From contig VGWG01000001.1 in the NCBI GenBank assembly GCA_016873675.1, positions 1 to 64,000 on the forward strand: 64,000 nt of DNA, written 5' to 3'. Numbering within the stretch: the first letter of the stretch is position 1; the number at the start of each line of letters is the position of its first letter. The position numbers and the translations under genes are program-made. The notes under the pieces were generated by a model that saw nothing but the letters and a program-made list of their open reading frames with translations, had not been told where the DNA came from and did not search any database. Origin of the DNA: Lentisphaerota bacterium. Its GTDB lineage: Bacteria > Verrucomicrobiota > Kiritimatiellia > RFP12 > JAAYNR01. This document shows positions 1-64,000 of this stretch, piece by piece.

Positions 1-2319
1 GGACTCTTCCTCGGAAATGACGGCGGCGTCTGGGTTGAAGACCGCACCCATCGCATCGGCCTCGATCCGTTTGACGGCTGGCGTTATGCCGGTGTGCGCG
101 GGACGGACGTCACGTATGCAGCACAGCTTCCGATTCTCGATCTGGATGGCGGCGGTGACGAGGATGATGTGGATGACCCCGATAACGCATTCGTCGACAA
201 GGATGGGGATTACACCGAGGATTGGTGGGAAGATCTCTACGATCCCTACTATGCGAATTCGGATGTGTACGATTCCCACATGGACCGCGATGATGACGGA
301 TGGGACAACTGGTCCGAGGCGCGCTATACTTCAAAGTCCGGGCTGACGACACGGCCCGACCAGGCTCATGAAGCGACGAGCGTGCCGATGCCCGAGGTCG
401 CATTCACCTTCCATTACCCCGGACTGTTCAAAAACGGGTCGTTGGTGGTTTTGGCTTACAGCCGTCGGGCGATGGATGGCGATCCGGACGCGATTTTCGA
501 GATGGACGCGCCGGAGTATTTCCCGGTTACGATCTCGACCAACAGCGTCCCCGCAGTCGGACGTTTGCGTCAGGGAAGCAACTGGTTCTTCGCCTTCATT
601 GACCTGAGCGGCAACAGAGAGTGGGATCCGGGCGAGCCGGCCGGCTTGGCCGAGCGCTTCCCGTATGATGTGGGCTGGGACAAGAACGCGATGGCCTTCA
701 CCCTCAGCGACGCCCCGATCAACGGGTTTGTCCGTATGAAGTTGCCGGCGGTGACCGGAACGGGCTCGCACGGCGTTGACATCGGCCGTATTACGTGGGG
801 CGGATTGGGTGGAACAAATCCCATATTCACGCGGGTCTTCTTCAAGTATATCAAAGGACCTCGCAACTGGATCCACGAGGGCGACATCCTGGATCCCAAC
901 GCAGCGGTGGGCGGCGGTAAATCGGGTCTGGATTGGGATGGGCGGATCTCTGGCATGCCAGTCTATCCAATCGGAACGACAAGCACGTACGAGCTCAGGG
1001 TTAACAACGTCAGCACCACCAACTACTTCGCCCTGAACTATCTGGGCACAACGCTGCCGACGCCCGTCGCGGAGTATCCGCGCGGGGCGGTTGTCACGTC
1101 GCCACGGCCGGAGTTCCGCTGGACCATGACCACCTATGCATCGGCGTTCGAACTGCAGATCCTGACGACGAACGCCTCCCCTGTGGTGGTGTACAGTTCG
1201 GGCACCAACGCCGCGCCGCCGTCGCGCAACGCCGACGGTTTGCGCGTGTGGTCGCCGCCGATTCACTGGGGTGACATCGTGCCGGCGCTGAACGGAGGCA
1301 ATGGGGTGCTGACGAATGCCGCATTCCAGTGGCGTGTGCGTGCGTTCCAGCCCCGGTTGGTCACGGGCTTCACGGATGGGACGACCTATTCCAGCAGCAT
1401 TAGCGCGTATTCGAGCAGCGAGACGGTGCGGGTCAACCTGAGCGACACGGTCACGGGGCTGGGGAGCATCAGGGTTGAGATTGCCGCGCCTTATCTGCCG
1501 CCCAATGCTCGCATCCGGGTGCAGGCGTTCACAACCGCTTCGCTCAACGACCTGCCGGTCGTGCAGCGGACGTTGAGCAACGTGAACACCTTGCCGCAGA
1601 TCGTGACGCTGAACGGGCTGCAGAATCAGAAGCCCTACTTTGTCGCGGCCTACATCGATCAAAATACAGACAATGCCCGCGCGATCTGGGAATCATGGGG
1701 CTACTACCGCTTGATCGACGTGAACCCGGAGTTCTGGTTCCAGCCGGTAATGATCCAGGCGGGCAAGCTCAATCAGGCGCCGCTCGTTCCGCTGACCATT
1801 ATGTACACCGATACGGATCAGGACCGGATCGCAGATGCGTATGAATACGCCGTCAGCGGTGGGTTGTCCGGAATTCCGGCCGGTGGGCCCATCACGCCGC
1901 TTGTGGTGGGCGAGTCCGGAGACGAGAAGGTCAGCCCGGATTGGTTGGGAGTCTTGGGTCTCGTCACAGGCAGCTCGGTTTACGGAGACTACGACGGTGA
2001 TGGCTTGAACGACAAGCGGGAGTTCGATCTGGGTCTGTCGGCAACGGCCACCGATGAGTTGCATATCACCGGGCTAGACGCTGACAACCAACTGAACTGG
2101 ACCTTGATGTCTGATCCCGATGCCGTCGGCACGCTGTCGACGACCACGCTCGCTCAACCCGTGACGTATGTCCTGGAGCGGACCGACTCGTTGGCAACAC
2201 CGAATTGGATCCCGGTGACGGAGGTGGGATCGAAGGAGAAGGCAGGCGCATTTGATCTGGGGACGGACAGACACAATCGCCCCGCAGGCTTCTACCGGGT
2301 GCGTGTGGTAACGCCGTAG
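1..2319 (+). CDS. Large secreted beta-rich protein, 3' part (5' end outside window)
   Basis: The reading frame is open from base 1 without a stop, so the true start lies upstream; the GTG at 94 is only an internal codon. The visible 772 residues are rich in Gly, Thr, Asn and aromatics and look like stacked beta-sandwich domains. Acidic Asp-rich stretches occur near the beginning (DLDGGGDEDD, DRDDDGWDNW) and again near the end (DTDQDRIADA, DYDGDGLNDK), resembling thrombospondin type 3 calcium-binding loops. The C-terminus has a YVLERTDSL...W.PV...FYRVRV pattern, common at the ends of large PVC exported proteins. A cell-surface or extracellular role is inferred; substrate unknown. No catalytic motif was recognised. 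Confidence 0.8.
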   Translation, partial: GLFLGNDGGVWVEDRTHRIGLDPFDGWRYAGVRGTDVTYAAQLPILDLDGGGDEDDVDDPDNAFVDKDGDYTEDWWEDLYDPYYANSDVYDSHMDRDDDGWDNWSEARYTSKSGLTTRPDQAHEATSVPMPEVAFTFHYPGLFKNGSLVVLAYSRRAMDGDPDAIFEMDAPEYFPVTISTNSVPAVGRLRQGSNWFFAFIDLSGNREWDPGEPAGLAERFPYDVGWDKNAMAFTLSDAPINGFVRMKLPAVTGTGSHGVDIGRITWGGLGGTNPIFTRVFFKYIKGPRNWIHEGDILDPNAAVGGGKSGLDWDGRISGMPVYPIGTTSTYELRVNNVSTTNYFALNYLGTTLPTPVAEYPRGAVVTSPRPEFRWTMTTYASAFELQILTTNASPVVVYSSGTNAAPPSRNADGLRVWSPPIHWGDIVPALNGGNGVLTNAAFQWRVRAFQPRLVTGFTDGTTYSSSISAYSSSETVRVNLSDTVTGLGSIRVEIAAPYLPPNARIRVQAFTTASLNDLPVVQRTLSNVNTLPQIVTLNGLQNQKPYFVAAYIDQNTDNARAIWESWGYYRLIDVNPEFWFQPVMIQAGKLNQAPLVPLTIMYTDTDQDRIADAYEYAVSGGLSGIPAGGPITPLVVGESGDEKVSPDWLGVLGLVTGSSVYGDYDGDGLNDKREFDLGLSATATDELHITGLDADNQLNWTLMSDPDAVGTLSTTTLAQPVTYVLERTDSLATPNWIPVTEVGSKEKAGAFDLGTDRHNRPAGFYRVRVVTP

Positions 2320-2338
2320 CGTATTCCCGAGTGGAATC

Positions 2339-2380
2339 AAACGAAACAGCCTCGTCACGTGTGACGAGGCTGTTTCGTTT
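2339..2380. terminator. Bidirectional hairpin terminator
   Basis: A perfect inverted repeat with 20-bp arms (2339-2358 and 2361-2380) lies 20 bp downstream of the stop of the preceding gene. One end is A-rich and the other T-rich, so it could terminate in either direction. It separates the plus-strand secreted protein gene from the convergent rfbC. Confidence 0.8.
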
Positions 2381-2446
2381 TCCGGGATCACGCCCGGTTT
2401 CATCTGACTGCTTGGTACCGGTGGATCCCCGAACCCTGAATCCTCT

Positions 2447-2473
2447 CGTGCACAAACCGGAGGTTTGTGCACG
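2447..2473 (-). terminator. Hairpin immediately downstream of rfbC
   Basis: Inverted repeat with 12-bp arms (2447-2458 and 2462-2473) and a 3-nt loop, starting 7 bp after the rfbC stop. There is no following U-run on the minus strand, so it is more likely an RNA 3'-end stabiliser or a weak terminator than a classical intrinsic terminator. Confidence 0.45.
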
Positions 2474-2479
2474 CGCGCC

Positions 2480-3019
2480 TCAGGCTTCCCGAACATCCCG
2501 CAGCAGCGGCAGGGCATCATCCTTGGCCGACACGCAGGAGACGTCGCCGGGCCAGGCGATGGCGAGATCGGGATCGTTCCAGCGGATTCCCCGTTCGGCT
2601 TCGGGAGAGTAGGGGCAGGTGCATTTGTAGAGGAAGAGCGTGTCGTCCTCCAGCGCCACGAAGCCGTGGGCGAAGCCGGGCGGAATCCAGAGCATGGCGT
2701 GGTTGACGGCCGAAAGCTCGGTGCCGGCCCATTTTCCGAAGGTCGCCGACCCGGGCCGGAGGTCGACGGCGACATCCCACGCGCGGCCGCGGGCGACGCG
2801 AACCAGCTTGCCCTGGGCGTGTGGCGGAAGCTGGTAGTGCAGGCCGCGCAGCACGCCGCGCCGCGAGCAGGATTCGTTGTCCTGCGCAAAGTCAACAGGA
2901 AGGCCCGCTTGGAGCAGCGTGGACGCCTGGAAGGTTTCCAGGAAGAACCCGCGGCTGTCGCTGAACACGCGCGGCGTGATCAGGATGACGTCGGGAATCG
3001 CCAGGGGTGTGAAGGTCAT
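2480..3019 (-). CDS. rfbC: dTDP-4-dehydrorhamnose 3,5-epimerase
   Basis: Cupin-fold RmlC epimerase that converts dTDP-4-keto-6-deoxyglucose to dTDP-4-keto-rhamnose, supplying rhamnose for surface polysaccharide. Seen: SRGFFLETF near residue 22, LRGLHYQ with the catalytic base His61, WIPPGFAHGF, and the catalytic Tyr131 in LYKCTCPYSP; the His-Tyr spacing of 70 matches characterised enzymes. The ATG at 3019 gives 179 residues and the expected N-terminus (MTFTPLAIPDV); a TTG at 3043 would overlap the upstream stop and add eight unconserved residues. No rfbA, rfbB or rfbD is nearby. It probably shares a transcript with the LRR lipoprotein and rpiB-glyA. Confidence 0.93.
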   Translation of the reverse strand: MTFTPLAIPDVILITPRVFSDSRGFFLETFQASTLLQAGLPVDFAQDNESCSRRGVLRGLHYQLPPHAQGKLVRVARGRAWDVAVDLRPGSATFGKWAGTELSAVNHAMLWIPPGFAHGFVALEDDTLFLYKCTCPYSPEAERGIRWNDPDLAIAWPGDVSCVSAKDDALPLLRDVREA

Positions 3020-3039
3020 ACGGTTCCGGTGACCGGTGT

Positions 3040-3885
3040 TCAAAAGATGACGTGACAGGCGGGGAGAGCCTCGCGGATACGGACCTTCTCGGCAGCAGGA
3101 ACCGGGCAGCGCGAGAGGGAAAGCGTGCGCAGCGCCTTCATCGACTGAAGGTTGGCGGGAAGCGCGGCGATGCGGGTATCGTTGAGGTCCAGGTTACGCA
3201 GGCGGGGCAAAGTGGCGATCCAGTCGGGAAAGGCGCTGATCGGGTTGCCGCTGAGCGACAGATCCTCCAGCCGGGTGAGTGTGCTGACGGCTGATGGAAC
3301 CTCGGACAACAGGGCGTTGCTCACGTAGAGCCGTTCAAGGGCGATGAGGCGTCCAACGCTTTCGGGGAGGCTGGCGAGGCGGGTCTTGTTCAGGCGGAGC
3401 CAGCGGAGGCGGACGAGCGCGCCGATGGACTCGGGAAGGGCCTCGAGCGGAGTCCGATCAAGATTGAGGTAGGTGAGGGATTGCAGGTGGGCAAAATCGC
3501 CCGTGAGGTTGGTTGCGGTATTGCCGCTGAAATAGAGGTGCTCAAGGCCGGAGAGGGCGAACACGGGGGCTGGGATTTCGGCGAGATGCATTCCCGAGAG
3601 GTCGAGCATCCGCAGGCTGCGGGCTCCGGCGATCGGATCAAAGCCTGTCGCAATGCGGGCGTCACGCAGAATCAGTCGTTCCAACTTGGAGAAGGTGGCG
3701 ATTTCCGGAGGGAACGTGTCGAACGTCTGGCCGTGCAGGTCCAACTCGCCAACCCCGTCGCGCTGCGCGACCGCAGCTTCCAGGGTGGTGCAGATAACCA
3801 GACGGCGCGGGGCCTCGCGGTTTTTGAAGCATCCAGCCACGGACAAGGCAGTCAGGATCAGCAGGGCATCAATCAGACGTTTCAT
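3040..3885 (-). CDS. Leucine-rich-repeat lipoprotein
   Basis: The 281-residue product begins with a lipoprotein signal (MKRLIDALLILTALSVAGC, acylated Cys19 expected) followed by nine to ten leucine-rich repeats of 23 residues, pattern LxxLxLxxTxLxxLPxxIxxLxx. The repeat type resembles bacterial plant-type/RSU1-like LRRs used for protein binding. No enzymatic motif is visible. It lies between rpiB-glyA and rfbC with gaps of 19 and about 20 bp, so it is likely cotranscribed with them. Its ligand cannot be deduced. Location is predicted to be an envelope membrane facing the periplasm or the surface. Confidence 0.85.
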   Translation of the reverse strand: MKRLIDALLILTALSVAGCFKNREAPRRLVICTTLEAAVAQRDGVGELDLHGQTFDTFPPEIATFSKLERLILRDARIATGFDPIAGARSLRMLDLSGMHLAEIPAPVFALSGLEHLYFSGNTATNLTGDFAHLQSLTYLNLDRTPLEALPESIGALVRLRWLRLNKTRLASLPESVGRLIALERLYVSNALLSEVPSAVSTLTRLEDLSLSGNPISAFPDWIATLPRLRNLDLNDTRIAALPANLQSMKALRTLSLSRCPVPAAEKVRIREALPACHVIF

Positions 3886-3904
3886 CAGGCTCCTTTCACG
3901 AGTT

Positions 3905-5581
3905 TCACGGTACGGGGAACTGGCGGGTCAAATCGGCGATCTCGTCGCGGATGCGCCCCTGCATGGCGGTGTTGCCGATGTTGGAGAGAATGTCGGCGAT
4001 CCAGTTTCCGATGCGGGTCATCTCGGCGCCGCCCATGCCGCGGGTGGTTGCTGCTGCCGTGCCGATGCGGATGCCCGAGGTGACGAAGGGGCTTTGAGTG
4101 TCGAACGGGATGGCGTTTTTGTTGCAGATGATCCCGGCGGCGTCAAGGGCAGCCGAGGCCGCCTTGCCCGTGAGTCCACTCGCCGCGACGTTGACGAGCA
4201 TCAGGTGGTTGTCGGTGCCGCCCGAGACGAGGCGGAAGCCCCGGCTGGTCAGGGTCGCGGCGAGGGTGCGGGAGTTGGCGACGACTTGGGCGGCATAAGC
4301 CTTGAATTCAGGGCGCATCGCCTCAGCGAAGCAGACCGCCTTGGCGGCGGTGATATTTTGCAGGGGCCCCCCCTGGAGTCCCGGGAAGACGGTCTTATCA
4401 AGCGCTTGAGCGTAGGCGCCCCTGCACAGAACCATGCCGCTGCGCGGGCCTCGAAGGGTCTTGTGCGTGGTGGTGGTGACGAAGTCGGCGAAAGGTACAG
4501 GCGAGGGGTGGACACCGCCCGCGACCAAGCCGGCGATGTGCGCCATGTCCACCATCAGGAGGGCGCCGCAGGCATCAGCGATGGCCCTAAAACGGGCGAA
4601 ATCGAGGATGCGCGGATAAGCGCTGGCTCCCGCCACAATCAGTTTTGGCCGACAGGCGAGCGCCTGCTGCGCGATGGCGTCATAGTCCAGAATCTCGGTT
4701 TCGGGCGAAACGGTGTAGGCGATGATCGTGAAGAGCTTGCCCGAAAAATTGACGGGGCTGCCGTGGGTGAGGTGTCCGCCCTGGTCGAGCGACATCGCGA
4801 GGATGGTGTCGCCCGTATTCAGCGCCGTGAAATAGACCGCCATATTGGCTGAGCTGCCACAGTGAGGCTGCACATTGGCGTGGTCCGCTCCGAACAGGGC
4901 TTTGGCCCGTTCAATGGCCAGATTTTCCGCGGCATCGACGGGTCCGCAGCCGCCATACCAGCGCTTGCCGGGGTAGCCCTCGGCGTACTTGTTGGTGAGG
5001 ACGCTGCCCGACGCCTCGCGCACGGCGCGGGTGACGGTATTTTCCGAGGCGATCAGATTGATGGTCGCGTCTTCCTGTCCGATCTGCGCGACAACGGCCG
5101 CGTGAATCTCGGGGTCGGCCTGGGCCAGATGAGCGATCTCGGCGAGCCGACCGGCCCGTTCGAGTTTGGCGATTCGGCGGGAATGGCGGGCATCGCCGGA
5201 GAACGGGGTGTCGAGCCAGGTGTCCAGAATGGCAGCATTCACGGCGGGGTTGGCTTGCCCGTTGAGGACCAGCACGTTGGCGTTGTTGTGGCTGCGTGCA
5301 AGAAAGGCCTGCTGCGGGGTGGCGCACAAGGCGGCGCGGATGCCGCTGAATCGGTTCGCCGTGATCGACATGCCGATGCCGGTGGTGCAGATCAGCACAC
5401 CCCGGCTGGCCCGCCCCTCAACCATCCGCTCCGCCAGTTGCACGGCCAGATCGGGATAGTCCACGCTGCCTGCGCAGCACGTTCCGAGATCCTCAAACTC
5501 CAGATGACGGGCGGCCAGACGCTCAGCCACGCTGGTTTTCACGGAAAGACCGCCATGGTCAGAGGCAATGACAATTTTCAT
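3905..5581 (-). CDS. rpiB-glyA: Fused ribose-5-phosphate isomerase B / serine hydroxymethyltransferase
   Basis: One continuous 558-residue frame joins two complete enzymes. Residues 1 to about 145 are RpiB-like: SDHGG at 7-11, the active-site Cys65 in ICTTGIGMS (the family usually has CGTG, so one Gly is replaced by Thr), and [11 protein letters not shown] with His98. From about residue 148 the protein is a full [25 protein letters not shown], and [12 protein letters not shown] with the PLP lysine at 374, equal to E. coli Lys229 plus 145. Expected activities are ribose-5-P/ribulose-5-P interconversion and Ser plus THF to Gly plus methylene-THF. The ATG at 5581 opens exactly on [11 protein letters not shown]; the upstream in-frame extension is not family-like. 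Confidence 0.93.
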
Positions 5582-5745
5582 CGGTGGGCTCGCAAAGGGT
5601 GTCGTGCGGCGGACTATCCGCCGAGAACGAACGTACACAATACCACGAGCGTGCCTGTGGGGCAAGATCGGGAATTATCAGATGCGATGATCGTTCATTG
5701 CATCACGCCCAACGGTTAGGACAGGATGCTTGACAACCTGGTTGC

Positions 5746-7815
5746 TCACAGCAGGAAGAACATCTCGCCGTAGCCGGGGAGCGGCCAGAGCGATTCGGGG
5801 ACGATGTTTTCCAATGCGTCTGACGCATCGCGGACAGCCCCGATGGCGGCGATCTGCTTGGCGGAATTGTGGCCCTTGACCACTGCCTCCAGCGTGTCAC
5901 AGGCGGCGAGCAGGGCGTTTATTTGCGTCTGGACCCGCTTGTTCAGCTTGGTGACGGCAGGCCCCTTGGCGCCGTTTGCGAGCAGAGCGGCATATTCGAT
6001 AGCTGCGGGGGCGATCATCGTCCGGGCCATCCGCAGGGCGCACTCGGCCTCCATGGCGATGGTCTTGACGTACGTCTCGGCATAGATCTCGTAGCGGGAG
6101 TGGAGTTCACGCTTGGAGAGAATCTTGTACGTCTCGAACAGCTCGACAACGTCCGGTTTGAGCAGCTCCTTGAGCGCCTCCGGGGTGTAGGTGAGATTGG
6201 GCAGTCCGCGTTTGGCCGCCTCCCGCTTCCAGGCGTCGCTGTAACCGTCACCGTCAAACAGCACCCGCTTGTGCTTCTGGACGATGGCCTTCAACACCTT
6301 CTGCAGGGTGGCGTTGAAGTCGCCGCCCTTGGCCTTCGAGGCCTCCAGCTCGGTGCAGATCTCGTCCAGCGCCCAGGCCACGATGGCGTTCAAGGCGACG
6401 TTGGTTCCGGCGCAGCTCTGGTTCGAGCCAACCGCGCGAAATTCAAACTTGTTGCCGGTGAAGGCCATGGGCGAGGTGCGGTTGCGATCCGTCGCGTCGC
6501 GGGGGAGCTGCGGAATCGTTGAGACGCCCAGCTCGATCACGCCCGCGTGCTTCGACGACTTGGCGCCACCCTTCGCGATCTGCTCGAAAATATCGGTGAG
6601 CTGCTCGCCGAGGAAGATCGAGATGATGGCGGGAGGCGCTTCGTTGGCGCCGAGACGGTGGTCATTGCCGGCCGTGGCGACGGTCGCCCGCAACAATCCC
6701 GCGAAGGTGTCGACGCCTTTGATGATCGCGGCGATCATGGTGAGGAATTTCGCATTGTCATGCGGCGTGGAGCCGGGGGACAGCCAGTTCTTGCCGTCGG
6801 GGCCCGAGACCGCCCAGTTGTTGTGCTTGCCCGAGCCGTTGACGCCCGCGAACGGCTTTTCATGAAGCAGACAGGCCAGCCCGTGCCGCGCGGCGACCTC
6901 TTGCAGCACCATCATGGTGATCATGTTGTGATCCACGGCCAAGTTTTGCTCCTCGAAGACCGGCGCAAGCTCGAATTGCGCCGGTGCCACCTCGTTGTGG
7001 CGGGTCTTGGCGGGCACGCCCAGACGCCACAGCTCGCTGTCAACCTCAGCCATGAAGCTGATGACCCGCGGCTTGATGTTGCCGAAATAATGGTCTTCCA
7101 ACTGCTGATGCCGCGCCGGACGGCAGCCGAAAAGGGTGCGTCCGCACTGGATCAGATCGGGGCGCTCCTTGAAGAATTCGAGATCGATCAGGAAGTACTC
7201 CTGCTCGGGGCCGAGGGTGGCGTAGGCGTGGGTCGTGCATTCGATGCCGAAGAGCTTGGCCATCCGATCGAGCTGCTCGCACAGCGCGCGCTGCGAACGG
7301 AGCAGGGGCGTCTTCTTGTCGAGCGCATCGCCATAGTAGCCGCAGAAGATAGTGGGTATGCAGAGCACCGAACCGCCTTCAAAATCTTTGATGAACGCCG
7401 GCGAGGTGGGATCCCAAGCTGTGTAGCCGCGCGCTTCGAAGGTGGCGCGCAGCCCGCCCGACGGGAAACTCGATGCGTCCGGCTCCCCTTGGATCAGCTC
7501 CTTGCCCGAGAACTGCGCCAATATCCCGCCCTCGCGGTCGGGCATGAAGAACGAGTCATGCTTCTCGGCGGTGATCCCCGTCAACGGCTGGAACCAGTGC
7601 GTGAAGTGCGTCGCGCCTTTCTCGAGCGCCCACGTCTTCATGGCGTCGGCCACCTCATCGGCAATCACCGCATTCAGGGCCGATCCGTTCACGATTGTCG
7701 AGGCCAGGGATTTGTACGCCCGCTCCGAAAGATAGTTGCGCATGGTCTTCAAGCTGAAGACGTTTTCGCCGAATTGATCCGCCTTGGCCTTCATTGCACT
7801 GTTCTTGGTTGTCAT
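5746..7815 (-). CDS. glnN: Glutamine synthetase type III
   Basis: 689-residue GSIII, the large dodecameric class found in Bacteroidetes, cyanobacteria and PVC bacteria; it makes glutamine from glutamate, ammonia and ATP in the cytoplasm. Seen: HWFQPLTGITAEKHDSF, a GSIII hallmark, near residue 80; GPEQEYFLID; NGSGKHNNW, the ATP/glutamate-site loop; and NRTSPMAFTGNKFEFRAVGS. Length is near the usual 690-730. The ATG at 7815 is preceded by TAGGAA about 9 nt upstream. A match to the sigma-54 consensus lies 65 bp upstream, indicating nitrogen control. It is a single-gene unit followed by 164 bp without a clear hairpin before rpiB-glyA. Confidence 0.95.
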   Translation of the reverse strand: MTTKNSAMKAKADQFGENVFSLKTMRNYLSERAYKSLASTIVNGSALNAVIADEVADAMKTWALEKGATHFTHWFQPLTGITAEKHDSFFMPDREGGILAQFSGKELIQGEPDASSFPSGGLRATFEARGYTAWDPTSPAFIKDFEGGSVLCIPTIFCGYYGDALDKKTPLLRSQRALCEQLDRMAKLFGIECTTHAYATLGPEQEYFLIDLEFFKERPDLIQCGRTLFGCRPARHQQLEDHYFGNIKPRVISFMAEVDSELWRLGVPAKTRHNEVAPAQFELAPVFEEQNLAVDHNMITMMVLQEVAARHGLACLLHEKPFAGVNGSGKHNNWAVSGPDGKNWLSPGSTPHDNAKFLTMIAAIIKGVDTFAGLLRATVATAGNDHRLGANEAPPAIISIFLGEQLTDIFEQIAKGGAKSSKHAGVIELGVSTIPQLPRDATDRNRTSPMAFTGNKFEFRAVGSNQSCAGTNVALNAIVAWALDEICTELEASKAKGGDFNATLQKVLKAIVQKHKRVLFDGDGYSDAWKREAAKRGLPNLTYTPEALKELLKPDVVELFETYKILSKRELHSRYEIYAETYVKTIAMEAECALRMARTMIAPAAIEYAALLANGAKGPAVTKLNKRVQTQINALLAACDTLEAVVKGHNSAKQIAAIGAVRDASDALENIVPESLWPLPGYGEMFFLL

Positions 7816-7879
7816 GGTTGTGTTCCTAGGGTTAATCGTCGTGCCCCCACACGGGTCATCGCGCGGTCGTAAGGACTTT

Positions 7880-7895
7880 AGCACACGCTGTGCCA
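7880..7895 (-). promoter_or_regulatory. Sigma-54 (-24/-12) promoter of type III glutamine synthetase
   Basis: Read on the minus strand the site is TGGCACAGCGTGTGCT. Against TGGCACG-N4-TTGCW it matches at TGGCAC, TGC and the final W, with GG and GC exactly 12 bp apart as RpoN requires; only two weak positions differ. Initiation would fall near 7869, leaving a leader of about 55 nt to the ATG at 7815. No other gene or hairpin was seen in the 254-bp gap 7816-8069; its AT-rich part (7980-8060) could hold activator sites. Confidence 0.65.
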
Positions 7896-8069
7896 AAACA
7901 GGAAGAAAGAACACGTGCAGCCGGGAGGCGGGCGTGCGCGTCGCGCAAAAAACCAGCATTCAAATGGATCACGCTTGGAATTGACCGCAAGATAGAGAAA
8001 TTAACGACTTGATATCGAATGACAATACTGTCATAGCTGCAACAGTGTCCATACAAAATTGTCTATCGG

Positions 8070-8837
8070 CTACTTCATGATGCCAATTCTCGGCACGGCT
8101 GCGATCAGCATTCGGGTCTGCTCGTGCTGTGGATTGCCGATCACGGCGGCGGCCGATCCCTCTTCGATGATCAGACCGTCGGACATGACGCACACGCGGT
8201 CGCACACATTGCGGACCACCGCGAGGTCGTGGGCGATCAGCACCAGAGCCAGGCCGAGGCGTCGCTGTACATCGCGCAGCAGGTTGATGATTCGGGCCTG
8301 AACCGACACATCGAGGGCGGAGACCGGCTCGTCGGCCAGCAGCACCTGCGGTTCCACGGCGAGTGCGCGCGCCAGACTGACCCGTTGGCACTGTCCACCG
8401 CTCAGCTCGCGGGGATATTGGGCGAGCGCGGCGTCGGAGAGCCCGGTCTGTTCCAGCAGCTCACGGCACCGGGCTTCAATCCCGGCGCGGCCGGTCACCA
8501 TCCTGTGTACGGTCAACGCTTCCGTCAGGATCGCGCGTACCGTCATCCTCGGATTCAGCGAGCCGGGGGCGTCCTGGAACACCATCTGTACCCGTCGCCG
8601 GAACGTCCGCCGTTTGGCCGCAGTCATGGCGTGGCAGGGACAGCCGTCAAAGATGATCTCCCCCGCCGAGGGCCGCACCAGTCCGACCACCGCCCGCACG
8701 GTCGTGGATTTGCCGCACCCGCTCGATCCGACAATGCCCAGCGTCTCGCCTGCGGCCACGCGCCAAGAGACCCCACGAACCGCTTCGACGGCGCCGTAAC
8801 AGACTTTCAGATCAGACACCGCCAGCATGATGGTCAT
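8070..8837 (-). CDS. ABC transporter ATPase, OppF/DppF-like, short form
   Basis: 255-residue nucleotide-binding subunit: Walker A GSSGCGKST near residue 37, Q-loop VFQDAPGSLNPRMTV typical of oligopeptide/dipeptide ATPases, signature LSGGQ, Walker B VLLADEP, and the H-loop in IAHDL. The C-terminus stops just after NPQHEQTRMLIAAVP, where OppF proteins normally continue for about 60 residues (oligo_HPY domain), so this is a shortened version. Its ATG overlaps the stop of the upstream VWA gene (ATGA), implying translational coupling to the ExbBD-TPR-VWA genes. The only permeases visible are oppB/oppC at 46-48 kb. It may energise those or serve its own cluster. Confidence 0.88.
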   Translation of the reverse strand: MTIMLAVSDLKVCYGAVEAVRGVSWRVAAGETLGIVGSSGCGKSTTVRAVVGLVRPSAGEIIFDGCPCHAMTAAKRRTFRRRVQMVFQDAPGSLNPRMTVRAILTEALTVHRMVTGRAGIEARCRELLEQTGLSDAALAQYPRELSGGQCQRVSLARALAVEPQVLLADEPVSALDVSVQARIINLLRDVQRRLGLALVLIAHDLAVVRNVCDRVCVMSDGLIIEEGSAAAVIGNPQHEQTRMLIAAVPRIGIMK

Positions 8838-10615
8838 CTCCCCATCTCGGTCCCATAGGGGATCGGGATGTCATAGTCTTCATTCAGGCGCTCCATGGCC
8901 CTCCGGTAAAGCGGCTTGGGATCGCGGGCATAAAGGCCGACGATGTGATACATCCGCTGCCACGCCCAGCGCGCGCGCAACACGGCATCGCCGGCCTGCG
9001 CGTCACGCGTCACATCGAGCCGGATGACCGCGTCGTAATCGCGCCCGCCCGCCCGCCCGCGCAATTGCAACGTCAGTTTCGGCACATCGCCGCCGCACGT
9101 GCCGTACAGTTCCAGAGGCCGGTCGGCGTAGAGGTTGGTCGTCTGCTTGGGATAAACTTCACTGCCAGAGGCCGAGTCAAACGCAAAGCGGATGTCGTGC
9201 ATCACCGGTTGCCTCACGCTCGCCACAAAGTTGGTGATCTCCTTGTGGAGCGTCCAGCGGCTGGCGCGGTTGAGCCGCGTCTCGCCGCGGTTGCAGTAGG
9301 TGAGCAGGTCGAGCAGGTAGGTGTTGGCCCGCGCATGGGTGCCGAAGCCGAAGAGCGAGCGCGCGCCGTCGTTGAGCTTGGTGAAGGTGCCGATGATCTC
9401 CGTGCTCGCCAGCGTGCCGGCCGTCGGCCGTCCGTCCGTCACCAGCACCACCACCATCGGGCGCTCCGGATCACGCGGAAGATCGAGCACCCGACGCAGG
9501 GACCCGAAGAGGTCGGTTTCGCCCGTTGATCGCAAGGCGCCGATGAACGTGCGCGCGGTCTCCCGGTTCGTCTCATTCGCGGGCGCCCACTCGGGGAAGC
9601 ACAGCGTGCTCTGGTCGCTGAACGCGAGCACGTTGAAGCGATCAGCGGGTCCGAGCTGGGTGAGCGCATCGGCCAGCGCCAGACGGCTGAAGTAGAGACG
9701 CTCTTCGGCCAGGCTGGCCGAGCTATCCTGGACCAGGAGCAGGTCTTTGGGGAGCACCGGCATCGGCGTGTCGGCACGCGGCTGGATGGCGACGCGGAAG
9801 TAGATGCGGCCACCCTCTTGCGGGTTGCGATAGGTGTGAAATTCAATGGCGAATCGGTCATCCAGCGCGACAAAGTGCCGCGCTTTTCCGGGCGGTTCGG
9901 CGAGCCGTTCGCTCAGGAGGGCAGCAGCGTCCTCCTCCGTCTCGTTCGCGAGGCGTTTCGGACGCGAGGGGTGTGGCGCATCCGACCCGGGTGGTGGACG
10001 GCCGGCCTCGATCCCGCCGAAGCCGAAGGGGACAGTGGTGGGGCGGAGACCCGTGCCGCCTTCAAATCGGCGGTGTGCAGCATCCACGGCAGGCGCAAAG
10101 TCCGGTGCTTCAGGACGCCGTTCGATGAGCGACACCTCGCGCCGTTTCATGGCCGCGAGCCGGTCGTCGATCCGTTTTTGCAAGACGGCGATGACCTCCT
10201 GCCGGGGAATCATCGGTTCCCGTGTCGCAATCGCGTCGCGGTAGACGGACGCCGGCACCGTGTCGGCCGCCTGTCCCCTGTCTGCGGGCCTCAACGGCGA
10301 GACCAGTTCCGGCTGCGGCGGTTTCTCCAGCGGGGTGTCCGGCGCGTGAATCGACGGATCTGGCCGTTCGACAGAGGAGGATCGGAACGGGTCGTGTGGC
10401 AGGCGCTCGACATGCAAGGGCGGCGACAGCGGAGGAGGCGCCTCTCGTTTGGCCCGCACCCGTTCCACCAGATCCGAGGCGTCCAGGCGCATATCCGCGA
10501 TGAAGGAAAGGAACAGGAGGTGGAGGAAAGCGGAGAGGAGCAGGGTGGCCAGCGCGAGAACCCAGTGGCTGTCGCGGCAGGGACGCCGATGGACGAAGCC
10601 CTGGGGACTATTCAT
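8834..10615 (-). CDS. VWA-domain protein with TonB-like N-terminal membrane anchor
   Basis: 593 residues. After a short cytoplasmic N-terminus, one helix (about 18-42) carries Ser28-x-x-x-His32, the same spacing as Ser16/His20 in the TonB helix that engages ExbB/ExbD. A Pro-rich linker follows (EAPPPLSPPLHVERLP), then a long charged region, then a VWA domain from about residue 270 with a complete MIDAS: DSSAS, Thr in STGETDLFG, and Asp in LVTDGRP. It should sit in the inner membrane with the VWA domain in the periplasm. ATGA overlaps link it to the TPR gene upstream and the ABC ATPase downstream. No TonB C-terminal domain is present. Cargo or ligand unknown. Confidence 0.85.
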   Translation of the reverse strand: MNSPQGFVHRRPCRDSHWVLALATLLLSAFLHLLFLSFIADMRLDASDLVERVRAKREAPPPLSPPLHVERLPHDPFRSSSVERPDPSIHAPDTPLEKPPQPELVSPLRPADRGQAADTVPASVYRDAIATREPMIPRQEVIAVLQKRIDDRLAAMKRREVSLIERRPEAPDFAPAVDAAHRRFEGGTGLRPTTVPFGFGGIEAGRPPPGSDAPHPSRPKRLANETEEDAAALLSERLAEPPGKARHFVALDDRFAIEFHTYRNPQEGGRIYFRVAIQPRADTPMPVLPKDLLLVQDSSASLAEERLYFSRLALADALTQLGPADRFNVLAFSDQSTLCFPEWAPANETNRETARTFIGALRSTGETDLFGSLRRVLDLPRDPERPMVVVLVTDGRPTAGTLASTEIIGTFTKLNDGARSLFGFGTHARANTYLLDLLTYCNRGETRLNRASRWTLHKEITNFVASVRQPVMHDIRFAFDSASGSEVYPKQTTNLYADRPLELYGTCGGDVPKLTLQLRGRAGGRDYDAVIRLDVTRDAQAGDAVLRARWAWQRMYHIVGLYARDPKPLYRRAMERLNEDYDIPIPYGTEMGR

Positions 10616-13002
10616 GGATGGTCCTTTCCTTTCTCCGGGTTCGCGGACCGTCGCGCCTTCCAGACGTTGGCTTGCGCACTTTCGGGATAGCGTTCGAGCA
10701 ATTCACGGCCGGTCGCCTCGCTCTCGGCGGGGTGGCCGAGGGCGGCGTGCAGGCTAGCGGCCTTATCCAGCGCCGCAGGAACCAGGACGGGATCATCATA
10801 GAGCAGGGCGATACTCAGGTAATAACGGAGCGCCAGCTCTTTTTGATCGCGGGCTTCGGCGCAGCGTCCGAGACCGGCATACGCATGGGCCCGCAGCCCC
10901 TGCCATTCCGGGGCGGACGTCTTGGCCACCGCCTCGCGCAAGCGCGTGTCGGCCTCATCCAACCGCCCGGCATCGACGAGCAGCTCGCCGAGGCGCAGCA
11001 GGGTTTCGGGCAGATGAGGGGTGTCGGCGGTTACCGCCGCCGCGCGCGTGTAGGCATCGATGGCGTCTGGCGCGCGTTTCTGGGCCCGCAACGCCCGGCC
11101 CAGCAGCGCCCATCCCGTCTGCGTCCAAGGAAGGCCGTGGTTTCCCCCCGCCAGTGTCCGCGCGGCGAGCTCCGCCTCGGCGAACGCGCCGCGTGAATAA
11201 TGGAACTCGGCCAGCCAAGCGAGGTGGTCGGGCGGCAGCGCGTCGCGTGTCGATGCGTCCAGGAGGGGCTGAAAGACGGTCGCGGCCTCCTCGGCGCCTT
11301 GGCGCTGCAGCAGCAGCGCGCCGAGCGCCAGCCGCGCATCTCGCAGTCGCTCGTCCGGCAGACCGGTCTTGATCGCCGCCCGGAAGTCGGCGATGGCGCC
11401 GTCAGCGCCGTCGGACTGCCGCTGTCGCAACACGCCGCGCCAGTAAAGCGCCTCGCCGGCACGCTGGGACGCCGCATGCCGGGTGATCAGACGGTCAAGC
11501 GCGGGGAGGGCATCGGCATCGCGTTTCAACCGCAGCAGCTCCATCGCGATTTGAAAGCACACCTCATCGGGGCTGTCATAGGACGGATAGTTGACCAGAA
11601 GTTTCCGCCAGCGAGCCAGTGCGTCCTCGGACTCGCCAGCGCGCGAGAGACAGACCCCGGCTGCGTAGAGGGTTTGAGCCGCCTGCGGGTGTGCCGGATA
11701 GCGGGTGACGGCCTGCGTGAAGGCTGTGGCCGCCTGACGCCACGCCTGATGATCGTGGTGTAGCCAGCCCATGCGGATCCAGGCATCGCCCGCCAACGCG
11801 TGCTTCGGATGAGATTCGGTCACTTTCGTGTAGAACGCCACAGACAGATCGTTTTTTCTCAGCGCGGCGGCAGACTCCGCCTGGAGCCACAAGACATCTG
11901 CCGCCCACTCGGTGCCGGGATCAAACCCAGTGGCTGCGGCCAGCACATCAGCGTGGCGGCCGGCGCGGGCGAGCGTCAGGAGCGTTTCGTAACGGACCCG
12001 CTGCAGGCGTGGGCTTTTGGGATAATCGCGGACGAACGCCTGGTAGGCTTCAATTGCGTCATCGAGGCGCCCCAGTTGTCGCGCGCCATTCGCGCGGATG
12101 TACTGGAACGACTCACGTTCGTCGGGGAGGCCGCCGTCGGCCGGGATCCACGCCAGAGCAGCCTCAAACTGAGCGGCGTCATGACATGCCCAGGCGGCAG
12201 TTTGGGCAGCGTCCCGCGTCCGCAGGTCCTCGGGGTGATTCTCGCGGAGTTCGGCAAAGGCGGCGGCGGCTTTGGGCGGATTTGCGGACGCCAGCGACTG
12301 GCCGAGCTGAAACAGCGCCTCCGCTGCGACACGCGGCGTCTGCGCGCGAGCGGCGGCTTCGCGGTAGAGTTCGATCGCGCGCGCCAGGTCCGCTGGCTTC
12401 GCCGACTGCGCCAAGGCATACGCCTGGCGGATGGCCGCCGGCGCGGCGAATTCGCTGTCGGGAAAGCGGGTTCGGATCTGGTCGTAGCGGGCCAGCGCGC
12501 CCGCTGCGTCACCGCCGCGTTCCAGAATGTCGGCGAGGGTCTGGAGGACCACCGGCGCGAGGTCTGCGGGCACCGCCGCATCCTCAACAAACGGGGTGAG
12601 CAGCGCCGCTGCGTCCGTGAACCGCGTCTCCCCGGCTGCCAGCAAGGCCCGCTGGATTTGGGCCGGCGCTCGAAAAGCGGTCTTCGGAAATTCTTTCACC
12701 AGCCGGGCGTAGGCGTGTTCAGCGTCGGCGTTTCGGTTGAGCCGACGGCAGCTCTCGCCCAAGCGGAAGAGCACGACATCGCGCTCCTCCAGGGCGGGGA
12801 TGGCCGCGAGCGCGGCATACTCCTGCATGGCCTGTTCGTGCATGCCACGCGTAAAAAGGGCATCGGCCAGCAATCGGCGATCGGTCGCGCCGATCACCTC
12901 GTCGGCCGCGTCCGCGAGACCGCAGGCGCAGAGTGCGGCTGCGCACAGGGCGAGGCGCATGATGCGGCGATGGCGGCGGGGCATAGTTTCACGGCTTCGC
13001 AT
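10612..13002 (-). CDS. Exported TPR-repeat protein
   Basis: 796 residues with an Arg-rich n-region and signal peptide (MRLALCAAALCACGLADA, cleavage near residue 33), then tetratricopeptide repeats over almost the whole length (for example GMHEQAMQEYAALA, AEHAYARLVKEFPKTAF, AIEAYQAFVRDYPKS). The repeats resemble periplasmic YbgF/BamD-type TPRs that scaffold envelope complexes. The ATG at 13002 has GGAGAGG just upstream and overlaps the end of exbD by 14 bp; it is joined by ATGA to the VWA gene. By position it is the periplasmic partner of the ExbB-ExbD-VWA unit. A second, unrelated-length set of exported TPR proteins sits in the other ExbBD cluster. Confidence 0.85.
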   Translation of the reverse strand: MRSRETMPRRHRRIMRLALCAAALCACGLADAADEVIGATDRRLLADALFTRGMHEQAMQEYAALAAIPALEERDVVLFRLGESCRRLNRNADAEHAYARLVKEFPKTAFRAPAQIQRALLAAGETRFTDAAALLTPFVEDAAVPADLAPVVLQTLADILERGGDAAGALARYDQIRTRFPDSEFAAPAAIRQAYALAQSAKPADLARAIELYREAAARAQTPRVAAEALFQLGQSLASANPPKAAAAFAELRENHPEDLRTRDAAQTAAWACHDAAQFEAALAWIPADGGLPDERESFQYIRANGARQLGRLDDAIEAYQAFVRDYPKSPRLQRVRYETLLTLARAGRHADVLAAATGFDPGTEWAADVLWLQAESAAALRKNDLSVAFYTKVTESHPKHALAGDAWIRMGWLHHDHQAWRQAATAFTQAVTRYPAHPQAAQTLYAAGVCLSRAGESEDALARWRKLLVNYPSYDSPDEVCFQIAMELLRLKRDADALPALDRLITRHAASQRAGEALYWRGVLRQRQSDGADGAIADFRAAIKTGLPDERLRDARLALGALLLQRQGAEEAATVFQPLLDASTRDALPPDHLAWLAEFHYSRGAFAEAELAARTLAGGNHGLPWTQTGWALLGRALRAQKRAPDAIDAYTRAAAVTADTPHLPETLLRLGELLVDAGRLDEADTRLREAVAKTSAPEWQGLRAHAYAGLGRCAEARDQKELALRYYLSIALLYDDPVLVPAALDKAASLHAALGHPAESEATGRELLERYPESAQANVWKARRSANPEKGKDHP

Positions 13003-13411
13003 CGGCCTCTCCGGTCGCGAACGAGATATTCCAGATGTCCGTCTGCCGGCAGGCGTCGACCACGGTCATCACATGCTGATAGTCGGTCTCGCGGTCGGCC
13101 CGGATGACGATCGGCTGGCCCGGAAACAGCCGCGCCAGCCGCGCCAGCCGGTTGATCAGATCATCGGGCGTCAGCACGTTGCTGTTGACCGTGATGGCGC
13201 CGGCACGGTTCACGTTCACGATCACCTCGCCGGGGAGCCGGTCGGGAAGCTTACCGCTCGTGCTGGTTGGAAGCACGATGTCAACCTCGTATTCCCATTG
13301 CGAGAAGACCGCAGTCGTGACAAAGAAGCATAGGAGCAGGAACACCACGTCGATCATGGGCGTAATCTGAAACTGCGGCAGTTCAGCCGCCACGCGTTTG
13401 CGAAAGTTCAT
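12989..13411 (-). CDS. exbD: ExbD/TolR-family proton-channel subunit
   Basis: 140-residue biopolymer transport protein. One N-terminal helix contains ITPMIDVVFLLLCFF with the proton-carrying Asp21, equivalent to ExbD Asp25 or TolR Asp23. A periplasmic domain of about 95 residues follows, with the usual VNVNRAGAITVNS and IVIRADRETDYQHVM segments. It works with ExbB to convert proton-motive force into movement of a TonB/TolA-like partner. Start overlaps the exbB stop by 4 bp (ATGA); its own end overlaps the TPR gene. No TonB or TolA gene is adjacent; the VWA protein with a TonB-like helix is the obvious client. Confidence 0.92.
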   Translation of the reverse strand: MNFRKRVAAELPQFQITPMIDVVFLLLCFFVTTAVFSQWEYEVDIVLPTSTSGKLPDRLPGEVIVNVNRAGAITVNSNVLTPDDLINRLARLARLFPGQPIVIRADRETDYQHVMTVVDACRQTDIWNISFATGEADAKP

Positions 13412-14208
13412 CGCTCAAACCTGCTTGCCACAGCGGTCACCAGAGCTGTTGATGCCGCCTCGAGGGCGGCGATCTGACGGGATGCGCGCCGGCGAAAATA
13501 GGCGTAGGCCACCATGGCGGGAATGGCCACGAGGAGGCCGAAAATCGTGGTCACGATGGCCTGTGAAATGCCCGCGGCGAGGACCACCGGTTTGGCGCTG
13601 GCCACATCGGTGGCAACCGATCCGAAGGCCTTGAGCATGCCCATCACCGTGCCGAGCAGCCCGAGCATCGGCGCGATAACCGACAGATCAAGCAGCAATT
13701 GAGTCTCGCCCTGGATGGCCTCGGCTTGTCGGACGCCTTCCGCTTCCACGTCGGCGCGCAGGAGCGCCGGTTCCGAAGCGGTCGTGTTGCGCAGGTGGTC
13801 AAAGGCCGCCAGCGCGATGCGCGCCAGCGGGCTGGAACGGACCTCACAGGCGCGGCGCGCCGTCGCCAGGTCGCCGGACTTGACGTGCATGAGCAGTTCG
13901 CTCAAGAGGCTTGGCGGCGCCATCTGGCTGGTTCGCAGCGTCCCGAACAGATACAGGATCAGGGCGAGTCCGATCACCGAGCCGCCCGCCAGCACCCACA
14001 TAATCCAGCCACCGCACCGCCAGGCATCGCGGATCGACATGCCGCTCTGCGGCACTGGCATCAACACGGGGCCCAGCCCCCCAACGCTGCCGGCGGCATC
14101 GGCGAACGCGCCGCTGGCTGGCCCTTCGGCCGTCTGGGCGCGCGCGCACGGGCGTGCGGTCAGCATCAGCAGGGTGGCGCAGACGCCTAACAGGATCGTT
14201 CGTGTCAT
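13408..14208 (-). CDS. exbB: ExbB/TolQ-family proton-channel protein with signal peptide
   Basis: 266 residues starting with a cleavable signal (MTRTILLGVCATLLMLTARP...ARA) and a short periplasmic segment, then three membrane helices: about 70-92, and the conserved pair with LLLDLSVIAPMLGLLGTVMGML and AISQ-like GISQAIVTTIFGLLVAIPAM. The extended N-terminus is common in PVC and Bacteroidetes ExbB homologues. It forms the pentameric stator/channel around ExbD. The ATG at 14208 has GGAGG 7 nt upstream, a strong ribosome site; longer in-frame extensions are not family-like. It lies 32 bp after argH in the long minus-strand gene run, and may start a sub-operon. Confidence 0.92.
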   Translation of the reverse strand: MTRTILLGVCATLLMLTARPCARAQTAEGPASGAFADAAGSVGGLGPVLMPVPQSGMSIRDAWRCGGWIMWVLAGGSVIGLALILYLFGTLRTSQMAPPSLLSELLMHVKSGDLATARRACEVRSSPLARIALAAFDHLRNTTASEPALLRADVEAEGVRQAEAIQGETQLLLDLSVIAPMLGLLGTVMGMLKAFGSVATDVASAKPVVLAAGISQAIVTTIFGLLVAIPAMVAYAYFRRRASRQIAALEAASTALVTAVASRFER

Positions 14209-14240
14209 CGAAAAACCTCCAAGTCGCAAAAAAGCAGAAA

Positions 14241-15659
14241 TCAGGCCAAACCGGGATAGCCGACGCCGAGCACACGTGCGAGGGCTGCGTGTGACGCCTT
14301 CCGGCGCTTGATCGCGGCAGCGCGGGTTGCACGGACGCGACCGGCCAGCCACGCGAAATCCAGGCCGGCGGTTCCGCCGAGATGTGTTTTGGCGGCCACG
14401 GCCGCATCGGCGTCGGCGGTCCGCAGCTCATCGAGGTGAGCGCGGACGTGGTGGTAGGCGTCGCGGAAGGGCATTCCGTTCGCCACGAGTTCGAGCGCCC
14501 GGTCGGTGGCAAACACGCCCGGCGAGAACGCCTCACGCAGCCGCTGTTCCCGCACGGTGAGCGAACGGGCCATGACCGAGAGGATGCGCACCGTTGCGCG
14601 GGTTGTCGCCATGCCGTCGAGATAGAGCTCCTTGGTCTCCTGGAGATCGCGGTTATAGCCGCCAGGGAGCGCCTTGATCACGGCGCAGGCGGCCGTGCTG
14701 TGACCGAGGAGGCGCGCCGCTTTGGCTCGGATCAGTTCGAGCACGTCGGGATTGTACTTTTGCGGCATGATGCTGCTGCCGGTACACAGTTCGGCTGGCA
14801 GGATGAAGTAGCCGAATTCGGGCATGGAAAAGAGGATCAGGTCTTCAGCCAGCCGCGACAGGGTCAGCATGACCTGCGTGAGCGCGCCCAGCGTGATCGC
14901 CTCGCACTTGCCCCGCGCATTGCTGGCGTAGAAGACGTTGTGGTGCGCAGCGGAGAATCCGAGGAGCCTCGCCGTCAGCGCGCGGTCAAGCGGCAGCGGC
15001 ACGCCATAGCCCGCCGCAGAGCCGAGCGGACATCGGTCGTTGTAGGTATAGGCGGCCTCGACCGTGACCAGATCGTCCAGCAGCGCCTCGGCATAGGCCG
15101 ACGCCCACAGCCCGACCGTGCTGGGCATGGCCGGTTGCAGGTGGGTGCGTCCCACCATCGGCAGCCGCTCGTGTTTGCGCGCGAACCGTAACAGGCCGTC
15201 GGCCAGTTCGGCCGTTTCCACGATCAGCCCCAGAAGCTGCTCACGGCCGTGCAGCCGGATGTCCACGGCCACCTGATCGTTGCGGCTGCGCCCCGTATGC
15301 ACGCGCCGCCCCAGATCGCCGAGGGTTTCGGTGAGGCGGCGCTCGACCGCCAGGTGGACGTCCTGATCGGCTTCGGTGATGGCAAACCGTCCCTCGCGGG
15401 CCGTGCGCATCACGCGAACCAATTCGCCCACCACGGCCTCCCGGTCTTGGCGGGAGATGATGGCGGGCGTGACCGGCATCGCCTCGAGTGTCCGCACATG
15501 CGCGGCCGTTCCGATGCAGTCCCACTCGACCAGATCGAGGTCGAGCACCGGATCTTTGCCGACCGTGAAACGGAGCACATCGGGGTGGACGGCGCCGACA
15601 ATCGTTTTTCGGGTTCGTTCTGCGGCCGCATCTGGGGGCCTGCTCGTGGCTTTGCTCAT
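14241..15659 (-). CDS. argH: Argininosuccinate lyase
   Basis: 472-residue member of the fumarase/aspartase superfamily that splits argininosuccinate into arginine and fumarate. Seen: the fumarate-lyase signature GSSIMPQKYNPD near residue 295, with the catalytic Ser in the preceding flexible loop; TGRSRNDQVAVD near residue 124; VGRTHLQPAMPST with the His base. Family length is about 460. GAGG precedes the ATG at 15659. It sits between ptsI and exbB with gaps of 25 and 32 bp. No other arginine genes occur here, so argG must be elsewhere. The position next to PTS genes has no evident functional reason. Confidence 0.95.
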   Translation of the reverse strand: MSKATSRPPDAAAERTRKTIVGAVHPDVLRFTVGKDPVLDLDLVEWDCIGTAAHVRTLEAMPVTPAIISRQDREAVVGELVRVMRTAREGRFAITEADQDVHLAVERRLTETLGDLGRRVHTGRSRNDQVAVDIRLHGREQLLGLIVETAELADGLLRFARKHERLPMVGRTHLQPAMPSTVGLWASAYAEALLDDLVTVEAAYTYNDRCPLGSAAGYGVPLPLDRALTARLLGFSAAHHNVFYASNARGKCEAITLGALTQVMLTLSRLAEDLILFSMPEFGYFILPAELCTGSSIMPQKYNPDVLELIRAKAARLLGHSTAACAVIKALPGGYNRDLQETKELYLDGMATTRATVRILSVMARSLTVREQRLREAFSPGVFATDRALELVANGMPFRDAYHHVRAHLDELRTADADAAVAAKTHLGGTAGLDFAWLAGRVRATRAAAIKRRKASHAALARVLGVGYPGLA

Positions 15660-15684
15660 ACGCTCAATCCTCGGTACGGAACCC

Positions 15685-17466
15685 TCATGTCAGAAGCTCC
15701 GGTGCGGTGCGATGGAGGAGGGCGCGACACATCCGCAAAGCATCCGCAGCGGTTGAGGCGTGTGCGGCGATACCGCGGGCGAGCTTGGTTGCCTCGGCAT
15801 AGCGGGTTTTTCGGATCGCGTGCTTGACCTCGGGTATGGCGGTCGGTGTCATGCTGAGCGTGTTCACGCCCATGCCCATCAATAAAAGGGCCAGGGCCGG
15901 GTCTGCGGCCATCTCGCCGCAGACGCTGACCGGCCGTTTGTAGCGCAAGCCGGCCTTGACCGTATGGCGGATCAGGGTCAGCACGGACGGATGCGTCGGC
16001 TGGTAGAGCGAGGCGACGGTCTCATTCACCCGGTCGACCGCCAGCGTGTACTGGATCAGGTCGTTCGTGCCCAGACAGAGGAAGTCGGCATGACGGGCCA
16101 GAATATGGGCCGTCAGCGCGGCCGATGGAATTTCGACCATGGCCCCTGCGGGGATAGACTCCTTGAACGCGACTTCTTCGGCGTGAAGCTCTTTTTTGCA
16201 CTGTTCCAGGAGGGCGTTGGCTGCGAGGAGTTCTTCCACGTCACAGATCATGGGATACATAATTTGTACATCGCCCCAGGCGCTCGCGCGCAGAATCGCG
16301 CGCAGTTGCCTGCGGAACACCTCCGGCTCCTTGAGCAGATAACGGATCGAGCGCAGCCCCAGAAACGGATTGGCCTCGGGCTGGGTGGACGTCGCACCGC
16401 AAACCTTATCGCCACCGAGATCGAGCACACGGATGACCACCGGGCGGTCGGTCATGGCGCGCGCGATGGCTCGGTAAGCCTCGGTTTGTTCATCTTCGTC
16501 CGGTTCCCGCCCCAGTTGCATCCACAGACACTCGGTGCGGTACAGGCCGATGCCTTCGCTTCCCGGCATCGCCAATTGCGATAGATCGGAGGTATGGTCG
16601 GCATTTGCCAGAATGGTCACCCCATGGCCGTCGGGCGTTTCCGCCCGCACATTGCGCGACCGCTGCCAATCGATGGAGGCCTTGCGGTGTATCGCGCATA
16701 CCTGTCTGAAATTCGTCAACTCGGCGGGCGTCGGGCGCACGATGACCGTACCCTTGTACCCGTCCAGCAAGACTTCGTCGCCGGAGCGGACCTCGGAGGA
16801 GACGTGCTTGAGGCCGACGACCGCCGGGATGCCGAGGGCGCGCGCGATGATCGCGGTGTGCGAGGTGGCGCTCCCGTGGTCGATGACCAGCCCCAGAACG
16901 CCGTCGCGCGGTAGCCCGACCGTCTGGGACGGGGTGAGGTCGTCTGCGATGATGATGTGGGGTCGGTCGAACGCGGCGGGGATTGTTTCCGAGACCCCCA
17001 TCAGGTTGCGCAGGATGCGGCGGCCGATGTCCAGGATATCGGCGCTCCGTTCGCGCAGGTAGGCGTCGTGCATGGCGGCGAACTTGGCGCTGAACTCCTC
17101 GGCGACCCAATGAACAGCCACTTCGGCGCACGCGGTGCGTTCTCGGATCAGTTTCTCCACGCAGGATTTGAGAAATCCGTCATCAACCACCATCAGATGG
17201 GCGTCAAACACAGCGGCTTCGCTCGGGCCGATGCGCCGGGATACCTCTTCAACCAGAGTGAGAATCTGCTGCCGGGTGACTGCGATGGCCAGATGAAAGC
17301 GGGAGATTTCAGCATCGATCTTATCCGGCGAGATAGTGCGATCAGGGATTTCGTCCAAGCGCGCATGAACCACCCACGCGGGGCCGCTGGCGCGGCCGGA
17401 AACAGCCGGGATGCCCTCAAAGCAGGCGCCGTCTCGCGGCGGCGGGTTGGCGGGGCTACTGTTCAT
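15685..17466 (-). CDS. ptsI: Phosphoenolpyruvate-protein phosphotransferase (PTS Enzyme I)
   Basis: 593-residue Enzyme I, full length for the family. It autophosphorylates from PEP and passes phosphate to HPr. Seen: the swivelling-domain active His in GSATSHTAIIARALGIPA near residue 210, the PEP-binding arginine region EGIGLYRTECLWM, a TIM-barrel MYPMICDVEEL, and the C-terminal Cys in KRPVSVCGEMAADP. The ATG at 17466 overlaps the HPr stop by 11 bp; a TTG at 17478 is less likely. No Enzyme II components are encoded in the window. With hprK and ptsH it makes a regulatory phosphorelay whose sugar targets, if any, are elsewhere. Confidence 0.95.
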   Translation of the reverse strand: MNSSPANPPPRDGACFEGIPAVSGRASGPAWVVHARLDEIPDRTISPDKIDAEISRFHLAIAVTRQQILTLVEEVSRRIGPSEAAVFDAHLMVVDDGFLKSCVEKLIRERTACAEVAVHWVAEEFSAKFAAMHDAYLRERSADILDIGRRILRNLMGVSETIPAAFDRPHIIIADDLTPSQTVGLPRDGVLGLVIDHGSATSHTAIIARALGIPAVVGLKHVSSEVRSGDEVLLDGYKGTVIVRPTPAELTNFRQVCAIHRKASIDWQRSRNVRAETPDGHGVTILANADHTSDLSQLAMPGSEGIGLYRTECLWMQLGREPDEDEQTEAYRAIARAMTDRPVVIRVLDLGGDKVCGATSTQPEANPFLGLRSIRYLLKEPEVFRRQLRAILRASAWGDVQIMYPMICDVEELLAANALLEQCKKELHAEEVAFKESIPAGAMVEIPSAALTAHILARHADFLCLGTNDLIQYTLAVDRVNETVASLYQPTHPSVLTLIRHTVKAGLRYKRPVSVCGEMAADPALALLLMGMGVNTLSMTPTAIPEVKHAIRKTRYAEATKLARGIAAHASTAADALRMCRALLHRTAPELLT

Positions 17467-17755
17467 CGGGTATGTCAAATTTGCGTGCCACTAACGCCGA
17501 CAGCTCGTCGAGCACATCCACGGCCTGAGGGCCGGTTGCCGACACGCGCAGCACCGTGCCGCAGGTCGCTTCCAGCGTCATGAGCGCCATGATGCTCCGG
17601 CCCGAGACCACGTCGCCGTCCTTCTCCACCTGGACGTCGGCGTTGTAGCGAGCCGCCATCTTGGCAAACAACCCGGCTGGCCGGACATGCATCCCGTATT
17701 TATTCAGCAAAACCAGCTCGCGCGTTTCGCTTTTTCCACCATTTGCTTTTGACAC
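17456..17755 (-). CDS. ptsH: HPr phosphocarrier protein
   Basis: 99-residue HPr. Seen: NKYGMHVRPAGLFAK with the Enzyme I-phosphorylated His23, and VSGRSIMALMTLEA with the HPr-kinase target Ser54; the 31-residue spacing equals His15/Ser46 of standard HPr. Both residues being present means it can be modified by both ptsI and hprK next to it. About eight extra residues precede the usual start and a few follow the usual end. The GTG start has GGAG seven nt upstream, 2 bp past the hprK stop, and its end overlaps ptsI, so translation of the three is likely coupled. Confidence 0.93.
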   Translation of the reverse strand: MSKANGGKSETRELVLLNKYGMHVRPAGLFAKMAARYNADVQVEKDGDVVSGRSIMALMTLEATCGTVLRVSATGPQAVDVLDELSALVARKFDIPDEQ

Positions 17756-17757
17756 GC

Positions 17758-18843
17758 CTATACTCCACTCCCTGTGTGATGCCGCTTGATTTGCTCGTCG
17801 AGGTCGCGATGTGCCACCTGCCCCGACAATTTCAACTTATACTCCATTGCGGCGGTTTCCGCAATATTAACTAGATCTCGCCCCGGAGCCACCGGGATGA
17901 TCAACTGAGGAATCTTTGCGCCGAGCAGCTCGCGGGTGCGCTTCTGGTCCCCGCTGCGGTCGAGATCGTGCTCCCCCTCTCTTTGCGGCAGGAGCGTAAT
18001 CACCAGATCGAGAGCCTTCTCACCCCGGACCGCAGCAACCCCGAAAAGGGCGGGAACATAAATGATGCCGATGCCTCGGATTTCCATGTAGTGGCGGGTC
18101 ACAGCCACCGCCGCCCCGTGGATGACGCCGTCGGCGTCCCGGCGCAGCTCGGTGAGATCGTCGGCCACGAGGGCGTGGCCGCGTTTGATCAGCCCCAGCG
18201 CCGTCTCGCTCTTCCCGATGCCCGCAGGTCCCTCAATCAGGACGCCCAATCCGGCGACCTCGATCATTGTGCCGTGAACTTTGCGGCGCGGCGCGCTCAG
18301 ATGTTCGAGCAGTAGGGTCGCCTGAGAGGTAAACCGAAGCGTGGTCATCGCGGTGAGGAAGACCGGCACATTCAGGCTGTCCGCCAGTTTCGAGGTCTCG
18401 GGGAAGGCGGGCAGCCCGCCGGAAAAAATCACGCAGGGAATGCCAGCTTGGAACAAGCGTTGCAGCGCCGCAATCCGCCGGGGTTCGGGCATGGCCGCAA
18501 GATAGGCGTGTTCGGCGGAGCCGATCAACTGGATGCGCCGGAACGCGAAGAAGTCGTAAAATCCGGAGAGCGCAAGCCCGCAGCGGTACAGCACGGGCTC
18601 CTCGATCACATGCGCCAAGCCGCCGCCGCCGACGTCCAGGCGCAAGCCAAGCCGTTCGCGGCCGCGTTCATAAAACGCGCCCACGGTCACGACGTTGGCT
18701 CCGCCATGCGTCCGGGCCGGGGGCGTCGGGGCTGTGGCTGACGCGGCGCACGCGGGAACGTCCCGGCGCGGCGTCTGCCGCAGGCCGGGGCGTCTGGCGG
18801 GTGCCGGATTCAGGGGCTCAGTCTTAGCCGTTTTTCGGCTCAC
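17758..18843 (-). CDS. hprK: HPr kinase/phosphorylase
   Basis: 361-residue bifunctional enzyme that phosphorylates or dephosphorylates the regulatory serine of HPr. Seen: His190 in the HGTMIEV segment, P-loop GPAGIGKS at 205-212 (the family usually has GxSGxGKS), VADDLTEL with Asp228/229, and the HprK signature MEIRGIGII. The first 45 residues are an Ala/Pro-rich extension without homology to the family. The GTG start at 18843 has GGAG 8 nt upstream and lies within the 3' end of hpf (20-bp overlap). Immediate proximity to ptsH supports the assignment. Cytoplasmic. Confidence 0.92.
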   Translation of the reverse strand: MSRKTAKTEPLNPAPARRPGLRQTPRRDVPACAASATAPTPPARTHGGANVVTVGAFYERGRERLGLRLDVGGGGLAHVIEEPVLYRCGLALSGFYDFFAFRRIQLIGSAEHAYLAAMPEPRRIAALQRLFQAGIPCVIFSGGLPAFPETSKLADSLNVPVFLTAMTTLRFTSQATLLLEHLSAPRRKVHGTMIEVAGLGVLIEGPAGIGKSETALGLIKRGHALVADDLTELRRDADGVIHGAAVAVTRHYMEIRGIGIIYVPALFGVAAVRGEKALDLVITLLPQREGEHDLDRSGDQKRTRELLGAKIPQLIIPVAPGRDLVNIAETAAMEYKLKLSGQVAHRDLDEQIKRHHTGSGV

Positions 18844-19153
18844 GGATGGTGCTCCGTTCGTGATGGGAGTCGGCGACCTTGTCGTAATGCTTGCGCAACT
18901 GACGCCACACTTTGGTGTAGGCGTTGTCGGCGGCGGTCAGAAGGTTTTCATCAGACGCCTTGCCGCTCATCTGCGAGACGTGCTTGTGCTGCACGATGTA
19001 TTCGACTTCATACGCCTTGTGTTGCTGGTCGAGGATCACATGGACAAACTCGATCTTGGGAAACTCCTCGATCAAGGCGTCGGCCTTGGCCTTGGCCTGT
19101 TCCTGAAGCCCGGCATTCACGGACACGTGTCGCACCGTCATTTCAATCGGCAT
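18824..19153 (-). CDS. hpf: Ribosome hibernation-promoting factor, short form
   Basis: 109 residues, the short HPF/YfiA type without the C-terminal dimerisation domain. It binds the 30S decoding region in stationary phase. Seen: a typical start MTVRHVSVNAGLQEQAKAKADAL, then basic and beta-strand segments FVHVILDQQHKAYEVEYIV and the DNLLTAADNAY-like helix. A strong GAGGAGG lies 4 nt before the ATG. Position between lptB and hprK mirrors the widespread lptB-(rpoN)-hpf-ptsN neighbourhood of other Gram-negatives, except that rpoN is absent here. Its last 20 bp overlap hprK. Confidence 0.9.
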   Translation of the reverse strand: MPIEMTVRHVSVNAGLQEQAKAKADALIEEFPKIEFVHVILDQQHKAYEVEYIVQHKHVSQMSGKASDENLLTAADNAYTKVWRQLRKHYDKVADSHHERSTIREPKNG

Positions 19154-19192
19154 ATAGCCTCCTCGTTGTTGGGCGGCTCGCGCCGCCTGTTG

Positions 19193-19957
19193 TTACATTC
19201 TGAACCCGCGGCCGAGATAAAGCTCCCGGGCCGTATCGTCGTTGATCAGAAAATCGCTGGTTCCTTCGCGCAACACCCGCCCGTCGAAGACCAGATAGGC
19301 CCGGTCGACGATCGAAAGGGTTTCGCGCACGTTGTGATCGGTAATCATAATGCCCAACCCCTGATTGCGCAACCCCAGAATGATCTGCTGAATGTCGTGG
19401 ACGGCCAGGGGGTCGACGCCGCTGAAGGGCTCGTCGAGCATGAGCACGGCCGGCCGACGCACGAGCGAGCGGGCGATTTCGAGTTTGCGTCGCTCGCCGC
19501 CGCTCAAGGTATAGGCGCGCTGCTTGGCCACCTTTGTCAATTTCAGTCCATCGAGCAGCTCTTCACAGCGGGCAGCCCGCTGCGTGCGGGTCAGGGGTAG
19601 GGACTCCAGAATCGCCAAGAGGTTTTCCTCAACCGTGAGTTTGCGGAAGACCGACGCCTCCTGCGCCAGATAACCGAGTCCTTCGCGCGCCCGGCGGTAC
19701 ACCGGCAGGCGGGTCACATTGAGTCCCTTGAACAGGATCTTTCCACAGTCGGGACGAACCAGCCCGACGATCATGTAGAAGGTCGTGGTTTTGCCCGCGC
19801 CGTTGGGACCGAGTAGGCCCACGATCTCGCCACAGCGGACAGACAGCGAGACGCCGTTCACGACCGTTCGGCTCCGGTAGCTCTTGCCCAGATCCAACGC
19901 CTCAATATCGGGCCGCGTCGTCGCCGCACAGGCGGGATCTTCGATGCGTGTTTCCAT
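19193..19957 (-). CDS. lptB: LPS export ABC transporter ATPase LptB
   Basis: 254 residues. Seen: Walker A GPNGAGKTTTFYMIVGL near residue 50, Q-loop YLAQEASVFRKLTVEEN typical of LptB, signature LSGGERRKLEIAR, Walker B VLMLDEPFSGVDP and the switch His in ITDHNVRETL. LptB drives extraction of lipopolysaccharide from the inner membrane with LptFG (not in this window). An N-terminal extension of about 17 residues precedes the usual start. Upstream neighbours are the lptA- and lptC-like genes, 20 bp away; hpf follows after 39 bp. Confidence 0.93.
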   Translation of the reverse strand: METRIEDPACAATTRPDIEALDLGKSYRSRTVVNGVSLSVRCGEIVGLLGPNGAGKTTTFYMIVGLVRPDCGKILFKGLNVTRLPVYRRAREGLGYLAQEASVFRKLTVEENLLAILESLPLTRTQRAARCEELLDGLKLTKVAKQRAYTLSGGERRKLEIARSLVRRPAVLMLDEPFSGVDPLAVHDIQQIILGLRNQGLGIMITDHNVRETLSIVDRAYLVFDGRVLREGTSDFLINDDTARELYLGRGFRM

Positions 19958-19977
19958 AGGTATTGTCGCGCTCCCGC

Positions 19978-20661
19978 TTACGGTTGCTCCGGTTTGACCG
20001 GCTTCGAATCCGCCTGATTCTTGGCCGCTGCCGGATTAAAGACGACCGTCCCAGGCGTAACCTCCATCCGCTCGTCGTTGAGCCAGATATCGATGCGGTC
20101 GCCGCTGACGGAATCACTGCCACGCAGCAGGCGCGCGTGTCCGGTCAGAACAAGCTGTTCGGCCGCCCGGGTATAAACAGCCTTGTCGCACGAGGCGCTG
20201 CGTAACCCGTTCGTCACCGAGACGCGCCCGATCGCCATGATCTGCTGGATGTCGTTGGTGCCTTCGAGAAAAACCAGAACCCGGTCGGCGAGCATCAGGA
20301 ACTCGGGGTTATCGATCCGGACGTTTTCATCAAAGATAGCGACCATTTCCCGGTAGTCGAATTCGATCCGCGTCGACGTGATCACGGTTGGCTGGTCTTT
20401 CGATCCCCCGAGATCGACACGCTTCAACACGTCCGTCGGTCTCGCTGCGCGAGCGACCTGCGGTGCCGGGGCAGGTGCCGGTGCCGGGGCAGGGGCTTCG
20501 CCCGCTGTCGGTGCCTGAACAGCCGGAGCGGCGTGCGCCTGCAGGTCCGGCTCGTCGGCTGCGGACACCGTTCCGTCTTCTCCGCGGGATAGCGTCCCAC
20601 ACAGGGTCCACGCCAGCGCAGCGCCGAGCACGCATCCCATTCTGGTTATCATCACGCTCAC
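19978..20661 (-). CDS. lptA: LptA/OstA-like periplasmic LPS bridge protein
   Basis: 227 residues. A signal sequence (MITRMGCVLGAALAWTLCGTLSRG) is followed by an Ala/Pro-rich spacer (PAPAPAPAPAPQV) and, from about residue 85, an OstA-type beta domain: TVITSTRIEFDYREMVAIFDENV, LMLADRVLVFLEG, ASCDKAVYTRAAEQLVLTG, SGDRIDIWLNDERMEV. It would extend the LPS bridge across the periplasm. The GTG at 20661 is chosen because GGAG lies 9 nt upstream and GTGA overlaps the lptC stop; an ATG at 20652 is the alternative. The Ala/Pro linker is unusual for LptA, which is normally compact. Confidence 0.85.
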   Translation of the reverse strand: MSVMITRMGCVLGAALAWTLCGTLSRGEDGTVSAADEPDLQAHAAPAVQAPTAGEAPAPAPAPAPAPQVARAARPTDVLKRVDLGGSKDQPTVITSTRIEFDYREMVAIFDENVRIDNPEFLMLADRVLVFLEGTNDIQQIMAIGRVSVTNGLRSASCDKAVYTRAAEQLVLTGHARLLRGSDSVSGDRIDIWLNDERMEVTPGTVVFNPAAAKNQADSKPVKPEQP

Positions 20662-21158
20662 AGCTTGTCTCTCCTTTGTTGATTCAAATCCTTCACCACC
20701 ACGCGCGCATCGGCGATCACGACGACACGCTGTTGCGGCATCGACCAGTAGAGGTCGCGCCCCGCAATCTCGACATCCGGCCGGCGAAAGCTCACGGTGC
20801 CCCGGCAATAGCCCCGCCGCGACTCCAGGTTGAACAGCGCATGCTCGGCCACGATCACACCGTCGTCTTCTCCCGCCTCGTTGAACAGCTCGATTCTCAC
20901 CCGCAGGGCCCGGACAAAGCCATCGTCTGTGCGGGTCGCCTGGGCGGCCCGGAGGAGGGCGCGCACCCGGCCGCTCTCGTAATGTTCGAGCGGCAGCGTC
21001 AGCTGGTCCACCGGCGCGCCGCTCACCCCGGCGTTCGCGTCGTAGGCCGCACACAGGTCGGCCCACGCGGACGGTGCCGGTTGGGGCGCGGCGGACGGTT
21101 CCTCCGCGCGAACGCCGGCGGCAATGCCGACCAGCATGGCCGCCGCACAGCGCCGCAT
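20658..21158 (-). CDS. lptC: LptC-like protein
   Basis: 166 residues. A short signal or anchor (MRRCAAAMLVGIAAGVRA) precedes a beta-rich domain with the LptC/OstA-like strand pattern: ALRVRIELFNEAGEDDGVIVAEHALFNLESRRG, GRDLYWSMPQQRVVVIADARVVVKDL. Sequence similarity to LptC is weak by eye; the name rests largely on position directly before lptA-lptB and after kdsA. An ATG at 21182 has a better ribosome site (AAGGA) but would overlap the end of kdsA by 17 bp. The protein would hand LPS from LptBFG to LptA. Confidence 0.7.
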   Translation of the reverse strand: MRRCAAAMLVGIAAGVRAEEPSAAPQPAPSAWADLCAAYDANAGVSGAPVDQLTLPLEHYESGRVRALLRAAQATRTDDGFVRALRVRIELFNEAGEDDGVIVAEHALFNLESRRGYCRGTVSFRRPDVEIAGRDLYWSMPQQRVVVIADARVVVKDLNQQRRDKL

Positions 21159-21165
21159 CAGGTGG

Positions 21166-21987
21166 CTAGCGCACGAGTGCATGAATGTCCTTGAGTGTCT
21201 TCCAGATTCCCGCCAGCGCGGCAAAGGCGATCGCGTTGGCCTTGTCCGAGAGCGCCTCCGAGGGATTGACGTGTGTTTCCATGAACACGCCGTCGACCCC
21301 CGTGGCCACCGCCGCGCGCGCCAGAGCGGGGGCCCACTTGCCATCGCCGCCGCTGCTGGTCCCAGCAGCGCCCGGACGCTGCACACTGTGTGTCGCGTCA
21401 AAGACCACGGGGTACCCCTGTTCGCGCATGATCAACAAGCTGCGCATGTCGGCGACCAGATTGCGATAGCCGAAGCTCGACCCCCGCTCGGTGAGGATAA
21501 TCTTGCGGTTGCCGGTGCTCTCGACCTTGGCCACGACATTCACCATGTCCTCGGGGGCGAGGAACTGCGCCTTCTTGATATTCACCGTCTTGCCCGTTTC
21601 GCCGGCGGCAAGCAGCAGGTCGGTCTGCCGGCACAAAAAGGCCGGAATTTGGAGAATATCGACCACCTCCGCCGCCAATGCGGCCTGTTGCGGTTCGTGA
21701 ATGTCGGTCAGCACGGGCACCTTGAACGTGTCGCGCACCTCCTGCAGGATGGCCAGACCCTCAAAGATCCCCGGGCCGCGATAGGCATCACCCGAGGTGC
21801 GGTTAGCCTTGTCAAACGAGGCCTTGAACACCAGCGGCATGTCCAGCCGGGCCGCGAGCCGGACCAGCCGGGCCGCCAAGTCCAAGCAACCCTTGCGCGA
21901 CTCGATCACGCAAGGCCCCGCAATGATCGCCAATTGTCCGTCGCCGAAACAGACCGGCCCGGCTTTAACCGTCTTGACTTTTGCCAT
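21166..21987 (-). CDS. kdsA: 3-deoxy-8-phosphooctulonate synthase (KDO8P synthase)
   Basis: 273-residue TIM-barrel enzyme condensing PEP with arabinose-5-phosphate to KDO-8-phosphate for the LPS inner core. Seen: [15 protein letters not shown], where Cys26 is the metal ligand that marks the metal-dependent class (the E. coli type has Asn here); [22 protein letters not shown]; and [13 protein letters not shown]. Length is normal (about 270-285). It is followed 7 bp later by the lptC-like gene and preceded 72 bp upstream by kdsB, so the KDO and LPS-transport genes are physically continuous. Confidence 0.95.
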
Positions 21988-22059
21988 GATTTCGTACTCC
22001 CAAATGGTGGTTACGGACCCGTGACTCGATACTCCATCATTGACAGGAGGCGCATGCGA

Positions 22060-22824
22060 TCACCGATCACACGCACCGCGCACGCCCCCCCGTTTTCGCA
22101 TTTCCGCCTCGACGATCGCCACGTCTTCCGGGATGTCCACCCCGCAGCCGCTGTGTGCCGTCCGAAGCACCGCAATCCGCCCGCCGATGTACAGCGCCCG
22201 CAGCTGTTCAAGCGATTCGGCGCGTTCCAGGGCGCAGGGCGGTTCCTGAACGAGCCGTTTGAGAAACGCCCCCCGGTAGGCGTAAATGCCCACATGGCGC
22301 AGGTAAAGGCCCGACTGTAGGTCGGGGTCGCCGTCGCGGCGGCACGGGATCGGCAGGCGGGAGAAATAGAGGGCGCCGCCGTCGGCGTCGCACACCACTT
22401 TCACCACTGTCCGGGCCTCCAACTCCCGGAGGGTGCTGATCGGGCAGGCTGCGGTCGCCATCTGATAGGCCTCGTCCGTCCGCAGACGCGCCGCCAGCCC
22501 CTTGATCAGGCCGGGGTCTATCAGCGGCTCGTCCCCCTGGATGTTCACGATGATGTCGTCGTCGGCCGGCTGAGCGGCCGCCGCCACCCGGTCGGTCCCG
22601 GAGGGCAGGTCCGGATGGGTCATCACCACCGATACGCCCGTGTCGCGGACGGCGGCGGCGATGCGCGCATCGTCCGTCGCCACGATCACCTCGTCAAATC
22701 CCGGGGCACGGCGGACAGCTTCAGCCACCCAGACCACCAGCGGCCGACCGCAGATCGGATGGAGGCTTTTTCCTGGGAAACGCGTTGACCCCCAACGGGC
22801 CGGAATCACGCCAACTGTCCGCAT
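22060..22824 (-). CDS. kdsB: 3-deoxy-manno-octulosonate cytidylyltransferase (CMP-KDO synthetase)
   Basis: 254-residue nucleotidyltransferase that activates KDO with CTP. Seen: VIPARWGSTRFPGKSL at residues 6-21, the family's CTP-binding start; DIIVNIQGDEPLIDP around residue 90; VKVVCDADGGALYFSRLPIP; and HVGIYAYRGAFLKRL. Length fits the family. First gene of a fifteen-gene minus-strand run. The 338-bp gap to rpsO (22825-23162) holds divergent promoters and the rpsO leader; nothing else was seen in it. Confidence 0.95.
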   Translation of the reverse strand: MRTVGVIPARWGSTRFPGKSLHPICGRPLVVWVAEAVRRAPGFDEVIVATDDARIAAAVRDTGVSVVMTHPDLPSGTDRVAAAAQPADDDIIVNIQGDEPLIDPGLIKGLAARLRTDEAYQMATAACPISTLRELEARTVVKVVCDADGGALYFSRLPIPCRRDGDPDLQSGLYLRHVGIYAYRGAFLKRLVQEPPCALERAESLEQLRALYIGGRIAVLRTAHSGCGVDIPEDVAIVEAEMRKRGGVRGACDR

Positions 22825-22880
22825 TGACTACCCTTTCTGTCTCAGAGGCTCATACAACCCTTCTCGCGAGGTACGTGACA

Positions 22881-22909
22881 AGTGTCCGGTTTTCGGGCGG
22901 TTGTGTCAA
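22881..22909 (-). promoter_or_regulatory. Possible promoter of kdsB
   Basis: On the minus strand a perfect TTGACA (22904-22909) is followed 17 bp later by GACACT (22881-22886), a poor -10 match. It lies about 57 bp before the kdsB ATG. Direction and spacing fit; the weak -10 keeps confidence low. Confidence 0.35.
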
Positions 22910-22959
22910 CAGTCAAATTCCAGTTGGACGACAATCCGCTGGATTGAAAACGATTCCGC

Positions 22960-22988
22960 TTGCCTTTGATCGGTAAAACGGCTATTGT
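22960..22988 (+). promoter_or_regulatory. Possible promoter of rpsO-pnp
   Basis: TTGCCT (22960-22965), a 17-bp spacer and TATTGT (22983-22988). Each hexamer matches the sigma-70 consensus at four of six positions. Initiation near 22995 would give a leader of about 168 nt before the rpsO start. Confidence 0.4.
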
Positions 22989-22994
22989 GCATCT

Positions 22995-23162
22995 TTTCTG
23001 CGACGCGTCTCAGGAGGTGGTTTGCCTCCCCGTTGTGGATCCGCCCAGCCGGGCCAGTCGCCCGGTGGCCTTTTTGGCCTGACAAGGCGGACCCTTCGTC
23101 CGGGTCATGCGCCGTTGAAAAAAGCAACCGCAAAGCGCCAACGGCGTAAGGACCAACGACAC
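22995..23162 (+). promoter_or_regulatory. Structured leader of rpsO, candidate S15 autoregulatory RNA
   Basis: Several inverted repeats precede the start codon: CCGGGC/GCCCGG (23049-23054 with 23060-23065) followed by a T-run, GACCC/GGGTC around 23090-23107, and CGCCGTTG/CAACGGCG (23110-23117 with 23139-23146) directly before the AAGGA ribosome site. S15 represses its own translation through leader structures in several bacterial groups; that this leader does so is inferred from position and fold potential only. Confidence 0.45.
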
Positions 23163-23426
23163 ATGATCCAAATTGACAAAGCCGCTATTCGCAAACCCGT
23201 CGCCCGGCATGAGCGCGACACGGGTTCCAGCGAAGTTCAGATCGCCGTGCTCACGAAGAAGATCGAAGTGCTGTCGGAGCATTTGAAAGGCCATAAGAAG
23301 GATTTCAGCTCGCGTTACGGGCTGATCCGCATGGTCAACACGCGCCGCAGCTTGCTGGACTATCTCAAGCGCACGGATGAACCGCGCTATCAGTCCCTGA
23401 TCAAGGAACTGAATATCCGCCGCTAA
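23163..23426 (+). CDS. rpsO: 30S ribosomal protein S15
   Basis: 87 residues, standard S15 length. Seen: the 16S-rRNA-binding [19 protein letters not shown] segment, [29 protein letters not shown], and the basic C-terminus IKELNIRR. The ATG at 23163 follows AAGGA by 10 nt; the frame is open further upstream but the extra residues are not family-like and overlap the leader hairpins. Paired with pnp 41 bp downstream, the classical rpsO-pnp arrangement. Confidence 0.97.
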
Positions 23427-23467
23427 TGGCGCTCGATTCCTGGTCCTCAAATTAAGGCAGAATTATT

Positions 23468-25588
23468 ATGAATGACACCCGTTCGGTCTCCGCCGCAGTT
23501 GGCGGGAAAGACCTGATTTTTGAAACTGGTCTTCTGGCCTGTCAGGCCGCCGGCGCCGTGAGCGTCCGTCTGGGCGACACCGTCGTTTTTTGCGCGGTGA
23601 CCAACACCGACAAGCCCCGCGAAGGGATCGACTATTTCCCCTTGCAAGTGGAGTACCGCGAGCGCTATTCTGCGGCCGGCCGTTTTCCGGGTGGTTATTT
23701 CAAGCGTGAACAGCGTCCGAGTGAGAAGGAAATCCTCTGCGCGCGGATCATTGACCGCCCCATCCGCCCCCTGTTCCCCGATGGCTATCGCAACGACGTG
23801 CAGGTCAACAGCATGGTCATCTCGGCCGACGGCGAAAATGAGGCCGACATTGTCGCGGTCAACGCCGCCAGCGCGGCCATCCACATCTCAGAAATCCCGT
23901 TTATGGGTCCGATCGGCGCGGTTCGCGTCGGCCGCGTCAGCGGCGCGTGGATCGTCAATCCGACTCAGGCACAGCGCTTGGAGAGCGATTTGGATCTGGT
24001 CTACGCCGGCACACGCGAGCGTTTTCTGATGATGGAGGGCGGCGCGAACGAGATTTCGGAGGCCGACTTCCTTGCCGCCATGAAATGTGCCCATGCGGAG
24101 GTGGTGAAGCTGATCGACGCGCAGCACGAGCTGCGGCGCATGCTGGGCAAGCCAGACAAAGTCGTAGTCGACGTCGCCCCGGACGCCGAGAAAATGGCAT
24201 TCCTCCGCAGCCTCTGCGAGGAGTCCCTGCGTCATGCACTGCTCGTGCCCGGCAAGCAGGAACGTCACGCTGCGATCAAGGCGATCAAGGACGGCGCTCT
24301 GGCGAAGGTGAGCGAGCAATGGTCTGAGATCGGCGCCCCGGAGTTTGTCCATTTCTTTGACGCGCTGGAGATCGACTTGGTCCGCCGCAACATCATCGAG
24401 CATGGCCGACGCATCGATGGCCGGGCCAACGACGTGATTCGTCCGCTCTACGCCCAGCTTGCGCCGATCCCCCGCGCCCACGGCTCGGCGATCTTCAACC
24501 GCGGCGAAACGCAGTCCCTCGGCACCATCACGCTCGGCACGAAGAAGGATGCCCAGGAGCTGGACGCCATCACAGGCGGCGCGAAGTCCAAGTCCTTCAT
24601 CCTACACTACAACTTCCCGCCCTACTGTGTCGGCGAAGTCGGCAGGCTGGGCGCCCTCGGTCGCCGCGAAGTCGGTCACGGCGCCCTCGCCGAGCGCTCG
24701 CTGGCGCCCGTGGTTCCAGACGATTACCCCTACACGATCCGCGTGGTCTCCGACATTATGGGGTCCAACGGGTCATCCTCCATGGCCTCGGTTTGCGTCG
24801 GCTCCCTCGCCATGATGGATGCTGGCGTGCCGATCAAGGGCCATGTTGCTGGCGTCTCGATCGGGCTCTTCACCACGCCTGACGAGAGCCGCAAGATCCT
24901 CATCACCGACATTCTCGGCTCCGAGGATCACTGTGGCGACATGGACTTCAAGGTCGCGGGCACCCGCAAGGGGATCACCGGCTTTCAGGTCGACCTGAAG
25001 CTTCGCGGATTGACGTGGGACATTGTAGAGGCGGCCCTCGCCCAGGCGCGCGCCGGTCGCATGAAAATCCTCGACTTCATGGAGGGGGTCATCGCTGCGC
25101 CCAAGGAGCTATCGGCCCACGCGCCACGGATTCAAAAGATCATGATTCCGGTCGACAAGATCGGCGGCCTCATCGGCCCTGGCGGCAAGAACATCCGCCG
25201 CATCTGCGAGGTCTCCGGCGCTCAGATCGATATCGAGGACGATGGCACCGTCTCGATCTTTGCCCGTAGTGGCGAGGCGATGGCGATCGCCCAGCGTGAA
25301 GTCTCGGCTGTCATCGCCGAGGCTGAGGAGGGAAAGATCTACGAGGGCACGATCACCGGGCTCAAGGATTTCGGCGTGTTCGTCGAAATCCTGCCGGGCA
25401 AGGACGGCCTCTGCCACATCTCGGAACTCTCCGACCGCCGCATTGCATCTGTGGAGGATGTCTGCCACGTGGGCGACAAGATCACGGTCAAGTGCATCGG
25501 CGTCGATGATCGCGGCCGGATCAAGCTCTCCCGTCGCGCGGCCTTGGCCGAACTCGACCAGCAGGAACAGCGGCAGCAGGAAGAGTGA
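23468..25588 (+). CDS. pnp: Polyribonucleotide nucleotidyltransferase (PNPase)
   Basis: 706-residue trimeric 3'-5' phosphorolytic exoribonuclease. Two RNase PH domains (about 10-220 and 310-540), the second with [28 protein letters not shown] and the metal-binding [21 protein letters not shown] domain follows ([20 protein letters not shown], near 560), then an S1 domain ([22 protein letters not shown], near 620-690). Family length about 700. It follows rpsO by 41 bp and ends at a strong hairpin terminator. Confidence 0.97.
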
Positions 25589-25608
25589 GGCGCTGTCGCA
25601 ATAGCGCC

Positions 25609-25644
25609 AAAAAGCCGCCTGCGCACCCGCGCAGGCGGCTTTTT
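25609..25644. terminator. Bidirectional intrinsic terminator between pnp and the NYN gene
   Basis: Perfect 16-bp arms (25609-25624 and 25629-25644) with a 4-nt loop. The stem is GC-rich with five A at one end and five T at the other, so it is a textbook Rho-independent terminator on both strands, placed between convergent genes. Confidence 0.93.
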
Positions 25645-25692
25645 CATTATGCGGCCGGCACTCACCACCGGTTGTGCAGGCACCTCGCGCGG

Positions 25693-26505
25693 TCAGGCCG
25701 ATTCCGGGCGGTTGTCCCGGTACTCTTTGCGGCACTGGGTGCAGTAGAAGAACGGCTTGTCCCAGGTGGTCTCTTCTTCACGCCCGCAGGCGTCGCAGGT
25801 GCGAACTTGCTTGCGGTGCTCGTTCCGACAGATCGAGCAGAAGAAGTCGGGGCCGGCCCAGGTCGTCAATTCATCCTTGCCGCAGATCTTGCAGTTCCGG
25901 GTCTGTTCCTCGCGCACGAGGCGGAGATTTTGGGCATGATCATCGAGAAACACCGGCGGAAAGTCGAGCACGCCTGGCTCGGTTTGAAGCAGGGTGCTGG
26001 TGGGCGCGCGAGTGGACGTGTTGGTGATGGCGACCAGTTGTGTTCGCTTGCCCATGGCCCTGACGCGGCGCAGCAGGGGGATGTATTCCGAATCGCCGGC
26101 CACGAGCGCGGCGACGTCGAACACGCCCGGCAGCGATGCGTAATAGACCATGGCCGACGCCAGTGCGACACTGACCGAGCGCTCGTCGGGCCGGGCGCCC
26201 GGGTCACGCCGGTAATCGACGTCGATAATCTCGGTGTCGTAGCCGCAGTGGAAGGCCAGGAAATCGTAAAAAGCTTTCTGCTTGGCCGGATTGCATCCGG
26301 GCTTGTTGATGGGAAGGGTTCCAAAGTAGCAGGTACGGACGATATCAATCCGATCTTCCTGCCATTGGCTCAGGTCATCGGCAATGACATCGGGTATCCG
26401 CTTGTAATCAATCTCAAAGCCGTCGGCTCCGAGCACGTCGAACAGGATTTGACGGCTGTGATAGAGCCAGGTTCCGTCAACAAATATCATCGTTTTCAGC
26501 GGCAT
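25693..26505 (-). CDS. NYN/LabA-like protein with two C-terminal zinc ribbons
   Basis: 270 residues. Residues 5 to about 165 have the NYN (PIN-like nuclease) layout: MIFVDGTWLYHS with Asp10, and LVAGDSEYIPLLRRV matching the SGDSDFxPLV strand. The middle motif, normally K-x-V-D-V-x-x-A-x-D, reads RSVSVALASA here, so two conserved acidic positions are missing and nuclease activity is doubtful. The C-terminus has two tandem ribbons of about 38 residues (CKIC...CSIC and CDAC...CTQC, each with TTW before a Phe-Phe-Cys). GAGG precedes the ATG. Likely RNA-binding in the cytoplasm. It follows the YhcH-like gene by 46 bp. Confidence 0.82.
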   Translation of the reverse strand: MPLKTMIFVDGTWLYHSRQILFDVLGADGFEIDYKRIPDVIADDLSQWQEDRIDIVRTCYFGTLPINKPGCNPAKQKAFYDFLAFHCGYDTEIIDVDYRRDPGARPDERSVSVALASAMVYYASLPGVFDVAALVAGDSEYIPLLRRVRAMGKRTQLVAITNTSTRAPTSTLLQTEPGVLDFPPVFLDDHAQNLRLVREEQTRNCKICGKDELTTWAGPDFFCSICRNEHRKQVRTCDACGREEETTWDKPFFYCTQCRKEYRDNRPESA

Positions 26506-26551
26506 GGGTCCTCGCTTATCTTTGTGGAGTGGTCGTATTATGAAAAAGGGG

Positions 26552-27016
26552 TCAATCAGGCGATTGGGGCATCTGTATCTTGACGACGATCTTGCGCACC
26601 CGATCCGGCGTCGTCATCGTCCGGCCCGGCAGGTGCGCGTCGTGCGGAAAAAAGAGGGCAAACGCGCCGGGCGACAGCCTATACAACGTGGTGTCGCCGC
26701 AGACGAACAGGATGTCGCGGTCTGCGTCATACGGGCGTTCAATCGGTTGATCGGCCAGGGGTGCATAACCGAACCATTCCGCCCCGGCGATGACGACTTG
26801 CACGTCGGCATAGCGGCGGTGGGCCTCGGGGAGGCCGTCTTGAACGGGTTGGGTGTCATAGGTTTGCACCAAGGCGAACACGCGGTCGCCATCAATCGGG
26901 TAACGGCCGTCAGGCAACCGGTCGGCGTCGGGGCGTTGCACGAAGGCAAACGCGTCGGACAGACCGGGAAGGAGGGTGGCGTAGCGTGAGGCCTGAGTCA
27001 GACTATCGAGAACCAT
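26552..27016 (-). CDS. YhcH/YjgK/YiaL (TabA-like) family protein
   Basis: 154-residue cupin-like protein of the DUF386 family. Seen: RYPIDGDRVFALVQTYDTQP, EAHRRYADVQVVIAGAEWFGYAP (the family's E-x-H-x-x-x-x-D metal/substrate segment), FALFFPHDAHLPG with its two histidines, and VRKIVVKI at the end. Members include TabA and proteins linked to sialic acid and other sugar catabolism; the exact substrate is not predictable here. GGAG lies about 11 nt before the ATG. It diverges from the 8.8-kb gene across a 215-bp promoter region. Confidence 0.88.
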   Translation of the reverse strand: MVLDSLTQASRYATLLPGLSDAFAFVQRPDADRLPDGRYPIDGDRVFALVQTYDTQPVQDGLPEAHRRYADVQVVIAGAEWFGYAPLADQPIERPYDADRDILFVCGDTTLYRLSPGAFALFFPHDAHLPGRTMTTPDRVRKIVVKIQMPQSPD

Positions 27017-27125
27017 GTTTGAACGCTCCGAGCCTATTTTGTCTTAGCGTTGCAATCATAAAATAATAAGGGTTGGAGATTCAAGTACAAACACGTTGAG
27101 GACGCGATTTTTCCTGACATACGGC

Positions 27126-27154
27126 TTGTAACCGCATCCGGTAAAGAATATAAT
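27126..27154 (+). promoter_or_regulatory. Sigma-70-type promoter of the 8.8-kb gene
   Basis: TTGTAA (27126-27131), a 17-bp spacer and a perfect TATAAT (27149-27154). Initiation near 27161 gives a 5' leader of about 70 nt before the ATG at 27232. The gap 27017-27231 is AT-rich relative to the surrounding DNA and contains no other gene. Confidence 0.7.
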
Positions 27155-27231
27155 ACCGCCAACTAAATTGTCGGAATATCTGTATCCGATAAGTCCATAG
27201 GATTGATCGGGTGAGGTCAGTTGAGGTGCCT

Positions 27232-30200
27232 ATGAAGACAAGCAGCGCTTGGAAAAAACGATTCGCCGTGGGTGCGGCATTCATCGCCTGCATGGGCGCG
27301 GCCCTGACCTTGGAGGCTGGCGTGACGATCAGCGGCCTGACGCCGGCGGCCGGGGCAGAGGTGACCAACGGCGCGCCGGTGACGGTGACCGCGCAATTGG
27401 CCACCAACGACGGGTCCGTGGTCCAGAGCGTCGAACTCGCCTATGCCTGGAATGGCGGCGACTGGAACACCCAGACGATGTCGGTGGTGTCGGGCACCAA
27501 CTATGTGGCGACGATACCCCCCGCTGTTAGTTCGCTCGCCTTTTATGTGACCTGCTTGTACGACACCACCGGCGTGGCGGTGTCGATCACGAATGCCGTC
27601 GCGACCACGCTGCCCGACTTCGTGAGGTATGCGGATTTTGAGGTCACCAACGCGGTCGCCTTGGACTACGCCTGGGTGCAAACCCCCGGGACATCGAACT
27701 GGGTCTATGCCATTGGGTCGAAATCGTGGACGGTGGAAAAGGCTGGCCTTATCTTGCCGGCCTTGTCATTCGACCGGCCGCCCGGCGGGAGCAATCAGGT
27801 GCTTCGCCTCTTTTCGCGTCAGGGAGGAGGCTCCTTTTTGCAGACGCCCTACCTCGCAGAGGGCGTTGGGACGATCTACTACACCAGCGTCATGTCCCAC
27901 CCGGGCTATTCGGCTCAGTTGGTCATCCAATACACGACGAACAGTTTGCCGGAGAACTGGCAGAACGCCTGGACCAACATCTACAACAACTATCCTGCGC
28001 TGCCTGCGCAGCTCGCCAAGACCACTAACGCAATCCCCGTTGTCCTCAATAATCGCAACGTTCGGTATGTGCGGTTCTGGCGGACGGATGACGGCCAACG
28101 ACACGACGGCGCATTGCCACCCCTGCCGACGTTGGGGGCGATCTACCTCGATGGCATCTATGTTTCCCGTCCGCCGACGGATGTGACGATCACCCCGTTG
28201 CTGCAGAACCCGGGCTATCCGTCTCAGGCTCAGGAGGTCCGTGTGCGGTGCCAGGTGAACGATGTCGATTCCGCGATCCCGTCGGTCAACCGGCGGGTCA
28301 CGGTGACGCACAGTTGGGGGCAGACCAATCTGGTTCCCATCGGCGGGGGTGTTTACGAAGGCGTGATACCCCCCCATAGTGTGGGGACTAATTCCTGTTC
28401 GTTCACCTGTGAGTTCGACGGGTATTCTTACAGCCGTGATCCAGACGGCCCTGCGTGCGATCTGCAAACCAACCGGAACGAACGGATCGGGCGCGCCGAG
28501 CTGAACCAGGTCGAATACGGCATCCGGCCGTTCCGATCGGATGTGGAGGTCATGCAGGTCGTCACCAACCCATCGGCGGCGGTCAACATGGATCTGGTGG
28601 GTGACCATGTGTGGCAGTGGACGTTGACCAATGCGACGAGCAGCACGCTGGATTGGACGTTTGCCGGCCTCGCGGGCTATACGAACAATGCGTCTGCGTA
28701 TGATGCCTCGCCCTGGACGTGGGGTGACACCAATCAGCCGGCCCCACATGACATCCCGCTCAACGGCTTTGCGGAGCGTGACACGGCGACCCCCATCGCG
28801 GCCACGGGGATCGCCAGCAATCTGATGATCCGGCTGAACAGCCAGACCGGGGAGTACATCGCCACCGCCGAAGATCTGGCGCTCTGGAACATCTCGCCCG
28901 TTCCGGGCACCCACGTGCCGATCGGCCGGGCTTTCACCGTGGGTGCGGACATCACGCCGTTGATTCCAGGCGAGGTCCAGATCGTCGGCGTCTGGCTGGT
29001 CTACTCCTGGGGGGGCGGCGCCGTTGTCACCAACCAGATGACCGCGACGACCGCGAACCGCTACGAGGGGGTGGTGCCGCGGCTGGCTGCCGGGGCATTG
29101 ACCAATTACGTGCTAACCCTTTACAACATCGGCGGGGTCACGAACGCCATCACCTCGCAACGGATTGGTTACACGCTGACGGATGCTCTGGACGCGTCGC
29201 GGTTCACGGACTTCCGCCTGGGCACGTGGACCCCTGAGGACGCCGAACAAACCAATTACGCGTACCAGGTGGACGTGGCGGCCACCTCGACCTGGTGGAT
29301 GGCCGAGATGGGCAAATACCCCGTGACCAACGGGGCGCCCCTGCCGCCCGGATCGGTGTCTCCGGCGTTCGGCCTCCGTGCGCAGACCAATGCCTTCCTA
29401 CAATCGCCCCGCCTCACCAACGGGGTGGGTACCGTCTACTTCACCAGCGTCATGGGCGACACCGGGCAGGGTGGCCGGGTGGCGGTTCAATACACGACGA
29501 ACAGCGTGCCCGAAAACTGGCAGACGGCGACGACCCTGGTTTATGCCGCGAGTTCAGGATACCGCGCGACGAATTCGGCCCCCGTGACCCTGAACAACAG
29601 CGCCGTCCGGTATGTGCGCTTTGTGCGGCAGGACAGCATCGGGGGTCTCGACGTCGGCCTGATCAATTTTGACGACATCTACCTCTCCCCGCCGCCGACG
29701 CAAGTCACGATTACCGAGGCGTTGCACAATCCGGGCTACCCGGCGTCGAATCAGGCGGTGACGGTGCGGTGCCGGGTAGCCGACGTGGACGCCGGGAATC
29801 CGTCCACGAACCGGGTGGTTCAGGTGCATTACAGTTGGAACACTAAAAGCGGACCGTGGACGCAGACCAACATGGTTCTGAACGGCGCAGGCGTGTACGA
29901 GTGGACGATTCCTCCGCTTGGCGCAGGCACGAATTATTACTACTTCACCTGTGGCTACGATGGGTATTTCTACGGCCACGATCCTGACGGCGCGGGACCG
30001 CAGCCCAGCCACCAGGAGGCTGAGGCCATCAATCCGGCCTCGCTGGGCACGACGGAGGCGCCCCTCCGCTACGAGATCCGGCCTTTCCGGTCCGACGTGA
30101 GGGTCATGCAGGTGGTGACCAACGTCTCCGCGTCCGCTCTGTCCATGGAGTTGGTGTCCAACCACCTGTGGCGCGTCCGGACGCCCGTTTTCGGGATCAC

Positions 30201-33200
30201 GGGCCTGAGCTGGACGTTTGCCGGCGTGGATGGCTATACGAACGATGCAGCCGGTTACGCGGTCGCGCCGTGGGTCTGGGGCGTCACCAACCTGACGCCC
30301 CTTGGCCTGCCGATCACCAACGGGGTCGCGGTCCGCAGCTCGACCACCAATATCGTGATCACCGGTCTGGCAGACGGCCTGCTGACGATCGAAATGAACG
30401 GCACGAATGGCCGCTACAGAGTCGTGACTGAAACCTATGTGACACCGCAAGTCCTGTCGCCGGCGAGCGGGGCGGGACTGACGAACGGCGCCCCGGTGAC
30501 GGTCGTGGTGCAACTGACTGCGGGCAACGGCGCGGCAGTCGTCACGGGAAGCGTCGTGCTCTCCTACCTCTGGAACAACGGCAGCGTCATCACTCAGGCG
30601 ATGACGGCCGTGGCGGGGACCAATCTGTATACGGCGACGATCCCCCCTGCAGTCACATCCCTGTCCTATTCGGTTGCCTGGCAGTACACGTTGGACGGCG
30701 CGACCTACGCGGCGGGGTCATCCACAGCCTCGAATGCCGTGTCGTCGACGCTGCTCGACTACGTGCGTTATGCCGATTTTAATGTCACCAACGCGGTTGC
30801 GATCGATAACGCGTGGGTGAACACGCCTGGAACATCTAACTGGGTCTATACCACCGGGTCGAAAACATGGACGGCGGAAAAGGCGAACATCTTCCTGACG
30901 CCCATCGCTCTTGATCGGCCGCCCGGCGGGAGCAACACGGTGCTTCGCCTCTATTCGCTCCAAGAAGGAGGCTCCTATTTGCAGACGCCCTATCTGGCTG
31001 AGGGCGTGGGCACGATCTATTACACCAGTGTCATGTCTGGAGTGGGCTACTCGGCCCAGATGATCATCCAGTACACGACGAACAACCTGCCGGAGAACTG
31101 GCAGAACGCATGGACGAACAACTACAATAACTACCCCGCACTGCCTGATCGGTGGGCCAAGGGCACAAACGCTATACCCGTTGTCCTCAACAACCGCAAT
31201 GTGCGCTATGTGCGATTCTGGCGGACGGATGACGGCGCCAGATCGGACGGAACGTTGCCCATATCTCCAATTTTGGGAGCGATCTATCTCGATAACATCT
31301 ACATCTCGCGCCCGCCCACGGGGGTGACGCTCGCCGAGAAGCTGTACAACCCCGGCTACCCCGCGCAGGATCAGGACGTGAACGTGCGGTGCCAGGTGGA
31401 CGACGTGGATCTCACCGTGCCGTCCGTCAACAGGCGCGTGAAGGTTTGGTACAGTTGGGAGAGCGAAAGCGGGCCGTGGACCCAGACCAACCTGTTGGAA
31501 ACGGCCGAGAGGGGGGTTTACGAGGGGGTGATCCCGCAGCACGGTGCGGGGAGGATGTATTACTGGTTCCAGTGCGACCTGGACGGCTACTTCTACAGCC
31601 GTGATCCAGACGGACCCGGCGGGCCGGAGCCCACCCGTAACGAGAAGGACGGGCAGAGTCCGGTTTACCTGATCGAAAAGGGCGAGGACGCCTATCGCAA
31701 CTACGAGATCCGGCGCTACCGGTCCGACGTCGACGTCATGCGGGTCGTCTGCTCCAATGTGCCCTCGGCATCCATTGATCCCATGGACCTGGTGGGTGAC
31801 CACGTGTGGCAGGGCCTGACGCTCGTGTCGGGGATCACCAACCTGCTGTGGACGTTTGTCGGCACCAATGGATATGTCAACGACGCGGAGGCCTTCGACA
31901 CCAACGTCTGGTCCTGGGGCGACAACGATCAGGATTTTCCCTATCCGCCGGTGGCCGGATATGCCGAGCGCAGTGCCACGAACAGCATCCAGGCTGATCT
32001 GGTTTATAACGGCACGTTGTTGATCCGGATGAATGGCCAGACCGGCGAATACCTCGTCAAACGCGCGGTCTACCAGAACTTCGACGTCTGGCCGGCCAGT
32101 CAGACGGATTTCGAGGAGAGTCTCGGACTATTCGCGATTCAGACCTTCAAGCAGGATTTCAACACGAATCTCTGGGGGTATGGCTATGACGCCTACGCGC
32201 CCGGCCGATACGCTTCGGAACCCGTCGACACCACACCGGTGTCCGGGTTTGTCCGTGGATCGCCTGCGCTGACATGGAATTTCTGGGCGTACGATTACGC
32301 CCGTGTCGTGAAGGAGCGGAATGTATTGACTGCGGCCCGTGGCGCGATCGAACTGGAAGGCGGCGCGTCGCGGGGGCATGTCTGGAATACGGCTGCGTCC
32401 AAGACGCTGGGGATCGAGAAGTTCGGATTCCAGGCGAGACTGTCGTTGAATGACCGGTACTTCTCCTACTTCAAGGGGACCAACGGATTCAATCCATTCA
32501 TGGAGAGCCCGACCTGGCCCAAGGGCTACCGCGTGGAGACGCAATTCAGAGCCGCATCCCTGTCGCCGGGACAGGCATCCTGCTCGGTACTCACGTGGTT
32601 TACGCCCGGGGCGTCAACCGAATCGGGCGAGCCCAGTTATTATGAGACGCGTGTGACGCAGGCCGATCCGACGGCGGGGGGTGCCAGCCAGCTTCAACTG
32701 GCGCTGTACCGATGGAAGGACGGGGTTGAGACGCTCGTGGGCACTCCGCAGACGGTGACCGGGGGGCAGCCCAACGAGAACGAATTGACCACGCCCAAAG
32801 CCCTGCGCGTTCAAATGCCCGCCAGCGGCAACACCGTCACCGCCCGTGTCGGCAGAATCGAGGAGTCCACGGGCACGAATATCTGGTACTACACCGCCGC
32901 TTTTAGCGATCCGGCACCGCTGACGGACATCGGAACCGTGGGGTTCGGCTCTTACGATGCGCAGCCTGAAATCTCATCCCTCAAGGTGTTTGACGGAACG
33001 AACACCATCAACCTGCTTCCCGGTGACAACTGGGGCCCTGCGGGCGGTCTGAGCAGCACCAACTGGAACATGGGCGGGAAACGGATCTCCACAGACGGGG
33101 CGTTTCGCTGGAGGATCAGCGGAAATTCCCTTGTCCGAGACATTCCATCCCAAACGCTCAAGATTTACACCTATCCCATGTCTGACGGGAACAACTGGCA

Positions 33201-36009
33201 TCCTGATGATTTCAGAACCAAGAGGAATATCACCAACCTCGTCGTGACCAGCCTCGGCTACACGTTGTTTTCCGTCCCGATTATGGCCTGGGATCCCCAT
33301 TTTGCGGAGATCCAGAACGCCGCGTCAGGCGAGATCAACGCTGTGGTTGACGAGCTCTCCCTGTCACCGTGGCGGGCCGTGACCCGTTCGGACAAGACCA
33401 CGGCCCTGCAGGAGGCCAAGGTCGACAATGTGCTGTATTACGATTGGACGTCGCAGGCCCAGCAGGAAGCGTGGATGGACGCGGCAGACAATACAGGCTG
33501 GCTGGTGATGGAAGGATGGTTAAACACATCCGCCGGATCCAAGGGCGGCGAGGCGCAGTTCATCCGCAGCCGAGCCAACACCAATCTGGTGCAGGCGCTC
33601 GTCAGTCCCTATCTGGCTAACAACATCGGCTCGATCGCCTTCGACTGGCGCGCGAGCGGCGTGAGCAACGTCGTTTTTGCCATCGACCGGACCGACCGGT
33701 TTGCCTATCCCGCCTGGGTTGCAAGTCCGGTCCTGATCGTCACCAACGACGCGCTCTCCGGCACGGTGAATCTCTCCATCCGAACCGATTATCCGGGACG
33801 GATCCGCATACGCCTGTGCGAGGGGACCGCCCCCAACGCCGTGTTCAAGATTGACAACCTGGTCGTGCGCGACTACCCGCCGCGGGATGACACCACCTGG
33901 CAGGCGTATAACGCGCTCATCACCGAGGCACAGCCGTCCCGGGCGTTTGAGCCGACCAAGCCGGGTGCGCAGACCGCCTTCCTGAACAATGACCCGACGA
34001 ATGGGGTCGCGCTGAGCGAGCGGCTGGATCAACACCAGCCTTTCATCCAGACGCCCAATGTCGGGACCGGCATCGGCGAGATCACCTTCTGGTACCGCGT
34101 CTGGGACACCAACGGCGGGGATGCCGTGATTTCGCTGCAGGCCGCACAGAATGAGAACGGCCCCTGGAAGACCTTGACCAACCTCGTCGTGGCGAGCACG
34201 CAGACGAATTATCTCTATTTCTCGAACGACCAGATCTACGAGCCAGACCTCAAAGTCCTGCGATTGTACGGCTCAACCAACGCGAACCGCGTGTGCATTG
34301 ACAACGTGCTGATGACCGAGCCGGTGCGAGCGGGCTACGAGTTCCGTCTGGTCAGTCTCCTCCCGGCGCAGCCGCTGGTGGGGGAACCGCCGGGATTGAA
34401 GGTTGAGATCGGCCGATTCATCATGAATCCCACGAATATCCGAATTTATGCGAGCTGGTTCGTTGGCACCAATACCTGGGGCTATACCAACTGGTGGACG
34501 ACGGCCTATCCGAAGGTCGAACTGACGAACAGTCCGGGCGCGCTGCGGGTCTTCCAGACCCCGGATGACGTGGTCCTGCCCGCCGGCGCGGTTGACGACG
34601 TCGTGCAGTTCTTTGTCTGGGGTGTCCACGGCGGCATCGACATTGAACATGGCGACAGGCCCATCCTGCAGGACACCAACTCCTTCGTGAATCCGCCGTG
34701 GTATTATCCCGCCGACCTCAACGCCGTGACGCCCAGGGAGCCCGGACTGCCGGCGCTCGGCGGTCTGGGATGGTCGCCCTATTATTATGTCTATGCCTGT
34801 CCGCCCGGATCCGTGTGGGTCAATGAGTTGCGGTACTTTTATTGGGATTGGCCGGAACTCGACACGGAATTCATCGAAATCATCGGGCCTGCGGGAGCCT
34901 CATTGGGCGGGTGGCAGCTTCAGATGATGAGCACGGAAAACACCGTGAACAAGCAGAGCGTCATTACCAATGGCTTCGTTCTGAAGAGCGTCACCAACGG
35001 ATGGGGCTTCCTGATCTGGGGCGATGACGCGATGTCCAGCTACGGCGATCATATGCTGTTCCCCGGGTGGGCGGCGGGATGGGATGACATGCCGCGGGCC
35101 GGCGGAGTGCGCGTGGTTCGGAGCAACGGCGCATGGGAAGATCGCGTCGCCTGGGGCTGGGGCTCCGAATCGCTGGTCAATCAGTATGGGTACACCTATG
35201 CGGGTGCCAGAGACTCGGAATACACGCTGTCGCTGCGAAGCACCAGCACCAATCTCGGCTCCAAAGCCAGCGATTTCACGTGGGGCACCGTTGAGGCCAC
35301 GCCAGACGCCGTCAACAAGTTCCAGCGCCTGATTGACAACTCGGCGGTCCCGGTCAGCTTCTACATGATCTACTCGGTCATCGGGCCTAACGGGGCGCAC
35401 AGTCTCGGCTCTGATGCCGTGGAGAGCATCGAAGTCGCGCCGGGGGGTTCGACGAGCATTGTCTACACCGCGAACGAGTGGTATCGCCTCGGCACGATGC
35501 GGACCAATGGTGTGGCGGTCGCTGAGGCCCCGGGCTTGAAGGTTTACACACAGGCGTTTGTGAACGTCCAGTCGGCCATCAGCAATCAGGTGACATTCAC
35601 CAACGCAACCTGGACGCAGACCGGGCTGACGAACAGCGTCCCCGTCTCCTGGGCCGCCGCTTACTATCCCGCGAGCGAAGCCGCAGCAGTCGCGAACGCG
35701 AACATCGCCAGAGATTATCTGCTGAACATCAGCCCCACCAACAGCCATGCCATTGGCTTCGCCATAGAATCGATCACGATCAGCAATGCCGTCACGGTGA
35801 CGGTGAAGCTGTCTGACGGCGGCGATCCGCTATCAACCACGATCAACGGCGCGGTGAAGCTGTATGGCAAGCCCACCCTGAATACGGCCGACTGGAGTGT
35901 CATTGCGGATGCGACCGTGAGCAATGCCAATTTTAATGTCAGCGGACGCTATACGCTTCCGGCATTTCCAACCCACGCCAACACGTTCTTCAAGGCGATC
36001 ATCGAGTAA
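27232..36009 (+). CDS. Giant secreted protein with three repeated modules and a lamin-tail-like domain
   Basis: 2925 residues with a signal peptide (MKTSSAWKKRFAVGAAFIACMGAALTLEA). Three homologous modules of about 520 residues occupy roughly 31-552, 553-1069 and 1070-1613. Each has an Ig-like cap (TNGAPVTV), a jelly-roll part (GVGTIYYTSVM...QYTTN.LPENWQ), a DVD..PS.NR beta domain and a segment ending in TFAG..GYTN.A..Y with PW.WG. The rest is unique beta-rich sequence, including VWVNELRYFYWDWPELDTEF near 2528-2660, which resembles lamin-tail domains. The end is FFKAIIE. The ATG is preceded by GAGGT; a GTG at 27211 lacks a site. Extracellular or surface carbohydrate binding is inferred; no catalytic residues were recognised. 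Confidence 0.88.
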   Translation: MKTSSAWKKRFAVGAAFIACMGAALTLEAGVTISGLTPAAGAEVTNGAPVTVTAQLATNDGSVVQSVELAYAWNGGDWNTQTMSVVSGTNYVATIPPAVSSLAFYVTCLYDTTGVAVSITNAVATTLPDFVRYADFEVTNAVALDYAWVQTPGTSNWVYAIGSKSWTVEKAGLILPALSFDRPPGGSNQVLRLFSRQGGGSFLQTPYLAEGVGTIYYTSVMSHPGYSAQLVIQYTTNSLPENWQNAWTNIYNNYPALPAQLAKTTNAIPVVLNNRNVRYVRFWRTDDGQRHDGALPPLPTLGAIYLDGIYVSRPPTDVTITPLLQNPGYPSQAQEVRVRCQVNDVDSAIPSVNRRVTVTHSWGQTNLVPIGGGVYEGVIPPHSVGTNSCSFTCEFDGYSYSRDPDGPACDLQTNRNERIGRAELNQVEYGIRPFRSDVEVMQVVTNPSAAVNMDLVGDHVWQWTLTNATSSTLDWTFAGLAGYTNNASAYDASPWTWGDTNQPAPHDIPLNGFAERDTATPIAATGIASNLMIRLNSQTGEYIATAEDLALWNISPVPGTHVPIGRAFTVGADITPLIPGEVQIVGVWLVYSWGGGAVVTNQMTATTANRYEGVVPRLAAGALTNYVLTLYNIGGVTNAITSQRIGYTLTDALDASRFTDFRLGTWTPEDAEQTNYAYQVDVAATSTWWMAEMGKYPVTNGAPLPPGSVSPAFGLRAQTNAFLQSPRLTNGVGTVYFTSVMGDTGQGGRVAVQYTTNSVPENWQTATTLVYAASSGYRATNSAPVTLNNSAVRYVRFVRQDSIGGLDVGLINFDDIYLSPPPTQVTITEALHNPGYPASNQAVTVRCRVADVDAGNPSTNRVVQVHYSWNTKSGPWTQTNMVLNGAGVYEWTIPPLGAGTNYYYFTCGYDGYFYGHDPDGAGPQPSHQEAEAINPASLGTTEAPLRYEIRPFRSDVRVMQVVTNVSASALSMELVSNHLWRVRTPVFGITGLSWTFAGVDGYTNDAAGYAVAPWVWGVTNLTPLGLPITNGVAVRSSTTNIVITGLADGLLTIEMNGTNGRYRVVTETYVTPQVLSPASGAGLTNGAPVTVVVQLTAGNGAAVVTGSVVLSYLWNNGSVITQAMTAVAGTNLYTATIPPAVTSLSYSVAWQYTLDGATYAAGSSTASNAVSSTLLDYVRYADFNVTNAVAIDNAWVNTPGTSNWVYTTGSKTWTAEKANIFLTPIALDRPPGGSNTVLRLYSLQEGGSYLQTPYLAEGVGTIYYTSVMSGVGYSAQMIIQYTTNNLPENWQNAWTNNYNNYPALPDRWAKGTNAIPVVLNNRNVRYVRFWRTDDGARSDGTLPISPILGAIYLDNIYISRPPTGVTLAEKLYNPGYPAQDQDVNVRCQVDDVDLTVPSVNRRVKVWYSWESESGPWTQTNLLETAERGVYEGVIPQHGAGRMYYWFQCDLDGYFYSRDPDGPGGPEPTRNEKDGQSPVYLIEKGEDAYRNYEIRRYRSDVDVMRVVCSNVPSASIDPMDLVGDHVWQGLTLVSGITNLLWTFVGTNGYVNDAEAFDTNVWSWGDNDQDFPYPPVAGYAERSATNSIQADLVYNGTLLIRMNGQTGEYLVKRAVYQNFDVWPASQTDFEESLGLFAIQTFKQDFNTNLWGYGYDAYAPGRYASEPVDTTPVSGFVRGSPALTWNFWAYDYARVVKERNVLTAARGAIELEGGASRGHVWNTAASKTLGIEKFGFQARLSLNDRYFSYFKGTNGFNPFMESPTWPKGYRVETQFRAASLSPGQASCSVLTWFTPGASTESGEPSYYETRVTQADPTAGGASQLQLALYRWKDGVETLVGTPQTVTGGQPNENELTTPKALRVQMPASGNTVTARVGRIEESTGTNIWYYTAAFSDPAPLTDIGTVGFGSYDAQPEISSLKVFDGTNTINLLPGDNWGPAGGLSSTNWNMGGKRISTDGAFRWRISGNSLVRDIPSQTLKIYTYPMSDGNNWHPDDFRTKRNITNLVVTSLGYTLFSVPIMAWDPHFAEIQNAASGEINAVVDELSLSPWRAVTRSDKTTALQEAKVDNVLYYDWTSQAQQEAWMDAADNTGWLVMEGWLNTSAGSKGGEAQFIRSRANTNLVQALVSPYLANNIGSIAFDWRASGVSNVVFAIDRTDRFAYPAWVASPVLIVTNDALSGTVNLSIRTDYPGRIRIRLCEGTAPNAVFKIDNLVVRDYPPRDDTTWQAYNALITEAQPSRAFEPTKPGAQTAFLNNDPTNGVALSERLDQHQPFIQTPNVGTGIGEITFWYRVWDTNGGDAVISLQAAQNENGPWKTLTNLVVASTQTNYLYFSNDQIYEPDLKVLRLYGSTNANRVCIDNVLMTEPVRAGYEFRLVSLLPAQPLVGEPPGLKVEIGRFIMNPTNIRIYASWFVGTNTWGYTNWWTTAYPKVELTNSPGALRVFQTPDDVVLPAGAVDDVVQFFVWGVHGGIDIEHGDRPILQDTNSFVNPPWYYPADLNAVTPREPGLPALGGLGWSPYYYVYACPPGSVWVNELRYFYWDWPELDTEFIEIIGPAGASLGGWQLQMMSTENTVNKQSVITNGFVLKSVTNGWGFLIWGDDAMSSYGDHMLFPGWAAGWDDMPRAGGVRVVRSNGAWEDRVAWGWGSESLVNQYGYTYAGARDSEYTLSLRSTSTNLGSKASDFTWGTVEATPDAVNKFQRLIDNSAVPVSFYMIYSVIGPNGAHSLGSDAVESIEVAPGGSTSIVYTANEWYRLGTMRTNGVAVAEAPGLKVYTQAFVNVQSAISNQVTFTNATWTQTGLTNSVPVSWAAAYYPASEAAAVANANIARDYLLNISPTNSHAIGFAIESITISNAVTVTVKLSDGGDPLSTTINGAVKLYGKPTLNTADWSVIADATVSNANFNVSGRYTLPAFPTHANTFFKAIIE
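27628..28198 (+). repeat. Long direct repeat, copy in module 1
   Basis: DNA from 27628 to about 28198 aligns without gaps, by eye, to 30769-31339 at a fixed offset of 3141 bp. Stretches such as the DRPPGGSN and LPENWQNAW coding parts are nearly identical, including at many synonymous positions, which suggests recent duplication or gene conversion. Confidence 0.8.
30769..31339 (+). repeat. Long direct repeat, copy in module 3
   Basis: Partner of 27628-28198. Module 2 between them is clearly related in protein sequence but far more diverged in DNA, so copies 1 and 3 were homogenised or duplicated later than the original triplication. Confidence 0.8.
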
Positions 36010-36021
36010 CAAGGAGCTTCT

Positions 36022-36705
36022 ATGGTATCAGCGATTATTGTGGCCGCCGGCCGCAGCGAGCGGATGGGGACGGGAACGGACAAGGCGTTCCTCAGTCTCG
36101 GGCCCAAGCCCGTGGTCGTCTGGTCGTTGCTGGCCTTTGAGGACAGCGCCGACATCGACAAGATCGTCCTCGTTGTGCGCCGGGAGCAAATGGTGGCGGC
36201 CAAGGCTGTCGTTCAGATGTTCGGGCTTTCCAAGGTTTCTGAGATCGTGGCTGGCGCCGGGCGCCGGCAGGATTCGGTGGCCAAAGGACTGGCCTCGCTC
36301 GCTCCCGAGACGCGGATCGTTGTGATCCACGATGGGGCGCGCCCCTGCGTCACAGCCGAACTGATCGCGGAGACCATCAAGGCGGCGCAGAAGACGGGAT
36401 GCGGCGTCGCGGCCAACCGGATCGTCGACACCGTCAAGCATGTTGAACGGGGGACGGTCGTCGATCACACGGTCGACCGGACGAAGCTCTGGGCCGTGCA
36501 GACGCCCCAGGCGTTCAAGCTGGACTTGTTGTTGCGCGCCTATCAGAAGGTCGAGGCCGAGGGCGTCACGGTGACCGACGAGGCGGCGGCCGTTGAATTG
36601 CTGGGCGAGCCTGTGCGGCTGGTGGAATGGCAGAAGCCGAACGTCAAGATCACCACGGTCGATGACCTGGCGGTGGCGGCTGCCCTGTTGCGGATCAACG
36701 GTTGA
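36022..36705 (+). CDS. ispD: 2-C-methyl-D-erythritol 4-phosphate cytidylyltransferase
   Basis: 227-residue enzyme of the MEP isoprenoid pathway; transfers CMP to MEP. Seen: SAIIVAAGRSERMGTGTDKAFL (CTP loop), VAGAGRRQDSVAKGL, VVIHDGARPCVT, KLWAVQTPQAFKLDLL and TVTDEAAAVE. Length is typical. AAGGAG sits 6 nt before the ATG, 12 bp beyond the stop of the giant gene, so it is either cotranscribed with it or driven by a promoter inside its 3' end. ispF is not adjacent. Confidence 0.95.
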   Translation: MVSAIIVAAGRSERMGTGTDKAFLSLGPKPVVVWSLLAFEDSADIDKIVLVVRREQMVAAKAVVQMFGLSKVSEIVAGAGRRQDSVAKGLASLAPETRIVVIHDGARPCVTAELIAETIKAAQKTGCGVAANRIVDTVKHVERGTVVDHTVDRTKLWAVQTPQAFKLDLLLRAYQKVEAEGVTVTDEAAAVELLGEPVRLVEWQKPNVKITTVDDLAVAAALLRING

Positions 36706-36735
36706 TCGCGAGGCGAAAGGCCGGACTCCTTACGC

Positions 36736-37473
36736 ATGGATAAGCGATTTGCCATTCTGGGCGACATTCACTCCAACATCGATGCCTTGAAGGCCGTTGT
36801 GGACGACGCCCGCAGCCAGTCAGTGACCGACTTTCTCTGCGTTGGCGATATTGTCGGCTATAACGCCGACCCCACGGGCTGCGTCGCGATGATCCGCGAC
36901 GAACTGGCCGCCGTGACGGTTCGCGGCAATCATGACCACTATTGCGCCTTCAGCGAGGAGTTGCTGGACGATTTCCAGCCGCTGGCCGCAAGCGTGATCG
37001 ACTGGACGCGGCGGCAATTGTCCGATATCGACATGGCCTGGCTGCGCGCGTTGCCGTTGCAGAAGCTGCACATGGGGATCGGACTTGTCCACAGCACCCT
37101 CGACATGCCCGATCGGTGGGGCTACGTCTTTGATCTATTGGACGCGGAGGCCCATTTCACCTACCAGACCACCACGCTTTCATTCCATGGACACACGCAC
37201 GTGCCGCTGGTCTTTGCGAAGCAGGGAAACGATGTCATGCGGTTTGATCCTGCAACCTTCCACGCCGGGATGGGAACGAAATACTTCATCAACGTGGGCA
37301 GTGTTGGACAGCCGCGGGATGGCGACACGCGGAGTTCATACGTCATTTTTAATTCCAAGACACGCCGGGTCGAGTTCCGTCGCGTGGCCTATGATGTCGA
37401 TGCGGCGATGGATCGGAATATCCACGCCAACATCCCCCAGAGGTTCATCAATCGGCTGGCGCTCGGCCGCTAA
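36736..37473 (+). CDS. Metallophosphoesterase (YfcE/DUF2436-like phosphodiesterase)
   Basis: 245 residues with the full calcineurin-like motif set: FAILGDIHSNIDAL (D-x-H), CVGDIVGYNADP (GD), VRGNHDHY (GNHD), HSTLDMP and HGHTHVPLVF (GHTH), then NVGSVGQPRDGD. Such enzymes hydrolyse phosphodiesters with two metals; the physiological substrate is not predictable. It follows ispD by 30 bp and precedes rpsT. Cytoplasmic; no signal peptide. Confidence 0.9.
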   Translation: MDKRFAILGDIHSNIDALKAVVDDARSQSVTDFLCVGDIVGYNADPTGCVAMIRDELAAVTVRGNHDHYCAFSEELLDDFQPLAASVIDWTRRQLSDIDMAWLRALPLQKLHMGIGLVHSTLDMPDRWGYVFDLLDAEAHFTYQTTTLSFHGHTHVPLVFAKQGNDVMRFDPATFHAGMGTKYFINVGSVGQPRDGDTRSSYVIFNSKTRRVEFRRVAYDVDAAMDRNIHANIPQRFINRLALGR

Positions 37474-37497
37474 AGACACCGATTGTGAAATTCGCTA

Positions 37498-37525
37498 TTG
37501 ACCCCGGCCGTTTATACGGTATCAT
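37498..37525 (+). promoter_or_regulatory. Promoter of rpsT
   Basis: TTGACC (37498-37503), a 16-bp spacer and TATCAT (37520-37525), both five of six to the sigma-70 consensus. Initiation near 37532 leaves about 40 nt before the rpsT ATG, so rpsT does not rely on upstream transcription. Confidence 0.65.
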
Positions 37526-37571
37526 AGTGACGCGTTTAGGCAAGAAGTGGACGATCAAGGAGCATTGTTAC

Positions 37572-37835
37572 ATGGCGAACATCAAGAGTGCAGAGAAGCG
37601 GGCGACCCAAGCCCTGAAGCGCCGCGCGAACAACCGTGCCGGCAAGAGCAAGGTGTTGACGGGCGGCCGCAAGCTGGAAGAGGCGATTCAAGCTGGCAAC
37701 AAGGTCGAGGCCGAGAAGCAGTATTCCGCTTTCACCTCGGTCCTGGACAAGGCAGCGAAACGGCGGTTTATCAGCGCCAATTGCGCCACCCGCAAGAAAT
37801 CCCGTCTGCACGCCCGCGTCAGCGCAATGGCGTGA
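37572..37835 (+). CDS. rpsT: 30S ribosomal protein S20
   Basis: 87 residues, standard length. Seen: ANIKSAEKRATQALKRRANNRAGKSK, the basic N-terminal helix; AEKQYSAFTSVLDKAAKRRFI; and the C-terminal ANCATRKKSRLHARV. AAGGAG lies about 10 nt before the ATG at 37572; the in-frame sequence upstream contains the promoter and is not coding. Confidence 0.97.
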   Translation: MANIKSAEKRATQALKRRANNRAGKSKVLTGGRKLEEAIQAGNKVEAEKQYSAFTSVLDKAAKRRFISANCATRKKSRLHARVSAMA

Positions 37836-37876
37836 GAGCGGTAGCATCTCTTTTTCCAGGCGCGACATCCGTGCAT

Positions 37877-37904
37877 CCGGCCTGCGCCGGTTGTACGGTT
37901 TTTT
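37877..37904 (+). terminator. Possible weak terminator after rpsT
   Basis: CCGGC/GCCGG hairpin (37877-37881 with 37886-37890) followed after eight bases by a run of six T. The short stem and the distance to the T-run make it a weak call. Confidence 0.35.
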
Positions 37905-37928
37905 GTTTCGGGAAAGGCCCGGTGCGCG

Positions 37929-38576
37929 ATGGAGTCTGGAGGCATTGATCTGCGCGATCTTGGGGCCGGCGTGGATTACGGTGCCGCCGCAGCGCTCCAG
38001 GATGAGCTTCACGCCAGGCGTGTGGCCGGGACGGTTGGCGATACGTTGCTGCTGCTGGAGCATCGGCCTGTCTACACGCTGGGGCGTTCAGCCAACGCGA
38101 GTCATATCCTGCTGGATGCGGTTGAACTGGAGCGGCGCGGGATCCTGCGGTTCGCCACCTCGCGCGGCGGCGATGTCACCTACCACGGCCCCGGTCAACT
38201 TGTCGGCTACCCGATCATCCATCTCGGCGAACGCGGCCTGAGCGTGCTGGCCTATGTGACAGCCGTTGAGGAGGTGCTGATCCGGACGCTGACGGATTTT
38301 GCGATTCCTGCCGGACGCGACTCGCGCAACCGCGGCGTCTGGGTCGGCAACGACAAGATCGCCGCCATCGGCATCCGCGTATCCCGTCAGGTCACCATGC
38401 ACGGGTTTGCCTTGAATGTCAACACCCGCCTCGACGATTACGGCGGCATTGTGCCGTGTGGACTCACCTCGGCTGGGGTCACCTCCATGGCGTGCGTCCT
38501 CGGCCGGGCGGTCGATATGGCTGGTATAAAAGCGGCCGTTGTTTCGCATGTCCGGACGATTTTCGGCTATGCTTAG
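37929..38576 (+). CDS. lipB: Octanoyl-[acyl carrier protein]:protein N-octanoyltransferase
   Basis: 215 residues. LipB transfers octanoate from ACP to lipoyl domains in lipoic acid synthesis. Seen: LLLLEHRPVYTLGRSA, RGGDVTYHGPGQLVGYPI (octanoate site), GVWVGNDKIAAIGIRVSRQVTMHGFALNV with the catalytic Lys, and GGIVPCGL with the catalytic Cys. Length fits. lipA is not in the window. A Gfo/Idh oxidoreductase gene follows after 21 bp. Confidence 0.95.
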   Translation: MESGGIDLRDLGAGVDYGAAAALQDELHARRVAGTVGDTLLLLEHRPVYTLGRSANASHILLDAVELERRGILRFATSRGGDVTYHGPGQLVGYPIIHLGERGLSVLAYVTAVEEVLIRTLTDFAIPAGRDSRNRGVWVGNDKIAAIGIRVSRQVTMHGFALNVNTRLDDYGGIVPCGLTSAGVTSMACVLGRAVDMAGIKAAVVSHVRTIFGYA

Positions 38577-38597
38577 AGGCAACAGATGGAGGAGCGC

Positions 38598-39584
38598 ATG
38601 AACCTGTTGCGCATTGGTTTGTACGGGACCCACGGGCATCAGATCCATCACGCGTTGATGCGTCCCCACCGCTACCCGGCGGCGCTGACAGCCGTGGCCG
38701 CATTTCCAGACGGCATGGTGAAAGCGCTGCGCGCCAGCGGATGTGCGGTTGCCGTCGCGGAGGATCTCACTGCGCTTCTGCTGCGCCCCGATGTCGATCT
38801 CGTGGCGCTCTGCTCCCCGCGGCGCGGCGATCAGGCCGCCGATGCTATCGCCTGCCTGCGGGCCGGCAAACATGTGTATGCCGAGAAGCCGGCCGCGCTG
38901 ACCGAGGCGGATCTCGACGCGATCCTCGCCGCCGCCCAGGCGTCGGACAGGCGCTTTCACGAGATGGCCGGGAGCGCGTTTGAGCAGCCGTGGTTTGGCA
39001 TGCGCGAGACCGTGCGCTCAGGAGTGATCGGAACCGTTGTCCAAGTCGCGGCGCAGAAATCGTATCCCTGGCACGATAGACGCCCCCGGGACGAATCCCT
39101 CGACGGCGGCCTGATCCGGCAGTGCGCGATCCATGCCGTCCGTTTCATTGAGCAGGTGGCGGGGGTTCGTGTGGCCGAGGTCGACGCGATGGAGACGACC
39201 TGCGGCAATCCTGGCGGTGACGGCGGGTTGCGCCTGGCGGCCGTGCTGATGGCGCGGCTGGAGAACGGAGGACTCGCCTCGGTCACGGCCAACTACCTCA
39301 ATCCGCCGGGCAGCGGAAGCTGGGGCAATGAGATGCTGCGCGTGTTCGGAACGGACGGGATGGCCGAAGCAACGGATGGCGGCAGCCGCACCCGGCTGGT
39401 GGTGGGGCGGGAAGATCGCGGACCGCTGGACGTTTCGGTCAGGCCTCCCGACTGGCTGGGGTGTGTCGTGGCCGACTGCCTCGGCACCGGGTCGATGCCG
39501 CTGTCGCTGGAAGAGGAACTGCATCCGCTACGAGTGGTGATTCGGGCGGACGCAGCCGCAAAACGGAGGAGTGCACAACCATGA
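38598..39584 (+). CDS. Gfo/Idh/MocA-family oxidoreductase
   Basis: 328 residues. N-terminal Rossmann domain: LRIGLYGTHGHQIHH (a variant of the GxGxxG loop), LVALCSP, and the family EKP motif in GKHVYAEKPAALTEADLD with the catalytic Lys. The C-terminal alpha/beta domain contains GGLIRQCAIHAVRFIEQV, where the usual catalytic D-x-x-x-H appears as Cys-Ala-Ile-His. NAD(P)-dependent sugar or cyclitol oxidation is expected; substrate unknown. The ATG at 38598 is used because GGAGGAG precedes it; an ATG at 38586 overlaps that ribosome site. Ends in an ATGA overlap with the acyltransferase gene. Confidence 0.85.
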   Translation: MNLLRIGLYGTHGHQIHHALMRPHRYPAALTAVAAFPDGMVKALRASGCAVAVAEDLTALLLRPDVDLVALCSPRRGDQAADAIACLRAGKHVYAEKPAALTEADLDAILAAAQASDRRFHEMAGSAFEQPWFGMRETVRSGVIGTVVQVAAQKSYPWHDRRPRDESLDGGLIRQCAIHAVRFIEQVAGVRVAEVDAMETTCGNPGGDGGLRLAAVLMARLENGGLASVTANYLNPPGSGSWGNEMLRVFGTDGMAEATDGGSRTRLVVGREDRGPLDVSVRPPDWLGCVVADCLGTGSMPLSLEEELHPLRVVIRADAAAKRRSAQP

Positions 39585-40204
39585 AAAAGGTCATCATCAT
39601 CGGCGCGAGCGGTTTTGGCGGCGAGGTCGCCTGGGTGTTGGAACGGATGGCCGCGCAATTCGGCGAAACGGCGACCATCGGGTTTTGCGATGACGCGCCC
39701 GGAAAACAGTGCGGGGTGTGGCGCGGACTGCCGCTACTGGGACCGCTTGGGGCCGCCTGCGTCGGTGGTGGCGAGGTCTGGTTTCATGTGGCCGTGGGGG
39801 ACAATGCGGCGCGGGAACGGCTCACGGTGCGGGCGATCACGTGCGGCTGGCGGCCACTGACGGTGTGCGACCCCACGGCTGTGGTGGCCGCCGATGCCCG
39901 GGTGGGGGAGGGATGCTATATCGGCGTCGGTGCCGTGATCTCGTGCGGCACCCAACTCGGTGCCGGCGTGATCGTCAACCATCAGGCGACGGTGGGGCAT
40001 GACGCGGCGGTGGACGCCTTTGCCCAGATATGCCCGGGAGCCCGTGTGTCGGGCGGGTGCCATATCGGTCCGCGGGCGCTGGTGGGGTCCAATGCGGTGG
40101 TGATCCCCGGCGTGTCGGTCGGCGCCGACGCGATGATCGGCGCGACCGCGGCCGCCCTGCGCGATCTGTCCGACGGCGGCGGCGTGGCGCGGGTCGGCCG
40201 CTGA
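39581..40204 (+). CDS. NeuD/PglD-type sugar O- or N-acetyltransferase (left-handed beta-helix)
   Basis: 207 residues. N-terminal Rossmann-like PglD domain (KKVIIIGASGFGGEVAWVLE, FCDDAPG) followed by hexapeptide repeats forming a left-handed beta-helix: VVAADARVGEGCYIGVGAVI, GAGVIVNHQATVGHD with the catalytic His, GCHIGPRALVGSNAVVIPGVSVGADAMIGA. Uses acetyl-CoA to modify nucleotide sugars or sialic-type acids for surface glycans. GGAGGAG lies about 11 nt before the ATG, which overlaps the oxidoreductase stop, so the two enzymes probably act on one sugar. Confidence 0.88.
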   Translation: MKKVIIIGASGFGGEVAWVLERMAAQFGETATIGFCDDAPGKQCGVWRGLPLLGPLGAACVGGGEVWFHVAVGDNAARERLTVRAITCGWRPLTVCDPTAVVAADARVGEGCYIGVGAVISCGTQLGAGVIVNHQATVGHDAAVDAFAQICPGARVSGGCHIGPRALVGSNAVVIPGVSVGADAMIGATAAALRDLSDGGGVARVGR

Positions 40205-40359
40205 CCTTGACGCGGTATCGACCGGTATCGACCGTTTTTCCACGGGACGCTAATGACAGTGGCAACGGAGGTTGGGATGTGATACACTGCTGACAAAACG
40301 GGTCGATTGGCGGCGATCAACAGATCAGCCGGGAAGGGCCCTGAGAAAAGGAGACAACC

Positions 40360-40854
40360 ATGATCAGCAAGAAATGCGCACAGGCAATCAACACACAGAT
40401 CAACCGCGAGTTCTTCTCGGCGTTCCTCTATCTGGCGATGGCCAAGGATGCCACAGTCAAGGGCTTCAAAGGGGCCGCAAACTGGTTCACCGTCCAGTTC
40501 AAGGAGGAGCAGGAACATGCGCTCCGCTTCGCCAAATATCTGGAGGACCAAGGCGCCAAGGTTGTCCTCTCGGCGATCGATGCACCGAAGACCGAGTGGG
40601 CCGATCTGCTGGAGATGTTCCAGGATGCGCTGGCACACGAGAACAAGGTGACCGCGTGGATTGGCGAGCTGGCCGCGCTGGCCGCTGCGGAGAAGGACTT
40701 CGCCACACAGAACATGCTGCAGTGGTTCATCAACGAGCAGGTGGAAGAAGAATCCAACGCCCATGACGTTATCTGGATGCTCGAAATGAGCGCCGGATCC
40801 AAAGGCGCCCTGTTTATGGCCGACAAGCAGCTCGGCAAGCGCGGCCGCAGCTAG
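40360..40854 (+). CDS. ftnA: Bacterial non-haem ferritin
   Basis: 164-residue four-helix ferritin that oxidises Fe(II) and stores iron in a 24-mer. Seen: [15 protein letters not shown] with the first ferroxidase Glu, [15 protein letters not shown] with the E-x-x-H pair, LAHENKVT, and [13 protein letters not shown] with the third helix ligands. The C-terminus is slightly short. AAAAGGAG sits 6 nt before the ATG. The 155-bp gap upstream contains two tandem copies of GGTATCGACC but no recognised Fur box. Confidence 0.94.
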
Positions 40855-40877
40855 ATCGCTCGTCTGGGTACGCGATT

Positions 40878-42413
40878 ATGGCATTGGCAACAGTTGAGTC
40901 TGGGGCTGTCTTTGGCGTGGACGCGTTCCAAGTTCGGATCGAAGTCCATACGGGAGGCGGCGAGTTCCTGACGGTCATCGTGGGCCTCCCAGACGCCGCC
41001 GTGCGTGAAAGCAAGGATCGCGTCTGGACCGCCATCCACAACTCGGGCTTCCGCCCCCGCGTGGGTCGCGTCACGGTCAATCTCGCGCCCGCCGACGTGC
41101 GCAAGGAGGGACCGAGTTTTGACCTGCCCATCGCGGTGGGCCTCATTGCGGCTTCGGATGAGGCCGACTGTGGCGGCCGCATCGGCCGCATCGGCCTGAT
41201 CGGCGAGTTGGCCCTCAGCGGCGAGGTCCGCCGCGTGCGCGGTGTGCTACCGATCGTGCTGGAGATGCGGCGGGCCGGATTGGAAGGGGTCATCGTGCCG
41301 GCCGACAATGCGGAGGAGGCCGCAGTTGTCGAGGGCATCCGCGTTTATCCCGTCCGCTCGCTCCGCCAAGCCGTCGATTTCCTGTCGGGTCTCGCAGACA
41401 TCGAGCCGATCGTTCTCGATTTCGACAGCGTGTGTCTCCGCTCCAGACGGCCGTGCGATGATTTTGCCGAAGTCAAGGGACAGGAAACGGCCAAGCGGGC
41501 GCTCGAGATAGCCGTCAGCGGCGGCCATAACATTCTGATGATTGGACCGCCGGGGTCGGGCAAGTCGATGCTAGCCAAACGCGTGGCCGCGATTCTTCCC
41601 GAAATGACCATGGACGAGGCGTTGGAGGCGACCCGCGTACACAGCATCGCGGGCCTGCTCGATGACCATCAGGCGCTGGTGCTCAACCGGCCATTCCGCT
41701 CGCCGCATCACACCGTTTCGGACATCGGGCTGCTCGGTGGCGGCGCCAATCCCAGACCCGGCGAGGTCACGCTCGCCCACCGGGGGGTCTTGTTCCTCGA
41801 CGAGCTTCCCGAGTTCAGCCGCAATGCCCTCGAGGTGCTTCGCCAACCCCTGGAAGACGGCAGGGTCACCATCTCCCGTGCCGCAGGCACCGTCACCTTC
41901 CCCTGTCAGTTCATGCTGATCGCGGCCATGAACCCCTGCCCGTGCGGGTATTATGGCGACCCAGCCCATGAATGCCGCTGCACGCCCCAGACCGTGCTCC
42001 ACTACCGCAGCCGCATCTCCGGGCCCCTGCTCGACCGGATTGATCTGCATGTCGAGGTTCCGGCCGTCCGCTACGCCGAATTGGCCTCCGGACCGCGCGG
42101 CGAAACATCCGAGATCATCCGGAACCGGGTCTGCGCGGCCCGCACACGCCAGCACGCGCGGTTCAAGAAACGTCCGCGCATCCTCTGCAATGCCGATATG
42201 GGGCCGCACGACATCCAGGCCCATTGCGCCTTGGACGCCGGCACGCAAGACCTCATGCGGCTGGCGATGACCGAATACCGCTTCAGCGCGCGCGCCTACG
42301 ACCGCATCCTCAAGGTCGCCCGGACCATCGCCGACCTCGACCAGTCGGATGCCATCCAATGCGCCCATATCACCGAGGCGATCCAGTACCGCACGCTCGA
42401 CCGGGCAGGGTGA
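40878..42413 (+). CDS. comM: YifB/ComM-family Mg-chelatase-like AAA+ ATPase
   Basis: 511 residues. An N-terminal Lon-protease-like domain ([38 protein letters not shown]) is followed by an AAA+ module: Walker [10 protein letters not shown] near residue 222, [41 protein letters not shown] with Walker B, and [15 protein letters not shown] ComM C-terminal helical domain contains [20 protein letters not shown]. ComM homologues drive branch migration of D-loops during natural transformation. Length is normal. It starts 23 bp after ferritin with a weak ribosome site. Confidence 0.94.
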
Positions 42414-42478
42414 GGGGCTGCATTCGGTGGTCAGCCTGCACAATAATTCACCGTCTAAACCGTTCTATCTGGTTACCT

Positions 42479-43060
42479 ATGGCCGCGAGCCTTCTGAGCG
42501 ATGACGAGGTTCTGTTGCAACGCTACCGGGCCGGCGAGGTTGATGCGTTTGACGAGCTGGTGCGTCGCCATTCGCGTGCGCTCTTCTCCTATATTCGCGG
42601 CATGGTGGGCCACCAGGAGGAGGCAGAGGATATCTTTCAGGACGCATGGGCGCGGGTGATCCGGCATGAGGCGTCGTTCCGCGGGGGCACCGTTCGCGGA
42701 TGGATTTGGCGGATCGCGAAGAATGCGGTCATTGACCGCATGCGCCGACGCAAACCGAATGACAGCCTCGATCGGCCGGTCGGGGAGGATGGTTTGCGGC
42801 TCGCCGACCAGATCGCCGCCGACGGCCTATCGGTTCCCGATCAGGTGGATGGCGCCGACCTCGGCGTCCGAATCGCTGCGTGCGTGGCGGGGCTCCCGCC
42901 CCCGCAGCGGGAGGTTTTTTTGATGCGAACGACCAGCGGATTGAGCTTCGAAGAAATAGCGAAGATCCTGAAGGTTCCGCTGAACACAGCCCTGGGGCGG
43001 ATGCACTATGCGGTCGCGCGTTTGCGCAATGTCTTGGCCAGCGAATGGAGGGAACGATGA
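42479..43060 (+). CDS. ECF-type RNA polymerase sigma factor
   Basis: 193 residues. Region 2 covers about 22-85: AFDELVRRHSRALFSYIRGMVG, EEAEDIFQDAWARV and FRGGTVRGWIWRIAKNAVIDRMRRR. Region 4 is near 135-190: LPPPQREVFLMRTTSGLSFEEIAKIL followed by LGRMHYAVARLRN. No region 3 is present, so it belongs to the extracytoplasmic-function group. The ATG at 42479 is chosen since the longer open frame upstream overlaps comM. It is joined by ATGA to a small membrane protein gene that is probably its regulator. Confidence 0.92.
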   Translation: MAASLLSDDEVLLQRYRAGEVDAFDELVRRHSRALFSYIRGMVGHQEEAEDIFQDAWARVIRHEASFRGGTVRGWIWRIAKNAVIDRMRRRKPNDSLDRPVGEDGLRLADQIAADGLSVPDQVDGADLGVRIAACVAGLPPPQREVFLMRTTSGLSFEEIAKILKVPLNTALGRMHYAVARLRNVLASEWRER

Positions 43061-43500
43061 AAACCGAGGACCTGATCGATGAGGCGAGGTTGAATGCCTT
43101 TGCTGAAACGTGGGGGCCTGCCGTCCAGGCCGTCAGTTCTGGAGAACCGTCCCCCGAGACGCTTGCCCGCATCCACGCTCTAGCGGCGCGGGGACTCCGC
43201 ACACGCCGCCAGCGGGTCTTTCTCGCTCGGATCCGGCCATTTTTGGTGTCTGCGGCCGCCGCATCCATAGTCGGTGCGGCAACCCTGCTGGCGCTCCGCA
43301 CCCCCGAAAAGACAGAACCGGTGCACCCGCTGGTTACGCTGGACGGCGTTCTGATGCTGGCCATGGCCATGGATACCGATTGGGAGGAAGAACTGGTCGT
43401 CATGCATCCGATCAGCACTGACATCGAGGCGCTGACGCGCCGGATGCTGGATTTGCAGGGGTTCGTCGATGGGGACACGGAAAACAGCGACGAGATCTGA
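43057..43500 (+). CDS. Probable anti-sigma factor (single-span membrane protein)
   Basis: 147 residues: an N-terminal cytoplasmic helix region (EDLIDEARLNAFAETWGPAVQAV), one membrane helix near 61-82 (FLVSAAAASIVGAATLLAL) and a periplasmic tail of about 65 residues rich in Asp/Glu. No zinc-binding His-x-x-x-Cys-x-x-Cys is present, so it is not a classical ZAS anti-sigma factor. The role is inferred from the ATGA overlap with the ECF sigma gene and from the topology. GGAGG precedes the ATG. Confidence 0.6.
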   Translation: MKTEDLIDEARLNAFAETWGPAVQAVSSGEPSPETLARIHALAARGLRTRRQRVFLARIRPFLVSAAAASIVGAATLLALRTPEKTEPVHPLVTLDGVLMLAMAMDTDWEEELVVMHPISTDIEALTRRMLDLQGFVDGDTENSDEI

Positions 43501-43521
43501 ACGGTGAATGCCACGGTTTGG

Positions 43522-43854
43522 CTAGAGCGGCTTGGCGTCCTTCCACAGCGTCTCGATCGCGTAATAACCGCGCGCCTCGGGCGCAAAGATATGGACGACG
43601 GCGTGAACGAAGTCCAGAACCATCCAGCCGCTGTCGGGCGTACCGGAAGTCCGGTAGCTCGTCACACCGAGGTCTTTCATGTGCCGCTGCACCTCTGAAA
43701 GCAACGCTTTCAGATGTGGCCCGGATGTCCCCGTTGCCACCACGTAAAACTCGGTGATCGAAGAGATCCCCCGGACATCCCAGACGCGAATATCCTTGGC
43801 AATCTTGTTTTCCAGCGCCACCCTGATCTCAGATGCAATCTCTTGTGCTTTGAT
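43522..43854 (-). CDS. rsfS: Ribosomal silencing factor RsfS, apparent AUC start
   Basis: About 110 residues, normal for the Iojap/RsfS family, which binds L14 and blocks subunit joining. Seen: IAKDIRVWDVRGISSITEFYVVATGTSGPH and GWMVLDFVHAVVHIFAPEARGYYAIETLWKDA. No ATG, GTG or TTG exists in frame at the expected beginning; the first ATG is 99 bp further up, deep inside nadD. A perfect AGGAGG (43861-43866) lies 6 nt before an ATC at 43852-43854, giving IKAQEIASEIRVALENK, which fits the family N-terminus. If so, nadD and rsfS overlap by 26 bp. Confidence 0.88.
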   Translation of the reverse strand: MKAQEIASEIRVALENKIAKDIRVWDVRGISSITEFYVVATGTSGPHLKALLSEVQRHMKDLGVTSYRTSGTPDSGWMVLDFVHAVVHIFAPEARGYYAIETLWKDAKPL

Positions 43855-44482
43855 AGTCCGCCTCCTGATTCGACGATCCGTACAGCGCGTGATCCCGGAT
43901 GTACTGCTCGACCGATTGGGGAACAAGATAGCTGATTGGCAGCCGTTTGGCAATTCTCTCTCGTATCTCAGATGATGATGCGTCGCTCATCGCGCGCGTG
44001 ACGACGTCCGCCAGCAGGCGCTGCGCCAGCGCTTCAGGGAGGTTCAAGTCCTCTTCCTGCAACGGGCGGCCGAGGATCCCCGGCCGGTTGACGGTGACCA
44101 CGCGACATAGTTTGAGAAAGGTCGCGATGTCCTTCCACCGATGGAGTTCGAGCAGCGAGTCCAGGCCGATGATGAAGAACAACTCGTGTCCAGGATAGCG
44201 ATCCGTCAGGTGGCGCACGGTGTCGATGGCATACGAGACGCCGCCGCGGTCGATCTCGACTGTGTCAATGGCCACTAGCGGATCGCCCGCGCCCGCCAGC
44301 CGGAGCATGGCCAACCGGTGCTCCGCCGACACGCCGCCCGCCAGATCCTTGTGAGGGGGCAGAGACGACGGCACCAGCAGCACCCGCTCCAGCCCAAATG
44401 CGGCGGCGGCGGTATGCGCCATCAGCAGGTGGCCGTTGTGAACCGGGTTGAACGTCCCGCCCAATATGCCCAATCGAGTCAT
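43829..44482 (-). CDS. nadD: Nicotinate-nucleotide adenylyltransferase
   Basis: 217-residue NAD biosynthesis enzyme that adenylates nicotinate mononucleotide. Seen: GILGGTFNPVHNGHLLMAHTA with the nucleotidyltransferase (T/H)xGH motif, LVPSSLPPHKD, FFIIGLDSLLELHRWKD and the C-terminal SSSEIRERI (the SxTxxR-type motif). Length is typical. The next gene, rsfS, begins inside its 3' end; nadD-rsfS is a conserved pair in many bacteria. The DUF493 gene ends 10 bp upstream. Confidence 0.95.
   Translation of the reverse strand: MTRLGILGGTFNPVHNGHLLMAHTAAAAFGLERVLLVPSSLPPHKDLAGGVSAEHRLAMLRLAGAGDPLVAIDTVEIDRGGVSYAIDTVRHLTDRYPGHELFFIIGLDSLLELHRWKDIATFLKLCRVVTVNRPGILGRPLQEEDLNLPEALAQRLLADVVTRAMSDASSSEIRERIAKRLPISYLVPQSVEQYIRDHALYGSSNQEADYQSTRDCI
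43861..43866 (-). promoter_or_regulatory. Strong Shine-Dalgarno that points to an AUC start for rsfS
   Basis: AGGAGG on the minus strand inside the nadD 3' end. Six bases later comes ATC AAA GCA in the rsfS frame. There is no ATG, GTG or TTG in that frame in the window where this site could act, which is why ATC is proposed as the initiator. Confidence 0.6.
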
Positions 44483-44492
44483 CGTGTGTCCC

Positions 44493-44756
44493 CTACAACA
44501 ACAGTTTCACGCCTGCGACCGCCCGCAGGTTGCGGTCTAGCGCATCCAGTTCGGCGCGCGATCCGACCCGTATCGACACGCGCAGCGTGCGGTATTTGCC
44601 GGTGCGCGAGGTGCGCCCGTCGTGCAGCGGCGTGACGATCTCTACGTCGGCCAGCACCGCCTCCAGCAAACCCAAGGATGAGAACGCCGTTTCGACCACA
44701 ATGCCGACGTGGTGTACCGCCGGATAGGCGGCAGGCTCGTTGAATACGTGGCTCAT
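44493..44756 (-). CDS. DUF493/YbeD-like small protein
   Basis: 87 residues with a ferredoxin-like pattern: YPAVHHVGIVVE, GKYRTLRVSIRVGSRAELDALDRNLRAVAGVKLLL. The C-terminal GKY-plus-strand and xxL...VKxxL parts match the UPF0250/YbeD family, small regulatory-type proteins often near lipB or nadD. Function not established. The ATG at 44756 overlaps the stop of the FAD oxidoreductase gene (ATGA); a start seven codons earlier is possible. Confidence 0.65.
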   Translation of the reverse strand: MSHVFNEPAAYPAVHHVGIVVETAFSSLGLLEAVLADVEIVTPLHDGRTSRTGKYRTLRVSIRVGSRAELDALDRNLRAVAGVKLLL

Positions 44757-45910
44757 TGTCCGCTCCAGTGTTTGCATGCGGCGTCAAAACCCTCGCGCGA
44801 GCCGACCATCTGTACGCTCACGACTGCATCGCCGCGGCGCACCAGCAACCGGCATACGCGGCGCAGCGAACCGTCGTCCAATCGCTCTTCGCGGTGGGCC
44901 TCGCCACCCCCCGCCTCTCCGGCGGCATAGACCTCAACCTCGCCGACCTTGAGCGCGATCACCGGTTGCGGCGGCGTGTACGGCTGAAGGTCCTGCGGGG
45001 TGGCGCAGACGGCCGCATTCGCGCCAGCGACTTTGCCCTGCAGGGCCGCTTCACGCGCCGAACAACGCACCCCGCTTCCCCGCCGTTGCGCCACATCTCC
45101 CGCCGCAAACACACCGGGCCACTGCGTCTGCAGGTTGGCATCAATCAGCACGCCCCGATCGGTCTCTATCCCTGCGGCTTGCGCCAGCGTCCGGTTGGGT
45201 GACGCCCCGATCGAGCAGACCGCGACATCCGCCTCGACTGTGGAGCCGTCGTCTAGGACGGCCGTCACCGCACCGCCGGCCTCGCGCCGGAACATCTGAA
45301 CGGATCGGTTGCAGCGGATGTCCACCCCGGCGGTGGCGACCTGTTCATTCAGCAGGCTTGCGGCCGTCCCGCCCAAATTCGCGCTCAGCAAACGCGGCAG
45401 GCGTTCGACCACAACCGGTTTCGCGCCAACTGCGGCCGCGCGGAGCGCAGTCTCGACGCCGAGTACGCCGCCGCCGATCACCAGCACCCGTGCCCCGGGC
45501 GTGATCCGGTCGCGCAGCAGGACCGCCTCGCGCATCGTCCACAGCGTCATCACCGGCAGGCCGTCACCCCACCCGGCAATCTTGGGGATGATCGGCAACG
45601 ATCCGCAGGCCAGCACCACGGCGACATAGGCCGCGTCAGTCGCCTTGCACACCACCCGCCGCGTCTCCGGATCGAACACCATGACCGGCGTCTCGAGGTG
45701 AACCCGGATCCCCCTGGCAGCGTACCACTCAGCGGGATGGATGATGATCGCATGCGGATCGGACTGGCCACAGGCCACCGCGATCAGCCGCGGACGGAAA
45801 TACGGCAGCACCCCTTCATTTGAGAACAGGTCCACTTCCGCGCCCGCTGCCGCTGCCGCTGCCGCCGCTTCAACACCCGCATGCCCCGCACCGATCACCG
45901 CGATCTTCAT
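44753..45910 (-). CDS. FAD/NAD(P)-dependent oxidoreductase (NADH:rubredoxin reductase-like)
   Basis: 385 residues of the two-dinucleotide-binding-domain flavoprotein family. Seen: IAVIGAGHAGVEAAAAAAAAGA at the N-terminus (FAD), VVLACGSLPIIPKI, a second Rossmann loop VLVIGGGVLGVETALRAAAVGA near residue 145 (NADH), and GVFAAGDVAQ (second FAD motif). The C-terminus is a short dimerisation-like domain. There is no CxxC redox disulphide, so it is closer to rubredoxin/ferredoxin reductases or NirB N-termini than to thioredoxin reductase. The electron acceptor is unknown. It sits between oppC and the DUF493 gene. Confidence 0.87.
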   Translation of the reverse strand: MKIAVIGAGHAGVEAAAAAAAAGAEVDLFSNEGVLPYFRPRLIAVACGQSDPHAIIIHPAEWYAARGIRVHLETPVMVFDPETRRVVCKATDAAYVAVVLACGSLPIIPKIAGWGDGLPVMTLWTMREAVLLRDRITPGARVLVIGGGVLGVETALRAAAVGAKPVVVERLPRLLSANLGGTAASLLNEQVATAGVDIRCNRSVQMFRREAGGAVTAVLDDGSTVEADVAVCSIGASPNRTLAQAAGIETDRGVLIDANLQTQWPGVFAAGDVAQRRGSGVRCSAREAALQGKVAGANAAVCATPQDLQPYTPPQPVIALKVGEVEVYAAGEAGGGEAHREERLDDGSLRRVCRLLVRRGDAVVSVQMVGSREGFDAACKHWSGQ

Positions 45911-45943
45911 GTTTCGCTCCCTTCCCCCTGAGCCGCCCCGTCG

Positions 45944-46864
45944 TCACGCACTCGTCCGCAAGGCCGGATCCAACTCGTCACGCAACGCATCGGCCAACTG
46001 ATTGAAACTCATCACCAGCGCAAAAATGGCCACCGACACAAAAGTCATCTCCCACCAGACGCCCTGCCACAGGCGCAGGCGCGCATTGTTGATCATCACT
46101 CCCCACGAGGGCTCGCCCTGTACGCCGATGCCGAGAAAGCTGACAAACACCTCGGTCGCCACAGCCGAAGGAAACCGTAACGAGAAACAGATAAGCACAA
46201 TATGCAGGACATTCGGCAAGATGTGCCTGAACAAGATTCGCGCGTGGCTGTACCCCAGCACCTGCGCCGCCTGGACATAGGCCCGATCACGATGCTTGAT
46301 CGTTTCGGCCCGCACGTTCCGGCACACGCCGACCCAGGTGGTCAGCCCGATGCCGAGATAGAGACCGGCCAGCCCCTGCCCGACCACCAGAGCCACCGCC
46401 AGAATGAAGAGAAGCCCCGGCATGGAGGCGACCGTCGCGCACAGCCAGTTGACGACGCTGTCGGTGCGACCGCCAAAATACCCCCCCAAACAACCAAGAA
46501 TCACACCAAGCGGCAGGGCGATCAGCGAGGTGATGATGCCGACATGGAACGCGATACGGACGCCTTGAACCACGCGCCCCAACACATCGCGGCCGAGGTT
46601 ATCACTGCCCAGCGGATAAGTCCAAGCGGAGACGCCGGGATAGGCCGATGCGCCCCGTCCCCAGCGCAGCGCGGCCGGCGGGAGGTAGCGCTGGGTTTCG
46701 TCCACGCGGTTGTACGCAGCGGTGCGGTCGGCCTGACGGTTGATCCGGTAGATGCACTCGCCCCAAATCGCGGCCGCCAGGTAGATCCCGACCACGATCA
46801 GGCTCCACCGGGCGTCCCGTCGCGCCCAGAGCCGTTGACCCACCGATCTCATGCCACCGCTCAT
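45944..46864 (-). CDS. oppC: Oligopeptide/dipeptide ABC transporter permease, OppC type
   Basis: 306 residues with an N-terminal helix (LIVVGIYLAAAIWGECIY), a periplasmic segment PLGSDNLGRDVLGRVVQGVRIAFHVGIIT typical of OppC/DppC, five further helices, and the EAA loop with AAQVLGYSHARILFRHILPNVLHIV. Length normal. GAGGTG lies 5 nt before the ATG, 4 bp past the oppB stop. No binding protein or ATPase gene is adjacent; the only matching ATPase is at 8070-8837. Confidence 0.92.
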   Translation of the reverse strand: MSGGMRSVGQRLWARRDARWSLIVVGIYLAAAIWGECIYRINRQADRTAAYNRVDETQRYLPPAALRWGRGASAYPGVSAWTYPLGSDNLGRDVLGRVVQGVRIAFHVGIITSLIALPLGVILGCLGGYFGGRTDSVVNWLCATVASMPGLLFILAVALVVGQGLAGLYLGIGLTTWVGVCRNVRAETIKHRDRAYVQAAQVLGYSHARILFRHILPNVLHIVLICFSLRFPSAVATEVFVSFLGIGVQGEPSWGVMINNARLRLWQGVWWEMTFVSVAIFALVMSFNQLADALRDELDPALRTSA

Positions 46865-46868
46865 TCGC

Positions 46869-48125
46869 TCACCTCAGTCTGACCCGCGGGTCGAGCCACG
46901 CGTAACTCAGGTCCGCCAACAGGTTCACCCCTTGATACAGCAGCGCGCCGATCACCACGACCGCGCGGACGACCGACATGTCTTTCGAATGCATCGCGTT
47001 GAGGCTGACGTTTCCCAGCCCCGGAATGCCGAAGAAACTCTCGAGCAGCAGGCTTCCCGTAAAGAGGAACGGCACCGAGAGGCTCACATAGGTGATGATA
47101 GGAATCAGGCTGTTGCGGAGCACATGCCGGACCATCACCCGCTGCGTCGAGAGGCCTTTGGCCAGCGCGGTCCGCACGTAGGGTTTGTCCACTTCGTCGA
47201 GAATCGCCGCGCGGCAGAAGCGGATGTCGCGTCCGAGTCCGCTGGCAATGCCGATCAGCACCGGCAGCGCCAGATAGGTCCAATGTTCGAACCCCCAGAT
47301 CGGGAAAAGCCGGAGTTTGTACGCCAGCACAAACTGACCCGCCAAGACCCAGATCACGTAGTTGACGCTCATCAGGAGCGTCGAGACGGCCAGCACCGAA
47401 CGGTCCGCCGTGCCACCGCAGCAGAGGGCGCACCACAGCCCGCACATCACCGCCAGGACCGTGCCGCCCGTCAGAATGGGCACGGTCAGCGCGAGCGACG
47501 GGCCGACCCCCTCGCGCAGCACCGCGCCGACCCGGCGCCCGAGATCCGAGGACTCGCCCAGGTCGCCCCGCAGCAGGCCGGCCAGAAAATGGACCAGTTG
47601 CGAATCGAAGAAATGGGCCGTGCGGCGCGCGATCCACACCGCCGCGCCGGCCGCGCCCTCGACGGTGATCGCCTCGGCCACTGCGCCTTCGGGGATCGTG
47701 ATGCGCGCCGACCAGTCCGCCCCGCCCGTGCCGCCCGCGTCAGCGTCCACACGCTGCGTTTCACGCTCGCCCGAAACGCTGCTGCGCAGCACGACGCGGA
47801 TGCGCACCGACCAGGCTTCGGATGACCGTCCCGCCAGCCGCCAGATGCCCGGACCGGTTGGAAAAGCCAGCGGCACGGTTCCGTCGGGCGCGATCACCGC
47901 GCCGGGGGCCAGGGCGCGCGACGCGGCCCAGTTGCCCGCCAGCAACGGCTTGTCATAGCCGTGCTTCGCGTCAAAGAGCGCCAGCGACTCGGCGGTTGCG
48001 TTTTTACCCAGCACCACCTCGGCGGGCGATCCCGGAACCACATGGAAAAGCGTGAACGTCAACAGCAGCACGCCCGCCGTTGTCGGGATGACCTCCAGAA
48101 TTCGCCGCACAATGTAACGCGTCAC
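46869..48125 (-). CDS. oppB: Oligopeptide ABC transporter permease, OppB type, with periplasmic insertion
   Basis: 418 residues against about 310-340 for the family. The first helix (YIVRRILEVIPTTAGVLLLTFTLFHVVPGSP) and HGYDKP at 55-60 are normal, as are LVHFLAGLLRGDLGESSDLG from about 177, the helices after it, and the EAA-type ALAKGLSTQRVMVRHVLRNSLIPIITY loop. Between them about 113 residues (61-173) are inserted with a beta-rich, Ala/Arg-rich composition, expected in the periplasm next to the binding-protein docking face. The GTG at 48125 has GGAG 8 nt upstream; an ATG at 48167 is the alternative. Confidence 0.88.
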   Translation of the reverse strand: MTRYIVRRILEVIPTTAGVLLLTFTLFHVVPGSPAEVVLGKNATAESLALFDAKHGYDKPLLAGNWAASRALAPGAVIAPDGTVPLAFPTGPGIWRLAGRSSEAWSVRIRVVLRSSVSGERETQRVDADAGGTGGADWSARITIPEGAVAEAITVEGAAGAAVWIARRTAHFFDSQLVHFLAGLLRGDLGESSDLGRRVGAVLREGVGPSLALTVPILTGGTVLAVMCGLWCALCCGGTADRSVLAVSTLLMSVNYVIWVLAGQFVLAYKLRLFPIWGFEHWTYLALPVLIGIASGLGRDIRFCRAAILDEVDKPYVRTALAKGLSTQRVMVRHVLRNSLIPIITYVSLSVPFLFTGSLLLESFFGIPGLGNVSLNAMHSKDMSVVRAVVVIGALLYQGVNLLADLSYAWLDPRVRLR

Positions 48126-48301
48126 ACCGCACACTCCGCGCGCACATCGTCTGAAGGGCCGGAACACGTCCGCGCCTCGTCGATGTGGCGTTTATATCAT
48201 ACCCGCTTTGGACGTAACCTGCAATCCACCCCATGATTAGAATTGCTGGAAATGCCATGCGCCCGCTTGCCCTTCCGCCGCAGATCTGGTATTTTCTGAC
48301 T

Positions 48302-48577
48302 ATGAAAACGTTTATTCATGCTGGCAGCAGCGGGTGCATTCGGGCATCGTCTGCTCTGCGGCTCTTTTTTCTGACCGGAATGACAGCGCTCGGCCTGGCC
48401 GGATGCACGCCTGCGGAAAGAACGGCTTTTCCCACTGCGACGGCTCCCGAAAAATCGACGGTCAATCAGGTGATCGAAGGCTTCACCGGCAAGACATCCG
48501 TGGACGCCGGTCAGCGCGCCAAGGCGCAGATCAAGGATATCAACGAGACGCGCAAAGAGAGTTTTGAGGAGTTTTAG
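48302..48577 (+). CDS. Small lipoprotein
   Basis: 91 residues. A signal region ends in a lipobox (FFLTGMTALGLAGC, Cys35), leaving a mature peptide of about 57 residues with VNQVIEGFTGKTSVDAGQRAKAQIKDINETRKESFEEF, probably helical. Not recognised as a named family. The ATG at 48302 lacks a strong ribosome site. It diverges from oppB across 176 bp. Anchored in the inner or outer membrane; Thr at +2 suggests no inner-membrane retention signal. Confidence 0.65.
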   Translation: MKTFIHAGSSGCIRASSALRLFFLTGMTALGLAGCTPAERTAFPTATAPEKSTVNQVIEGFTGKTSVDAGQRAKAQIKDINETRKESFEEF

Positions 48578-48672
48578 CCGTTCACGGGGCTGCTTGAGAC
48601 CGGCCTTGGAAACAGAGACGGTGGCGTTCCTTGCCGTGAACGGTTGCTGCTCGTAGTAAAAGGAGGATGCCA

Positions 48673-49596
48673 ATGGCTCTGCAAAAGCGAAAACTAATGG
48701 AAGCGCTGAAAGGTGGACGGGTGCTGATTTCGGACGGTGCCTGGGGCACGCTCCTGCAGAAAAAAGGCCTGAAACCGGGCGAATGCCCGGAGCTCTGGGC
48801 GGTGGAGCGTCCGGCCGACGTGAAAGCGATCGCCCAGGCCTACTTCGCGGCCGGCGCCGACATGGTCGAGAGCGACACGTTTGGCGGAAATTCCTTCAAG
48901 CTGGACCACTACGGTTTGAAAAACCGCGCGGCTGAGATCAATGAAGCCGGTGCCCGTCTTTCGGCGGAGGCGGCTGCCGAAGCCGGTGGTGAGAAATGGG
49001 TCATCGCCTCGATCGGGCCTACGGGCAAGATGCTGGTGATGGAAGACGTGACCGAGCAGGAGCTGTATGACAGCTTTCGGGAGCAGGCGCTGGCGCTGGC
49101 CCGCGGCGGCGCGGACGCCCTGTGCATTGAAACCATGAGCGACATTACGGAAGCCGCGCTGGCGGTGAGGGCGGTGAAAGAGAACACCTCCTGTGAAGCC
49201 ATCGCGACCTTCACGTTCGCCCAAACGGTAAACGGCGATTACCGCACCATGATGGGCGTATCACCGGAACAGGCGGCTCGGGCGATGATCGCGGCGGGCG
49301 CCGACATCATCGGCACCAACTGCGGCAATGGGATCGCGGGGATGATCGACATCGTCACGGCGATGGCCGCTGTCGCCCCGGACACGCCGATCCTGGTGCA
49401 TGCCAATGCTGGCCTGCCGCGGAACGTCAACGGCGTCGATCTCTTTCCCGAAGAACCGGAAGACATGGCCAGCCAGGTCGTCCGTCTGATCCAGGCTGGC
49501 GCCGCGATCATCGGTGGATGCTGCGGGACAACACCGGCGCACATCCAAGCCATGAAGCGCGTCGCCGACCAGACGCCGCGACGGACCCATCGCTAG
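48673..49596 (+). CDS. Homocysteine S-methyltransferase-domain protein
   Basis: 307 residues equal to the N-terminal Hcy-binding barrel of MetH/BHMT, without folate, cobalamin or activation domains. Seen: LISDGAWGTLLQKKGL, ESDTFGGNSFKLDHYG, ADIIGTNCGNG with the first zinc Cys and GGCCGTTPAHI with the other two. It would methylate homocysteine using S-methylmethionine, betaine or a corrinoid partner encoded elsewhere. AAAGGAGG lies 6 nt before the ATG at 48673; an ATG at 48667 overlaps that site too closely. Confidence 0.88.
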   Translation: MALQKRKLMEALKGGRVLISDGAWGTLLQKKGLKPGECPELWAVERPADVKAIAQAYFAAGADMVESDTFGGNSFKLDHYGLKNRAAEINEAGARLSAEAAAEAGGEKWVIASIGPTGKMLVMEDVTEQELYDSFREQALALARGGADALCIETMSDITEAALAVRAVKENTSCEAIATFTFAQTVNGDYRTMMGVSPEQAARAMIAAGADIIGTNCGNGIAGMIDIVTAMAAVAPDTPILVHANAGLPRNVNGVDLFPEEPEDMASQVVRLIQAGAAIIGGCCGTTPAHIQAMKRVADQTPRRTHR

Positions 49597-49723
49597 CAGT
49601 CTCACGCACGATCAGCACTGCCAGTGCGTGGCCTGCACGCCGGGCAGCCGGCCGATCCGTTGCGTCACGGCCAGGGGCATGCGCGACAAATTCGTGTGTT
49701 TGTATGCGACAAAAATCAGCGTC

Positions 49724-49752
49724 TTGACAGCGGGGGCTAAAATGCGTATAGT
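49724..49752 (+). promoter_or_regulatory. Near-consensus promoter of tRNA-Glu
   Basis: Perfect TTGACA (49724-49729), a 17-bp spacer and TATAGT (49747-49752, five of six). Initiation near 49759 is 17 nt before the mature tRNA. This is the strongest sigma-70 match in the window. Confidence 0.85.
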
Positions 49753-49775
49753 GCCCACCGTTCGTTGTTCAAAGC

Positions 49776-49850
49776 GCCCCCTTCGTCTATCGGCTAGGAC
49801 GCTAGGTTCTCATCCTAGTAAGAGGGGTTCGACTCCCCTAGGGGGTGCCA
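49776..49850 (+). tRNA. tRNA-Glu (anticodon CTC)
   Basis: 75 nt fold into a full cloverleaf. The acceptor GCCCCCT pairs with AGGGGGT (one G-U at position 1-72). The D-arm contains GGCTAGGAC. The anticodon stem is CTAGG/CCTAG with loop TTCTCAT, so positions 34-36 are CTC. The T-arm is GGGG-TTCGACT-CCCC. The discriminator is G and CCA is encoded. It reads GAG glutamate codons, frequent in GC-rich genes. zwf starts 27 bp downstream. Confidence 0.97.
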
Positions 49851-49876
49851 GTTACAGCGGACGCGGGGAATCTTGT

Positions 49877-51403
49877 ATGTCGGCGACCGTCCCTGTCCCA
49901 CAGAGCCTCGTCATTTTTGGCGCCTCGGGCGATTTGGCACGGCGCAAACTCTTCCCGGCCCTCTTCTCCCTCCACCGGCAGCACCTGCTGCCGCTGCCGT
50001 TTGTGATGCTGGGCGTTGGGCGAACGCCTTTTACCGACGATCAATTCCGTGACGAGATGCGCACGAGTCTGGATCGGTTTGTTCCCGTCCGCGCCGACGA
50101 GCACCCGCAGGAGCGTTTGTGTTTTGTCCAATGCTTTTCCTATCTCACGTTAAACACCGGTGATGGCGCGGATTACGTCCGCCTCGCGGAGCGGCTGCGT
50201 GACATTCAGACCCGTCGGAACCTGCCGGCGAACGTCGTGTTCTACCTGAGCACGCCGCCGGATCTCTCCCGCCGAATTCCCGTATTTCTGGCTGAGCATG
50301 GCCTGCATAACGAAGCCGATGGATTCAAGCGTCTGATTATCGAAAAGCCGTTTGGCCACGACGGCGCCTCGGCCGGGGAGCTGCACGACACGCTCCGTCG
50401 CCGGTTTGCCGATCATCAGATCTTTCGCATCGACCACTACCTCGGCAAGGAGACCGTGCAGAACCTCGTCGTGCTCCGATTCGCCAACGTGCTGTTCGAT
50501 GCGGTCTGGGACTACCGCTACGTTGAGGCGGTCGAGATCACCGCTTCGGAAAGTCTGGGCGTGGAGAACCGGGCCGGCTATTTTGATCACAGCGGCATTG
50601 TGCGCGACATGATCCAGAACCATCTGCTTCATGTGCTGGCCATGACCGCCATGGATCCGCCGCAGCAGTTTGACGCCGCGTGCGTGCATACCGAGACGCT
50701 CAAGGTGCTGCGCGGCCTGCGGCCGCTCACGCAGGACGAACTGGCGCGGGATGTCGTGTTCGGACAATACACGGCCAGCCGCATCGGCGGAGAGGCCGTC
50801 GCGGCCTACCGTGACGAACCGGGCGTCGCGCCCGGCAGCCGCACCGAAACCTATGCCGCCATCAAGCTCTTCATCAATCATTCCCGCTGGCACAATGTGC
50901 CGTTCTATGTGCGAGCGGGGAAGCGGCTGCCCACCCGCGTCACCGAAGTCGTGCTTCATTTCAAGCGAAGCCCGCATCCCGTCTTCGGGGCGGTTCCCGG
51001 CGCCCTGCCGAACAAGCTCGTGATACGGATTCAGCCCGACGAGGGCGTGCTCATGACCTTCGGCATGAAGGAGCCGGGCGCCGGTTTTCAGGTGAAGAAT
51101 GTCAACATGAATTTTCACTACAAGGATCTCGCAGCGACGGCCATACCGGATGCGTACGAGCGGCTGCTGCTGGACTGCATGAACGGCGATGCCACGCTCT
51201 ATGCGTCGGGCGATGCCGTGGAGGCCTGCTGGGCGTTCATTGATCCGATTCTGAGCTACCATGCGCAAGCCGGCAGCTTGTTTGAATACCCGGCCGGAAC
51301 ATGGGGCCCGGCGGAAGCCGAGGCGATCCTCGCACGCGACGGGCGGACCTGGCGCTATCCGTGCAAGACGCTCGCGGACGACGGCGCATTCTGCGAACTG
51401 TGA
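49877..51403 (+). CDS. zwf: Glucose-6-phosphate 1-dehydrogenase
   Basis: 508 residues, normal length. Seen: VIFGASGDLARRKLFPAL (NADP loop) at about residues 12-29, VIIEKPFGHD-type LIIEKPFGHD, and RIDHYLGKETVQNL with the catalytic His and the G6P-binding Lys, then NHLLHVLAMTAMDPP. It catalyses the first step of the oxidative pentose phosphate pathway. The ATG at 49877 is chosen because the longer open frame upstream includes the tRNA gene. It may be transcribed from the tRNA promoter; no separate promoter is visible in the 26-bp gap. Confidence 0.96.
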   Translation: MSATVPVPQSLVIFGASGDLARRKLFPALFSLHRQHLLPLPFVMLGVGRTPFTDDQFRDEMRTSLDRFVPVRADEHPQERLCFVQCFSYLTLNTGDGADYVRLAERLRDIQTRRNLPANVVFYLSTPPDLSRRIPVFLAEHGLHNEADGFKRLIIEKPFGHDGASAGELHDTLRRRFADHQIFRIDHYLGKETVQNLVVLRFANVLFDAVWDYRYVEAVEITASESLGVENRAGYFDHSGIVRDMIQNHLLHVLAMTAMDPPQQFDAACVHTETLKVLRGLRPLTQDELARDVVFGQYTASRIGGEAVAAYRDEPGVAPGSRTETYAAIKLFINHSRWHNVPFYVRAGKRLPTRVTEVVLHFKRSPHPVFGAVPGALPNKLVIRIQPDEGVLMTFGMKEPGAGFQVKNVNMNFHYKDLAATAIPDAYERLLLDCMNGDATLYASGDAVEACWAFIDPILSYHAQAGSLFEYPAGTWGPAEAEAILARDGRTWRYPCKTLADDGAFCEL

Positions 51404-51438
51404 TCTGGCGCGCCTGTTTCATCCGGTGGGTTCGCGGG

Positions 51439-52740
51439 TCACCGCCTGTCCGATACGGCGGCGAGCAGCCCGGCCATGATCAGGCAGGTGACGAGGCTGC
51501 TGCCGCCGTGGCTGATGAACGGCAGGGTGATTCCGGTGATCGGCATCGCCTTGGTGACGCCCGCGACGTTGAGGATCGTCTGGAAGGCGAGCGCTGCGGT
51601 TAGACCCGCGCCGACTGTGGTTACAAAAGGCGTGGACGCAGCGGCTGAGGCCCGCCATCCCCGTGCGAACAGGATGGCGTACACGGCGAGCAAAAGCGAG
51701 CAACCAACCAGACCGAGTTCCTCGGCCCAGGCCGCATAAATAAAATCCGACGTGACGATCGGCACGGTGTGCGGCGCACCTGCGCCGATCCCCGAACCCC
51801 ACAGGCCGCCGGAATACATCGCCGAAAGTGCCTGGAGGATCTGCCAGCCGGTGCCTGTCGGATCGGCAAACGGGTTCCGCCAGACATCCAGCCGGAGCCG
51901 CGCGTGATGCGAAACCGTCGCTGCGGCAAATCCGACGACCGCCATGCCGAGCGCACCCCACGCAAGATAACCCAGGCGGCGGGTGCTGGCAAAGAGCATC
52001 ACGATCAAGACCCCGTTCAACAGGACCAGCAGACCCAGATCGTTCAGCCGGAGAATCAGCACCATGGGCACGCTCCACAGCGCGCCCAGCACGAGCAGGT
52101 CCCGCAGGGGCGGAACGGGCCGCCCCGTTTGGGTTTCTGAGAACGCCTGCGTCCGCCGGGCGAGAAAGCTGGCGAGAAAGAGTGTCAACAAAGGCTTGAC
52201 CGCTTCCGACGGATTCAAATTGCCGGGCATGTAGACGCCGCCGCGGTACCGCCGTCCCCAGACCTCCATCGCCAGCAGCACGCCGATGGCCAGCAGATAG
52301 CAGAGCCAGCCGATACGGTTCAAGGCGGCCACCCGCTGCTTTCCCAGAAGTCCGATCACCGCGAGAAAGCCCACCAGCCCCAGTGGATAGGCGAGCCAGG
52401 CCATGGCCCCGGGGCGGGTCCCGGCATCAGTTCCCATCCGGAAGTGCATGACGATCCCGAGACCCGTCAGCAGCAGCGCCGCTGCGGGAATGACTCCGTC
52501 GCCGCGATACCCTGAAAGCCGAAGCCACACCCACACCAGCGGCAGCGATGCGGCGTACAGGCCGAAGGGAACAAGCTGATCCAACGAGGTTTTTGGATCG
52601 TGTCTGAGGGTCACGGCCAGAACGGAGACGCATGCGACCGCAGTCGTCAGAAGCACCAGCGCCAGCAGCCCGAGCGGGAGTCCTCCACCCGATGTGAGGG
52701 GCGATTGTTTGGTTCGAGGCCGTGGCGCGTGAGTCGCCAT
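51439..52740 (-). CDS. SEDS-family protein (FtsW/RodA/SpoVE-like)
   Basis: 433 residues with about ten membrane helices. Seen: NLNPSEAVKPLLTLFLASFLA (the family's QPSE-like loop reads NPSE here), LRLNDLGLLVLLNGVLIVMLFAS, SGIGAG, TSDFIYAAWAEELGLVGC, and the hallmark PITGITLPFISHGGSSL. SEDS proteins polymerise lipid II glycan chains with a class B PBP; none is in the window. It ends a cluster of exported TPR, ExbB/ExbD and VWA genes and starts 6 bp after the VWA stop. It is the cluster's only recognisable enzyme. It could be the division, elongation or a third SEDS paralogue. Confidence 0.88.
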   Translation of the reverse strand: MATHAPRPRTKQSPLTSGGGLPLGLLALVLLTTAVACVSVLAVTLRHDPKTSLDQLVPFGLYAASLPLVWVWLRLSGYRGDGVIPAAALLLTGLGIVMHFRMGTDAGTRPGAMAWLAYPLGLVGFLAVIGLLGKQRVAALNRIGWLCYLLAIGVLLAMEVWGRRYRGGVYMPGNLNPSEAVKPLLTLFLASFLARRTQAFSETQTGRPVPPLRDLLVLGALWSVPMVLILRLNDLGLLVLLNGVLIVMLFASTRRLGYLAWGALGMAVVGFAAATVSHHARLRLDVWRNPFADPTGTGWQILQALSAMYSGGLWGSGIGAGAPHTVPIVTSDFIYAAWAEELGLVGCSLLLAVYAILFARGWRASAAASTPFVTTVGAGLTAALAFQTILNVAGVTKAMPITGITLPFISHGGSSLVTCLIMAGLLAAVSDRR

Positions 52741-52746
52741 GTATCC

Positions 52747-54147
52747 CTACTGCAGTTTGCGCACCATACGGAACTGTCCCTTATACTGCTCGGACAGCCG
52801 CTTCAGGAAATCACCGCCGTCCTTGTCGATCTGATAGCCGATGCAGTGAATGCGGGGCAGCTTGAGGCCCTTGGCGACGTAAACATCCTTATAGATCAGA
52901 CTGATATGTTGCACGAAATCGGCTAGGGTCCAATTGCCGAGCGGCGGGGGCGCGGGCGGTGTCGGCCGGGGGGGGCCACCGCCGCCACCGCCGCCGATGG
53001 TTTCCGTCACCTCGGTCCAATAGCCTTCGCGGGCGGGACGGGCGGGACTGCCGCGATCAATTGGTTTCCCTTCGCGGGGCGCTGCCTTGGACGGCGGCCG
53101 CGCCGGCTGCGCGGCCTGTGGCGGCACCCAGACGCGGCGGGTGCGAACTTGGGCCGGCGGTGCGGCCGCTGCGGCCCGTTCGTAAGCCTGTAGGGCCCCC
53201 GCGTTCTGGGCTTGCCAGTCCGCCAGCATGCGGTTGCGGGCCTCACGCTGCTCTTCGGTCAACACTTTCCGCACCTGCGGCAGACCGTCGCTGATGATCA
53301 GCAGCGTGTCGGCGCCCTGAGACATCGCCGCCGCAATTGCGAGATCGAGTCGCGTCGTGCCGCCGCCCCCCTTGAGGCCATGGGCGAATCCGCTGAAATT
53401 TCCGCCGTCATGGCCCCACTGCCCTTCCGTGTTGAACGGGGTCAAAAATTGTTTGGCCTGGGTGCGGGTCTCCGGGGTGGAGAAAAGCATTTTTCCCGGT
53501 TCAAGAATCGAGCATCCGTCGGCAAAGACGATCAGGTTGAACTGCGTGCCGTCCTTGATGGCATCGATGACGTCGCCGACCCGCTGTTTGACCCGAAGGA
53601 ATCCAGCCGGTCCGCCGCGCTCCTCCTCGACCATGCTCACCGACACATCGACGCACACCGCAATCCGCTCCCCGACCGCCTGAATGCCGAAGAAGTTCAC
53701 CTGCGACACTCCCTGGCCGAAGCCCGACGTTCCGTAGCCAGAGCCGAGACCGACGCCCAAGCCCGTTCCGCTCACGGCCTTGAACTTCGGCTGGAACGTC
53801 GTGGTCACCAGTTTGGGGTCAACCTTGATGTCGGGCAGTGAAATGTTGGCCGGGCGGGCCGCCACCAGTCGCGGCACCACCTGGGGTCGGCTTGAACTGC
53901 GTTGTTTGTTTTGCACCTTAACCTTTAATTCGACTTGGCGCGGCTCGTAGGTCCGCACCGGCGGTTGCGCCACGAAGACAGTCTCTTCCTTCATCATCGA
54001 GGTGACGAGCCGGATGCCGCCAAAAATGACAGCGCCCAGCGCGTGGAGGCCCAGACTGCCGATCAGGACCAGGCGCAATACCTGCTTGCGCGACGAGGCG
54101 TGACCATCTGGATTGACCCAGCGTTTTAACGTTTTTATAAAACTCAT
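52747..54147 (-). CDS. VWA-domain protein with TonB-like membrane anchor and Pro-rich insert
   Basis: 466 residues. The N-terminal helix at about 24-48 contains Ser31-x-x-x-His35 (SLGLH), the spacing of the TonB Ser16/His20 motif. A linker rich in Pro and basic residues follows (QPPVRTYEPRQVELKVKVQNKQ). The VWA domain begins near residue 155 with a complete MIDAS: DVSVS, Thr in GGGTTRLD and Asp in IISDGLP. It is interrupted after that by about 110 residues of Ala/Pro/Gly-rich sequence, including eight consecutive Gly, then closes with IHCIGYQIDKDGGDFLKRL. Predicted inner-membrane protein with periplasmic VWA. Between exbD (25 bp) and the SEDS gene (6 bp). Confidence 0.87.
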   Translation of the reverse strand: MSFIKTLKRWVNPDGHASSRKQVLRLVLIGSLGLHALGAVIFGGIRLVTSMMKEETVFVAQPPVRTYEPRQVELKVKVQNKQRSSSRPQVVPRLVAARPANISLPDIKVDPKLVTTTFQPKFKAVSGTGLGVGLGSGYGTSGFGQGVSQVNFFGIQAVGERIAVCVDVSVSMVEEERGGPAGFLRVKQRVGDVIDAIKDGTQFNLIVFADGCSILEPGKMLFSTPETRTQAKQFLTPFNTEGQWGHDGGNFSGFAHGLKGGGGTTRLDLAIAAAMSQGADTLLIISDGLPQVRKVLTEEQREARNRMLADWQAQNAGALQAYERAAAAAPPAQVRTRRVWVPPQAAQPARPPSKAAPREGKPIDRGSPARPAREGYWTEVTETIGGGGGGGPPRPTPPAPPPLGNWTLADFVQHISLIYKDVYVAKGLKLPRIHCIGYQIDKDGGDFLKRLSEQYKGQFRMVRKLQ

Positions 54148-54172
54148 ACTCGACTTCTCCCCATCCGAAGCA

Positions 54173-54610
54173 TTATTCGGACGCCCCAGCGAACGAGATG
54201 TCCTTGAGCTTGGCCGCCGCGCAGGCGTTCATGACGTCGATCACCCGTTGGTGCGACGTGTCGCCATCGGCCATGATGGTGATTAACGCTTTGCCGCTTG
54301 CCGCTTCCGCGCTCAGGCGGTAACGGGTGAGCGTGGCGACCAGATCGGGCAGATCGGTCGAGGTGGAGGAATCAAACGAGCGGTCGTTCAGATACACCTC
54401 CCCGGTCTTGCGGACTTCGATCATCTGCTCGTCGGGCATGTCAACCGTCGTGGCCTGTGCAATCATGCCGGGCAGCCGGATACCCAGATCGGCCTCTGGC
54501 ATGATCAGCGTGCAGGTGCAGATGAAGTAGATGAGCAGAAGAAAGGTCATATCGATCATCGGCGCCATGTCCAGATCGGGATCGCCTTGATCGGGGAGCT
54601 TCATTTTCAT
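54173..54610 (-). CDS. exbD: ExbD/TolR-family protein, second copy in cluster
   Basis: 145 residues: a single N-terminal helix with DMAPMIDMTFLLLIYFICT and the proton-carrying Asp20, then a periplasmic domain with MIEVRKTGEVYLNDRSFD and ALITIMADGDTSHQRVIDVMNA. It overlaps the preceding exbD by ATGA. Two different ExbD proteins in tandem may form a heterodimer in the ExbB pore, as in some TonB systems with paralogous ExbD. Confidence 0.92.
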   Translation of the reverse strand: MKMKLPDQGDPDLDMAPMIDMTFLLLIYFICTCTLIMPEADLGIRLPGMIAQATTVDMPDEQMIEVRKTGEVYLNDRSFDSSTSTDLPDLVATLTRYRLSAEAASGKALITIMADGDTSHQRVIDVMNACAAAKLKDISFAGASE

Positions 54611-55044
54611 TGGTCGCCCCCATTCTTGCCTGTTGAGAAGACGCCGAAGATAAAGTCGCCGATCCCCGCCTCGGCCATGGCGCTCATCACGGCTTTGACA
54701 TCCTTGTGGGGCGTCTGCTTGTCGGCGCGGAGGTACACCTTCAGATCCGGTTCCTGTTTCAGACGTTCCGTAACCAATCGCTTCAATTCGGCGACCGTCA
54801 CCGGTTCGAGGCCGCTGAAGATCCGGAAGGACGTCCCCTCCTGAGCAATGTTTACCGTCCAGCGGGCGGGCCGATCTTTGGGAATCACGCCGCGATCCGC
54901 GACCGGAATGTCCAGATCCTTGCTCCGGCTCGCGCTCATGTGAGAGGCCGTCATGAAGAAGATGATCAGCAGAAACACCATGTCAATCATCGGCGCCATC
55001 TGCACCTTGGTCTCTTCTTTATCATCCATCGGTATGCGCATCAC
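54607..55044 (-). CDS. exbD: ExbD/TolR-family protein, first copy in cluster
   Basis: 145 residues: helix with QMAPMIDMVFLLIIFFMTAS and Asp21, then a periplasmic domain with WTVNIAQEGTSFRIF and LKVYLRADKQTPHKDVKAVMSAMAEAG. It starts 38 bp after exbB and ends in an ATGA overlap with the second exbD. It resembles the copy at 54173 in layout but the periplasmic domains are clearly diverged. Confidence 0.92.
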   Translation of the reverse strand: MMRIPMDDKEETKVQMAPMIDMVFLLIIFFMTASHMSASRSKDLDIPVADRGVIPKDRPARWTVNIAQEGTSFRIFSGLEPVTVAELKRLVTERLKQEPDLKVYLRADKQTPHKDVKAVMSAMAEAGIGDFIFGVFSTGKNGGDQ

Positions 55045-55082
55045 GCACCTCGCTCTCGCCGCCGGCCGCTTCAGGGAGGGTG

Positions 55083-55895
55083 TTACAGGGTTCGTCCGAT
55101 TGGGGCTGACGGGGCGGCGGCAGGCGAGCTTTCCTCAACCAGGCCGCCACACTTGAGCGCCATGCCGAGGTGGTGCGAAAGATTGCCGAGAAGGAGCGAC
55201 ACCCGGGCGACGTTGCTGGTGAATTGCGCCTTGAAATAGAAATAGGTGAACATGGATGGAATGGCCACAATCAAGCCGGCCGCAGTCGTGATCATCGCCT
55301 CGCCGATGTTCGCCGCCAGTTTCTCGGGGGAGCCCATGGCACCCAGGCCGATTTTGTCGAACGCCCCGATCATGCCGGTCACGGTTCCGAGCAATCCCAG
55401 CATCGGCGCGATCTGCGCCACCAGCGAAAGGTGTCCAAGCGGCTTCTGCCATTCCGAGACCTCTTCCACGGATGCCTCCTCCATCGCTTTTTCAAACGAG
55501 GCCACATCGGCGTCCTGACTGCTTTCGAGCCGTATCAGGCCAGCCCTCAGGATCGTCGTCAGCATGCAGGGTGCGCCTGAGCACACGGCGCTCGCGGTCT
55601 TGAAATCGAGCGCGCCGAACGCCTTGCGCAGCGTCGGCTGAATGTCCGGCCGGACCATCTTTTCAAGCCGATACTGGATGGCGCAATAGACCGTCAGTCC
55701 GATCCCGAGCACCGAACAGAGGCCGATCGGCCACATGACCGGTCCGCCGACGTTCCACAAGTCCAGCAAAGACTTGCCGGCCTTGGGCGCCGCTGATCCG
55801 CCGTCGCCGCCGGTTTGCGCGTGTACCACGAGCACCGCCACGGTCGCCAAAAACATCATCACCCCAAGCTTTACCTGACTTTTCCCGTTCATCAT
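55083..55895 (-). CDS. exbB: ExbB/TolQ-family proton-channel protein with signal peptide
   Basis: 270 residues. A signal sequence (LGVMMFLATVAVLVVHA) and a short Gly/Ala-rich segment are followed by three helices: GGPVMWPIGLCSVLGIGLTVYCAI, LGHLSLVAQIAPMLGLLGTVTGMIGAF and GEAMITTAAGLIVAIPSMFTYFYF, the conserved ExbB pair. GAAGGAG lies 5 nt before the ATG at 55895; a second ATG follows directly. Same architecture as the exbB at 13408, so the two clusters use the same ExbB subtype. Confidence 0.92.
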   Translation of the reverse strand: MMNGKSQVKLGVMMFLATVAVLVVHAQTGGDGGSAAPKAGKSLLDLWNVGGPVMWPIGLCSVLGIGLTVYCAIQYRLEKMVRPDIQPTLRKAFGALDFKTASAVCSGAPCMLTTILRAGLIRLESSQDADVASFEKAMEEASVEEVSEWQKPLGHLSLVAQIAPMLGLLGTVTGMIGAFDKIGLGAMGSPEKLAANIGEAMITTAAGLIVAIPSMFTYFYFKAQFTSNVARVSLLLGNLSHHLGMALKCGGLVEESSPAAAPSAPIGRTL

Positions 55896-55944
55896 CCTCA
55901 CTCCTTCATCCTGTTGTCACACGAGACGCGCCGCTGGGGCGTCG

Positions 55945-57108
55945 TCAGAAATTACCGGATGCAACTGCTTTCGGCGCGCCGACTGTGGTTTTCGGTTCGG
56001 CAGGGGTTTTGAGCAGTTCATCGGCCAGCTTGTTCATGTCTTCGGTCATATTGAAGAACACATTCTCAATCGGCGTTTTTTCGGGTTCGAGCGTCTTTTT
56101 ACCGTCCATAATCGCTTGGAGGCCGATTCGAGCGTCGGCCGCCCAGTCGGTTCCCGTGAAAAGAACAGCGACCTCGTAGTACACGTCGCGGGCGCGGTGG
56201 TGCTCGCCGAGCGCCGTGTAGCAGTCGGCCGACAGAAGCAGAGCCGAGGGGAAGGTTTCAGCGTCCTTGTCGGCAAAGACGATCGAATTGACGATGGCAT
56301 CGATCGCTTCGCGTGTCTTGCCGGCGCGGCGGAACAGTTCGGCTTGAACGAGCCAGTAGTGGCCGTAGGCGGGATCTCCGGGATCCGGATTTTCGACCCG
56401 CTTGAGGTTGGTGGCGGCCGCCTCGTCCTTGCCCTGAGAGAGCAGGGCGCGACATCCCTTAAGGATCGCCACGGGGGCGAGCGGCGACCAGTCGGCGCGT
56501 CCGGCGTCGCGAAACACATCGTACGCGGCTTCGTATTGCTTCATCGCCCGCTCGCGGGTGGCCGCGTCAGACGCCGCGCGCCGCTCGCGGTCAGCCGATA
56601 AGATCATGTACGTGCCCAGATCCATGGCCAGGTCGAGACCGTTGTTGTCCGCCAGATCGAGGTAGGGAAGCGCCACGCGCAGGCTCGGAGCCAGCGTCCG
56701 CACGGCGGCCGCCCAGTCATAGTCCCGCACGGCGGCGGACAGCGCCGCGTGGTCGTAGTCAAGGGCAAACTCACACCGCAACACCCGCGCCTTATCGACT
56801 TGGAAGGACGCGGAATCGCCACGGGCCGCCTGCGCCAGCAGCGTTTGTGCGGTGTGCCCCAGCAGGACGACTTCGCGGTTGATGGTCGCGTCCTTGTCGC
56901 CTTCGCGGATCAGGAGCCGGGCCTTGATCGGCGGGAGCGTCACGGGCCGCGGAGCGGCCACCGGGGTTTGCGCATGCAAAACCCCGCAGACGGCGATCGC
57001 CAGCGCGGCGAGAGTGCGCGTGCGGAACGCGCACCGCGAACATGCCCCCGCCAAAATCGGTTTGGCCATTCGGTCCGTGCGTACGGTGTGATGGGCCTGA
57101 GTCATCAT
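55945..57108 (-). CDS. Exported TPR-like protein
   Basis: 387 residues. A signal segment near 28-47 (RTRTLAALAIAVCGVLHAQ), then helical repeats such as AMKQYEAAYDVFRDAG, YWLVQAELFRRAGKTREAIDAIV and ALLLSADCYTALGEHHRARDVYYEV, a degenerate TPR array. The C-terminal 50 residues are low complexity. The ATG at 57108 overlaps the previous stop (ATGA). It is placed between a larger TPR protein and exbB; a periplasmic adaptor role is inferred. The first ATG of an MM pair was chosen. Confidence 0.8.
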   Translation of the reverse strand: MMTQAHHTVRTDRMAKPILAGACSRCAFRTRTLAALAIAVCGVLHAQTPVAAPRPVTLPPIKARLLIREGDKDATINREVVLLGHTAQTLLAQAARGDSASFQVDKARVLRCEFALDYDHAALSAAVRDYDWAAAVRTLAPSLRVALPYLDLADNNGLDLAMDLGTYMILSADRERRAASDAATRERAMKQYEAAYDVFRDAGRADWSPLAPVAILKGCRALLSQGKDEAAATNLKRVENPDPGDPAYGHYWLVQAELFRRAGKTREAIDAIVNSIVFADKDAETFPSALLLSADCYTALGEHHRARDVYYEVAVLFTGTDWAADARIGLQAIMDGKKTLEPEKTPIENVFFNMTEDMNKLADELLKTPAEPKTTVGAPKAVASGNF

Positions 57109-59939
57109 AAGCCGCGCCCCTCCAACTGGGTGAGCAATTCCCCGGCCTGCACATACTCGGGGAAAGCCTTTAATTCGTCTTGCGCCAGCATCTCCGCCAG
57201 CGTCTCCCGCGCCTGTTTGTCCTGGTAGGCGCGGCGCAAGCATTCCGCGCGCCGAAGGTAGGCCTTGGCCGTCCACGCGCGGTAGTTGCCGTACATGACG
57301 TAGATCCGCTCGTAGTAGGCGGTGGCCTTGAGCCAGTCTTTGCGCGCCTCGGCACAGAGGCCCAGACCGTGAAGCGCCTCGGGCCACGCGCCGCGCCAGC
57401 CCTTGACACCCAACACCGATTCAAAGCATTTCTGAGCGTCGTCGAGTTTGCCCTGATCCCGGAAGATCGCGCCCAGCAGCAACAGCGCCTCGGCCGCTTC
57501 GCCGCTCGTTGCGAACACATCCCGGATGATCGTGAGATGGGCCACGGCCTCGCCAAGGAGTTTCTGCGCGGTTTCGGCAGGTGCTTCACGCGCCTGTTCG
57601 ATGGCGAACTGGGCCAGCAACATACGTGCATCGAGGGCAAAATCTGTTTCGGGGTAGTCGGTGAGGATCGCCTGCGCCACGCGGGTTGCGAGATTGGTCT
57701 GGAAGCGTGTCCGCGCCCCTTCCAGCATCGTCTCCATCACCGCCGGGCTGGCGTGCTCGAGGTTTTCGGGTTGCAGCAAATTAGAGAGGATGTTGTTGTA
57801 AACGCTCGGCGTCAAGCCGGGTCGATACAACAGGACCCGCTGGTAGCGGAGTCGGCTGACGGTGTCGCCCGAGGCGGCCGCCCGCTTCCAGGCGGCCTCC
57901 ATCTCCGACCAGGCATTAGCGACGTCGTTCGACGAGAGGCGCTTCGTGGTCCCGATCCACTCGTCGAGGATCAGGTCGACCCCCATCGCTTTTCGATCAG
58001 CGCCGAACGTCGTGACGGCGTCGCGGTAGTAACGGATGGCACCGACCTGCTCGCCCTGATTAAAGAGCGCCCGGCCCGTCCAATAAACGGCCAGCGGGAT
58101 GTTTGAATCCGGGCGGTTGCGTTGGATGTAGGAGGCAAAATGCGTGCGCACGTCCTCAAACTTCTCGGCGTCGTACAGAATCTGCCCCGCCTGGAAAGCA
58201 CAATGGTTGTAAAACTCGATGTTCATCAGATCGTCCGGGGCGGTGAGCGCCGTCTGATAGCACACCACGGCGTCGTCGGTGCGGCCGACCGTGCCCGCCA
58301 CGTCGCCGCGAAGCATGTGCGCTTCATAGCGCAGACTCCCCTTGGGATAGCGTTCGATGAATGCCTTCAGACGGGTGTCGGCCAGATCGTACTGCCCCAA
58401 GGCATAGTTGCAGACCGCCCGGCGGTAGCTGCCGTCTTCGATGAAGGTCGAGGTCCCGCCGCTTTCTTGCAACAGGCCAAAGTCCTTCTCAGCCGCCTCG
58501 AAATGGGTCGCGAACATCTCGGACATCGCCGTCCAATAGATCGCCGCGTCGATCTGCTCCCAGCCGGAGAACCGCTCGCGCAGCTCGCGGAACCGGGCCG
58601 TCGCCTGCTCGAACTGTTCCTCCATGAAATGCGCGTAGCCAAGGAGGAAGAGGCACTCGGCGGCCATTTGGTGATCCGGCCGAACCTGCAACACTTCGGT
58701 GAAGTGACGGATCACGTCGGGCCAGCGCTTTTCTTGGGCAATCATTTGACCCACCAACATCGTGAGGTCGTCGTAATAGGTGCCCGCCGGGTATTTATCC
58801 ATATACTGCCGGGCGATGGTGTAACAGCGGTCGTTGGGCTGGATGCGCGAGGCACAGACAAACGCTAAATAGAGCGATTCCTCGGCTCGTTCCTTTCCAG
58901 CGATGGTGTGGAGGTGGAGAAACCCTGCACACGCCTCGCGGTAGCGGAGCGCCTCCATGTAGCCTCGGGCGAGACGGTAGAACAGGTCTTGATCGTAATT
59001 CTCGACCTCCGCGAGCGATTTGAGTTCGAATTCCGTATCGCCAATCCACTCCATGATCCGCATCAGTCGCCGGGGATCGGTCATGAAGCGTTTCTCATAC
59101 TCCGCGAGCCGCTTGAGGTATTCGAGATGGGACTCGGTGCGCATCTGCACCTCTTCGTAAGGAAATACCAACCGATAGAGCCAGAACGCCTCACGATAGC
59201 GTTCGTCGCCGAACAATTCGTCGCCCGCCTCGATGGCCGAAAGATTGAAGGCGATCGAGCGCGAGGCGTGGGAGTCACGCCGCAGCAGAAAGGGGATCAT
59301 GGGGTAGAGCTGATCAAGCGTCAGCGTCTTCAAATACGACGTGGCCAGCAGCGTGGCGGCCCGGTTGCGGCGCAGGAAATCGGGGGCTGTGCGGAAGGCG
59401 TCGCGCAGCGGTTCGCGTGCCGCCGCCCAGTCGTCCAGAGCCAGGTAGCAGCGTGCGATTGCGGCATGAATGTCGGCGAGCATGTCGAATCCGTAACTGA
59501 ATTTGGCCAAGGCCGCCTTGTAGGCCTTGATCGCCTCTTGATGCTTGGAAACAAAGCGCAGGCTGTCAGCGATGTAAACAAACGATTCGGAAAGACGCGC
59601 CCCGCGGGGGTATTTCTTGCAATAGGCGACAAACGCCTGCTCGGCTTGTGCAAACTGCCCGGTGAGGAAATAACAGAGGCCGAGGTTGTAGTAGACCGCC
59701 TCCATCTCGGCCAGCCCCTGTGTGCTCGTGACAGATCCCAGAGTCTCGATAAGCATCTGGAATTCAGGGATCGCCGACTCGAACTCGCCCAGAGTGAATT
59801 TTTTGAAGGCGCTTTCACGCAATTCGCGCACGGTCGCCTGGATCTGCCCGAACGCCGGCATGGCGAAACACAGGGCCGCCAAGACCCAGACGACGACCCG
59901 CAGTCGCCCGGCTCGTGATAGATAGATTGTTTTCTGCAC
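57105..59939 (-). CDS. Large exported TPR-repeat protein
   Basis: 944 residues starting with a signal peptide (LRVVVWVLAALCFAMPAFGQ), then TPR-type helices throughout: FTLGEFESAIPEFQMLI, YYNLGLCYFLTGQFAQAEQAFVAYCKKYP, HQEAIKAYKAALAKF, and many more to KLDDAQKCFESVLGV and ARETLAEMLAQDELKAFPEY. GTG at 59939 with GGAG 10 nt upstream is preferred; a TTG three codons earlier is too close to that site. First gene of the second ExbBD cluster, ATGA-coupled to the next TPR gene. It likely spans or scaffolds the periplasm. Confidence 0.85.
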   Translation of the reverse strand: MQKTIYLSRAGRLRVVVWVLAALCFAMPAFGQIQATVRELRESAFKKFTLGEFESAIPEFQMLIETLGSVTSTQGLAEMEAVYYNLGLCYFLTGQFAQAEQAFVAYCKKYPRGARLSESFVYIADSLRFVSKHQEAIKAYKAALAKFSYGFDMLADIHAAIARCYLALDDWAAAREPLRDAFRTAPDFLRRNRAATLLATSYLKTLTLDQLYPMIPFLLRRDSHASRSIAFNLSAIEAGDELFGDERYREAFWLYRLVFPYEEVQMRTESHLEYLKRLAEYEKRFMTDPRRLMRIMEWIGDTEFELKSLAEVENYDQDLFYRLARGYMEALRYREACAGFLHLHTIAGKERAEESLYLAFVCASRIQPNDRCYTIARQYMDKYPAGTYYDDLTMLVGQMIAQEKRWPDVIRHFTEVLQVRPDHQMAAECLFLLGYAHFMEEQFEQATARFRELRERFSGWEQIDAAIYWTAMSEMFATHFEAAEKDFGLLQESGGTSTFIEDGSYRRAVCNYALGQYDLADTRLKAFIERYPKGSLRYEAHMLRGDVAGTVGRTDDAVVCYQTALTAPDDLMNIEFYNHCAFQAGQILYDAEKFEDVRTHFASYIQRNRPDSNIPLAVYWTGRALFNQGEQVGAIRYYRDAVTTFGADRKAMGVDLILDEWIGTTKRLSSNDVANAWSEMEAAWKRAAASGDTVSRLRYQRVLLYRPGLTPSVYNNILSNLLQPENLEHASPAVMETMLEGARTRFQTNLATRVAQAILTDYPETDFALDARMLLAQFAIEQAREAPAETAQKLLGEAVAHLTIIRDVFATSGEAAEALLLLGAIFRDQGKLDDAQKCFESVLGVKGWRGAWPEALHGLGLCAEARKDWLKATAYYERIYVMYGNYRAWTAKAYLRRAECLRRAYQDKQARETLAEMLAQDELKAFPEYVQAGELLTQLEGRGL

Positions 59940-59995
59940 GCCGCTCAATCTCCGGGAAACGCCGTTGACAAACCCAAAACGATCAGTAGCGCTAG

Positions 59996-60023
59996 AGTAT
60001 CACGAGTGGCAGTGCCCCGTCAA
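59996..60023 (-). promoter_or_regulatory. Possible promoter of the TPR-ExbBD-VWA-SEDS operon
   Basis: On the minus strand TTGACG (60018-60023), a 16-bp spacer and GATACT (59996-60001). Five and four of six consensus matches. Initiation near 59989 leaves about 50 nt to the GTG at 59939. Confidence 0.45.
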
Positions 60024-60100
60024 TGAGACGAAACAGTCAACAGCCGATGCGCCACTCGGTGCGAGGTGTGTGGTGCAACGGGTTGCGGGATCTTTCAGGC

Positions 60101-62434
60101 TCACTCGGTCAGCGGGCACCAGTCGTGGACGGACCAACGACCGGTGTAAGCGTCGCGGATGACGGTGACGGCGGCACGCTGGTCGGCCAGGACGCGCTGG
60201 GTGGCGGTGCCGATCGGTGGCGAGAGGCGTTGGGCTGCGACAATGATGACGAAGAGGTTTTGCCGGAAGGTTGTCTGGTCGACTAGGCCGCGCAGCAGAT
60301 CCTCGACCATCTGCCCCCGCGGCAGTGTTGTGATATCGGTGAACACAGCCGGATCGGTCTCATCCAGCCCGATAGACGTCTCGCGAAGCACGGCGTCCAG
60401 GGCCGGGGCGAGTACGGGGAAGAGATCTGAGAACGTGTTCCAGCTGGTGCCGGGATTGGCATTGGTCCAGGCCGTGCGGGCCTCGACCCATGCGCGGGTG
60501 AGTGTTTCATACGCGGGGGTGTCGGCATGGCCGATGGGGCGTGAGAAGACCGGATCGCGAAAAAACGCGGCAAGCACTTCCGGGTAGGGCGAGTTCGGCT
60601 GCAGGCGACTGGCGGATGCCTTCTCCAGACGGTTGGTCGGAAGCGTCGTGAAGCGGTCGAGCAAGGCGGCTCCTTCAGCCGTTGCGAGCGCCACCGTGCC
60701 GGTGCCTGCTTGCGCAAGCCCGAGATAGCCGAGTTCGCCGACGGATAGCATCGGGCGATTCAAATGAAAGCGCGGGTACTCGAAGCCGCTCTCGAGGGTG
60801 GCATTGCGCTCCCACAGGGTCGGCGGGCCGTCGAAATCGCCGTCGTCGGCCACCCGGTTAAAGAAGGGGTTTCGTGCTTGCCAGGAGCCGGTGTCGGTCC
60901 ATTCGAAAATATCGACAGTATCGACAGCCTCGAAACCCGCTGGAGCGACGAGCAGGGCCTCGTCGACGCAGACGTGGACGTTCGGCGTGGTGTTCGTGTC
61001 GAGGAGGTAGAGGCGAGGCCAGATGTAAAGGGGATGGGCGGGCCCGAGTGGTGGATGTCTCGGCGGATCGCCCTCAGGCTCGAAGACGACCAGTCGCGTG
61101 GATACGGCGACATGGACTTGCCGATCCGGACTGTACAATACCGGGATGACGTTGGTGAAGCCGAAGGCTCCGAGGCCTTCGGCTGGCCCTGGGACAGTGG
61201 CCCGATCAGGGATGTCGGCGCGGTTGGTGTAGATGCCGACCGCCAGCACCAGATTTTCAGGAGCGGTGTCCGGTTCGAACGGATACCACAGTTCCACCGA
61301 GACGCTGTAGGCGTCTCCCCCGACCGCGTTCACCGCCACCTCGTTGATCATGGGGAGATCCTCAAAGCCGTAGGGGATGCGTGACGGAGGCAGCGGCTCG
61401 GGGGTGCCATCCCGTTGACGGTATTGCGGGATGCGGTCGGCATCGAGCAGGTTGAGGAGGTTCCAGGTGAGTTTCTCGGCATGACCGTCGTCCGTGAAAC
61501 CGGCGTAAGAGAAGTTTTGCGTCACGGCCGCATACCACGGTTCGAGTGTGTCGGCGGCGAGCCAGGGCATTCCGACAGCAGGGTCATAGGCGAGCGGTGC
61601 CTCGCCCTCCGCGAGAGTCGACAGCCTGTTGGTCCAACTGTTCACATCGAATTTATTGATGACGCGCGTGCTGAAGAGCCCTGGGGCCGGAGGGGTGTTC
61701 GTGACGAATTCTGTCCGGACCGTAAAGAACTGCTCGGGGTCTGGGTCGTGGGCGAGGTAGAAGGTGTGGTCGCGCAGCTCGGGTGGCAGGTGGATCTGGG
61801 CGGCGTAGCGGGCGGGACTGGCGTCCATCGCGTTGGTTGGGACCGGCGGGAGAAAACCGGAACAGTCGATGATGAGGTAGGCGACACGGCTCATGACAAC
61901 GGTGTCGATGAGCGGCGCGAGGGGGTCGGTTTGCTCTCCGGGTTCCGAGCTTTCCGTCAAGACGCTGGTGACAGGCACCCAGATCGATTCGACCGCAGCG
62001 GCGTTGCTGTGGACCGCGCCGGGGACCAGATTGGTTACGGCACCTGTGAAGAGTTTGACGGAGGTGGCGGGGAAGGAGACGCCACTTTCCTGCAGGTAGA
62101 AACTGCCCAGACAGGCTCCGGAGGAAGGGGGTGCCTGCGGCGTGCCGTCCGGATCATGATAATCCCACCACGCAATGGGATAGACGCGCTCGTAGAGCTG
62201 CCAGGTGACATCTCGCATGGCCGAGGCCAGCGCGACCGGGTGGATCCCGCGGAGGGTGGCGCGGTCGGCTTCGAGCCGCGCGGTGGCGCGCTCGAGTCGC
62301 ATGGAGGCGATGAAGGCAATGGCCGCCACGCAAATCAGGGCCAGGATACCGAGCGTCATCACGAGCGCCACGCCGGAGCGGGAGGACTGACGAGCGGCGA
62401 AAGGGTGCGGGCTTGTTTTTTGGGGTGTGTCCAA
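60101..62434 (-). CDS. GspK/PilX-like exported protein with prepilin-type N-terminus
   Basis: 777 residues. After a short basic leader the protein has SGVALVMTLGILALICVAAIAFIASM (about 20-45), a hydrophobic helix resembling type II secretion GspK or PilX minor pseudopilins, followed by RLERATARLEADRATLR. The long remainder is globular with Pro, Trp and beta segments and no known catalytic motif; it is longer than GspK (about 320). The TTG start is supported by AAAGGAGG 4 nt upstream; no ATG is available before the helix. It lies 71 bp after the partial secreted-repeat gene. A role in pilus or pseudopilus assembly or display is inferred only. Confidence 0.7.
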   Translation of the reverse strand: MDTPQKTSPHPFAARQSSRSGVALVMTLGILALICVAAIAFIASMRLERATARLEADRATLRGIHPVALASAMRDVTWQLYERVYPIAWWDYHDPDGTPQAPPSSGACLGSFYLQESGVSFPATSVKLFTGAVTNLVPGAVHSNAAAVESIWVPVTSVLTESSEPGEQTDPLAPLIDTVVMSRVAYLIIDCSGFLPPVPTNAMDASPARYAAQIHLPPELRDHTFYLAHDPDPEQFFTVRTEFVTNTPPAPGLFSTRVINKFDVNSWTNRLSTLAEGEAPLAYDPAVGMPWLAADTLEPWYAAVTQNFSYAGFTDDGHAEKLTWNLLNLLDADRIPQYRQRDGTPEPLPPSRIPYGFEDLPMINEVAVNAVGGDAYSVSVELWYPFEPDTAPENLVLAVGIYTNRADIPDRATVPGPAEGLGAFGFTNVIPVLYSPDRQVHVAVSTRLVVFEPEGDPPRHPPLGPAHPLYIWPRLYLLDTNTTPNVHVCVDEALLVAPAGFEAVDTVDIFEWTDTGSWQARNPFFNRVADDGDFDGPPTLWERNATLESGFEYPRFHLNRPMLSVGELGYLGLAQAGTGTVALATAEGAALLDRFTTLPTNRLEKASASRLQPNSPYPEVLAAFFRDPVFSRPIGHADTPAYETLTRAWVEARTAWTNANPGTSWNTFSDLFPVLAPALDAVLRETSIGLDETDPAVFTDITTLPRGQMVEDLLRGLVDQTTFRQNLFVIIVAAQRLSPPIGTATQRVLADQRAAVTVIRDAYTGRWSVHDWCPLTE

Positions 62435-62505
62435 GAGTCCTCCTTTCTTATCTGCTGAATCGAAAATATCGACATTATCGAGATTATCGGATCGCTGGCG
62501 CCGCG

Positions 62506-64000
62506 TCAGTCGCGGCCAAAGACCACTCCCGTGAGGTTGCTGGTGAGGTTCTCCACAAAGACCGCGGTCGGCAGAAACGTCCGGTTGGTCGCGATCGGCA
62601 GGATCGCGCCGCTCCAGCCGAGGCTCACCCAGTTGGTGTAGACGCCGGTGGTCGCGGTGTAGACCCGCGGGGTTTCGGCAAAGGCGTGGCGGCTGTCGTT
62701 GAACAGGAAGGCAAAGCCACGCTCGATCTCGACCGAAGAAGCCAGATTGGTCGTGTCGTTAAGAATGACGACGGCCGTGAGGGTGGTCACGGCCGGGGTA
62801 GTGGTGGTGACGATGTTCGTGAGCACGAGGTGTTCGATGGCGTTGGTCGGGGCGATGTCGAGGCAATTGGAGATGAAGAAAACCGCTTGGTTCGCCACCG
62901 CCTCGCCCAGACCGTTGGTGACCGCACCGCTGATGGAGAGGTCGCACGGAAACCAGATGAAATCGGCGGAGGTGTTGCTCCTCGGTGGTGCGCTGAAACG
63001 AACAAAAGGCGGGTCGTAGACGCCGTGGCTGTCACCGCCGCTGCTGTGGGTGGGGTTGATGAAGAGGATGCGGTCTTCCCCGGTATGGTACCACTGGTGC
63101 GGGGCGGATATCGTGTAGGTGCCGTTGCTGATTGCCGCCGTGCGACCGGGGTAAATCCCGGACGGGATTTCGGCGCGGTCGAGGCACTGGGTGTAGAGAT
63201 GGAACGCGCGCGAGAACGGAACGGTGTGGGTGTCAAAGGTGGCACGATAAACGGATCCGGAAATCACCGCGTTCGGAAGCCATCGGAAGCGTGTGTACGC
63301 CGATTCGGTGACCGTGTTGAAACGGACGGGGCTGTTGAAGAAAACGCCCACAGTGTCATCTTCATCGTCATCCCAGAACCAGACGGCGTTGAGGGTGCCG
63401 CTCCAGCCGTACGGCACGGGGATCGTGTAGCGGCCGACATCGGCGGTGATGTCATCCCGCGTGATGCCGTCGCCGGCGGCGCGGAGGCGTACGCCGTCCA
63501 CGGGCGTCGCGCATTCGCCGCAAACCACCTCGCCCGTGAGGACCAGGTCCGGCGGGAACCAGATGAAATCACGGTCGGTCTGGTCCTCGAGGACATCCCG
63601 AAAGAGATGGTGTTCGCCAGCCGCGCCGGTGCCGATGGCTTCGAACCGGCCACCGGGCGTCCGGGGATGGATAGGCGTGACACGCGCCTCCGAGCCGTCG
63701 TAAGGCCAACCGGAATCCACGCCGATGCGGTAGGTGCCGTCGCTGCCGGTGATGGCTTGTCCGGCCATGGGGAAGTCGAGGATCACGCCTGGGACAGGTT
63801 CGGCCGTTCCTTGGCGGGTGATGAGGCCCGAGAGGGTGATGTCGCTTTCTCGCCAGATGAAATCGAAGCCGTCGCGGCTGCCGGATGCGGGCCACCAGAC
63901 GCGCCACCGCGGGGTGTAGCGTCCGGCGCGGCCGCTGGAGGGTTCCTGTGGCGTGAGGCGGATGGGCCGGCTCGTCTGGCGGGCCGTGACGCCGTAGACG
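62506..64000 (-). CDS. Secreted protein with repeated carboxypeptidase-regulatory-like domains (5' end outside window)
   Basis: The frame is open to the last base, so at least 497 residues are present and the start lies beyond the window. Four units of about 95-110 residues repeat: a strand with FIW or FRW plus Pro, then ISGxV or LTGEV, a turn with Cys or Gly, then YxIxxPxxWxGT. Examples: FIWRESDITLSGLI, FIWFPPDLVLTGEV, FRWLPNAVISGSV and FIWFPCDLSISGAV. This resembles carboxypeptidase D regulatory-like or Ig-type surface repeats. No enzymatic domain is visible. Likely cotranscribed with the following prepilin-like gene. Confidence 0.75.
   Translation of the reverse strand, partial: VYGVTARQTSRPIRLTPQEPSSGRAGRYTPRWRVWWPASGSRDGFDFIWRESDITLSGLITRQGTAEPVPGVILDFPMAGQAITGSDGTYRIGVDSGWPYDGSEARVTPIHPRTPGGRFEAIGTGAAGEHHLFRDVLEDQTDRDFIWFPPDLVLTGEVVCGECATPVDGVRLRAAGDGITRDDITADVGRYTIPVPYGWSGTLNAVWFWDDDEDDTVGVFFNSPVRFNTVTESAYTRFRWLPNAVISGSVYRATFDTHTVPFSRAFHLYTQCLDRAEIPSGIYPGRTAAISNGTYTISAPHQWYHTGEDRILFINPTHSSGGDSHGVYDPPFVRFSAPPRSNTSADFIWFPCDLSISGAVTNGLGEAVANQAVFFISNCLDIAPTNAIEHLVLTNIVTTTTPAVTTLTAVVILNDTTNLASSVEIERGFAFLFNDSRHAFAETPRVYTATTGVYTNWVSLGWSGAILPIATNRTFLPTAVFVENLTSNLTGVVFGRD

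Follow-up and report, generated by a model that had tools for sequence, protein, structure and literature searches.

The VWA protein that closes an ExbB-ExbD operon in the window (the whole stretch of 64,000 nucleotides analyzed here, from a Lentisphaerota bacterium) most probably acts as a TonB/TolA-like force transducer on its own motor; a VWA domain stands where TonB and TolA have their C-terminal domain. We put the probability of this reading at about 80%. The evidence comes from the anatomy of the protein, the conservation of its anchor residues, the gene order and a His/Ser covariation between the VWA protein and ExbB. Judged by its sequence, the protein would belong to the SHLS vWA force transducers, a class proposed in 2025 by Williams-Jones et al. 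that includes this gene order (PMC12204202). The accessible part of that paper reports no deletion phenotypes for the class, and our literature search found no later work on it. What is new here is the tree-measured residue conservation, the His-less lineages with matching ExbB changes, the fusion to a kinase, the presence in this window of a second VWA family that shares the anchor, and the additional genes for secreted proteins that follow the VWA gene in relatives. The accessible part of the 2025 paper makes no mention of the His-less lineages, the covariation with the ExbB Ser or the kinase fusion.

The genes follow each other on the minus strand in the order TPR-TPR-ExbB-ExbD1-ExbD2-VWA, and the VWA reading frame starts with ATG (Table 1). 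A reading made from the sequence only had placed this gene in an ExbBD cluster, and exbB and two exbD genes indeed lie directly upstream of it. The same order, with the large TPR gene ahead of the smaller one, recurs in nearly all sufficiently long related loci. The exceptions were a goat-rumen relative (L020), where the VWA gene is present without motor genes nearby, and genome G315, where it precedes the TPR genes.

Table 1. Operon genes of the window and parts of the VWA protein (window positions; residue numbers refer to the VWA protein unless another is named)
Feature	Positions	Strand	Remarks
Large TPR protein, 947 aa	57105..59948	-	signal-like N-terminus
Smaller TPR protein	55945..57105	-	likely start with signal-like N-terminus near 57069-57108
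ExbB/TolQ-like motor subunit	55083..55901	-	PF01618, E 1e-28; Ser63 is the equivalent of E. coli ExbB Ser34
ExbD1, first ExbD/TolR-like subunit	54607..55044	-	PF02472, E 1.7e-24
ExbD2, second ExbD/TolR-like subunit	54173..54610	-	PF02472, E 1e-20
VWA protein (probable force transducer), 466 aa	52747..54147	-	cytoplasmic N-terminus, TM helix, linker, VWA domain
N-terminal helix, residues 19-52	53992..54093	-	S31 and H35 (TonB/TolA-type docking residues); from model and tree conservation
Disordered linker, residues 56-145	53713..53982	-	highly conserved YEPR-VE-KVKVQ--RSSSRP (candidate motor box or partner site)
VWA domain, residues 148-466	52750..53706	-	MIDAS D167/S169/S171/T265/D287
Insert after beta-4, residues 291-405	52933..53277	-	helix pair, two strands, Pro-rich tail, seven-Gly run

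A SEDS-family (FtsW/RodA-like) gene, at 51439-52740, begins a few bases past the VWA gene. We dropped it as a functional clue because this neighbour was seen in the same genus only. Behind the VWA gene, 14 related loci (L022-L060) carry a small protein whose N-terminus resembles a signal sequence and which, in the member tested, matched no Pfam family, and eight loci of the same set carry a longer protein, one of them with a PEGA domain. A search of the window's genome for the small secreted protein, run without a positive control, gave no match.

We modelled the structure with AlphaFold2 on a 25-sequence alignment. The model shows one continuous helix at residues 19-52 (about 33-34 residues), a linker with pLDDT mostly below 50 and a confident VWA domain from residue 148. 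Pfam matched VWA_2 to the 466-aa protein below the cut-off only, and Foldseek against the PDB returned VWA-domain matches including the integrin alpha-1 I domain, VWF A2 and LapA. The MIDAS is complete, as had been claimed, with all five residues in place. It is intact in the close members; in distant homologues, where the alignment is less sure, MIDAS residues are often missing while the Ser/His pair stays. Metal binding may therefore not be general.

The sequence-only reading had also described an insert of about 110 low-complexity residues, including eight Gly in a row, inside the VWA fold on the MIDAS side. The location was right: the insert comes after beta-4, and the fold topology puts it on the MIDAS side. 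Its size and composition were close as well (about 115 residues, rich in Ala, Pro, Arg and Gly), and the Gly run has to be corrected to seven (385-391). Low complexity describes it poorly, since it is partly folded and has conserved residues. The model places helices at 298-314 and 316-328 and strands at 333-341 and 376-384, mostly with pLDDT of 70-90, and V339, P342 and E359 are invariant in the 25 homologues. Relatives have Gly runs of 1 to 7 residues, and in a sister group that shares the motor genes the insert site is only 34-35 residues long and the MIDAS is intact. Thus, we regard the insert as a family elaboration that lies outside the anchor design.

The window encodes another VWA protein, at position 8834, which had been called very different in sequence, and the similarity is indeed negligible. 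The two proteins match at 21% over 82 residues (E 0.027), in the VWA part only, and TIGR03788 is matched by the 8834 protein and not by the one studied here. In the 8834 family, SxxxH stands in the N-terminal helix in 29 of 30 loci; the remaining locus has an ORF without such a helix, probably because its N-terminus is missing. Among the 14 VWA_2 matches in the host genome, the 8834 protein, beside exbBD, is the only one with SxxxH in a predicted TM helix. Two different families thus carry the same TonB-type anchor, each beside exbB/exbD, as had been proposed. The general design drawn from this pair, a VWA transducer on an ExbBD motor, is also supported, and it had already been published in 2025 (accessible part of PMC12204202). 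On contig C46 of the host genome itself (G000; L074:5992-10794), a 1601-aa VWA protein lies directly behind another exbB/exbD pair and has no Ser/His anchor; adjacency to exbD alone therefore does not predict the motif.

In the anchor helix, Ser31 and His35 are both where the sequence-only reading had seen them, and its view that the motif is unlikely to be chance was borne out. H35 is retained in 65 of 69 nonredundant homologues and S31 in 59 of 69. On a tree built with these two columns left out, H35 changed three times and S31 four times, against 6-27 changes in each of the other helix columns. In a helix that otherwise evolves fast, no other position changes as slowly as these two. The six closest members share only M1, S31, L32 and H35 as invariant residues before position 55. 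Absence of the motif from close homologues had been named as a refutation; it is conserved in close and distant homologues alike. One homologue in genome G133 (L069; profile E 4e-40) has the His at its own residue 35 and may be the Tichowtungia protein of the 2025 paper. A few members that have lost Ser as well as His still carry the operon, so the motif is not strictly indispensable.

The complete SHLS motif (S-x3-H-x6-L-x3-S) is not present, as F42 and R46 replace the Leu and the second Ser. Neither position is conserved in the homologues, where the commonest residues are F and V. This is in line with a study of TolA, whose H22 lies on TolQ Ser28: H22A abolishes the TolQ pull-down and function, and the tested L29A and S33A do not (PMC12965293).

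Cryo-EM of TonB-ExbBD places TonB S16/H20 on ExbB Ser34/Trp38, and cryo-EM of TolAQR places TolA S18/H22 against TolQ Ser28 on TM1 (PMC12215075). For this reason we inspected the equivalent ExbB column, Ser63. It was matched to E. coli Ser34 through intermediate ExbBs sharing an MWPxxxCS motif; the alignment of TM1 to E. coli depends on these intermediates, and one alignment shifted the column. H35 is replaced in 4/69 sequences: L027 (Tyr), L078/L047 (Thr), L079/L052 and L029 (both Leu). The ExbB gene was at hand for three of the four, and in each of them Ser63 has been replaced, by Asn, by Phe (in L078) and by Ala. Members with the His keep Ser63 in 52 of 53 cases, and the one that does not, L025 (Asn), is sister to L027. 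When 532 ExbB, ExbD1 and ExbD2 columns were scanned blind, Ser63 gave the top association with His loss (Fisher p 1.4e-4; next column, 4.3e-3). Counting on the tree gave three separate His events and three Ser63 events, and, judged by branch length, the three His losses would all land on non-Ser branches by chance with a probability of about 2.6e-4. Three members added later keep the His, with Ser at the Ser63 position in two and Cys in one. Since the events are few, and a tree-based sign test on the His/Ser63 pair cannot reach significance with three of them, we take the covariation as good support and not as proof.

The sequence-only reading had suggested looking for co-evolution between this helix and the two ExbD helices. 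Co-evolution exists, and its partner is Ser63 in ExbB TM1 instead; ExbD columns were more weakly associated with the anchor (best ExbD2 Arg98, p 0.004). The equivalent of E. coli Trp38, a further contact of TonB/TolA, is Ile, Val or Leu here. This speaks against the docking model, and as the position is not conserved it was of no use as a docking test. In one clade (L026, L030, L031, L038, L039, L172), the ExbB TM3 proline is Thr or Ala, and Ser63 and the VWA His are kept; in E. coli this is Pro190, the residue that connects docking site and pore in the cryo-EM structures.

Other explanations would read the same helix differently. If it were a cleaved signal peptide, the VWA protein would be free in the periplasm, and the basic N-terminus followed by a hydrophobic stretch does resemble one. 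However, the predicted helix runs on for 34 residues, its Ser and His are conserved, and the homologues have long N-termini in which a positively charged sequence of variable length stands before the anchor. In genome G315 (L080:6845-9322), a protein kinase (PF00069, E 9.8e-39) is fused N-terminal to the helix-linker-VWA unit, and a TPR-TPR-ExbB-ExbD-ExbD cluster lies downstream of this gene. The N-terminus of the G315 member is therefore cytoplasmic (N-in), and a cleaved signal peptide is excluded for it. Taking the basic N-terminus, the helix of about 33 residues and the kinase fusion together, this attempt at refutation failed, and we consider a signal peptide very improbable. The chance that the helix is a transpore helix, replacing ExbD inside the pentamer as in a second vWA family described by Williams-Jones et al. 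(2025), is close to nil. VWA proteins of that kind do occur beside tolQ genes, and in the accessible part of the paper (PMC12204202) their TM helix carries a conserved Asp, tolR/exbD is absent from the neighbourhood and the Ser/His motif is lacking. In our case, helix 19-52 has no acidic residue and the operon already holds two exbD genes with the Asp, so that the sequence itself contradicts a transpore role.

Even with an anchored helix, the Ser/His conservation and covariation might come from generic helix packing, or from drift common to a few divergent lineages, instead of docking on ExbB TM1. His was lost only three times, and Cys occupies the ExbB site in one relative that has the His. 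Against this, Ser63 is the single best of the 532 columns and had been named beforehand by the cryo-EM of homologues; we hold packing or drift to be quite unlikely. It is also unlikely, if less so, that the VWA protein is a membrane-anchored adhesion or scaffold protein beside the motor, with a Ser/His pair that assembles the complex and transmits no force. VWA domains are binding modules, the Foldseek matches are mostly adhesion domains, and the MIDAS is intact in close members. Energy use, however, is favoured by the constant association with a complete proton motor that retains its pore threonines, and by the recurrence of the anchor in two VWA families that are unrelated.

The SHLS vWA transducers (Tichowtungia family, PVC bacteria), as described in the accessible part of PMC12204202, have a TM helix with Ser/His, a disordered linker of about 100 residues and a C-terminal VWA domain, and are encoded downstream of TPR, tolQ-like and two different tolR-like genes. 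All of this is found here, with residues 56-145 as the linker, and the paper likewise names His35. It also predicts a beta strand, the motor box, in the linker; the counterpart here, VELKVKV (72-78), is conserved and beta-prone, and our model shows no strand there. The close members differ from the published description in that their TPR genes come as a pair and their VWA domain carries a conserved insert. YfbK and TIGR03788-like proteins have the VWA fold in common with our protein, and the paper likens the transducer fold to YfbK, which it describes as free in the periplasm, whereas the protein studied here is anchored.

With TonB, the VWA protein shares an N-in helix with S-x3-H, a long linker and the association with ExbBD. 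Unlike TonB, it lacks conservation of the SHLS Leu and second Ser, has its own motor with two ExbDs and has no transporter in the operon. With TolA, it shares the S-x3-H helix, which contacts TolQ in TolA, and a disordered segment behind the helix; in contrast to TolA, no TolB/Pal genes adjoin. Pfam and NCBIfam gave no match to the C-terminal domain of TonB or TolA, and the protein has the VWA fold instead.

We propose that the N-in helix would dock on TM1 of its own ExbB pentamer, with S31 and H35 packing against ExbB Ser63. Docking on TM1 is well supported; the geometry itself we infer. By homology with TonB and TolA, force would come from the proton motive force: proton flow through ExbB-ExbD1-ExbD2 would change or pull the helix together with the conserved segment that lies immediately outside the membrane, and the linker of about 90 residues would pass this motion on to the VWA domain. 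The partner that the domain may then bind would be periplasmic or sit at the outer membrane. As to that outer partner, our guess is that the two co-encoded TPR proteins are the most likely candidates, possibly via the MIDAS face.

We see an even chance that the Ser/His anchor, together with ExbB Ser63, makes up a single exchangeable plug, rewired in at least three lineages (Tyr, Leu or Thr at VWA position 35, with Asn, Ala or Phe at ExbB position 63). The rewired lineages keep the whole operon, and would therefore be natural compensated versions of the motor-transducer contact. If this is true, nature offers compensated contacts, whereas TonB/TolA studies have mainly had loss-of-function mutants. 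Evolution alone supports the docking of Ser/His on ExbB, as seen in E. coli cryo-EM, as a general plug for transducers whose outer ends differ entirely. With the His-less lineages and the kinase fusion, it becomes testable what this plug has to do and whether transducers can be regulated from the cytoplasm.
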